From: Spirochaetales bacterium
GTDB lineage: Bacteria; Spirochaetota; Spirochaetia; DSM-27196; SKKC01
DNA length: 38,896 nt
Reading direction: 5' to 3'
Assembly: GCA_007135605.1 (NCBI GenBank)
Contig: SLIN01000123.1
Span: forward strand, 1-38,896
This document shows positions 1 through 38,896 of this stretch, one piece after another; within the stretch, counting starts at the first letter, position 1, and each line of letters opens with the position of its first letter. The notes beneath the pieces were generated by a model, which saw nothing but the letters and a program-made list of their open reading frames with translations, was not told where the DNA came from and searched no databases. Both the position numbers and the translations under genes were made by a program.

Positions 1-3
1 CAT
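1..3 (-). other. Start codon of the next flagellar gene (cut by window edge)
   Basis: The complement of bases 1-3 is ATG, overlapping the fliJ stop TGA (bases 5-3) as TGATG. This same overlap couples ftsZ to xerD elsewhere in the window, so a further gene probably begins here. In Borrelia the gene after fliJ in this operon is flbB, so an FlbB-like protein is the natural guess, but no coding sequence is visible. Confidence 0.4.
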
Positions 4-452
4 CACAACGCTCCTTCCGCCCGTTCGCGGGCGGCTCGAGAGCCGATGATGTCGTTCAGCTCCGCATCCGCCCGACGGCGCTCTCCGCGGTAATGCTCCA
101 CCTCCCGCACCTCTTTCAGCCGCTCCAGAACCTCGCGCGCACGGCGACGTTCGTTATACTCATCTCGCGCGTTCTCGAGATCGCGGTCCATTCGATTCAG
201 CTCGTCCCGGGTGCTCTTCAGCGCAAATTCGATCCGGTCGAGGTAACGGCTGCGCACCAATTCGAATGAAAGGTCGAGCGCCCCGTCAGGCTGTCGCCCG
301 ATCGGTCGCTCACGCTCACTTACGAGCTCGCGCCGGCGCCGCTCGGCGGCATTTCGGCGTGCGATGACCTCGGCCATTGCCATTTCAGCCTCGCGCTCGG
401 AGTGACGCCGCAACGAAAGGAGGTGGTCGAGCGAGTAGCGAAATCGCCTCAT
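3..452 (-). CDS. fliJ: Flagellar protein FliJ
   Basis: FliJ is the small coiled-coil stalk-like component of the flagellar type III export ATPase, binding the FliI hexamer and the export gate. The 149-residue product begins MRRFRYSLDHLLSLRR, the typical FliJ start, and continues as one long charged helix rich in Arg and Glu without Pro breaks, as expected of the family. FliJ is poorly conserved, so the name rests on length, coiled-coil nature and position immediately after fliI. Its ATG overlaps the fliI stop by four bases (ATGA), indicating translational coupling. Its stop overlaps a further ATG at the window edge. Confidence 0.85.
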   Translation of the reverse strand: MRRFRYSLDHLLSLRRHSEREAEMAMAEVIARRNAAERRRRELVSERERPIGRQPDGALDLSFELVRSRYLDRIEFALKSTRDELNRMDRDLENARDEYNERRRAREVLERLKEVREVEHYRGERRRADAELNDIIGSRAARERAEGAL

Positions 453-1891
453 TCGCGGCCCCCGTCGACTTCGGCGCCGCCGTACCTATCGGCTTCGCCG
501 TCCCCATCGGCGTCGACTTCGGCGCCGGCTTCGCCGTCCCCATCGCCGTCGACCTCGGCCTCACCGCCGTCCCACGGAATCCCTGCGAGCTCACACAATC
601 CCCGCCTCGTCTCGTCGAGGTCGGTCCGTTCGGCAATATCCTGGCGCAGGAAGTCGTAGATCGCATCGATCCGCGCGATCGCTTCGTCGAGCTCGGGATT
701 GCTTCCTTCCGAATACGCGCCGACGTTAATCACGTCCTCGTTCTCCTGATAGACGGCGATCCAGCGCCGGATCTTCACCACCGCCTCGTGTACCCGCGGA
801 TCGGTTACTCGATTCGCCAGGCGCGAGATCGAGCCGAGCACATCGACCGCCGGATAGTGCGCTCGCTGCGCGAGCCGCCGGCTGAGCACGAGATGTCCGT
901 CGAGTATTCCGCGCACCGTATCTGCGATCGGCTCATCCATATCGTCGCCTTCGACGAGAATGGCGTAGAAACCGGTCATCGTTCCGTGTTCGCTCGTGCC
1001 GCAGCGCTCGAGCAGTTTCGGCAACCCGCTGAACACACTCGGTGTGAAGCCGCGATTCGCCGGAAACTCGCCACGCGCGAGCGATATCTCGCGGACCGCC
1101 CGCGCGTAGCGAGTCACCGAATCGAAGAGGAGCATGACGTTCGCACCCTGGTTGCGGAAGTACTCACCGATCGTGGTCGCCACACTCGCTGCCCGGTAGC
1201 GCGACAATGGCGGGGTGTCGGAGGTGGAGACGACTACCACACTCCGTTTCAACCCTTCGGCACCAAGGTCATATTCGAGAAATTCGCGGACCTCACGACC
1301 ACGCTCGCCGATCAGCGCAATGATGTTGACATCCGCGCTCGTATTGCGTGCGATCATCCCGAGCATCGTGCTCTTCCCCAGGCCGCTTCCGGAGAAAATG
1401 CCCATCCGCTGACCTTCGCCGACCGGCACAAGCCCGTCGACAGCCCGAATGCCGGTTTCGATCTGCGTTTCGATGCGCCGGCGTCGCAGAACATCGGGAG
1501 GCTCGGCGTGAATCGGATAGAGCTCATCGCCGTGAATCTCATTCTTGCCGTCGATCGGACGTCCGAGCCCGTCGATGACCCGGCCGAGCAGTCGTTCGCT
1601 CACCGGAACCCGCAGCACATCACCGGTAGCGGTCACCGAACAGCCGACTTCCACCCCCTCGATATCCCGGTACGCCATGAGCTGAACCCGATTCCCGTTG
1701 AGACCTACCACCTCGGCCGGGACGAAATCGTCGTTCTTGCCGCGCTCGATGCGGCACAGCTCGCCGACAACCGCCTGCGGCCCCCGGCTCTCCAGCAGTC
1801 CTCCCTGCACTCGTTCGATCGTTCCCGAGTATTTGATCGTATCGATGCGATCGAGAACGCTCTCGTACTTGTCAAAGAGTGCAATTGCCAT
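449..1891 (-). CDS. fliI: Flagellum-specific ATPase FliI
   Basis: FliI is the ATPase of the flagellar type III export apparatus, homologous to the F1 beta subunit and working at the cytoplasmic face with FliH and FliJ. The P-loop GSGLGKST is at about residues 168-175, followed by the conserved IALIGERGREVREF stretch and the SVTRYARAVREISLARGE region. The N-terminal beta-barrel and C-terminal helical domains are complete. Oddly, residues 442-480 form an extra Asp/Gly/Glu-rich tail of repeated EVDxDGDGEA units beyond the usual end near LCELAGI. It is encoded by 36-bp imperfect tandem repeats at about 464-564. Start: ATG preceded by GGAGTGAGG. The gene lies seven bases after the fliH stop and overlaps fliJ. 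Confidence 0.97.
   Translation of the reverse strand: MAIALFDKYESVLDRIDTIKYSGTIERVQGGLLESRGPQAVVGELCRIERGKNDDFVPAEVVGLNGNRVQLMAYRDIEGVEVGCSVTATGDVLRVPVSERLLGRVIDGLGRPIDGKNEIHGDELYPIHAEPPDVLRRRRIETQIETGIRAVDGLVPVGEGQRMGIFSGSGLGKSTMLGMIARNTSADVNIIALIGERGREVREFLEYDLGAEGLKRSVVVVSTSDTPPLSRYRAASVATTIGEYFRNQGANVMLLFDSVTRYARAVREISLARGEFPANRGFTPSVFSGLPKLLERCGTSEHGTMTGFYAILVEGDDMDEPIADTVRGILDGHLVLSRRLAQRAHYPAVDVLGSISRLANRVTDPRVHEAVVKIRRWIAVYQENEDVINVGAYSEGSNPELDEAIARIDAIYDFLRQDIAERTDLDETRRGLCELAGIPWDGGEAEVDGDGDGEAGAEVDADGDGEADRYGGAEVDGGRE
493..564 (-). repeat. 36-bp tandem repeat encoding the acidic FliI tail
   Basis: Two 36-bp units (493-528 and 529-564) match at about 29 of their first 31 positions. 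A partial third copy begins near 464. The unit is a multiple of three, so each copy adds a 12-residue EVDxDGDGEAxx block to the FliI C-terminus and copy number can change without a frameshift. Confidence 0.75.
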
Positions 1892-1897
1892 AGCGCC

Positions 1898-2860
1898 TCA
1901 CTCCGTGAGCTCGAACGGGTCTTCCGTCTCGCCTCTGCTCGCCGGATTCTTCCGTCGACTCGAAATCGGTACGAGCTCGAGTATGCGATCCTCGATCTCG
2001 CGCAGTTGCGCGGAGATTCGTGCATCGATCTGTCCGAAATCGGTTTCTATGATGCAGCCTCCCGGATCGACGGTCGAGTCCTCCATAACGGTCACGTTAT
2101 TCACCCGCTCGATACGCTTCACGAACTCGCTCGCGTGGTCGCTGACGAGCTTCAGATCGTCGATATTGACACGAATATTCACGTCGGCCTTGCTCTTCAG
2201 CTTGCGCAGCGCCTGTACGACGTTATTCACCACGATATTCTTCTGGTTCTCGCTGATAACCTTGACCACTTTCCGAGCGATCTCGAGCACGAGCCGTACG
2301 AGTTGTCCCTCGGTCTCCTCGATAATCTCTTCGCGGCGCTCGATCGTTTTGTTGATGATGATGTGAAGCCGCTCGGTCAACCGTTCCAGCTCGGCCTCGC
2401 CCTGGTCGAAGCCCTCCTGTCGACCGCGGTTGTAGCCCTGGTCGCGTGCTTCCTGCTCGATCCCGGACGCCTCGCGGCGCGCTTCGGCCACGATCCGTTC
2501 GGCCTCCTCCCGTGCTTCTTCGGTGATGCGCGTCGCCTCGTTCTCGGCGGTCGACTTCAGAGACTGCGCCTGTTCGCTCTTCTTGCGGACTTCTTCGAAG
2601 GCGAGGTTTTCGGCTTCTTTCACAATGCGATCGGCCTCCGCCCTCGCATCGCTTATCATCCTGGCCTTCTCTTCCTCCCACCGCTGACGGAACTCTTCGG
2701 CTTCACGCCGCAGGTCATCGGCGGTCGGCCCGTGATACTCCTCGGCCGGCTGCGCCTCCTCGGGCAGAGCCACCGCCGGCATCTCGCGCTCGGGACCGGT
2801 GACGAATACTTTGCTGCCGAGATACTGCACTTCGTTCGCGCGAAACACGTTTTTCGCCAT
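1898..2860 (-). CDS. fliH: Flagellar export regulator FliH
   Basis: FliH regulates FliI ATPase activity and tethers it to the C-ring, acting like a peripheral stalk. The 320-residue protein begins MAKNVFRANEV, as in spirochaetal FliH. A long Glu/Arg/Ala-rich coiled coil covers about residues 55-150, with Gly-spaced positions near the YNRGRQEGFDQGEAE stretch. The C-terminal domain from about residue 170 carries the VxNVVQALRKLKSKADVxIRVNxDD pattern typical of FliH/YscL. It lies between fliG and fliI. The 62-base gap before it, towards fliG, holds a strong GC-rich hairpin. The Shine-Dalgarno is only a weak G run, so the start rests mainly on family resemblance. Confidence 0.93.
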   Translation of the reverse strand: MAKNVFRANEVQYLGSKVFVTGPEREMPAVALPEEAQPAEEYHGPTADDLRREAEEFRQRWEEEKARMISDARAEADRIVKEAENLAFEEVRKKSEQAQSLKSTAENEATRITEEAREEAERIVAEARREASGIEQEARDQGYNRGRQEGFDQGEAELERLTERLHIIINKTIERREEIIEETEGQLVRLVLEIARKVVKVISENQKNIVVNNVVQALRKLKSKADVNIRVNIDDLKLVSDHASEFVKRIERVNNVTVMEDSTVDPGGCIIETDFGQIDARISAQLREIEDRILELVPISSRRKNPASRGETEDPFELTE

Positions 2861-2886
2861 GAGCGGCTACCCCCGAAGCGGCGGCA

Positions 2887-2911
2887 GCGCACACGCCTGC
2901 TGCGTGCGCGC
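2887..2911 (-). other. Strong hairpin between fliG and fliH
   Basis: Arms at 2887-2896 and 2902-2911 pair over 10 bp with one G-U in the minus-strand transcript, closing a five-base loop. No T tract follows, so this is not a standard intrinsic terminator. It sits in a 62-base gap 27 bases before the fliH start and could affect processing, stability or fliH translation. Confidence 0.6.
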
Positions 2912-2922
2912 CCCCGACCGGT

Positions 2923-3984
2923 CTATACCACCAGCTCGTCTTCTCCGGCGCGGGCGACGACGATATCACCCTGCTCTTCGAGCTTCCGGATAATGGAAAC
3001 GATCTTCTGCTGGCTCTCCTCCACGTCCTTCATGCGAATCGGGCCCATGTACTCCATGTCTTCCTTGAGCAGCGTGCTCGCCCGTTTGGACATGTTCCGG
3101 AATATCTTGTCCTGAACCTCCGTATCGACACTCTTGAGCGCCTTTGCGAGCTCGCTGGTGTCGACTTCGCGCATAACTTTCTGAATCGCGCGATCGTCGA
3201 GCATGACGATATCCTCGAAGACGAACATGCGTTTCTTGATCTCTTCGGCGAGCTCCGGATCCTCTTCCTCGAGTTGCTCGATGATCCCTTTCTCCGTCGA
3301 CCGGTCGACGAGGTTCAGAATCTCCACGATGCTCTCGACACCGCCGGCGGCCGTGTAGTCTTCGCTCGAGAGGGTCGAAAGCTTCTTTTCGAGCACGCGC
3401 TCGACCTCGCGCAGGACCTCGGGACTCGTGCGGTCCATCGTCGCGATGCGCTTGGCGACATCGCTCTGTGTCTCATGCGGCAGGCTGCCGAGAATAATGC
3501 TCGCCTTCTGCGGCTCGAGATACGCCAGAATAAGCGCGATCGTCTGCGGATGCTCCTGCTGAATGAAGTTCAGAAGATGCGTCGGGTCGGTGCGCCGGAT
3601 GAAGTCGAACGGGCGCACCTGCAGGCTGGAAGTGAGTCTGTTGATGATGTCTACAGCCTTCTGGCTGCCGAGGCTCTTCTCGAGCAACTCGCGGGCGTAA
3701 TCGATGCCGCCGGAGCTGATGAAGTCCTGCGCCATCATCAACTCCTGGAACTCTTCGAGTACCTTGTCCCGCATCTCTCCGTCGACGCTCTCGAGGCGGG
3801 CGATCTCGAAGGTCAACGTCTCGATCTCGTCCTCACGCAAATGCTTGAAGATCTCGGAGGAGATTTCGCTTCCGACGGTCACGAGAAAGACCGCCGCTTT
3901 CTGCCGTCCGGTCAGATCCTTGCTCCCGCGCTGCCCGCCCGAGGACTTGCGTCCGGTGCTCTGTGCGGCCTGCTGCTTCGCCAT
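2923..3984 (-). CDS. fliG: Flagellar motor switch protein FliG
   Basis: FliG is the C-ring rotor protein that contacts the stator MotA and carries torque. The 353-residue length is normal. The N-terminal FliF-binding domain (TGRQKAAVFLVTVG, from about residue 25), the middle-domain EHPQ motif at residues 144-147 and the C-terminal domain with the charged torque helix around DDRAIQKVMREVD are all present. The very C-terminus continues past the torque domain into an Asp/Glu-rich stretch. Spirochaetes usually carry two fliG genes; by position this is the copy in the flgB-type operon (often called fliG2). The start follows a clear GGAGGAG two bases after the fliF stop. Confidence 0.97.
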   Translation of the reverse strand: MAKQQAAQSTGRKSSGGQRGSKDLTGRQKAAVFLVTVGSEISSEIFKHLREDEIETLTFEIARLESVDGEMRDKVLEEFQELMMAQDFISSGGIDYARELLEKSLGSQKAVDIINRLTSSLQVRPFDFIRRTDPTHLLNFIQQEHPQTIALILAYLEPQKASIILGSLPHETQSDVAKRIATMDRTSPEVLREVERVLEKKLSTLSSEDYTAAGGVESIVEILNLVDRSTEKGIIEQLEEEDPELAEEIKKRMFVFEDIVMLDDRAIQKVMREVDTSELAKALKSVDTEVQDKIFRNMSKRASTLLKEDMEYMGPIRMKDVEESQQKIVSIIRKLEEQGDIVVARAGEDELVV

Positions 3985-3985
3985 C

Positions 3986-5692
3986 CTACTCCTCCATCAA
4001 CCACGTGCGAATGAGCTGCGCGACATCCTCCGGATGCTCGCGTGCCATGTTTATGGCGTTCTCCTGCATCTCCATTCTCGCACGCTCTTCGACACTCATC
4101 TCGACGTCGGCGCCCTCTTCCTCGGCACTTCGCAGCGCCGCCTCGCGCATTGCCTGGTGCTGACGCGCAAGCTCCTCTTCGCGCTGGCGACGACGCCGCT
4201 CAACCTCGCGCTGGATAACGCGAATCACGATAAAGAGCGCGAGAAGCCCGGCAATACCGGCAAGGCTGTAGAGCACGATGCGCTGGATGTTCCGTTGTCT
4301 TCGGAACACATCGTCCTCTTCCTGGTGCTCGGCGGCACGATTGAACTGGATGTGCTGCACCTGCACCGAATCGCCGCGATCCCGATCGAAGCCGACGGCG
4401 GCCTCGATGAGGCTACGGGCCCGATCGAGCTCGTCGTCATCTACCGGATTATACTCCCGGACGATACTTCCGTCCGGAGCGATCTCTACATTCCCATCCT
4501 CATCGTACTGCCACTCCCAGCGTCCGTCGATAGCCACACCGACCGAAATTCGTTGCACGCTCGGAGCGCCGGTCTCACTGGTTACGCTGCGATTCAGCTC
4601 GTAATTGCGCTGCGTTTCGGCACGGTCATAGCGGCCGACAACACCGGCTCGATCGAGATACTCCGGCGGCGTCTGGCCTTCGACACCGGGTGGTCCTTCC
4701 GGGTTGAATCCGGTGCCCTCGAACTCTTCACTGAAATCGCGCTCACTGCGGGGGATGTTCAGCACGAATTCGCTGTCGTCGAACGGCGTTCGCGGGTTAT
4801 TCGGTCGGATCTCGATCGGCGAGAACTCTTCGGTCTCCCGGGTGAACTTACCGTGGTCGAGGTCGATGTCGATGTTCGCGACACGAACTCGGTCGGCACC
4901 CCAGATCCCCTGCAGGGCGTTTCGGATCGATCCGATATAACGCTCTTCGAGCTCACGCTTCACCGCGAGCTCCCGCCGTCGAACCTCGACCTCGTCGAAC
5001 TCGCTGAGTCGGTCGAAATCGTTGAGCACCACGCCCGACGGATCGTTTATCGTGATGTTCTCGCGCTCCAGCCCTTCGACCGCGAACATCACCAGCCGTT
5101 CGATACCTTCGATCTTTCGGCGATCGTCCCGGATGTCACTGCCCGGACGTGGCTGGATGATGATACTCGCGGTGACATCGCGCTGATCTTCGGCGAACAG
5201 TGCGTCGTCGGGCAGCACCAGGTTCACGCTCGCGGAATCGACTTCGTCGAGCGCCACGATGTGCTGCTCTACCGAGCGCGTGATCGCCCGCTGCAGATTC
5301 ACATTTCGCTCGAAATCGGTCTGCGTCCAACGCTCGACGTCGAAAATGTCCCACGGATCGGTTTGCGGCGGGATCAGGCTCTCACGCGTAAGAAGGCTTC
5401 GCATCCGGCGGGCGGTCTGCTCATCGTCGACCAGTATCCGGTTGTCGCCGGTCACCGTGTAGCCCACGTTCTCCCGGTCGAGGCGATAGGTGATGTCGTC
5501 GAGATATTCTTCGTCGACGATCGGCCTGCCGAGCAGCTCGACCTGAGTCGGTGCGGCGCTGAAGGCAATAATGGCGAGAACGCCGGCAACCGCTGCGACA
5601 CCGACACCGATGAAGACCGTCTTCTGCGTAGTACTCCAGCGGGTCCACAGCTCACCAAGCTGTTCGCGAATCTTTCTGAACCACTCGTTCAT
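3986..5692 (-). CDS. fliF: Flagellar MS-ring protein FliF
   Basis: FliF forms the membrane MS ring on which the motor is built. The product has an N-terminal transmembrane helix (about residues 22-42), the ring-building region with ELLGRPIVDEEYLDDITYRLD, a long periplasmic part, a second transmembrane helix (about 450-472) and a C-terminal cytoplasmic Arg/Glu-rich segment ending in the FliG-binding tail (EHPEDVAQLIRTWLMEE). The frame is open to 5704, but a GGGAGGGG ribosome binding site lies just before the ATG at 5692 (MNEWFRKI) and none precedes the ATG at 5704, so 5692 is preferred (568 residues). FliG follows after one base. Confidence 0.96.
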   Translation of the reverse strand: MNEWFRKIREQLGELWTRWSTTQKTVFIGVGVAAVAGVLAIIAFSAAPTQVELLGRPIVDEEYLDDITYRLDRENVGYTVTGDNRILVDDEQTARRMRSLLTRESLIPPQTDPWDIFDVERWTQTDFERNVNLQRAITRSVEQHIVALDEVDSASVNLVLPDDALFAEDQRDVTASIIIQPRPGSDIRDDRRKIEGIERLVMFAVEGLERENITINDPSGVVLNDFDRLSEFDEVEVRRRELAVKRELEERYIGSIRNALQGIWGADRVRVANIDIDLDHGKFTRETEEFSPIEIRPNNPRTPFDDSEFVLNIPRSERDFSEEFEGTGFNPEGPPGVEGQTPPEYLDRAGVVGRYDRAETQRNYELNRSVTSETGAPSVQRISVGVAIDGRWEWQYDEDGNVEIAPDGSIVREYNPVDDDELDRARSLIEAAVGFDRDRGDSVQVQHIQFNRAAEHQEEDDVFRRQRNIQRIVLYSLAGIAGLLALFIVIRVIQREVERRRRQREEELARQHQAMREAALRSAEEEGADVEMSVEERARMEMQENAINMAREHPEDVAQLIRTWLMEE

Positions 5693-5825
5693 GTCCCCTC
5701 CCATAGGGCCCGGCGACGAGACGTCGGGAAACGTATGGGCCGAACGGTTGCCCTGTCGATTCCCGCGTGACGCTCGCCCGAGCGTGCCGGCTTCCAGCGA
5801 TTATTGCACCGGCTGCGTCGGCAGC

Positions 5826-5846
5826 GCGCCGGAATCCGGCCGGCGC
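5826..5846 (-). other. Hairpin between fliE and fliF
   Basis: Perfect 7-bp arms at 5826-5832 and 5840-5846 enclose a seven-base loop, and outer bases (GTCG/CGAC at about 5816-5850) extend the structure. It lies in the 178-base gap between the fliE stop and the fliF ATG, the largest gap in this gene run. No T tract follows on the transcribed strand, so an intrinsic terminator is unlikely. Nothing else was recognised in the gap. Confidence 0.5.
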
Positions 5847-5870
5847 CGACGCATTCTCCTGTTGTCGAAC

Positions 5871-6212
5871 CTACCGCAAGTTGGTTATCTCCTGGTAGGC
5901 CTGCACCACACGATCGACAACGTTCCGGGTCAGATTCAGCGCAAGACTTGCCTGACTCGCGGCGATCGTAACATCGTGCGGATTAACGCTATCCGGATCG
6001 ACGATCGCCTGAACACTCAGGTGCTCGTGCGTCCGTTCGAGGCTGCTCACCTCGTTCAGGCCGTCGATGAGCATCGAACCGAAGTCGGTGCGAGGCGTAT
6101 CGGCGACCGGCGGATCACCCGGAGCCCCCATGTGGTCCGGGTTCGTTCGCGCGAGCGCGAACAGGTCACCACTGACATCCGCGGGTCCCAGTGCCCAGTT
6201 CGAATTGATCAT
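5871..6212 (-). CDS. fliE: Flagellar hook-basal body protein FliE
   Basis: FliE joins the MS ring to the proximal rod and is among the first proteins exported. The 113-residue size fits. The C-terminal half carries the family pattern: DFGSMLIDGLNEVSSLE, then VTIAASQASLALNLT and RNVVDRVVQAYQEITNL at the end. The N-terminal 40 residues are variable, as usual. The start (MINSNW) lies behind a purine-rich GGGAGGGGAGTGAG stretch. It sits between flgC and fliF, the standard order. The name is secure from sequence and context. Confidence 0.94.
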   Translation of the reverse strand: MINSNWALGPADVSGDLFALARTNPDHMGAPGDPPVADTPRTDFGSMLIDGLNEVSSLERTHEHLSVQAIVDPDSVNPHDVTIAASQASLALNLTRNVVDRVVQAYQEITNLR

Positions 6213-6276
6213 CTCTCACTCCCCTCCCTTCGGAACTGAATACTCAATTCTGCCATCATGTCCGACAAACTCCTGA

Positions 6277-6744
6277 CTAAGCTCGTCCGATCTCCATCGC
6301 GGTCTGGAACATGGTGCGCGCACCCTCGACAACCCTCGTGTTCGCCTCGTAGCTTCGGGCGGCCGATATAAGGTCCACCATCTCGTCGACGATGTTCACA
6401 TTCGGCATCTCGACGTAGCCGGCGCGCGGTCCGTCCTGAATCGCGTCCGGATGCGTCGGATCGTAGACCAGTCTCGGCTCGGCATCCATATCCTTCTCGA
6501 TATCGACTATACGCACACCATTTCCGGGCGGCGTTTCGAGCGCCTTCGGCAGAAAGGCACTCCGCCACACCGGCTGCTGCTCCTCACCGCGCGGCCGGAA
6601 CACCGTACGGCTGCGGCGAAACGGCCCACCCTCGGTGGTTCGTGTCGTATTCGCATTCGCGATATTGTCGGCAATCACATCCTGGCGAGTTCGCTGGGCG
6701 GTGAGGCCGGTGGCTGCGATGTTAATGCTCGAAAAAAGACCCAT
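6277..6744 (-). CDS. flgC: Flagellar proximal rod protein FlgC
   Basis: FlgC is a proximal rod component of the periplasmic flagellum. The N-terminus (MGLFSSINIAATGLTAQR, then DVIADNIANANTTRT) is the flagellar rod/hook heptad motif. The C-terminus (PNVNIVDEMVDLISAARSYE, then ANTRVV) is the matching FlgC signature. At 155 residues it is close to the family norm of 130-150. GGAG lies ten bases before the ATG, and the gap to the flgB stop is 13 bases. No signal peptide is present, consistent with type III export. Confidence 0.97.
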   Translation of the reverse strand: MGLFSSINIAATGLTAQRTRQDVIADNIANANTTRTTEGGPFRRSRTVFRPRGEEQQPVWRSAFLPKALETPPGNGVRIVDIEKDMDAEPRLVYDPTHPDAIQDGPRAGYVEMPNVNIVDEMVDLISAARSYEANTRVVEGARTMFQTAMEIGRA

Positions 6745-6757
6745 GCGCGATCAACTC

Positions 6758-7177
6758 CTACGCCAGGACGATATTCATGCGATTGAACTGCTCGCTCACG
6801 CTCTGCGACATGAGCTGATAGCTCAACATATTGTTCAGCATATTCATGCTTTCCACTTCGATATCGACGTTGTTTCCGTTGTTTTTCGCGGTCGTCTCCC
6901 AATCGACTACGCGTCTCGGCTCGACCGAACGGTAATCGGTGGGACGTTCGAACGGGATATGCCGCTCGTGCGTGAGCGACTCCACGAACGCTCTCGGCCG
7001 CCGCTCGCTTTCAAGCGCGCGGGCGAGACCGCTCTCGAAGTTGACGTAGCTTCGTTTGAAGCCCGGCGTATCGGCGTTCGCGATATTGTTCGCTCCGACA
7101 TTCTGCCGGATCATGCTGACGTTCATCGATCGCTGGAGTATGTCGAGGTTTCTGCCCCAGCTACTGTTTGCAAACAT
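6758..7177 (-). CDS. flgB: Flagellar proximal rod protein FlgB
   Basis: FlgB is the proximal rod protein that forms the first rod layer. The sequence shows MNVSMIRQNVGANNIANAD near residue 20 and VDIEVESMNMLNNMLSYQL near the C-terminus, both diagnostic. The frame is open back to a GTG at 7195, but that codon overlaps the GGAGGA ribosome binding site. The ATG at 7177 (MFANSSWGRN) is therefore the better start, giving 139 residues. It is the first flagellar gene of the run and lies 39 bases after the hslU stop. Confidence 0.95.
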   Translation of the reverse strand: MFANSSWGRNLDILQRSMNVSMIRQNVGANNIANADTPGFKRSYVNFESGLARALESERRPRAFVESLTHERHIPFERPTDYRSVEPRRVVDWETTAKNNGNNVDIEVESMNMLNNMLSYQLMSQSVSEQFNRMNIVLA

Positions 7178-7216
7178 CGTTACGTCTTCCTCCACGTCCC
7201 TACTGCCTATAATCGG

Positions 7217-8605
7217 CTAAAGGATATAGCGGCTTAAATCATGGTCCTCGACCACCGAGGCGAGTCGCTCGCGTACATAGTCGGAGGTAATCTCCACTTT
7301 CGTGCCTTTCTTCTCCGGTGCATCGAAGCTGATATCCTCCAGCAACAGCTCCATGATCGTGTGCAGGCGTCGTGCGCCGATATTCTCGGTCCTGCTGTTA
7401 ACATCTTCCGCGATTCGACTGAGCTCTTCGATCGCTTCATCGTTGAACTCGAGGTCGACGCCCTCGGTCTTCAACAGCTCCACGTACTGCAGAATCAGGG
7501 CGTTCTGCGGTTGCGTCAGGATTCGGACGAAATCCTTGGCGCCGAGCGCCTCGAGCTCTACGCGGAGCGGGAAGCGCCCCTGAAGCTCCGGAATCAGGTC
7601 GCTCGGTTTGGACGTGTGGAACGCACCGGCGGCGATAAAGAGAATATGACTCGTGTCGATCATGCCGTGCTTGGTATTGACCTGGCTCCCTTCGACAATC
7701 GGCAGTATGTCGCGCTGCACCCCTTCGCGACTCACATCGACACCGCTTTTACTCTCCTTGGAAGCGACCTTGTCTATTTCGTCAATAAATATAATTCCGA
7801 GGTTCTCCACCCGCTGACGCGCGATATCGCTCACACGATCGTGGTCGACGAGCTTATCCATCTCCTCCTGAAGGATGATCTCGCGGGCGTTCTTTACGGT
7901 TGTTCGCTTTTTCTTCTTCTTACCGCCGAAGAGGTTACCGAGATTGCCGAGGTTCAGGTCCATCTCCTCGAAATTGGACCCCTGAAATATCTCGATCGCC
8001 GGGAAGTTGCTCGATGTCGTCTGGACTTCGACCTCTTTCTCCTCGAGATCGCCCTTTCGCAGCCGCTCGCGGAACTTCTCCCGCGTCGCACTCTGTTGCC
8101 CGCTCTCCGGCTCGGACACGTCTCGAGGTTCGGCCTTGAAACCGGCCTGTTCGGATCCGGGTGACGTCTGCGACTTCTTCACACCGGGGAGCAGGAGGTC
8201 GAGCAGCTGTTCTTCGGTTCGCTGCTCGGCACTCTCCTTGACATCTTCCTGAAGCTCGCTCTTCACCATATTTACCGCATAGCTCATAAGATCACGAACC
8301 ATGCTCTCCACATCGCGTCCGACGTACCCGACCTCCGTGTACTTCGTCGCCTCGACCTTTATGAACGGGGCGCCGGTCAATTTCGATAGCCGGCGAGCGA
8401 TCTCGGTCTTTCCGACCCCCGTCGGGCCGATCATGATAATGTTCTTCGGTGCGATCTCGTCCTGCAGCTGTTCCGGCAACTTGCGACGTCGCATCCTGTT
8501 GCGCAATGCGATGGCTACCGCCTTCTTCGCACGCTCCTGGCCGATGATGTAACGATCGAGCTCACCGACGATCTCCTTCGGTGTCATATCCTTCATTTCG
8601 CGCAT
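7217..8605 (-). CDS. hslU: ATP-dependent protease ATPase subunit HslU (ClpY)
   Basis: HslU is the hexameric AAA+ unfoldase that feeds substrates into the HslV peptidase. Present in order are the N-terminal [18 protein letters not shown] motif, Walker A GPTGVGKT at about residues 60-67, a charged intermediate (I) domain at roughly 110-240, Walker [12 protein letters not shown], the sensor region [12 protein letters not shown] and the C-terminal tail ending in SRYIL, which docks into HslV. At 462 residues it is full length. The ATG lies three bases after the hslV stop, and its GGAG is inside the end of hslV. Having hslVU directly before flgB is also seen in Borrelia. Confidence 0.98.
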
Positions 8606-8608
8606 GGT

Positions 8609-9142
8609 CTACTCCAGTTCCTCGACTACGACGTTCGTGTTTGTATAGATGCAGATATCGCCGGCGATCTGCAGACTCCGTTCGGCGATCTCGCGGGCCG
8701 AGAGGTCACTCGCGTCGAGATACGCCCTGCCGGCCGCGGATGCGTAGCTCCCACCCGACCCGATCGCCAGCACACCACGGTCCGGTTCGATCACGTCTCC
8801 GGTCCCGGAGATTACAAACATCTTCTTGTGATCCGCGACGAGGAGTAGTGCCTCCAGACGCCGCAGCGCGCGGTCGGTGCGCCACTCTTTCGCGAGCTCG
8901 ACCGAGGAACGGGTCAAGTCGCCCGCGTACTCCTTCACCTTGGCCTCGAAACGTTCGAACAGCGTAAACGCGTCGGCGGTCGCGCCGGCAAACCCGACAA
9001 GGATATTGCCGTCGTAGATCGTGCGTACCTTCCGCGCGTTGCCCTTCATTACCGTTTCGCCCATCGTGACCTGACCGTCCGCGGCCATGGCGACCTTTCC
9101 ATCTTTCGCCACGGCGAGAACCGTGGTACTTCGTACTTTCAT
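8609..9142 (-). CDS. hslV: ATP-dependent protease peptidase subunit HslV (ClpQ)
   Basis: HslV is the proteasome-beta-like N-terminal threonine peptidase that assembles with HslU. The mature form probably starts at Thr6 (TTVLAV) after removal of a five-residue leader MKVRS. The usual enterobacterial enzyme needs only Met removal, while short leaders occur in other HslV proteins. The AADGQVTMG loop, the [29 protein letters not shown] block and the [13 protein letters not shown] motif are all present. At 177 residues the length is standard. The ATG overlaps the xerC stop as ATGA. Confidence 0.97.
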
Positions 9143-10125
9143 TGAATACGCTTCCTTTCGTCTGTTTTCGGCCCGCCGTCGGCCCCCCGGCCCGTGCCGC
9201 GGGCCGCGTGCGGATGCGCGCGTTCGTACACCTTCTTCAGCGCCGACATTCCGACGTGCGTGTAGAGCTGAGTCGTCGACGGGCTCGAATGCCCGAGAAG
9301 CTCCTGTACCACCCGAATGTCCGCTCCACCGTCGAGAACGTGCGTCGCGAAGCTATGGCGAAACGTATGGGGAGTCACCTTGTCGGCGATACCCGCCTCG
9401 CCCGCACGCGCCTCCACTATGCCGAACACACCGCGTGAGCTCAATGCCCCGCCCCGCGCGTTGACAAACAGTGCGCGGGTACTTCGTTTTCCGGTCCGTG
9501 CAAGGAGCGCCTCGCGGCTCGGCAGATACGCCGCGATAGCACGTTTGGCATACGGTCCCACAAATACGACTCGATCCCGATTGCCCTTCCCGTGCACGAC
9601 GATCCTCCCCCGCTTCGGCTCGAAGTCGGACAGGAGAATACCGCTGAGCTCACCAACCCGACAGCCGGTCGAGTAGAGGGTCTCGAGAATCGCCCGGTCA
9701 CGCAGCGGCTTGAATCCTTCGCCCCGGATATCGAGCATTCGCCGCATCTCATCCGGGAAAAGCACGCCGGGCAGATTTCGCCTGAGCTTCGGCGAACGCA
9801 CCGACTCACCGGGATCGTCGGCGCGACGTCCGAGGCGTTTCTGCCAGCGCAGGAATTGCCGAAGCGCACTCAGTCCTCGCGCCACCGAGCTCGCCGCGTC
9901 GCCACGACGGGTTCGAGCGGCGACCCACGCCCGTATAAGCTCGTGGTCGAGCGCCTCTTCGTCAAGCGCGTTCTCCGAACACCAGGTACCGAACGCCTCC
10001 AGATCGGCTGCGTACGCACGTGCGGTTTCTACAGATACCGAGCGCGCATTGAGCAGGTAGTCGGTAAACTCCTCAATTGCTCCCGCGTCGACCGTCACGG
10101 TTGTCGTGTCGTGCCGCTTATCCAT
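9139..10125 (-). CDS. xerC: Tyrosine recombinase XerC-type
   Basis: This is one of two tyrosine recombinases in the window. With a partner, such enzymes resolve chromosome dimers at dif beside the division septum. The N-terminal SAM-like DNA-binding domain (about 13-110) is followed by the catalytic domain with Arg156, Lys180, His253, Arg256, His279 and Tyr288, the complete active-site set. Residues after about 300 form an Arg/Gly-rich tail not needed for catalysis. It corresponds by position to the codV/xerC gene of Treponema and Borrelia. The ATG lies inside the last codons of dprA, with GGAG seven bases upstream. XerC versus XerD is assigned by context and is not certain. Confidence 0.88.
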
Positions 10126-11122
10126 ATGTCGGCTCCGGTTCGAACAGATCGAGCTCGCGGTTCAGACGTCGCGCGAGCAGCGATGCGACATCACCGACGC
10201 TCGCGTTGTCGGCGCCGGTTCGCGAGCGGGTCGATCCGGAATAGATGCGCCGGTCGGCACCGAGCAGCTCCCCGGCGGCGCTCACTGTACTCGCTCCGGC
10301 TTCGTCGAGCGCCCGCGAACCGGCATTCACGGCGCCCGCCGCGCAACCGGCGGTGTGAACGAGCAACTCGCGACCGCTGTCAAGCGCGTACTCGGCGGTG
10401 ATCAGCGCCCCAGAGCGCTCGGGAGCCTGGACAATGACGACCCACCGTGCCAGCGCCGCGATGATCCTGTTCCGGATCGGAAAGTGATGGCGCAACGGGG
10501 GAGTCCCGGGCGGATACTCGCTCATGAGAGCGCCCGCGGCCGAGAGAATCCGTTCGGCAAGAGTTCGATTGCCGGCCGGATAGACGGTATCGATTCCGCA
10601 GCCGAGTACTCCCACGGTTTGCCCGCCTCCGGCGATCGCCCCACGATGAGCGGCGGCATCGATTCCACCGGCGAGACCGCTCACCACCGGAATCCCGGAC
10701 TCGGTACAATCGCAGGCGAACTCGAACGCCGCGGTAAGTCCCGGATTGTCCGGCCGTCGGGTACCGACAGTTGCGACGGACGGGATATCGCCGCTCTCCA
10801 GCGATCCGCGGATGAATACGACGAAGGGCGGATCCCAGCCTTCCCTCAGCATCGCAGGATAGTCGGTCGACCACTGCGGTACGACCGAGATGCCGAGGCG
10901 CTCACAGAGCAACGCGTCACGCTCGGCGTCACGGACGGCGACCCCCGGACTCCACGCGGAGAGACGCAACGGTCGACCGACTGCGAACGAAACGTCGTCA
11001 ATCGACATGCGCTCCAGAACGTCGGTGCTGCGTGCGGCGTGAAACAGGCGCTCCTTTTCACCCGAACGCAAACTGAACGCCCGGTGCACGGCGAGTGCGA
11101 GGAGCAGCGTCTCGTCGGTCAT
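10118..11122 (-). CDS. dprA: DNA processing protein DprA (Smf)
   Basis: DprA binds incoming single-stranded DNA and loads RecA during natural transformation; many non-competent bacteria also keep it. The central Rossmann-like domain is clear: TVGTRRPDNPG, SGLAGGIDAAAHRGAIAGGG and GVLGCGIDTVYPAGNRTLAERI, then EYPPGTPPLRHHFPIRNRIIAAL. A short winged-helix-like end (LLARRLNRELDLFE) follows. At 334 residues it is typical. The ATG overlaps the lipoprotein stop (ATGA), and its end overlaps xerC by eight bases. The same gene (smf) occupies this place in Treponema pallidum. Confidence 0.94.
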   Translation of the reverse strand: MTDETLLLALAVHRAFSLRSGEKERLFHAARSTDVLERMSIDDVSFAVGRPLRLSAWSPGVAVRDAERDALLCERLGISVVPQWSTDYPAMLREGWDPPFVVFIRGSLESGDIPSVATVGTRRPDNPGLTAAFEFACDCTESGIPVVSGLAGGIDAAAHRGAIAGGGQTVGVLGCGIDTVYPAGNRTLAERILSAAGALMSEYPPGTPPLRHHFPIRNRIIAALARWVVIVQAPERSGALITAEYALDSGRELLVHTAGCAAGAVNAGSRALDEAGASTVSAAGELLGADRRIYSGSTRSRTGADNASVGDVASLLARRLNRELDLFEPEPTYG

Positions 11123-11862
11123 CGCTCCTCCCTGAGCCGCCGCTGCAGCTCCCGGGCTTCCCGGCGGAACGACTCACTCGTCGTGTGCTCGATCACCCGA
11201 TCGTATTCACGTATTGCCTCATCTATACGGTCGAGACCGGCGTACACATAGGCACTCACCGCGAACGCACGATCGTCGGCCGGCCATGCGTCGAGCACCG
11301 CATCAATGTGATCGCGCGCCTCTTCGAAGCGCTCGAGCTCGTAGGCGTAGAGAATCGCAAGACCGTACGACGCGCTGGTGTAATTCGGTCGCAGCTCGAG
11401 CGCGCGTAAATATGCACGTTCGGCCGTCTCAAGTCTCTCCTCCCTGATTTCCGCCCCGAGCGCCGCAGCGGCATACCGCCCGGCGGCGACACCCGCATAG
11501 TAGTAAAGGGTTGGGTTGTCCGGCTGCAGGTCGATCGCCTTCCGAAACTGATCGAGCGCCTGACCGTCCATGCCGGCCTCGAGGTAGCGCATTCCCAGCA
11601 TACGGAGTGCCGACACGAGGTTTCTCGTAGCGCGGAAGCGTTGCTCCACCTCGTCGCGGTATCGCTCAACATCGCCCTCCAATTCCTCGATGCGTTCGCT
11701 CGTCGAGCCGGTCTCCGGATCGGGTTCGGTGCGTCGCAGTCGTGAAAGCATGGGATCCTCGCCTTCGCCTTGGCATGCGACGAACGCGAAGAGCACAGCC
11801 GGCAGCAATACCGCCCGGGCGGCACGGAGGTTCGGCGTGTGTGTTCGTACTGACCGCTTCAC
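11119..11862 (-). CDS. TPR-repeat lipoprotein
   Basis: This is a predicted membrane-anchored tetratricopeptide protein of 247 residues. The N-terminus has basic residues, a hydrophobic stretch and a lipobox-like FAFVAC with Cys30, followed by a Gly/Glu/Asp-rich linker. A short coiled coil (about 55-85) leads into TPR-like helices such as YLEAGMDGQALDQFRKAIDL and NYTSASYGLAILYAYELERF. Such proteins scaffold envelope complexes; the partner is unknown. The start is GTG, with GGAGGG nine bases upstream, and overlaps the TAG of a possible small ORF. Its position between xerD and dprA suggests co-expression with division genes but does not define a function. Confidence 0.75.
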   Translation of the reverse strand: MKRSVRTHTPNLRAARAVLLPAVLFAFVACQGEGEDPMLSRLRRTEPDPETGSTSERIEELEGDVERYRDEVEQRFRATRNLVSALRMLGMRYLEAGMDGQALDQFRKAIDLQPDNPTLYYYAGVAAGRYAAAALGAEIREERLETAERAYLRALELRPNYTSASYGLAILYAYELERFEEARDHIDAVLDAWPADDRAFAVSAYVYAGLDRIDEAIREYDRVIEHTTSESFRREARELQRRLREER

Positions 11863-12026
11863 TACTCGGTTCCCTCCACGAAAACCGTCGTTATACCGAC
11901 AACACCGAATTGTTTCGCCATATGACCATCATACACCGAATCGGAAGCCTCATCGACCGGCGCTACGATCGCAGAATACGAGCAATCATTCCGACGAGGC
12001 TGCTTCGCTCTCGATCTCTTCTGCAT
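11862..12026 (-). CDS. Possible small ORF between xerD and the lipoprotein gene
   Basis: A 54-codon frame begins MQKRSRAKQPRR inside the 3' end of xerD and fills the whole 123-base gap before the lipoprotein gene. It ends VGITTVFVEGTE at a TAG that overlaps the next GTG. AAAGGTGG lies five bases before its ATG, a good ribosome binding site. The stop/start overlap is the same kind of coupling used throughout this operon. I do not recognise the product. It may simply be a translated leader that couples the lipoprotein gene to xerD, or chance. Confidence 0.35.
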   Translation of the reverse strand: MQKRSRAKQPRRNDCSYSAIVAPVDEASDSVYDGHMAKQFGVVGITTVFVEGTE

Positions 12027-12927
12027 CTCGACCACCTTTCCCACCGCGTGGGTGGTACGCGGCGTGCTTTCCGGCGAGCGCATCCCGGTCGATATGCGTA
12101 TAGATCTGCGTCGTCGAAATATCCGAATGCCCGAGTAACTCCTGTACGCTGCGAAGATCCGCTCCTCCTTCGAGCAAATGCGTAGCGAAACTGTGCCGCA
12201 GCGTATGCACTTTCGCCTCGATTCCCGCCTGGGCTGCGAGCTGCCGGAAGCGCTTCCACATCCCTTTACGGCTCAAACCGTGCCCCCGATTGTTGAGAAA
12301 GAGCATTTTCGTCCGCATCCGTCCGTTCGACAACTGCGGGCGCCCGGCCGTCAGATAGTGATCGAGGGCGGTACGGGCTTCTTCGCCTATAGGGACAAAT
12401 CGCTCCCGATCCCCCTTCCCTCGCACCCGGATCAGCCCTTCGTCGGGGAAGACACTGTCTACGGTGAGCTCCACCGCCTCGGAAATGCGCAGACCGCATG
12501 AGTAGATCAACTCGAAAAGGCAGCGATCCCGGAGCCCTCGAGGCGTCGACACGTCGATCTGATCGAGCAGAGCGTCAATCTGTTCGACGCGGAGCACGCC
12601 GGGAATCCGGTGCCCCGACCGTGGCGCCTCCAGGTCGAGGGCCGGATTGTCGCGGCGTACGTCGTCGATCACGAGAAAATGATAGAGTGCCCGGATCGCC
12701 GAGACGATTTTCGCCACCGTACGCCCGTCGATCCCACTTCCGCGCCGTCGCAACAGAAATCCGATGAGCGCTTCGATTTCGAGCACTTCTACCGTCTGCC
12801 CCGATTCGCGAGCGTAATCGGCGAGCATGCGACACTCCCTCATATAGGTTTCGACCGTTCCGACGCTCAAACGCAGCTCGACGGCGAGGTAGTCCTGAAA
12901 GCGATCGAGGATGTCGCGGTTTCGCAT
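11986..12927 (-). CDS. xerD: Tyrosine recombinase XerD-type
   Basis: This is the second tyrosine recombinase. With the XerC-type protein it would form the dif-specific recombinase controlled by FtsK at the septum. All catalytic residues are present: Arg147, Lys171, His241, Arg244, His267 and Tyr276, in the contexts SCGLRISE, VRGKGDRER, HTLRHSFATHLLEGGADLRS and TTQIYTHID. The N-terminal DNA-binding domain starts at [14 protein letters not shown]. The frame extends upstream to 13077, but that part overlaps ftsZ and is unlike the family. The ATG at 12927 forms TGATG with the ftsZ stop (313 residues). The C-terminal 25 residues are a charged tail. The XerD assignment rests on resemblance to the HTLRHSFATHLLEGGADL form. 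Confidence 0.88.
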   Translation of the reverse strand: MRNRDILDRFQDYLAVELRLSVGTVETYMRECRMLADYARESGQTVEVLEIEALIGFLLRRRGSGIDGRTVAKIVSAIRALYHFLVIDDVRRDNPALDLEAPRSGHRIPGVLRVEQIDALLDQIDVSTPRGLRDRCLFELIYSCGLRISEAVELTVDSVFPDEGLIRVRGKGDRERFVPIGEEARTALDHYLTAGRPQLSNGRMRTKMLFLNNRGHGLSRKGMWKRFRQLAAQAGIEAKVHTLRHSFATHLLEGGADLRSVQELLGHSDISTTQIYTHIDRDALAGKHAAYHPRGGKGGRDAEEIESEAASSE

Positions 12928-14123
12928 CACGCACCCTGACCGCTGCCGCCGGCGGCCCTGCGATAGCGGAGTACCGCGGGTACGCCGAGCTCGCCGTTCT
13001 GTTCGACATCGCCTTCGCTGTCGAACAGCTCGCCGGTGTGCTGATGCGACTTCCGCCCGCTCGTCATATTGACCCAATCCTCGAGACTGATGTACTCGCC
13101 CTTCTCTTTCGCTTCGGGGGTCGGAGCAGGCGGGCGATCCTCTCCCGCCACGAAGCCGGTTGCGATCACGGTGACCTTCACCACGTCGTCGAGACTCTCG
13201 TCGATGGTCGTGCCGGCGATCACCAACGCATCCTCATCGGCATTGGCGGTGATGATGTTCAGCACCTCTTCGTACTCGGTCAACGAGAAGTCCGGCCCGC
13301 CGGTAACGTTCACCAGCAACCCTTTCGAGCCTTCGATATGGGCGTCTTCGAGGAGCGGATTGTTGATAGCGTTGGTCGCCGCATCGACCGCGCGGTTTTC
13401 TCCTTCGCCGTTACCGATACCCATGAGCGCGTCGCCGCGCCCTTTCATGATCGTACGGACGTCGGCAAAGTCGATGTTGATGTCGCCGGGCATCGTTATG
13501 AGATCGCTGATACCCTGCACACCCTGTCGGAGTACGTCGTCGGCGATCTGCAGCGCCTGCGTGAACGGCGTTCTGCGGTCGACGATCTTCAGGAGATGCT
13601 GGTTCGGTATCGTGATAAGCGTATCGCAGTGGTCGCGGAGCTTGACGATCCCTTCATCGGCAAGTTTCGCCTTGTAGCGCCCCTCGAGATTGAACGGGCG
13701 GGTTACCACTGCAACGGTGAGGATATTCAGCTCGCGCGCGATTTGAGCGATAATCGGCGCCGCTCCGGTCCCCGTACCGCCGCCCATTCCGGCGGTTACG
13801 AAAACCATATCCGCTCCCTGGATGAGCTCCTTGATCTCCTCGCGGTCCTCCTGCGCGGCCTTCTCTCCGATTTCCGGGTCGCCGCCGGCGCCGAGGCCGC
13901 CGGTCAGTTTGCTGCCGAGCGGCATTCGGATTTCCGCATGCGCGCGCTGCAGCGCCTGCAGGTCGGTGTTCACGGCGACGAATTCGACGTTGCGCAAGCC
14001 GGTAGCGATCATCCGGTTCACGGCATTCGAGCCGCCGCCTCCGACTCCTATGACCTTTATAATCGTCGGGCTTCCGACTCCGGGATCGAATCCCGACCCA
14101 TCTTCAAGTATCTCGAACTTCAT
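12927..14123 (-). CDS. ftsZ: Cell division protein FtsZ
   Basis: FtsZ is the tubulin-like GTPase that polymerises into the Z ring. The nucleotide-binding [13 protein letters not shown] segment, the tubulin signature [15 protein letters not shown], the NVDFADV-like T7 region ([15 protein letters not shown]) and a short variable linker are present. The conserved C-terminal peptide that binds FtsA appears as [11 protein letters not shown]. Nine more residues (AAGGSGQGA) follow before the stop, which overlaps the xerD ATG. The frame is open to 14153, but a GGGAGGGG site directly before the ATG at 14123 ([10 protein letters not shown]) marks the start, giving 398 residues. The 90-base gap to ftsA holds only a modest hairpin. 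Confidence 0.98.
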
Positions 14124-14213
14124 ATGCCCCTCCCAAAGGCCGAGTCTCTTCATCTCTCGCGTCAGTCGGCGGAACGGTGCGCCGCCTGCCGCGTTTACCT
14201 CATCTCATACCAT

Positions 14214-15446
14214 CTACTCGAAAAAGTTCCGTACCCATCGTCGCAGCGCCTGCAGAGCGCCGTCGCGATCGGGCACCGATTTCTCGAACAGCGATCGGTC
14301 TATCTCTTCGGCAGCAAACTCCACGAGCCCGACCGCGGTCGCCATATCCGGCTGCCGAAACTCCTCCACCAGACCGGTGACGGAGGTCGGTCGGCCGACA
14401 CGTGCCGCTGTGCCGAATACCTCCTGCGCCAGGTCGACCGCCCCGGGCAGGAGAGCGCCACCGCCGGTGAGCACGACCCCTCCGCCGATACTGCCGAGAT
14501 AGCCTTTCTTCTCCAGTTTCTCGCGTACCATGCGGTATATCTCTTCAACACGAGGCTGAATGATTTCGGCGAGCCCGCGTCTCTGGATCGAAAGCGGCGG
14601 CCGTCCACCGACTCCCGGGATAACGACCGGCTCGTCACTGTCGACGAGATCGACATAGCAGCAGCCGGCCTCGCACTTGATCCGCTCGGCGCTCTCCATG
14701 GGGGTTTTCAGCATAATGGATATATCGCTGGTAACCTGCGATCCACCGAGTCCGATAACGCTCGTATAGTAGGGAGCCCCCTCGCGGTACACGAGGATGT
14801 CCGTCGTGCCGCCACCGAGATCGAGTAGGAGCACTCCCATCTCCTTTTCGTCGGCGGTCAGCACCGAATTCGCCGAAGCGAGTCCGTCGAGCACGATCTG
14901 GTCGACCTTGAACCCGGCGCGGTTCACGCACTTAACCAGGTTCTGAGCGCTCGTAACGCTGCCGGTGATAATGTGCACCTCAGCTTCGAGCCGAACTCCG
15001 ATCATATCGATGGGGTTCCGTATTCCGCCTTGATCGTCGACGACGTACTCCTGTGGAATTACGTGCAGGATTTCCCGATCCATGGGAATGACCACCGCTC
15101 GCGCGGCATCGATGACGCGATCGACATCCACCTGAGTGATCTCACGACCCCGACCCGTTACCGCTACAACGCCGCGAGAGTTCATTCCTTCGATGTGGCC
15201 GCCCGCAATTCCGGTAATAACACCGTGCACCTCGCGTCCGGCCATCTGCTCGGCCGCCTCAACCGCACTCGCCACACTCTGAAGCGTCGCTTCTATGTTA
15301 ATCACTACCCCGCGCCGCAGCCCCGAGGAAGCGCTTCGACCGACACCGAGCACTTCGAGGTCACCGGAGTCATTGATCTCGGCGATCGTTGCACAGACCT
15401 TGCTCGTACCAATGTCCAGTCCCACGATCGTCTGGTCGGATGCCAC
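14214..15446 (-). CDS. ftsA: Cell division protein FtsA
   Basis: FtsA is the actin-like ATPase that anchors FtsZ to the membrane and recruits late division proteins. The phosphate-1 loop [17 protein letters not shown], the SHS2-domain region with [17 protein letters not shown], the [15 protein letters not shown] phosphate-2 motif and the [20 protein letters not shown] adenosine motif are all visible. The C-terminus ends [13 protein letters not shown], the amphipathic membrane-targeting helix. At 410 residues it is normal. The start codon is GTG, with purine-rich GAGGGGTGAGG upstream and the ftsQ stop six bases away. Order ftsQ-ftsA-ftsZ is conserved. Confidence 0.98.
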
Positions 15447-15452
15447 GATGCC

Positions 15453-16367
15453 TCACCCCTCCGCGAGCATGGTATATACCACGTCGTCGCCGCGCAAATC
15501 CATCTCTTGTACCGCATCGAGGTCACCGCGACCGCGGAGAGCCTCGATTCCCTGAAGCGCCGCCCGGTACCGCTCGGCTTCGGCCCGCACCGGCATGCGA
15601 ATCGGTACCTGTACATGCACCGGATAGAGCACGGTCTCGTATCGACCCCCGCGACGAACAACCCGAAGCTCGCTGATCATCGCGTAGAGCGATGGCTCGT
15701 CGAAACGAAGACGTCGAAGGTCCTCGAACAGTACGGTAAGCTCATCCGGCAACGTATCTCCGGGTGCGAACTCCTCGAGTTGAATGCCGGAGATTACCGG
15801 CATGTCACGCTCACTTGCTCTCAATCCGGTTCGAAAGACCACTCCTTCCTCGTCGATGACCGCGGGAACCGATTCGCCGTTGACCCGTAATGACGTGACC
15901 GCGAGCGCCGTTCGCCCCTCTACCGAAATTCGCAGCGTGTCCGGGAAGTGACGCGTGACATCAACGCGTCGAACCTCCGGAACGGTCTCCAGCCGTGAGG
16001 CAATCGCATCGGTATCAACGTGGAAGTACAGCAGCCGCGAATCGAGCCCCGCAATGCGGGAAAGCTCCCGATGGTCGATAATATCATCGCCGGTAACGCG
16101 TACCGTCGTGATTGCGAGGTTGGGTGCAAGCAGCATCTGAAACACAAGCTCACCGGAAACGACGGCTATCAGCGTGAGAAGGGAGCCGACTATCACCCGG
16201 CGCACGATGCGCATGCGAAGCGAACCGGTGGCATCCTCCTCGCCGTTTCGTCGCCCGCTACCAAAGCTTTGTTTCGCCACGCCCGAGCCGCCGTGAAACC
16301 GGGACGAGCCGACCGATCCGGCCGAACGAAAGGTGCGCGCTCCGTGCCACATCGACTTGTTATCCAT
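15453..16367 (-). CDS. ftsQ: Cell division protein FtsQ/DivIB
   Basis: FtsQ/DivIB is a bitopic division protein linking early and late divisome parts. A cytoplasmic tail of about 55 residues, rich in Gly, Ser and Arg, precedes a single transmembrane helix (about 58-80). A POTRA domain follows (ITTVRVTGDDIIDHRELSRIAG, to about residue 155), then the FtsQ beta domain with FPDTLRISVEGRTALAV and VIDEEGVVFRTG. The 304-residue length is within range. The ATG lies inside the end of ftsW (eight-base overlap), and ftsA follows six bases after the stop. The sequence is divergent, but topology plus position between ftsW and ftsA make the call secure. Confidence 0.9.
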   Translation of the reverse strand: MDNKSMWHGARTFRSAGSVGSSRFHGGSGVAKQSFGSGRRNGEEDATGSLRMRIVRRVIVGSLLTLIAVVSGELVFQMLLAPNLAITTVRVTGDDIIDHRELSRIAGLDSRLLYFHVDTDAIASRLETVPEVRRVDVTRHFPDTLRISVEGRTALAVTSLRVNGESVPAVIDEEGVVFRTGLRASERDMPVISGIQLEEFAPGDTLPDELTVLFEDLRRLRFDEPSLYAMISELRVVRRGGRYETVLYPVHVQVPIRMPVRAEAERYRAALQGIEALRGRGDLDAVQEMDLRGDDVVYTMLAEG

Positions 16368-17502
16368 ACTCGCCCGCTCCGTCCGGATTGTGACGTGACA
16401 CGTTCATCAGAAGCCCACAAGCGATCAGGGTCATAAGCATCGCAGACCCACCCGAGCTGAAAAACGGAAGCGGAAGCCCGGTAGCAGGGACCGCACCGCC
16501 TACGACGGCGATATTCAACAGCGCCTGACCGAGGATGAGCGTGGTGAGCCCAAACGCCAGATAGCTTCTGAATCGGTCGCCCGCGTTTGCCGCAATCACA
16601 AACCCGCGCCAGGCGAATACCGCGAAAAGTCCGATCACGGCGAGAACACCGACAAACCCGAGCTCCTCGGCCACAACGGCAAAGATGAAGTCGGAGTGAA
16701 CCTCCGGAAGCCGGCCGAACTTCTGCGTACCCATACCGATTCCCTGCCCCCAAAGCCCGCCGGCTATGAGCGCCCGTTCAGCGGCCAGAATCTGATACCC
16801 CGATCCGGCCGGATCGAACGCCGGCTCTATGTAGGCGAGTAACCTGTTAACCCGGTGTTCCCTGCTGAGCAGCAATATGAGGCCCAGCGGCCCGACGGTC
16901 ATGAGCAGTCCGAGAAAGTACCGGATCGGTGCTCCCGCAACGAAAAACATCACCAGACCGAGCAACATGACGAACACTGAGGTCGAGAAGTCGTTCTGCA
17001 GATAGATGAGCGTCGAGAAGAGCGCCAGGACGAGAAACGGCGGCAGAAGCGCGTTCACCGGATCGTCCATGATCTCGTGCTTGCGAGCGAGCAGGTACGC
17101 GAGATAGAAAACGAGCACGACCTTTACGAGCTCGCTCGGCTGGAAGCTTCTCCCGAACAGAAAAATCCAGCGCCGGGCACCATGAATCGACGTGCCGATA
17201 CCCGGTACGAACGTGAGTATCATAAGGACGAGCGAGATACCGAGCGCGTGCGGGATAAACCTCTGGACGCGCTCGAGCGAGATCGTCGAGACGAGTGCTG
17301 CGACAACACAGCCGACGACAACCCACAGCAGCTGGCCGGTCAAAAAACGGAACGGATCGGCAAAAAGTAGCTCGGAACGAAAGAAGGAGCTCGAGAAGAG
17401 TACCGCGAGCCCGACACCGAGGAGTAGCATCATGGCGGTAAGCAGGATTCGATCGTAACCGCGATCGACTTCCACCCGTTCCGCGGAGAAGCTATGAGAC
17501 AT
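16360..17502 (-). CDS. ftsW: SEDS glycosyltransferase FtsW
   Basis: FtsW is the SEDS-family peptidoglycan polymerase of the septum. About ten transmembrane helices span the protein. Family motifs include FGRSFQPSELVKVVLVFYLAYLLA, the ENDF-like YLQNDFSTSVFVMLLGL, GSGYQILAAERALIAGGLWGQG and the C-terminal GLPLPFFSSGGSAMLM. The Asp in QNDFSTS corresponds to the essential SEDS aspartate. The frame opens at 17526, but the ATG at 17502 (MSHSFSAERV) is the likely start, overlapping the murF stop by 11 bases (380 residues). Its usual class B PBP partner (FtsI) is not encoded in this window. Confidence 0.95.
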   Translation of the reverse strand: MSHSFSAERVEVDRGYDRILLTAMMLLLGVGLAVLFSSSFFRSELLFADPFRFLTGQLLWVVVGCVVAALVSTISLERVQRFIPHALGISLVLMILTFVPGIGTSIHGARRWIFLFGRSFQPSELVKVVLVFYLAYLLARKHEIMDDPVNALLPPFLVLALFSTLIYLQNDFSTSVFVMLLGLVMFFVAGAPIRYFLGLLMTVGPLGLILLLSREHRVNRLLAYIEPAFDPAGSGYQILAAERALIAGGLWGQGIGMGTQKFGRLPEVHSDFIFAVVAEELGFVGVLAVIGLFAVFAWRGFVIAANAGDRFRSYLAFGLTTLILGQALLNIAVVGGAVPATGLPLPFFSSGGSAMLMTLIACGLLMNVSRHNPDGAGEYG

Positions 17503-18943
17503 GACCCTCGCCCTCCCCGTGTACATCGAGCAGCGGTAGCAACCGTTCGAGCTCGAGCGAACGGCTGCCTTTCACCAGAACGAAATCACCCGATCGAACG
17601 AGTGCAGTCACAGCCGCCGCGGCGGACTGGACGTCCGGGTACCACGACAACTCGCCGCGAAACCCTTCGCCGCGGGCGGCCGCAACCGCACTCCGCATCT
17701 CCGCTCCGACGAGGATCGCCGCCGGGTGATGCGATAGTTGCTCGGCGAGCGTAGCGAGACGAACTCCGAGGGCATGGTGCTCCTCATCGGTTCGGGCCAA
17801 CTCCTTCATCGAGCCGAGGATGAGCACGAGCCGTTGATCGCCTGCAAGCGAAGCGAGCGCAGTCTCGATCGCAGCGTTCATTGACTGAGGATTCGCGTTG
17901 TAGCAATCGCTGAAAACGGTGACCCGTCCACGGTACAGACGCCCGCGCCCGAACAGCGGACGGACCGCTTCCAGACCGGCAACAATATCGTCGAGACCGA
18001 CTCCGAGTGCTTCGGCTACGCTGATCGCAGCGAGTGCATTCTGGACGACGAAGGCGCCCGGCAAGCAGATCCGGATCTCTCGTCCACGATAGCGCAGGGT
18101 TCCTCCTTCCACGCCCCGCGGAGTGTACGCCTCGAAGTGCTCGCCGGCATTTGTTCCGAAATAGTGTACGGTACCTCGCGTCCCGGGCGGAAGCAACGGC
18201 TCGGCGAGCAGATCGCGATACGCATCGTCGGCGGGGATATGGGCGTGCCCGGTGGAATCGAGTTGCGAGAAGATTTCGCGTTTCTCCCGAGCCACCCCTT
18301 CGCGGCCACCGACGAACTCTGTATGGGCATCCGCGATATTTGTGATGAGCGCATGCGCCGGCCGCACAATCGCGGCAAGCCGCTTGATCTCTCCAGGATG
18401 GTCCATTGCCAACTCGAAAACCGCATATCGATCGTCGGGCGATACAGCAAACGCCGAAAGAGGAACGCCGATTTCGGAGTTGAGATTACCGTGAGAGCGG
18501 AAGGTTGCAGCAGATCGTTCGAGAATCGACGCGAGCATCTCCTTCGTCGATGTCTTTCCGTTGCTGCCGGTGATGCCGATGCGAACCGCCGACGTACGTT
18601 TATCCAGGTAATCGGCGGCGAGCGACTGAAACGCGGAGAGTACGTCATCGACTACGAGCACTCGGGCCACCTCAGCGGCTCGCGTTGCTGCGGCGGCGAT
18701 CTCCGGCTCGCTGAAACGCGTTGAGGAAATCAACAGTCCGCGAGCACCGTTTTCCAAGGCGGACCAGAGATAGTGGTGCCCGTCCGCCTTTCGTCCCGGT
18801 AACGCGATGAAGAGGTCGCCGGTGGCAACAACACGTGAGTCGATCGACGCTGAAGTGAACGCCGTGACGTCAGCCGGACCGAGCTCGTCCACGAGGGTCG
18901 CGCCGAAGCGGGAGACCGCCTGCGTGAATCGCGAATCGGTCAA
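17492..18943 (-). CDS. murF: UDP-MurNAc-tripeptide:D-Ala-D-Ala ligase MurF
   Basis: MurF adds D-Ala-D-Ala to UDP-MurNAc-tripeptide in the cytoplasm, the last soluble ligase step of peptidoglycan precursor synthesis. The N-terminal domain has DSRVVATGDLFIALPG, the ATP-binding loop is GITGSNGKTSTKEML (about residues 122-136), and the C-terminal domain has YNANPQSMNAAIE. The frame is open to a TTG at 18949 that abuts the GGAGGGAGGA site. The TTG at 18943, seven bases after GGAGG, is the better-spaced start, giving 483 residues. It is the only mur ligase in the cluster. Confidence 0.95.
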   Translation of the reverse strand: MTDSRFTQAVSRFGATLVDELGPADVTAFTSASIDSRVVATGDLFIALPGRKADGHHYLWSALENGARGLLISSTRFSEPEIAAAATRAAEVARVLVVDDVLSAFQSLAADYLDKRTSAVRIGITGSNGKTSTKEMLASILERSAATFRSHGNLNSEIGVPLSAFAVSPDDRYAVFELAMDHPGEIKRLAAIVRPAHALITNIADAHTEFVGGREGVAREKREIFSQLDSTGHAHIPADDAYRDLLAEPLLPPGTRGTVHYFGTNAGEHFEAYTPRGVEGGTLRYRGREIRICLPGAFVVQNALAAISVAEALGVGLDDIVAGLEAVRPLFGRGRLYRGRVTVFSDCYNANPQSMNAAIETALASLAGDQRLVLILGSMKELARTDEEHHALGVRLATLAEQLSHHPAAILVGAEMRSAVAAARGEGFRGELSWYPDVQSAAAAVTALVRSGDFVLVKGSRSLELERLLPLLDVHGEGEGHVS

Positions 18944-18945
18944 GA

Positions 18946-19233
18946 TCAATCCTCCCTCCGGGCGTTCGGTATCAGCTCGACACGCGGACCACCGAACGTT
19001 TGTTCGAGCCCGAGTTCATTTCTGGCGAGAGGCTCTACCCGACTCGGCGAGCGAAGGGCGGCGATTCCGGCGAGGTGACGCTTATTTCGCTCAAAGAGCT
19101 CGATCTGCCGCGCGGAAGCACGCTCGATCGTCCGCTCAAGTCGGTCGAAACGATATGCCTGCCACGTGTTGAGAAAGAGCAGCGCAGGAATTGCAGCAAT
19201 CAGCAGTCCGAGTATAATGTCGTTTCGCTTCAT
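18946..19233 (-). CDS. ftsL: FtsL-like cell division protein
   Basis: This is a small bitopic membrane protein of 95 residues. One transmembrane helix lies at about 6-25 (IILGLLIAAIPALLFLNTW), followed by a short helical, coiled-coil-like periplasmic segment with RLERTIERASARQIELFE. It ends with the (L)ARNELGLEQ pattern that FtsL and septum-formation initiators share. Position between rsmH and murF is exactly where ftsL lies in dcw clusters. FtsL works with DivIC/FtsB and FtsQ to activate FtsW-FtsI. Sequence conservation in this family is very low, so the name rests on topology and place. The ATG overlaps the rsmH stop (ATGA). Confidence 0.75.
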   Translation of the reverse strand: MKRNDIILGLLIAAIPALLFLNTWQAYRFDRLERTIERASARQIELFERNKRHLAGIAALRSPSRVEPLARNELGLEQTFGGPRVELIPNARRED

Positions 19234-20222
19234 TCTCCGTTCGACTTCCTGTTCTTCTCGATTACGCGGAATTTCGCGCTGCGAGACGGTGCGTTCTCGC
19301 GCTTTTCAGACTCATCCGGGACAACCGGCTTCTTCGTAAGAACTCGGTATTGCACACTCTCCCGGGACAGGGCCCCTGTTTCGAATTTCGGCGCGTTCCA
19401 CCGAGACGTGGAGCCCTCGGCCTCTTCGTCGTGCGGAACGTGCATGCCGGCGGCGCGACGAAAGGTCCATTTTACTATTCTGTCCTCGAGGCTGTGGAAC
19501 GAAATAACCGCGAGCCGTCCGCCGTCGGGTGAAAGCCGCAGCAACGCATTCGTCAGAGCTCGCGATATGCGATCGAGCTCCGAGTTCACGGCGATCCGCA
19601 GCGCTTGAAACGTTCTCGTCGCCGGATGGAGCCGTCCGCGTCTCGCCGCTGCGGGTACCGCCCGTCGCACGATCCCGGCAAGCTCGCCGCTTGTTTCGAT
19701 CGGCGACGCGTTGCGTGCATCACAGATCGCGCGCGCGATCCGCCGGCTGTAACGCTCCCCGCCGAGCTCGAAAATCATGTCGGCGAGCTGGCTTTCGTTC
19801 TCCGTTTGGAGCAGCTGCGCGGCGCTCCTTCCTTCTCCCGACAGCCGCATGTCAAGCGGCTCTTCGCCGGAGAAGGAGAAACCACGGCCCGACCCTTCGA
19901 AATGGAATGTACTGATGCCGAGGTCAAACAGGATGCGGTCGGGCGCGGGCCCGATGTAATTCGCCCAGAAGTCGTCAAACCATCGATGGACGAAATCGAC
20001 TCTCCCGGCGTAATCGCCGAGAAGGACCCGCGCCCGTTCGAGTATAACGGGGTCTACATCGACCCCGATAACGCGCAAGGAAGGATTGTCGGACAGAAGC
20101 AGCGCTGAATGTCCGCCTTCTCCGAGGGTAGAATCTACGAGAAGCCCCGAGGATCGCTCCAGGCGCAACCACTCGCGCACTTCGTTAGCCAGAACCGGCC
20201 GATGTGTCCGGTCAAGACTCAT
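19230..20222 (-). CDS. rsmH: 16S rRNA m4C1402 methyltransferase RsmH (MraW)
   Basis: RsmH methylates N4 of C1402 in the 16S rRNA decoding centre using S-adenosylmethionine. The N-terminal HRPVLANEVREWL and LVDSTLGEGGHSALLL motifs, the FDLGISTFHFEGSGRGFSF block, LDMRLSGEGRSAAQLL, TRTFQALRIAVNSELD and AVISFHSLEDRIVKWTFR are all diagnostic. At 330 residues it is full length. The common DLGVSS motif reads DLGIST here. The ATG overlaps the mraZ stop (ATGA), the usual mraZ-mraW coupling. Confidence 0.98.
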   Translation of the reverse strand: MSLDRTHRPVLANEVREWLRLERSSGLLVDSTLGEGGHSALLLSDNPSLRVIGVDVDPVILERARVLLGDYAGRVDFVHRWFDDFWANYIGPAPDRILFDLGISTFHFEGSGRGFSFSGEEPLDMRLSGEGRSAAQLLQTENESQLADMIFELGGERYSRRIARAICDARNASPIETSGELAGIVRRAVPAAARRGRLHPATRTFQALRIAVNSELDRISRALTNALLRLSPDGGRLAVISFHSLEDRIVKWTFRRAAGMHVPHDEEAEGSTSRWNAPKFETGALSRESVQYRVLTKKPVVPDESEKRENAPSRSAKFRVIEKNRKSNGE

Positions 20223-20674
20223 TGATTCTCGTCGAAGAAGGAAACGGACCCTCCCAGTTTCTCAGCCGCCTGCTGGAAGTCCGGCTCGGTTTCCTCCAGA
20301 TACGCGTCGTACGCATCAGCATCCCAGATCTCCAGGTATCGATTTATACCCAGCAGAACGCAGTCACGGCTCAGACCGGCAGACTGCATCAAGCTTCGTG
20401 GAATATTGATTCGTCCCGCCTTATCTATTTCCACCTCCTGTGCCGGCGCGATGATACGCCGTTGCATCATCCTCGCCTCTTTCGTAAACGGACTCGCCGC
20501 GCGCATCAGACTCTCGCTGAGCGCGCGCCACTGATCCGGGGGAAAGAGCCACAGGCAGCGGTCCATTCCGCGAGTGAGCACGAGATCGCTTCCGACGATC
20601 TCGTTTCGGATACGGGACGGTATTAGCAATCGCCCTTTCTCATCGAGGGCGTTTCGGAATTCCCCCGTCAGCAT
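20219..20674 (-). CDS. mraZ: Transcriptional regulator MraZ
   Basis: MraZ is a SpoVT/AbrB-fold DNA-binding protein that controls the dcw operon, binding spaced repeats in its own promoter. The two swapped-hairpin halves are seen: MLTGEFRNALDEKGRLLIPS at the N-terminus and VEIDKAGRINIPRSL near residue 83. The frame extends two codons upstream to a TTG at 20680. However, MLTGEF is the canonical N-terminus and GGTGAG lies six bases before the ATG at 20674, so 151 residues are preferred. Four MraZ boxes lie just upstream, the first box ending nine bases before the ATG and overlapping the ribosome binding site. Confidence 0.97.
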   Translation of the reverse strand: MLTGEFRNALDEKGRLLIPSRIRNEIVGSDLVLTRGMDRCLWLFPPDQWRALSESLMRAASPFTKEARMMQRRIIAPAQEVEIDKAGRINIPRSLMQSAGLSRDCVLLGINRYLEIWDADAYDAYLEETEPDFQQAAEKLGGSVSFFDENQ

Positions 20675-20682
20675 CCCCAACT

Positions 20683-20718
20683 CACCACTTTCTCCTACGG
20701 CTTCCCACTTTCTCCCAC
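20683..20718 (-). promoter_or_regulatory. MraZ operator: four boxes at 10-bp period
   Basis: On the minus strand four hexamers follow each other exactly 10 bp apart: GTGGGA (20718-20713), GTGGGA (20708-20703), GTAGGA (20698-20693) and GTGGTG (20688-20683). The spacers are four bases. MraZ is known to bind direct TGGG-type repeats of this spacing. The last box contains the mraZ ribosome binding site and the first lies just below the promoter -10, so bound MraZ could block both transcription and translation start. Confidence 0.85.
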
Positions 20719-20728
20719 GCTGAGGGAC

Positions 20729-20756
20729 ATATTACGCCACCTGACGCAGTTGTCAA
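20729..20756 (-). promoter_or_regulatory. Promoter of the mraZ operon
   Basis: Minus strand: a perfect -35 TTGACA (20756-20751), a 16-base spacer and -10 TAATAT (20734-20729). Transcription would begin near 20722, immediately before the first MraZ box. This is the best promoter candidate for the long division-flagellar gene run. Confidence 0.7.
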
Positions 20757-20857
20757 TCGTGGTAGACAGAATAATTCCGGCGAATTCGGTCTACCGAGCC
20801 GATAGATGTACATACTTGTTAAGTAGTTTGGGTGTAATGGAGATTCGGAGGGTCGAA

Positions 20858-22501
20858 TCAGCCGCGAGCGTGACTGAGGTCGCGGCTGCCGGTTGTCGAA
20901 TGCGAGCGACGCTTGAAAATCCTGTAGTCGATGTCGGGGAAGATATTGTTACGCCGCTCGACCCGTGTCAGCCATTCTGTGGAAATCACGCCTTTGCTCA
21001 AGCTGTCGTAGATATGCGTGAAGTTGCTGATGTGTTCCTTCACACGACGCACCGCGTACGTGACGGTGGTTCCGGATCGCATTATGAACGGCCAGTCCGA
21101 TGCCTGACTGAGAAGCACTTCACGTGCGGCCTGATTCAGCGCCCGGCGCTTCAGTCCGGTTTCCGCCGGATAACGATCGACCAGATCAATCATTCGCTCG
21201 ATCGCTTTATGCGTATGTCGATAAATCCAGTCGTTCGACCCGTCGAGCCAGACCTCGGAGTACCCCTTGTTTCCCCAGCTCGAAAAAACCGGCTGGAGCG
21301 TTTGTGCCTCCGGGTACTGGGAAAGGTATTCACTTGGAGTAATCGGCTCTACGCGGTCCTCACCCTTCCTCGTTGCGGTGGCCATACGCCGGAAGAGTAC
21401 CTCGAGCCACTGTACTCCTTCGAACCACCAATGCCCGAACAGCTCCGCGTCGAACGGGCTGACAATCACCGGGAGGCGGTCCATGTGCCCACCCACGCGC
21501 CGACATTGCCGTGTCTGCTGGAAAAGGAAATTATCGCTGTGTGACTCGATCTTGCGGGTGGCAGCCTCCGGCGAGTATATGCGCTTATCATCCGTTTGGC
21601 CGGTTATTGCATGGTACTTGAACCCGGTATTCGTCCGAATGTCATCGAACTGCAAGCTCTGGTCGAGGTAATCCTGCGGCAGGTCGTGTCCGATATCGCG
21701 ATAGAAGTCTCGATAATCGGGGTCACCGGGATACCCGTCCGTGTTCGACCAGACGGCATTCGTGCTCGCTACCTCGCGCCCGAATGCATATACTCCGTTC
21801 GGACAAAGTACGGGAGAGTACACACCGTAGCGCGGCCGGGTATCCGCAAAGAGCAAGCCGTGCGAGGCGGTGAAAAAAAAGCGTATGCCGGCGTCGGCAA
21901 GCACGTTCTCGAGCTCGGGATAGTATCCACATTCCGGCAACCAGAATCCGCTCGGTGCGCGGCCGAAGAGCGACCGATGGGTCTCCAACCCCACCTTCAG
22001 CTGTGCTGCCGCGTTCTCATTACAGTGCTGATACAGCGGCATGTAGGGATGAGTGGCGAATGTCGAGATGAGCTCGATCCTGCCCTCGCGCTCGTGCCGG
22101 GCAAACTGGCCGATGAGATCACGACCGTATGTTTCGGTGAAATCGTGCCGCGCCTGCCGGAAAAAATCGCGGTACATGCGTGCGAGGCGCGCAATCTCCG
22201 GCGAGGCGGCCGATCGTCCGATTTCCTGTTCACCGAGGGCAATAAGTCGGTCAACATGTTCCAGGTATCGCCGTTGCAAAACCTCGTCCATGAGCATGGA
22301 TGCGAGCGTCGGCGAGACACTCATGCACAGGTTGATCGGAACGTCGTCGGCGGCAAGTCGGTCAAGCATCCGCAGGAGCGGCAGATAGGTCTCGCTAATG
22401 GCCTCGAAAAGCCATATCTCCTCGAGGAACCGGGGATACTCCGGATGTCGCACGAACGGGAGGTGCGCGTGGAGAACCATCATCAGGTAACCGTGCTTCA
22501 T
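20858..22501 (-). CDS. GH57 1,4-alpha-glucan branching enzyme
   Basis: This GH57 enzyme has an N-terminal (beta/alpha)7 catalytic domain and a C-terminal DUF1957 helical domain, the layout of GH57 glycogen branching enzymes, which transfer alpha-1,4 segments to make alpha-1,6 branches. Motif 1 is HAHLPF (residues 11-16). The nucleophile is Glu190 in GFWLPECGYYPE and the acid/base is Asp351 in SPFDAELFGHWWFEG, close to the positions reported for the Thermococcus enzyme. The 547-residue length matches. GAGG lies six bases before the ATG. An A8/T8 run at 21873-21880 (RFFFTA) sits inside the frame. It follows the DUF4912 gene after 39 bases; both probably share a promoter. Confidence 0.9.
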   Translation of the reverse strand: MKHGYLMMVLHAHLPFVRHPEYPRFLEEIWLFEAISETYLPLLRMLDRLAADDVPINLCMSVSPTLASMLMDEVLQRRYLEHVDRLIALGEQEIGRSAASPEIARLARMYRDFFRQARHDFTETYGRDLIGQFARHEREGRIELISTFATHPYMPLYQHCNENAAAQLKVGLETHRSLFGRAPSGFWLPECGYYPELENVLADAGIRFFFTASHGLLFADTRPRYGVYSPVLCPNGVYAFGREVASTNAVWSNTDGYPGDPDYRDFYRDIGHDLPQDYLDQSLQFDDIRTNTGFKYHAITGQTDDKRIYSPEAATRKIESHSDNFLFQQTRQCRRVGGHMDRLPVIVSPFDAELFGHWWFEGVQWLEVLFRRMATATRKGEDRVEPITPSEYLSQYPEAQTLQPVFSSWGNKGYSEVWLDGSNDWIYRHTHKAIERMIDLVDRYPAETGLKRRALNQAAREVLLSQASDWPFIMRSGTTVTYAVRRVKEHISNFTHIYDSLSKGVISTEWLTRVERRNNIFPDIDYRIFKRRSHSTTGSRDLSHARG

Positions 22502-22540
22502 ACTCTACCTCAGACAGCGATACATCGGTGCCGTTGTACG

Positions 22541-23293
22541 TTATTCACCGGCGTAATGATCAATTAATGAGATGATGCGTTGTGGAATCCGTCGCCCGAA
22601 GCTTGAAACGCCCAATCGCTCGACACCGGACAAAGCAACCAATGCCTCCGCCTGCTCGACCGCTTCCTCCCGGTTGACACCGTCCTCCGAAAGCCATCCA
22701 CGAGGAACGGAAATCGGATTACTGCGGGCGAGTACGGTGCGATTATCTTCGAAATCGGCAACAAGCTCGGTATAGTAATTCGTTTCTTGCTGGGGGAGGT
22801 TGATATACCACCGACTGTCCGCCGGCTGCACAGGGATATCTACAGCGTCCACCACACTGTGATCTCCCATGTCGGGGCTATCCATCTCCACAAGTCGCAG
22901 GTTCAACCCACGAAAATCGGAAGCGCTCACCACCTCATCCACCTCGGCGTCGCGCACATCCCAGTACGCATACGCCCAGGCAGGGTCACGGAGCAACAGT
23001 ACCATGCGCGTTTCATTGTACCGTACGGGTAGCTCAGCTTCGCCGTATTCGGGGCCATTGCGGTTATCGATCGCGAGATCCGATGCGGCTATATCGTACT
23101 TCCGCTCTTCCACCCGCATCGTGTGGTTGTTCGAGGCGTCGTGCTCGCGCCGCGACTCTTCTATAGCCTCGGCGAGTGCCTCGATCAACTCTTCGCGCGC
23201 GACCCCATCGGAGGATTCGATGTCGATGTCATACTCTTCCGCCAGCCGCAATAATCGATCGCTCGACAGCGACCGCAATCGTTCCAACTTCAT
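22541..23293 (-). CDS. DUF4912 domain protein
   Basis: This 250-residue protein has two parts. Residues 1-40 form a helical SAP/Rho-N-like module (LRSLSSDRLLRLAEEYDIDI, then EELIEALAEAIEE). From about 75 comes the DUF4912 domain, with its typical LPVRYNETRMVLLLRDPAWAYAYWDV opening and a Tyr/Trp-rich ending. No signal peptide is seen. DUF4912 proteins are often encoded next to GH57 enzymes, as here, but their function is unknown; a carbohydrate-binding-like fold is a guess. The frame extends to 23566 over the neighbouring gene's end, but the ATG at 23293 lies about 38 bases after a good promoter and fits the domain start. Its ribosome binding site is weak. Confidence 0.85.
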   Translation of the reverse strand: MKLERLRSLSSDRLLRLAEEYDIDIESSDGVAREELIEALAEAIEESRREHDASNNHTMRVEERKYDIAASDLAIDNRNGPEYGEAELPVRYNETRMVLLLRDPAWAYAYWDVRDAEVDEVVSASDFRGLNLRLVEMDSPDMGDHSVVDAVDIPVQPADSRWYINLPQQETNYYTELVADFEDNRTVLARSNPISVPRGWLSEDGVNREEAVEQAEALVALSGVERLGVSSFGRRIPQRIISLIDHYAGE

Positions 23294-23337
23294 GTGCTGC
23301 GCCCCCGAGAAGCTCTTGTCCCCCGCATGTGTCTCAC

Positions 23338-23367
23338 ATCGTAGAAAATCGCATCTGACGGTGTCAA
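23338..23367 (-). promoter_or_regulatory. Promoter of the DUF4912-GH57 pair
   Basis: Minus strand: a perfect -35 TTGACA (23367-23362), an 18-base spacer and -10 TACGAT (23343-23338). The predicted start is near 23331, 38 bases before the ATG. A two-copy 19-bp tandem repeat lies immediately upstream of the -35. Confidence 0.6.
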
Positions 23368-23368
23368 C

Positions 23369-23406
23369 TCCTGTCGCTGTCGTACTCTCCTGCCGCTGTC
23401 GTAGGC
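23369..23406 (-). repeat. 19-bp tandem repeat upstream of the DUF4912 promoter
   Basis: Units 23369-23387 and 23388-23406 agree at 16 of 19 positions. They abut the -35 element, in the place where an activator or UP-like element would bind. It could be a regulator site or an incidental duplication. Confidence 0.55.
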
Positions 23407-23448
23407 GCGGGTATCCTCTCAGGGCCTTACGGCGGACGTAACGAGGCC

Positions 23449-24294
23449 TCACTCTCGCACACGGCCGAGTTGAAGGACTACATCTCCGAAGCCGAGCAGC
23501 TTCGCCAGCCGATCCGTCGGACGCTTTACGATAGCCGGGACGACACCGGCCGCGATTCCGCCCCATGTTTTTGTCGCGGTAACCGAAAGTCCGGTTTCTT
23601 CCATGAGGTGACGGAGTGTTCGCCGGGAGAAGAGATTCAGGTGATCGGCGATTGCGCTGCGCCAGTTACGACCGAACAGGCGAGCCTGAAGCGACGCGGT
23701 ATTTGGTGTTACTACAACGATATAGCCGCCGGGCTTCGTAACCCTCACAACTTCCTCGAGAAAGGCACGTGGATCCGGGACATGCTCTATTACGTGCGAG
23801 AAATGTACGAGATCGAATGAACGGTCGGGGAACTGCTGTGAATCGAGCGTGCCGACGTGAATCGTCACGCCCCGCTTCTCGCGACCGAAACGGGCGGCGG
23901 GAGCACAGATCTCCACCCCCTCAGCGTGCCACCCGCGTTCGGAGAGGTAGCGCACGAGCATCCCTGTCGCGCATCCGATATCGAGCGCTCGTCGTGGATC
24001 CGATATCGACGCCTCGATACGATCGAAGCGAATGTCCTCGAGCCCCTTGCGCATGAGTTCGAAGAACGGTTGGTCGTTTTCCAGTTCATAATGGAAGTAC
24101 TCGTCCTGATATCTCTCTTTCAGGTCGTCGAAAACCGGTTTCGGATTCTGATACATGTGCCCGCACCTACTGCATCGTACGAACGCGTATCCGTCGCACT
24201 CCCAGTAAACTCGCGAGTCGTCCGAGCCACAGAGCACGCAACTGACCGTCTCCTTTCGCTCGTCCACCTTCGGTACCATCGAGAACGTCTTCAA
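23449..24294 (-). CDS. Zinc-ribbon class I SAM methyltransferase
   Basis: The product is a SAM-dependent methyltransferase of the Methyltransf_23 type with an N-terminal zinc ribbon: Cys19, Cys22, Cys41, Cys44 as CVLC and CSRC. The SAM-binding loop reads ALDIGCATGML, then the motif II/III region FDLVHFSHVIEHVPDPRAFLEEV and KPGGYIVVVTPN. Proteins of this make-up often modify sugars or glycan precursors, but the substrate is unknown here. The start is uncertain. A TTG at 24294 lies five bases after a G8 ribosome binding site and gives 281 residues; an ATG at 24279 has no site at normal distance. It closes the nadK-recN gene group. Confidence 0.82.
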   Translation of the reverse strand: MKTFSMVPKVDERKETVSCVLCGSDDSRVYWECDGYAFVRCSRCGHMYQNPKPVFDDLKERYQDEYFHYELENDQPFFELMRKGLEDIRFDRIEASISDPRRALDIGCATGMLVRYLSERGWHAEGVEICAPAARFGREKRGVTIHVGTLDSQQFPDRSFDLVHFSHVIEHVPDPRAFLEEVVRVTKPGGYIVVVTPNTASLQARLFGRNWRSAIADHLNLFSRRTLRHLMEETGLSVTATKTWGGIAAGVVPAIVKRPTDRLAKLLGFGDVVLQLGRVRE

Positions 24295-24307
24295 GATTGC
24301 CCCCCCC

Positions 24308-25171
24308 TCACTCGACCTCCACTCCGTCGATCGTGAAGATTCGTGTTCGCTCCAGGCCCCGGGTGTTTCGAGCTCGCACAGTGAAGCTGATACTGGAGCC
24401 GGGAGGGATTTCAACCTCACCGAGTCGCAACCAGCCTTCCTCGTCATACAGCTCGCCACCCGGACGGGAGCCACCGCCCCAGATTAGTCGCGGCCCGTCC
24501 GTCTCAACCACAATCATCGACATCTCGACAGCGTGAATCGTCTCTCCGCCTCGCGTGAGGCTCACGGAGATCACCCGTTCCGCAGGCTCCGCGGCATCCG
24601 GACGGGGTTTGACTCGTATCCCGGCAACTCCGGCCGGGTGCGAAGCCCGGTTATACAGCGGGATGATTGTACGTTCGTCGGCGGAGACTACCGAGATTCC
24701 CCCGACGCCGGTCAGCGGCTCAACCTCCGGATACGGAAGAAGCAAAGACGGGTTCGCATACCAGCCGTTCCGCCGGTCGTATATCTCCAGCCTGACTCCG
24801 CCCTCTCCTCCGACCCCGAGCGCTCGGCCGCGCAACACGCGCTCACCAACGGTCGGCCCAGGACCCCGCAAGCCCGAATAGATGGAACGAAAGCCGTTAT
24901 CGTGGTCGAGAACGATCATCCCGCCTCGCCGCGAAATACCGGGGCGACCGCTCTCACCTGAATCACGATATGCGACGACTCCGTCGGCGACAGCGCCTAC
25001 TTCAGCACCGGAGGCATCGAACAGCAATCCGCGCTCGATATTCTCGCCGTCGTATCGCTCAGCGAAGCCGCGCTCAATTGCTCCGGGATCAACCGGCCAC
25101 CGCCATGCGATCAGCGAAAGCGCCATAAGCGCGGTAGCGCACCCTGTCCGTGCAAACCGGCGCAGCGTCAT
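24308..25171 (-). CDS. Degenerate LytM/M23-fold exported protein
   Basis: The 287-residue protein starts with a signal-like segment (about residues 5-22), followed by an M23-like beta fold: GLLFDASGAEVGAVADGVVAY, then GGMIVLDHDNGFRSIYSGL, VGERVLRGRALGVGG and VRLEIYD. The family's zinc ligands are absent. The HxGxD motif reads ERGLL, the YxHL His is Gly (YSGL) and HLHFE is GVRLE. It should therefore not be a peptidase; such LytM-like proteins may bind or activate amidases, as EnvC and NlpD do. The C-terminal 130 residues form a beta-rich domain I do not recognise. The ATG overlaps the preceding stop (ATGA). Confidence 0.75.
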   Translation of the reverse strand: MTLRRFARTGCATALMALSLIAWRWPVDPGAIERGFAERYDGENIERGLLFDASGAEVGAVADGVVAYRDSGESGRPGISRRGGMIVLDHDNGFRSIYSGLRGPGPTVGERVLRGRALGVGGEGGVRLEIYDRRNGWYANPSLLLPYPEVEPLTGVGGISVVSADERTIIPLYNRASHPAGVAGIRVKPRPDAAEPAERVISVSLTRGGETIHAVEMSMIVVETDGPRLIWGGGSRPGGELYDEEGWLRLGEVEIPPGSSISFTVRARNTRGLERTRIFTIDGVEVE

Positions 25172-26301
25172 GGGCGAAACTCCGTGTAAAGTAGCACTCT
25201 ATCCTCGGTTCCAAAGGCGTAGTAGGAGCCACTGGACTGCGTCGAGTGTAATACGTCGGCAAAATCAATCGTGTACATCCGCTCCAGCGTGTCGGCGTAC
25301 CGGAACTCCAGTCGATGCCGATCGCCTACCGTTACGATCACGTAAATGAGGTTCTTCTCTTCGGCAAACCCGAGCGTTTCGACGCTTCCATTGACCTCGA
25401 CACGCGCACGCGCATCAAGATCGGTTCCATACACGTGGATGCTCTGTCCGCTGCCGATGATCGGACCGTCGCGACTGACAAGCAAGTGGATCGGGGAGCG
25501 AAGATCTTCATCGAGCGCATTGAGAACCTTGAGAGCGGGGTCTCCGGACCCTATATCGAAACGGGCGATCGAAGTCGGCTCGACGCCGCCGACAGCGTAC
25601 AGCCGTTCAGGGTCCGGCCCGGCTCCGAGCGCAATCACGGTGGGATGGCCGGAACCCGGCATCTCGAAGCTCCAGTGCCTCTCTCCATCGCTGTAAGCGC
25701 TCACAGTGCCGATAGCATCGCCCACAATGACCCGGTTATCGATCGCGACGGCGGCCGTAATCGGTGCAGGCACGGAAGTCCATCGCGGAGCGGCATCCAC
25801 GCCGCGGGAGACGTCGGCGATCTGTCGTCCATCGTCGCGCAACAGGAGAATTTCGGAATCGAAAAGCACAACACGACTCGCATCAGGATACTCGACCGTT
25901 TCGCCCGACCGGTCGAGCACGGTCAGCACACCGGTTTCCCGGTCCTCGCCCGCTGCCATCGTCTTGCCGATCTCATTGTAGGAGCCGGTCCGGAGAACGA
26001 ATGCATCGTCACTGGTGACGACACCTACGAAATCCCCCTGCCGCGCAGCGACTGCGGTAAGTGGCAGCGGAACACGCCCGTGCGCATATTCACCGCGGTG
26101 GTGTCCCGCGGCGACATCCCCGGAGCCAACGGTTTGCCGCGACGCACCGGCTGTGAGTTTGCCGGGATCCGAGAAATCCAGGCCCTTCACTACGGAAATG
26201 CCATATTCGGGCACAAGTCTCCGGGGAATAATGGCGAGCAGTATGAATGAGATGATCGCGAAGAGAATTGTGAACAGTACGAGACGCTTTCCGATGCCCA
26301 T
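25168..26301 (-). CDS. Membrane-anchored propeller-like protein
   Basis: This 377-residue protein has one N-terminal transmembrane helix (about 7-26, LVLFTILFAIISFILLAII) and a large extracytoplasmic beta-rich part. Repeats such as GDFVGVVTSDDAFVLR, VVLFDSEILLLRDDGRQIADVS and RVIVGDAIGTVSAYSDGERHWSFEMPG resemble WD40/PQQ beta-propeller blades. No catalytic motif is visible. It is coupled by ATGA overlap to the LytM-like gene, so the two may act together in the envelope. No clear ribosome binding site precedes its ATG, so the start is less certain. The function is unknown. Confidence 0.65.
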   Translation of the reverse strand: MGIGKRLVLFTILFAIISFILLAIIPRRLVPEYGISVVKGLDFSDPGKLTAGASRQTVGSGDVAAGHHRGEYAHGRVPLPLTAVAARQGDFVGVVTSDDAFVLRTGSYNEIGKTMAAGEDRETGVLTVLDRSGETVEYPDASRVVLFDSEILLLRDDGRQIADVSRGVDAAPRWTSVPAPITAAVAIDNRVIVGDAIGTVSAYSDGERHWSFEMPGSGHPTVIALGAGPDPERLYAVGGVEPTSIARFDIGSGDPALKVLNALDEDLRSPIHLLVSRDGPIIGSGQSIHVYGTDLDARARVEVNGSVETLGFAEEKNLIYVIVTVGDRHRLEFRYADTLERMYTIDFADVLHSTQSSGSYYAFGTEDRVLLYTEFRP

Positions 26302-26318
26302 TCGTTACGCTTTCGCGG

Positions 26319-27161
26319 TCAGGATGATTTCGTCTGCGTTGACGGTGTTTTTGACTTGGTTTTCGACGACGATTCCCGCCGGTCGTCGGCGTCCATTTTC
26401 TGCTTCCAGACTTCAATGCGTTTCTTTACCGTTTCCGCCTGGTCGCTCTCACCGACCAGCATTTGTATTCGGCGAAGCGCCTGTAGGTACTCGATCGCCA
26501 GTTTGAAGTCGTCGAGCCGGAGCGTCGAAAGCTCGTATCGCTCCCGGTATCGATCGGCGGCCCGTTGCAGCAGCTGTTTCGCCAGATTCAGATGGCCGTA
26601 ACGCTCTTCATAGTAATTGGCGCGCGGGTCGAGCCCGGCGACGAGAGTCTTAAGATTGAGCATGTTCTTCGTCACCGTTGCAAAACGCCCCTCGAGCTCG
26701 ACAAAGCTCCATTTCCACTTCGAGTTCTCGCCGAAGCTCTCCTCCACGCTGTCGATCGTAAAACCGAGCTTACGTATCAGGGCATAACGCTTGTCGACGC
26801 CGTACCGTTCGATTTGTTCCAGCCGATCCTCATACTCACTGAACGGCGCATCGATGAGATCGCTGGTAACCTCTTCGAGATAGATAATGCTCTGATAACA
26901 ACTCTTTCTCGAATCGTTGAGAAACGCCTCGTTCTTCACTCCCAGAAGGGCCAGGGAGATGCGGTTCAACAGTAAGTATCGGGAGGCGAGGTTAAGTCGC
27001 TCCTCGGCGAGATTCAACCGTTTGTACGCGGCGCCTTCAGCCTGCTTGTTCACCGCCTGGAGCACGTTCTTCTCCCAGGCAATCATCTGCTCGACTTCCG
27101 CCTTGTACTCTTTCACACGATCGAAGTATTGCTGTTTCGCCTCAGCCGAGATCTTGCCCAT
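26319..27161 (-). CDS. Helical protein of unknown function
   Basis: The 280-residue protein is almost wholly alpha-helical and highly charged, starting MGKISAEAKQQYFDRVKEY and ending in a Lys/Ser/Thr-rich tail. The middle contains Tyr- and Leu-rich helices such as RLNLASRYLLLNRISLALL, and the C-terminal third looks TPR-like (FKLAIEYLQALRRIQMLVGE). There is no signal peptide or membrane helix. The frame extends upstream to 27413 inside recN, but AGAGGG just before the ATG at 27161 sets the start, overlapping recN by 20 bases. I do not recognise the family. Confidence 0.7.
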   Translation of the reverse strand: MGKISAEAKQQYFDRVKEYKAEVEQMIAWEKNVLQAVNKQAEGAAYKRLNLAEERLNLASRYLLLNRISLALLGVKNEAFLNDSRKSCYQSIIYLEEVTSDLIDAPFSEYEDRLEQIERYGVDKRYALIRKLGFTIDSVEESFGENSKWKWSFVELEGRFATVTKNMLNLKTLVAGLDPRANYYEERYGHLNLAKQLLQRAADRYRERYELSTLRLDDFKLAIEYLQALRRIQMLVGESDQAETVKKRIEVWKQKMDADDRRESSSKTKSKTPSTQTKSS

Positions 27162-28848
27162 TACCCTCTTCCGATTTCCGCAGCATCTCCTCGGCATGTC
27201 GACGCGATACACTAACGGCGGCGTCGCCCGATAGCATACGCGCGATCTCCTCCACGCGATCGTCGTCACGTACCGGAGAAACCTCGGTGCTTGTACGGTC
27301 GCCACGGACACTCTTTTCCACGCGTATGTGATTATCGGCACGAACGGCAATCGTTGCAAGATGGGTGATGCAGAGTATCTGCTTGAATCGGCTGAGCGAA
27401 TAGAGGTACTCACCGACCTGCACCGCCACTTCGCCTCCGATTCCGGCGTCGATTTCGTCGAAAATCAACGTCGGCACATGATCGCTTTCGGCGAATGCGC
27501 TCTTGAGCGCAAGCATGACCCTAGAAATCTCACCTCCGGAGGCGATCGACCTCAACGGTTTCAGCGGCTCCCCGGGATTCGCGGCTAATCGAAATCGAAT
27601 CTGGTCGATACCGTGTGGTCCGCAGGCCGGCTGTCCGTCACTGTTTGATCGTCGCTCGACGGAGACGGAAAACCGGGTTTTCGGCATACCGAGTTTCTGT
27701 ACGCTTGCGACGATTGTCTTCTCCAAGTGCGCTGCCGCCTTTTTTCGTTTCTCAGAGATAGTGCGGGCTTCGGCGAGAATCTCGGATTGCCCCGTTTCGA
27801 TCTGCGCCGCGAGCGTTTCCTTGTCGTGTTCGTAGTTCTCGAGGTCCGCGAGTTCTTGTTCGGCCTCGTCGCAATACTGCAGCACTTCAGAAAGTGTGTT
27901 TCCGTACTTCTTCTCCAGCTTCCGGATAAGGGCGAGTCTCTCCTCCACCTCCTCGAGTCGTTCCGGAGAGAAACTCATCCTCTGCCGATAGTCGCCGATT
28001 GTCTCTGTTATGTCTTCCACCTCATAGAACGCATCGGCAAGGCGCGTCGACAGCCCCGAAAGCTCCTCGTCGATCGCGGTTACCTGGTCGACGAGCGTTC
28101 GTGCATGACGGAGCTCGGTAAGCGCACCTCGCTGGTTTTCACTCAGCGAAGCGTAAAGCTCCTCAATCAGCCCGTAGAGCTTCTCGTGTTGAGAGAGTAT
28201 CGTCCGCTCCTTCTCCAACTCCTCCTCTTCCCCGGGGGTCAGATGTGCGGCGCGAATCTCATCTACCGAAAAGCGGAGTAAATCGGCCTGACGCAGCCGT
28301 TCCCGTTCGCTCGTGAGAAGTTTCTCGTACCGCCGGCGGAGTGCCGCTATTTCCGAGAAATGCCGTGCGAACCCGGTAACCTCATCCTCGATTCCGGCAA
28401 ACTGATCGAGAAACCGTCTGTGGTTCTCTTCGACCATAAGCGACTGATGAGCATGCTGACCGTGAATATCGAAGAGCATCGTACCGAACTCCTCGAGATC
28501 CGATCGGGTAACCGGTGAGCTCTGGAGGTAGATCGGACTCCGGCCCTGGGTCTTCACCGTACGACGAACGACGACGCTACCGTCTTCATCCGCAATGCCA
28601 CGACCTTCCAGCCACTCGCGTGCAGGTTGATTCGAAGAGATATCGAATACTCCGCTCACTACCGCTTCTTCAGTTCCGGTACGGATCGAGCTCGTATCCG
28701 CTTTCACTCCCCTCAGTAATCCGAGCGCACCAACGAGAATCGACTTCCCTGCTCCGGTCTCGCCGCTGAGCACATTCATTCCGCGAGAAAAGCGAATGGT
28801 AAGTCGATCGATCAGTGCGTAATTCTGAATCGTCAGCTCTTCAAGCAC
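27142..28848 (-). CDS. recN: DNA repair protein RecN
   Basis: RecN is an SMC-like ATPase that helps tether and process DNA at double-strand breaks. Walker A GETGAGKS is at about residues 29-36. Two long coiled-coil arms follow, around a hinge-like middle. The ABC signature ASGGEISRVMLALK and Walker B LIFDEIDAGIGGEVAVQVG lie near the C-terminus. The frame runs up to 29100, but RecN proteins begin MLEELxIxNxALI. This matches the GTG at 28848 (LEELTIQNYALIDRL), which has GGAAGG upstream and overlaps the nadK stop by eight bases. That gives 568 residues, the normal size. Confidence 0.96.
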   Translation of the reverse strand: MLEELTIQNYALIDRLTIRFSRGMNVLSGETGAGKSILVGALGLLRGVKADTSSIRTGTEEAVVSGVFDISSNQPAREWLEGRGIADEDGSVVVRRTVKTQGRSPIYLQSSPVTRSDLEEFGTMLFDIHGQHAHQSLMVEENHRRFLDQFAGIEDEVTGFARHFSEIAALRRRYEKLLTSERERLRQADLLRFSVDEIRAAHLTPGEEEELEKERTILSQHEKLYGLIEELYASLSENQRGALTELRHARTLVDQVTAIDEELSGLSTRLADAFYEVEDITETIGDYRQRMSFSPERLEEVEERLALIRKLEKKYGNTLSEVLQYCDEAEQELADLENYEHDKETLAAQIETGQSEILAEARTISEKRKKAAAHLEKTIVASVQKLGMPKTRFSVSVERRSNSDGQPACGPHGIDQIRFRLAANPGEPLKPLRSIASGGEISRVMLALKSAFAESDHVPTLIFDEIDAGIGGEVAVQVGEYLYSLSRFKQILCITHLATIAVRADNHIRVEKSVRGDRTSTEVSPVRDDDRVEEIARMLSGDAAVSVSRRHAEEMLRKSEEGNGQDLG

Positions 28849-29815
28849 CGCCCGACCTTCCCGGGGAAACACCTGGATTCTCTGTTTCGGCGGAAGTAAC
28901 CGGTGTTCCGTGTTCCGATTCTCCGTTTTCTTCGCCACCCGCCCATCCGAGCTTACGTCGAAGCACCTCGTAGAACGACCGCTCGCCCGAGCGTACGATC
29001 GCCGCGCTCCAATCGCAACGGCGTACGGTAACAAGGTCATCGGGACGGATGTGGAAAACGGTCTGACCGTCGACAGTGAGAATGAGATCTTCCCGCTCAT
29101 ATTCGTTCACAAGTATCCTCAACTCCTCACTACCGGGGAAAACGAGCGGACGATTGCTCAATGTGAACGGACATATCGGATTCATGAGCATTGCGTCGAG
29201 CTCAGGGTGTAGAATCGGCCCTCCGGCCGCAACCGAATAGCCGGTGGATCCGGTCGGTGTGGAGATAATGAGTCCGTCGGCCCGATAGCGCGCTACGATA
29301 TCGGTGCTGTTCCGCACCGTCAGGTGGATGATTCTGACGGATTTCGAGGTACCACCCGAGGAGATAACCATGTCGTTCAGAGCGGTAAACTCACCTATTC
29401 GCTGTTCCGAGCGTTCGACCGTTACCGACAACAGCATCCGATTGCTGGTCGACAACGCCCCGTCGCACCACGACCGGAGCGCCGTTTTCCACTGATCGGG
29501 GGAAACCTCGGTAATAAACCCGAATCGACCGAGGTTGATCGGTAGAATCGGAACGCCGGCGGGAGCGAGTAAACGGGCACAGAAGAGGACCGTCCCGTCG
29601 CCCCCGAGGCAGATGGCAAGGTCGAACTCTTCAACAGGGAGTTTCGATGCTTGCCCCTGAAAGGCAAACACGGTGACGGATACACCGGATTCTTCCAGGA
29701 ACGATCGTATCTCATCGCACAGCGGGCCGGCGACTTTCTTGTCGAGATTTGCGACAAGGAGTACCCGCCGCAGCGAATGTGTGTTGGCCGGAGCGCCGAC
29801 AGTACCAGTAGCCAT
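28841..29815 (-). CDS. nadK: NAD kinase
   Basis: NadK phosphorylates NAD to NADP in the cytoplasm. The GGDGT motif (residues 71-75), INLGRFGFITEV, ALNDMVISSGG and the conserved glycine-rich ADGLIISTPTGSTGYSVAAGGPILHP stretch are all present. After the catalytic domain, about 35 extra residues rich in Gly, Glu and Ser form a probably disordered tail. The frame opens at 29911, but MATGTV at 29815 follows a consensus-like promoter only seven or so bases away, so translation is probably near-leaderless. No Shine-Dalgarno is evident. It overlaps recN by eight bases. Confidence 0.95.
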   Translation of the reverse strand: MATGTVGAPANTHSLRRVLLVANLDKKVAGPLCDEIRSFLEESGVSVTVFAFQGQASKLPVEEFDLAICLGGDGTVLFCARLLAPAGVPILPINLGRFGFITEVSPDQWKTALRSWCDGALSTSNRMLLSVTVERSEQRIGEFTALNDMVISSGGTSKSVRIIHLTVRNSTDIVARYRADGLIISTPTGSTGYSVAAGGPILHPELDAMLMNPICPFTLSNRPLVFPGSEELRILVNEYEREDLILTVDGQTVFHIRPDDLVTVRRCDWSAAIVRSGERSFYEVLRRKLGWAGGEENGESEHGTPVTSAETENPGVSPGRSGGA

Positions 29816-29828
29816 TATACGATGGACC

Positions 29829-29857
29829 ACTATAGCTTCCGCGTATCTCCATGTAAA
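29829..29857 (-). promoter_or_regulatory. Promoter of the nadK-recN gene group
   Basis: Minus strand: -35 TTTACA (29857-29852), a 17-base spacer and -10 TATAGT (29834-29829), each five of six to consensus. The expected start point (about 29822) is roughly seven bases from the nadK ATG, too close for a normal ribosome binding site. Confidence 0.7.
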
Positions 29858-29861
29858 CGGG

Positions 29862-30902
29862 TCAATACAAGCGCAATCCGGACCCTTCCGCGGATTCCCG
29901 GTACTCAGCATACCGGATTACCTCGGGGCGATACTCGAAATGGATCGGATCAAAACCGACCCATTTCCCGCCCCACACGAAATCGTGCCGTTCGAATGCA
30001 TCGACTATCGGCTGCGGAACGGTGAATCGCAGACGCAACGGGAGCGACCACCACTCCACAATCCCGGACTGTTGCGCCCATCTCCAGTATCCGAAACCGC
30101 CGCGCCAGTTTCTCGGCAACAGATCGACCGCAGCTCCATACGAGTGGAAGCTCCGGGAGGCGGAGCCGAATATGTCGCGCCAGAAGAAGCCGCTGACTTG
30201 TCGAATATTCCGTACGAACGCAGCGACGCTCTCATCGTCAGAGGCCGCCTCGTAGATGTCGGCTTCAACCCTTCGCAGCGGTTCGATCAGCATCGGGTGT
30301 ACTCGCGTTCCATAACCGAGAAAGGTCGTTCGCTCCATAGCGCGATCTGCTTCCTGCAGTGACGTTACGTCGTACAACGCCTCGTAAAACGCCTGATGCC
30401 GTCCTCGCTCGATCCAGACGTCATCGCCGGGACCGTCACCGGCGTAGCGCATGCGCATCATCTCAACGAACTCTTCATCGTAGTCGGGGACCTCGTGCTC
30501 CCCGAGGCGGTAATCGTAGAACCGAATCGACGAATACTCCTCGGTTCCAACCCGTTCCTCTTCGGGAAGCAATCGACCATCGGACCACACGAACCACTGC
30601 TCGCCGATTCTGAGCGACCACTCTCCATTCCGTACCGCTCTCTCCGAGATTCGACCGGCATACGCCTCGTAGAGCCAGCCGGTGGCAAGCGCACCGACCG
30701 TCCGCGAATCGATCTCGGTCGGATCCATCGGCCGCGAGTGGTCGAATGTGGGAATGGATTTCTCGTCCTCTTTGTTGGAGTTGGCCAGTGCCGGGACGGT
30801 TTCGCTGGGGTAACCGACGCCGTGAGCGGCCGTACGAATCATCGCCAGCGCAGCGATAAATGTGAGAAAAGCGGCCACGGCAAGGTTAGCACGTTGAGGC
30901 AT
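29862..30902 (-). CDS. M15-type D,D-peptidase-like exported protein
   Basis: A signal-like N-terminus (LAVAAFLTFIAALAMIRTAAHG) is followed by a mature part of about 320 residues. Near the C-terminus are SFHSYGAAVDLLP and DPIHFEYRP, the paired His/Asp and His motifs of M15 zinc peptidases (D-alanyl-D-alanine carboxypeptidase or LD-carboxypeptidase-like). It probably trims cell-wall peptides outside the cytoplasmic membrane. The upstream half is a family-specific region. The frame starts at a TTG (30905), but the ATG at 30902 has GGGAG six bases upstream. It follows the DegT-like gene by about 40 bases and ends just before the nadK promoter. Confidence 0.78.
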   Translation of the reverse strand: MPQRANLAVAAFLTFIAALAMIRTAAHGVGYPSETVPALANSNKEDEKSIPTFDHSRPMDPTEIDSRTVGALATGWLYEAYAGRISERAVRNGEWSLRIGEQWFVWSDGRLLPEEERVGTEEYSSIRFYDYRLGEHEVPDYDEEFVEMMRMRYAGDGPGDDVWIERGRHQAFYEALYDVTSLQEADRAMERTTFLGYGTRVHPMLIEPLRRVEADIYEAASDDESVAAFVRNIRQVSGFFWRDIFGSASRSFHSYGAAVDLLPRNWRGGFGYWRWAQQSGIVEWWSLPLRLRFTVPQPIVDAFERHDFVWGGKWVGFDPIHFEYRPEVIRYAEYRESAEGSGLRLY

Positions 30903-30941
30903 CAACTACTCCCGAACTCGATAGCGACAACATCAACCGCG

Positions 30942-31976
30942 CTACGGAAGTGTCGACAGCACACGCGAGATTCGCTCGACATCGCCTTTCGTCAAGGTCG
31001 GATACAGCGGAAAGAGAACGCAGCGCAGCAGTAGCGCCGAAGCGTTGGGAAACGCTTCGGCGGTGCAGGCACCCCATGAATCGGCAATCGCCATGACAGA
31101 CTCCGCGAACGCCCATACGACTTCTACATCCTTCTTTCGCGCATAGCCGATAACATCCTTTGCCGCCCCATCGAGCAGTACCGGAAATGCAAAAGGCACG
31201 CTCGACTCCGATCCGGCGAGACTCCGATGCCGGCCTCGCATCGCCGAGCGACGGAAGAGGTCGGCCACTTCACGCCGACGGGCAATGTAGCTTTCGAGCG
31301 ACCGCATCTGCGCGAGGCCGAGCGCCGCGTTCATGTCCGGCAGCAGCGCAGTCGGCCTCAACGATTCGACCGCCTTTTTCAGGGCCGAACGTTCGGCCCG
31401 TCCACGCGCAACGAGCGCCGCCCCACCGCCGGTCGTAAAAACGGCCTCCGGTTCCAGGCTGAGAATCGTGTAGCGCCCGATCGTACCGATGGTGGGCGAA
31501 TCCTCCCCCGCCCCCAATCCGTGGGAGGCATCTTCCACGATCGGAATGTCCAGCTGCTTGAATCGAACGAGCGAATCGGCAGCTCCGAGCGGACAGTCGA
31601 GCAGTACCGCCTTGGGAGATGCATCGCCGACTATTCGCTCTGCCATGTCGATATCCAGCATTCCGGTCGATTGATCCACCTCGCAGAATACCGGCTCGAT
31701 TTTCCTCGCACGAAGGACGTCCGCGTACACCGCAGGCGCCAACGGGGAAATCAGCAGCTTGTCTCCGGAACCGAGACCGAGTGAATCGAATGCCAATGTG
31801 ATGGCACGCTCGTACTCACGAACCGCGATCGCCGATGCGCCGTCCAAGCGCCGAGCGAGCTCGGAGGTGAACTCATCGAGGCGTACGCCGGGACCGAGCT
31901 GATCGCTGACCATGCAGGTGAGTACCGAATTCATGTCTTTTCGGCGGATGGAAGGCCTGGTGACTGATATTGCCAT
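30942..31976 (-). CDS. DegT/DnrJ-fold protein lacking the PLP lysine
   Basis: The 344-residue protein has the fold-type I pattern of DegT/DnrJ/EryC1/StrS sugar aminotransferases. An N-terminal substrate region is followed by the large-domain IVEDASHGLGA motif (Asp149 would contact the PLP pyridine) and the ILSLEPEAVFTTGGGAALVA segment. In active members this segment reads S-F-H-P-x-K-x-x-T-T-G-E-G-G; here the lysine position is Ala178 (codon GCC) and the Glu is Gly. No nearby Lys replaces it. The C-terminal small domain is shortened in comparison with active enzymes. It is probably not a classical aminotransferase; whether it still binds PLP is unknown. It begins seven bases after cheW. Confidence 0.75.
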   Translation of the reverse strand: MAISVTRPSIRRKDMNSVLTCMVSDQLGPGVRLDEFTSELARRLDGASAIAVREYERAITLAFDSLGLGSGDKLLISPLAPAVYADVLRARKIEPVFCEVDQSTGMLDIDMAERIVGDASPKAVLLDCPLGAADSLVRFKQLDIPIVEDASHGLGAGEDSPTIGTIGRYTILSLEPEAVFTTGGGAALVARGRAERSALKKAVESLRPTALLPDMNAALGLAQMRSLESYIARRREVADLFRRSAMRGRHRSLAGSESSVPFAFPVLLDGAAKDVIGYARKKDVEVVWAFAESVMAIADSWGACTAEAFPNASALLLRCVLFPLYPTLTKGDVERISRVLSTLP

Positions 31977-31982
31977 TCTCGA

Positions 31983-32453
31983 CTACACGTTCATGCGACC
32001 GATGGCTTCAAGCTCTCGCACGTTGAAAAGCCTCCGGGTATTGAGAATGATGAGGTAGTGATCATCACGGTGAACAACGCCTTCGATATACTCCGCTCCG
32101 ATACCCGAAATCATCTCCGGCGGTCTCTGGATCGCACTCCGATCCACGGTTACGACACGTTCCACCTTGTCGATCATGACCGCGAGCAACATGTCATCGA
32201 GCCGGATAATGACGAATCCGCTCAACAACTCATCGCCTTCTTCCAACTGTGCCTTCTGGATGTGGAATCGCCGGTGCAGATTAATCACCGGTATAATATC
32301 ACCGCGAAGATTGAAAATGCCTTCGACGTATACCGGAGCATTCGGCACCGGCCGTACGTCTTCGACTTTCACGATGCCCTCTACTTCCATAATATCTATA
32401 CCGTACTGCTCGGCGCCGAGCTGAAACGTGACGAGCTGCAGCTGATCGGCCAT
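31983..32453 (-). CDS. cheW: Chemotaxis coupling protein CheW
   Basis: CheW couples chemoreceptors to the CheA kinase in the membrane array. The 156-residue protein is one CheW domain: QLVTFQLGAEQYGIDIMEVEGI, VPNAPVYVEGIFNLRGDIIPVINL and the C-terminal YIEGVVHRDDHYLIILN. The frame extends to 32522, but GGAGGAAGC directly before the ATG at 32453 (MADQLQLV) fixes the start. Spirochaetes usually encode several CheW proteins; this one is not next to cheA. It stands between the 261-residue unknown and the DegT-like protein. Confidence 0.95.
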   Translation of the reverse strand: MADQLQLVTFQLGAEQYGIDIMEVEGIVKVEDVRPVPNAPVYVEGIFNLRGDIIPVINLHRRFHIQKAQLEEGDELLSGFVIIRLDDMLLAVMIDKVERVVTVDRSAIQRPPEMISGIGAEYIEGVVHRDDHYLIILNTRRLFNVRELEAIGRMNV

Positions 32454-32528
32454 GCTTCCTCCGTACCTCGGCATACTAAATGCCCGGCCATCCCCGCGCA
32501 AGCCCGGAGGGCGCCGGAACATACCGGT

Positions 32529-33314
32529 CTACATCGATCGCCAGAACTTGAAGTGGCGCTTCTCGATCTCGGTGAGTGGCGGCATCGGGAAGAACCGGCT
32601 CTCGCTCTGCGAAGCGAACATGAACCCGTGACGGATAAGCTTATACGAGATCTCGTCGAGCGAGCTGTCGACACAGAGACCTTTCGTGTGCTTATCCGGA
32701 TATCGCCGCACCTCGTTAAATGCATCGCGCAGGGACGAGGGATGTATGTTTTTCACCGGAGATTCCATGAACGGATTGTGCTCGAACTCTTCGAGAAACT
32801 CGACGATGTTTACGTCGAGCTGGGTGTAGAGTTGCTTTGGAGCGCTCTTGTAGTTCTCCGGGTTGGTAATATACGCCCCGAAATCGCGAAAATCGTAATC
32901 CGAGAGCACGAGCATTCCCATCGGCGCGATTTCCGCATAGATCCGCACGAACCCCTCCTCGTACGGATTCTCGTACTCTCCGGGTTCGAGCCCGAAGCAG
33001 TGACCTTCCTGAGTAGCAAGGTACAGCATGCGGATCGCGGAGATATCGATATGCTCGAGCACCCGGTAGGTCGCGATGAATTTCGTCGCTTTCGGGCGGC
33101 CGTCTTCGTGGGGTCTTAGGTTGGCAAATACCTCCTCAATACGGAAATACGGGTTACGAAACGAATTATCTATCTCGGCAAAAATCACCTTCCCGGGGTA
33201 GTGCTGTGACGAGCCGGAGGTGTAATGTTTGGCAAACTGCTCGGGTGTCAACTGAGAGGCAACCAGCGCATCGTTCGGATGGAAGATGGCGTAGAGTCGA
33301 TTCGTGAGTTCCAT
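32529..33314 (-). CDS. Conserved-looking protein of unknown function
   Basis: This 261-residue protein has no signal peptide or membrane helix and is rich in Phe, Tyr and His. It begins [20 protein letters not shown], has a middle with [21 protein letters not shown] and ends [21 protein letters not shown]. The composition looks like a folded cytoplasmic enzyme or sensor rather than a scaffold, but no known motif is seen. Its ATG directly follows the hppA TGA (TGAATG), so it is translationally coupled to the pyrophosphatase, and cheW follows after 75 bases. Confidence 0.75.
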
Positions 33315-35378
<2,064 letters not shown>

Positions 35379-35542
35379 AAGCTTAATCTCCGCTTCGCTG
35401 TACATTCCGGCAGAGCGACTGCTCGCATTTTCCTCAAACAGTTCGGCCGACCGACACCGGAGAGCGCATGAGAGACCCGCCGCTCACCGCACTAAGCGAG
35501 AGCGACGGGTATTCGTGAGCATATAGAACGGGTCACGTTGTA

Positions 35543-36907
35543 TTACGAGACGAAGTGCTCGATGATCCCCCAAATCATGACAAAAGCAATTGCAAGAGGC
35601 AGTACGAACTTGAGGACCGGACCGTACCAACCGCCCAGTCGGAGACCTTGACCTGCCTTGTTAGCCTCGTCCTGGGCCGATTTCGCTGTCCATATCCAAC
35701 CGGCGAAGATCGCGGTCAGCAATCCACCGAGAGGTAACAGGACGCTGTTCGCAACCCAGTCGTAGTTGTCGAGGAGGGTATCTCCAATAGCACCGATGGA
35801 TACGCCTTCCCACGGGCCGAAACCAAGACTCGAGGGTATTCCGACCAGGAAAATGACGGCACCGAGAACTGCTGCGGACTTCCCACGTGACCATCCTTTC
35901 TCGTCGATAAGCCATGCGGTAACCACCTCCAGCAACGAAATCGCTGAAGTGAGAGCAGCAACGCTCAAGAGAATGAAGAAAATGGTTCCGAACAACCCCC
36001 CGAGCGGCATAGTGGCGAAGACCGCAGGAAGGGTCATGAAAGTCAATCCGACCCCCGCATCCGCTTCGAAGCCCAGTGCAAACACAGCGGGAAAGATCAT
36101 GAGCCCGCCGAGAATCGCAATACCGGTATCGAGTCCAACTACGGCCACGGCACTACTCGGAATGTTGTCGCGGTCGCTTAGATAACTGCCGTAGGTAATG
36201 AATACTCCCATACCGAGGCTAAGAGTGAAGAAGGACTGAGCAATCGCATCGATTAACAGGCGTCCCCAGCCCTGTGACGGTGCTTCAGGCGCCAGGAAGA
36301 ACGCCAGCCCTGCGCCGGCACCTTCCAATGTTACCGAGCGAATTACGAGCACAAGAATTAAGAGTCCCATCACCGGCCACAGAACGGTGACCCAGCGCTG
36401 AATACCCTTCACAACACCGCCCGCAATGATTGCAACCGTCAGTCCCATAAAAACCAAGTGCCAGATGACAGGCACCCAGGCATCGCTCACATGACCGAGG
36501 AACAAGTTCGTCATTTCGCCGGCATCCGAACCGAAATCTCCGCCGATGGAACGAAAGACATACGCGAGAGACCATCCACCTACCACGGAATAGTAAGAAA
36601 GGATCACGAAACCGGTCAGCACCCCCAACGCACCCACTATCCACCATAGACTATTGGGCGCAAGCGCTTTGAAAGCACCGACTGGATTTCGCTTGCTGCT
36701 ACGACCGATTACCGACTCGGTAACCATCATCGGATATCCTACCAGGACCACGATGATCAGATAGATGATCACGAAAATCGCACCACCGTTTGTTCCGACC
36801 ACATACGGAAACCGCCAGATATTTCCCAACCCGACCGCGGAGCCGGCCGCCGCCAATATGAACCCGAGACGGCTCGCCCAACTCTCTCTCCGAGAACCAT
36901 CAGCCAT
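35543..36907 (-). CDS. Sodium:neurotransmitter symporter (NSS) family transporter
   Basis: This is a LeuT-fold Na+-coupled transporter, probably for an amino acid. Transmembrane helix 1 carries the family signature: RLGFILAAAGSAVGLGNIWRFPYV, with the unwound GLGNIWRFP stretch that lines the Na+ and substrate sites. Eleven or so hydrophobic segments can be counted over 454 residues, the bacterial-type length. GGGAGG lies eight bases before the ATG, and a promoter candidate lies about 105 bases upstream. It precedes hppA on the same strand after a 164-base gap with no clear terminator. The substrate cannot be read from sequence. Confidence 0.93.
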   Translation of the reverse strand: MADGSRRESWASRLGFILAAAGSAVGLGNIWRFPYVVGTNGGAIFVIIYLIIVVLVGYPMMVTESVIGRSSKRNPVGAFKALAPNSLWWIVGALGVLTGFVILSYYSVVGGWSLAYVFRSIGGDFGSDAGEMTNLFLGHVSDAWVPVIWHLVFMGLTVAIIAGGVVKGIQRWVTVLWPVMGLLILVLVIRSVTLEGAGAGLAFFLAPEAPSQGWGRLLIDAIAQSFFTLSLGMGVFITYGSYLSDRDNIPSSAVAVVGLDTGIAILGGLMIFPAVFALGFEADAGVGLTFMTLPAVFATMPLGGLFGTIFFILLSVAALTSAISLLEVVTAWLIDEKGWSRGKSAAVLGAVIFLVGIPSSLGFGPWEGVSIGAIGDTLLDNYDWVANSVLLPLGGLLTAIFAGWIWTAKSAQDEANKAGQGLRLGGWYGPVLKFVLPLAIAFVMIWGIIEHFVS

Positions 36908-37010
36908 ACGTCATACCTCCCAACGAGTATTTGGTCGGATTATCGGGTCGCGCGAAACGGATGCTGAGTTGTCCCCACGACTCCCATCCGACCGACCGAT
37001 TTTCAGACGG

Positions 37011-37039
37011 AGTGTACTAGAGGCGTCACAGCCGGGCAA
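37011..37039 (-). promoter_or_regulatory. Candidate promoter of the NSS transporter gene
   Basis: Minus strand: -35 TTGCCC (37039-37034), a 17-base spacer and -10 TACACT (37016-37011), each four of six to consensus. This would leave a leader of about 100 bases before the ATG at 36907. I found no riboswitch pattern in that leader. Confidence 0.4.
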
Positions 37040-37124
37040 CCACCGAACCTCAAGAATATGTGTCGGCGGGTAGGTACACAGACCCGACCAGGACAGATCA
37101 TGAACACAAAGGGGCCTCGACGGC

Positions 37125-37814
37125 TCAGATTAGCAACAATCCTGCAAATACGGTTACGGCAATCGGCACGGTGAGATTATCGAGATCGTACGGCGTGAAC
37201 ATCTCGATACCTGTCGCTGCAGCTGCAATGAGAAGTATGAACAACGCGGTCAAACCCGACTCGCGAAAACCGATCTGCACAGCAAAAATCGCCAGGAGAA
37301 CGAACGAGCTCACCACGAGCATCGCGGCGGATCCGGCGACGGTCTTTCCGGTTCTCTGACCCAGCCGCCGACGGCCGAATCGTCGTCCGACGAGCGCCGC
37401 TATGCCGTCGCCATATCCCATCACAAATATGCCGGCTGTGCCGGCTGCAAGTGGGAATAACCCGCCGAACGTCAAGGCGACAATAACGATGAGGGAGACC
37501 GGAAAGATGACAGTGCCGATTCCGCCGTCCGGGCGGGACTCGGTGAAACCCGGATACAACGTTCGTCGATAATCGATATAGTTCAGTATGACAAAAACGA
37601 CCGGACCGACGAGAGCGGGGGGCACGCTGTCATGGAAATGCAGCGCAATAAGCCACCAGTGAGCTACAGAAATGTGAACGAGCTTGCGTATCACAAAGGC
37701 GTCCAAGCGGGTACGACGCGAGAGAACCGTGGCGATCGCCAGCACGGCGAACAGGAAACCGAAACCGATAACAATTCCGGCGATGTCGCGGGATGTGAAC
37801 ATGGCGTCGATCAT
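37125..37814 (-). CDS. Dolichol/phytol kinase-like integral membrane protein
   Basis: This polytopic protein of 229 residues has about seven transmembrane helices and resembles the CTP-dependent polyprenol/phytol kinase and CDP-alcohol family. Motifs in order are VIRKLVHISVAHWW (about residue 42), GYGDGIAALVGRRFGRRRLG followed by GKTVAGSAAM, and the C-terminal EMFTPYDLDNLTVPI. These match the RKLxH, GDxxAxxxGxxxG...GKTxEGS and DNLxxP elements of that family. It may phosphorylate an isoprenoid or lipid alcohol; the substrate is unknown. The ribosome binding site is weak (GGAG 13 bases upstream), so the start could also be the ATG at 37802. It is divergent from the outer-membrane protein gene. 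Confidence 0.8.
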   Translation of the reverse strand: MIDAMFTSRDIAGIVIGFGFLFAVLAIATVLSRRTRLDAFVIRKLVHISVAHWWLIALHFHDSVPPALVGPVVFVILNYIDYRRTLYPGFTESRPDGGIGTVIFPVSLIVIVALTFGGLFPLAAGTAGIFVMGYGDGIAALVGRRFGRRRLGQRTGKTVAGSAAMLVVSSFVLLAIFAVQIGFRESGLTALFILLIAAAATGIEMFTPYDLDNLTVPIAVTVFAGLLLI

Positions 37815-38017
37815 ACCAGTTTCGCCACTCCGGCGCGCGCACGATTTGGCGAACTCGTATCACACGCGGCGCCATTCGGTTTCACGCAATCGCACGCACT
37901 CGACTCGCAGCAAATGCGTCATAGTACTCTTTCTCCGCAGATTTGGTTTGCGGTCAGAATATTTCTCTGTTACGCTGCCCGGCATCTTGAAAATATATGT
38001 TCTCGAAGGAGGATCCA

Positions 38018-38752
38018 ATGCTCGTTAGCATCAAGAGAACGTTCGCTCTTACTGTAGCTGTTTTCGTTCTTTCCACGCTCGGCGTTTCGGCCGTCGATTT
38101 CGGCGCCGGACTCCAAATGGCATTGAACTTCAGTTTTCTCGAGTCCCCGCCGCGAGAGAGTGCTCTGGACGCCGAGCTCGGGACCGTACCGTCGCGTCAG
38201 GCACAAACAGGCGTGGCAGCCGGCGCTCATGCGCGACTCCATTTCGCCGACTTCGTCGGAATACAGGTGGCCCCGCAGTACGTTCTGATGGGCGGCAACT
38301 ACAGTTGGGAAACGGAGGAGCTGGTGGTCGATGAGACGCAAGAGGTCACATGGCGCGATCAAGCGCGCTACCACACTTTCAGTCTGCCGGTTACCGCCCA
38401 CATCCGAGTTCCAATCACCGAGAATTATCGCATCGTACCCACCGGCGGCGCCGGCCCCGATTTTCTGATCTCTCCAGTCCAACGCAGGACTTGGGACCTT
38501 GACGACGATCCGGAGGACGAGGATCTGGTCGATGAGGATTGGGAAACGATCGACGCCGAATACCAGACCGGATTCAGCTACACCGTCGGCGTCGACGTCG
38601 AAACGGATATGGAAGATGTACGAGGTGTCGGTGCCGTCGGGGTTCGCTATACCCAGCAGTTCGTCAGCTACGGCCCGGTAGAGCTCGACCCGAGCGACTA
38701 CATCAGTCTGTCGAATCTTCAGTTGATGGTGACTTTCACCCGACTCTTCTAG
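38018..38752 (+). CDS. Outer-membrane beta-barrel protein
   Basis: This is the only plus-strand gene. The 244-residue product has a classical signal peptide (KRTFALTVAVFVLSTLGVSA, cleavage after VSA) and then alternating beta strands such as GVAAGAHARLHFADFVGIQVAPQY. It ends on Phe (LMVTFTRLF), the usual barrel-insertion signal. An Asp/Glu-rich loop (around residues 150-170, DLDDDPEDEDLVDEDWE) probably faces outside. It resembles the small porin-like (OMP_b-brl) families rather than a specific known porin. A perfect GAAGGAGG precedes the ATG at 38018; the frame also opens seven codons earlier. A terminator hairpin follows the stop. The 203-base divergent region upstream shows no convincing promoter. 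Confidence 0.82.
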   Translation: MLVSIKRTFALTVAVFVLSTLGVSAVDFGAGLQMALNFSFLESPPRESALDAELGTVPSRQAQTGVAAGAHARLHFADFVGIQVAPQYVLMGGNYSWETEELVVDETQEVTWRDQARYHTFSLPVTAHIRVPITENYRIVPTGGAGPDFLISPVQRRTWDLDDDPEDEDLVDEDWETIDAEYQTGFSYTVGVDVETDMEDVRGVGAVGVRYTQQFVSYGPVELDPSDYISLSNLQLMVTFTRLF

Positions 38753-38778
38753 CGCCAAGCCACATTACGCGCTACCGC

Positions 38779-38806
38779 AGGCCGGGCACGTCGCCCGGCC
38801 TATTTC
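38779..38806 (+). terminator. Intrinsic terminator after the outer-membrane protein gene
   Basis: Perfect 9-bp GC-rich arms (38779-38787 and 38793-38801) close a five-base loop, followed by a short ATTT. The T tract is short, but the place, 27 bases after the stop, and the stem strength support termination. Confidence 0.7.
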
Positions 38807-38845
38807 AGCATGTACTTTCGATGCGCGCACACCCAGCGGGCGAAA

Positions 38846-38875
38846 AAAGCCTTCAACAGGCGGCTTGCGCCGCCT
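38846..38875 (-). terminator. Possible minus-strand terminator at the right edge
   Basis: A perfect 7-bp hairpin (38858-38864 with 38869-38875) lies next to an alternative stem whose 3' arm runs directly into T6 on the minus strand (A6 at 38843-38848). It could end a gene coming from beyond the window. No open frame supports this inside the window. Confidence 0.35.
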
Positions 38876-38896
38876 TGCGATTCGCGCGCATGAGTA

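Follow-up and report, generated by a model that had tools for sequence, protein, structure and literature searches.

Directly behind cheW in a Spirochaetales bacterium lies a gene of the DegT family that encodes alanine at the position of the Schiff-base lysine, which raises the question of what its product, here termed DegT*, may be: an unusual enzyme, a sensor of the chemotaxis system, a subunit of a larger enzyme, a gene in decay or a former enzyme put to another use. We analyzed the stretch of 38,896 nucleotides that holds the gene (the window) together with related genomes from the same class and from other classes of Spirochaetota.

The gene, its neighbours and its fold

The features surrounding the DegT* gene are collected in Table 1. 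As the initial annotation had it, the gene is intact, running from ATG to stop, and closely spaced behind cheW, its start being separated from the cheW stop (31983) by 6 nt. The frame contains ILSLEPEAVFTTGGGAAL and VEDASHG, and the motif of DegT* at the lysine site reads SLEPEAVFTTGGG. As judged by eye, cheW probably starts near 32453 (MADQLQLV). The recN gene probably has a shorter start than the frame listed, and the 261-aa frame on the upstream side of cheW matched nothing in Pfam or NCBIfam.

Table 1. Coordinates of DegT* and neighbouring features in the window
Feature	Coordinates	Strand	Remarks
DegT*, probable pseudo-aminotransferase, 344 aa	30942..31976	(-)	Ala178 at PLP-lysine column, Asp149 kept, SGT-loop Thr lost, Arg12 and Arg53 as family features
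Codon 178, GCC (Ala), Schiff-base lysine column	31443..31445	(-)	sequence reading; register from alignments to ArnB, own-genome paralogue and canonical paralogues
cheW ORF	31983..32522	(-)	upstream neighbour; PF01584, 110.2 bits; present in 94/115 fetched loci
nadK (NAD kinase)	28841..29911	(-)	downstream neighbour; PF20143, PF01513; present in 110/115 fetched loci
recN ORF	27142..29100	(-)	PF02463; overlaps nadK; present in 102/115 fetched loci
M15-type peptidase ORF	29862..30905	(-)	between DegT* and nadK; 3/115 loci, all of the window genus
261-aa ORF	32529-33314	(-)	upstream of cheW; found in 3/115 loci

For the three pairs formed by the window gene and two congeners, dN/dS (Nei-Gojobori) was 0.111, 0.078 and 0.070. 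At 92-96% protein identity, values of 0.07-0.11 argue that the gene is maintained rather than decaying, in agreement with the initial annotation.

Pfam model PF01041 (DegT_DnrJ_EryC1) matched residues 9-338 with 107.8 bits (cut-off 19.8), and none of the six listed NCBIfam equivalog families (PseC, ArnB, WecE and others) reached its cut-off, the best being PseC with 105.7 bits against 423.5. An AlphaFold2 model of the single chain, built from 76 sequences (pLDDT 94.8, pTM 0.92), superposed on ArnB (1mdo) with a TM score of 0.90, Z of 39.5 and an rmsd of 2.3 Å over 338 residues. Across 50 listed entries, the comparison of this predicted model gave Z values of 37.3-40.6, pointing to PLP fold type I as in DegT chains, and the nearest solved structures were DegT sugar aminotransferases. 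The Pfam match, the model and its likeness to ArnB all support the predicted DegT fold. DegT family proteins dimerise, and we assume from its family that DegT* does so as well.

Distribution of DegT* in the class and the phylum

Of 148 related genomes searched at the protein level, 133 had some match, and a DegT* orthologue was counted in 118, made up of 115 fetched loci (from 115 genomes) and three partial, unfetched hits (G015, G032, G038). The other 30 genomes had no match or one at paralogue level only, and 14 of them are less than 90% complete. DegT* is present even in a genome of 1.1 Mb (G119).

A profile search of the phylum passed 1e-30 in 323 of 390 genomes and gave no match in 67 (20 of the 67 being listed); five of the 323 best hits fell between 1e-30 and 1e-40, a range that canonical DegT proteins reach too (1.4e-40 at best among those seen), which leaves 318. 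Of the relatives that this search turned up in other classes we read 41, in most cases one or two for each family. E-values are at most 4.4e-50 for 39 of them; the remaining two, L272 (2.6e-33) and L273 (5.3e-31), were assigned to the DegT* family by an N-terminal motif. When the contigs of genomes were scanned, the best 80 of 489 matches were all spirochaetal by their record titles. The named genome set overlaps with the genomes numbered G and is not independent of them.

The lysine column is released from constraint

The alanine that the initial annotation had placed at the lysine position, encoded by GCC, was confirmed by the reading frame and by three alignments, namely BLAST against the Lys-bearing paralogue of the same genome, an ArnB profile alignment and a MAFFT alignment with 10 canonical paralogues, in all of which the PLP lysine falls on column 178. 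Lysine occupies this column in 10/10 canonical rows of the MAFFT alignment, and a register error was rejected since the three alignments agree. A sequencing error at the codon, which had been named as a possible objection, is unlikely because alanine is also present in the DegT* proteins of both congeners searched, which come from separate genomes and are 96% and 92% identical to the window protein.

Across the 115 class orthologues, column 178 holds Gly in 31, Asp in 29, His in 16, Ser in 15, Asn in 6, Lys in 6, Ala in 4, Cys in 4, Thr in 2, Met in 1 and Leu in 1. With 11 residues in the column and alanine confined to three rows of the window genus and one other, alanine itself is not conserved, and the emphasis placed on Ala178 as a special variant is not supported; because the column drifts, the lysine has not been replaced by anything particular, which argues that the position has been released. 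The 41 rows from other classes have Met (11), Ser (8), Asp (5), Glu (4), Lys (4), Arg (4), Gly (2), His (2) and one Asn at this column.

Orthologues with lysine at column 178, regarded in the initial annotation as a point against its reading, do occur, in 6/115 class members (L062, L069, L073, L074, L101 and L102) and in 4/41 other-class rows, but the other PLP contacts are not conserved in the family, and lysine is absent from 109/115 class proteins and 37/41 outside the class. In the six class members lysine may have come back by chance or along with a regained function. An alternative conserved lysine serving the same site was likewise sought in the alignment and none was found, K281 being the only window column with lysine in at least 60% of rows (90/115).

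Erosion of other PLP contacts and new family residues

Pocket residues of DegT* were mapped by sequence alignment; columns 56, 149, 173 and 178, which we take from ArnB to be PLP contacts, were transferred through the ArnB-profile and paralogue alignments. The phosphate-binding threonine of the SGT loop (Thr56 column) is present in 10/10 canonical paralogues, in 20/41 relatives from other classes and in 6/113 class members, and the window protein has Glu56 at this place. Serine at position 173, before the lysine motif, occurs in 10/10 canonical, 25/41 other-class and 47/115 class rows, and is kept in the window protein. Retention of Asp149 (VEDASHG), as initially reported, is borne out throughout, with aspartate in 10/10 canonical, 40/41 other-class and 111/113 class rows.

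At column 12, arginine is found in 111/111 class rows, and arginine or lysine in 41/41 rows of the family from other classes, compared with no arginine and one lysine among the 10 canonical paralogues. Arg53 is present in 96/113 class rows, at a place where the enzymes have the Asn, Ser or Thr of the SGT loop.

The structural matches of the model include three Lys-to-Ala mutants of DegT enzymes (4oca, 3nys and 4ztc) whose crystals, by their titles, contain either PLP or an external aldimine, so that alanine alone does not exclude PLP binding. The stronger case for PLP loss comes from the missing phosphate-loop threonine combined with the drift of column 178, rather than from the alanine by itself.

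Phylogeny of the family

A tree of 73 rows, with the motif columns removed, was drawn from 85 aligned rows, all of which were used for a quick tree. Long or divergent rows (L271, L272, L273, L135, L134, L137, L126) and near-duplicates (L232, L231, L247, L034, L241) were dropped, and the 33 class rows other than the window were hand-picked from the 115. The DegT* family forms one clade (100/100) apart from the 10 canonical DegT rows (100/100), and within it the class forms one clade (100/100), with five rows from two other families as sisters (100/97). The family tree is unresolved at its base, where four Lys rows (L251, L254, L266, L267), two Arg rows (L240, L261) and one Ser row (L259) are placed. 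Support for joining the remaining 56 rows is 83/80, and lysine occurs in three of them, all from the class.

On this tree, the presence or absence of lysine at column 178 requires at least five changes. The pattern is compatible with stepwise loss from an enzyme, but a tree with this base and with 83/80 support for the branch above it does not fix how many times lysine was lost. L240, L241 and L261 have arginine at the PLP-lysine column and still possess an SGT- or NGT-type loop, and these rows possibly represent an intermediate stage of catalytic loss.

Relation to cheW and the chemotaxis system

Class loci are arranged as cheW-DegT*-nadK-recN along a single strand, as read from 115 fetched stretches of which some stop early at the end of a contig. 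Outside the class, 4 of 34 fetched loci gave a cheW hit and 5 a nadK hit, and contexts mostly differ, which led us to reject a conserved partner gene there; the Lys-bearing L254 gene adjoins nadK-recN (locus L298) as in class members. Among the loci from other classes, a QueD-like (6-pyruvoyl-tetrahydropterin synthase) gene lies beside DegT* in six (L284, L286, L287, L293, L301, L304) and an RlpA-like gene in eight (L283-L286, L291, L294, L300, L301), both labels deriving from one annotated representative of each.

The initial annotation had pointed out the adjacency of cheW and had considered a sensory or structural role possible. In its fullest form, this proposal would make DegT* a part of the spirochaetal (F2) chemotaxis array that acts through the adjacent CheW, either as a scaffold or by sensing a metabolite. 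The analogy is with CheWS, in which a spirochaetal CheW is joined to a CheR-like domain that, according to PMC10653840, senses SAM. PMC7666581, which also gives the background of the F2 system, states that this domain has lost two methyltransferase residues, so that there is a precedent for a former enzyme serving as array sensor. Apart from this precedent, the proposal draws on the place of cheW, immediately upstream and in the same orientation, in 94/115 class loci and in 4/34 loci fetched from other classes.

A search for CheW domains found none in 21 of the 148 genomes (20 listed, the other being G146 by elimination). Genomes were taken as good if, by rounded values, completeness was 90% or more and contamination 5% or less. 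Among the 95 good genomes, DegT* occurs in 69/80 with CheW versus 10/15 without (Fisher p 0.12, a test that ignores kinship). DegT* is thus not restricted to genomes with chemotaxis genes; eight of the 10 CheW-less genomes that keep it also have no FliG match, and seven of the 10 belong to one family, so that the 10 are not independent cases. All seven f16 genomes and G062 keep DegT* with neither a CheW-domain nor a FliG match, and the good, CheW-less genomes G054 and G112 have DegT* together with FliG. G026 and G060, which have FliG, are less than 90% complete and may simply miss cheW.

Conversely, families f27 (7/7 genomes) and f14 (2/2) have CheW domains without DegT*. In eight genomes without DegT* we sought nadK and found it in seven. 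Four of these loci show the order cheW-nadK-recN (L313, L314 and L315 from f27, L316 from f14), and the two lineages appear to have lost DegT* from this slot. In L312 (f14), cheW-nadK is present and the stretch covered gave no hit for recN, and L311 and L317 have nadK-recN with no cheW hit, the L311 match starting at a contig end in a genome without CheW domain. The NAD kinase match of G051 (L316, G051:C1:119166-120113) spans two TAG codons.

Taken together, this distribution speaks against chemotaxis as the general role of DegT*, and a sensory function is not supported by adjacency to a gene without which DegT* is kept and beside which it may be missing. The link to cheW is inherited gene order rather than a shown function, and a role of DegT* in the chemotaxis array is unlikely; in a broader sense, sensory or structural roles are possible.

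Catalysis without lysine, partner subunit or pseudogene

An active enzyme that dispenses with the lysine and uses PMP, like the His-type 3-dehydratases ColD and E1, would be consistent with the retained fold and Asp149, with the presence of ColD and E1 among the structural matches of the model and with histidine at column 178 in 16/115 class members. These dehydratases are recognised by histidine at the lysine column, where the window protein has alanine, and histidine is not conserved in a column that takes 11 residues, nor are the phosphate-binding threonine and serine conserved, which leaves this explanation quite improbable.

DegT active sites are completed by a second subunit, which would suit DegT* as the partner without catalytic activity in a DegT heteromer, analogous to LCB1 in serine palmitoyltransferase. 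PMC3794620 describes LCB1 as a Lys-less PLP-fold protein and reports that hLCB1 without the PLP lysine still forms the heterodimer. We looked for a canonical partner with PF01041 in 44 chosen genomes. In G062, G072, G078, G111 and G133 (93-99% complete), DegT* itself is the best hit and a canonical-range DegT hit is absent, the next hits reaching at most 47 bits in a listing by E-value that was truncated among weak hits only, with G111:C20, a 386-aa frame, at 47.2 bits. Because these five genomes have DegT* and no canonical DegT, an obligate partner-subunit role is unlikely there, and we regard the subunit reading as a whole as very unlikely.

The loss of several active-site residues might suggest a sugar aminotransferase gene in decay, but this pseudogene reading is almost certainly wrong, being already contradicted by the low dN/dS, the new invariant residues, the lack of internal stops among the orthologues listed and the presence of the gene in 118/148 genomes.

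A probable, maintained pseudoenzyme of the DegT/ArnB fold

We consider it probable that DegT* is a maintained pseudoenzyme of the DegT/ArnB fold, derived from a sugar aminotransferase. Its PLP chemistry would have disappeared at an early point in the history of Spirochaetota, and the present protein would be a binding protein that does without PLP, probably forms a dimer and acts as regulator or scaffold. The retention of the predicted fold, the loss of lysine in most members, the eroded PLP contacts, purifying selection, orthology within the class by synteny and the basal Lys- and Arg-bearing relatives all point in this direction; lysine in 6/115 class members and Ser173 in the window protein are counterpoints to PLP loss. 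DegT* thus has the look of an ancient enzyme since put to another use, and not of an isolated variant tied to cheW.

Such a protein would form no covalent PLP adduct and perform no transamination. More conjecturally, the emptied pocket (Asp149, Arg53) together with the family-specific Arg12 may serve to bind another protein or a negatively charged ligand, an anionic ligand being suggested because Arg12 and Arg53 would suit one. Since DegT* persists in genomes that gave no match for chemotaxis or flagellar genes, its function, as judged from gene distribution, is apparently housekeeping-like rather than chemotactic. A tentative extension, which we regard as possible though doubtful in its entirety, is that of a Spirochaetota-wide regulator in which PLP chemistry was lost in steps, first by exchange of the lysine for arginine or another residue and afterwards in the phosphate loop, while Arg12, Arg53 and Asp149 came to frame the pocket for another anionic ligand, and a housekeeping role was kept even in the 1.1-Mb genome and without flagellar or chemotaxis genes.

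These findings bear on annotation, as DegT* proteins match the DegT model and invite the label of sugar aminotransferase; pathway inference from the Lys-less members would be wrong, because 109/115 class and 37/41 other-class proteins are without the catalytic lysine. Moreover, the graded series of lysine kept, arginine and free drift allows the birth of a pseudoenzyme to be traced across a phylum.

Comparison with known systems

Pseudoenzymes and Lys-less PLP folds are already known, and the DegT* protein itself is apparently unstudied. A literature search of titles and abstracts, with most subscription papers outside its scope, yielded among the matches listed no paper describing a DegT* protein, and none was found under TP0439/TP0440, which we take to be the locus tags. 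A survey of PLP proteins in B. subtilis gave nothing on the DegT* family (PMC6522883).

With ArnB, GDP-perosamine synthase and PseC (PF01041), DegT* has the whole fold in common (Z 39-40, 337-340 residues aligned) as well as the PLP-contacting aspartate and the LPDxNAA...Q motif of ArnB, at 14-24% identity to the structures listed. Unlike these enzymes, DegT* has no Schiff-base lysine and no conserved phosphate-binding threonine or serine, and possesses an invariant Arg12. ColD and E1 have the same fold and also lack lysine at the same site; they have histidine there, as the mutant names ColD H188 and E1 H220 indicate, whereas the site in DegT* is not fixed. LCB1/SPTLC1 is, like DegT*, a PLP-fold protein without catalytic lysine that is kept by selection, but it works together with the catalytic LCB2, whereas DegT* occurs in five genomes without a canonical DegT enzyme. 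CheWS of Treponema denticola (CheW-CheR-like) is likewise a spirochaetal former enzyme associated with chemotaxis genes; it is fused to CheW and senses SAM, whereas DegT* is free-standing and kept without chemotaxis genes.
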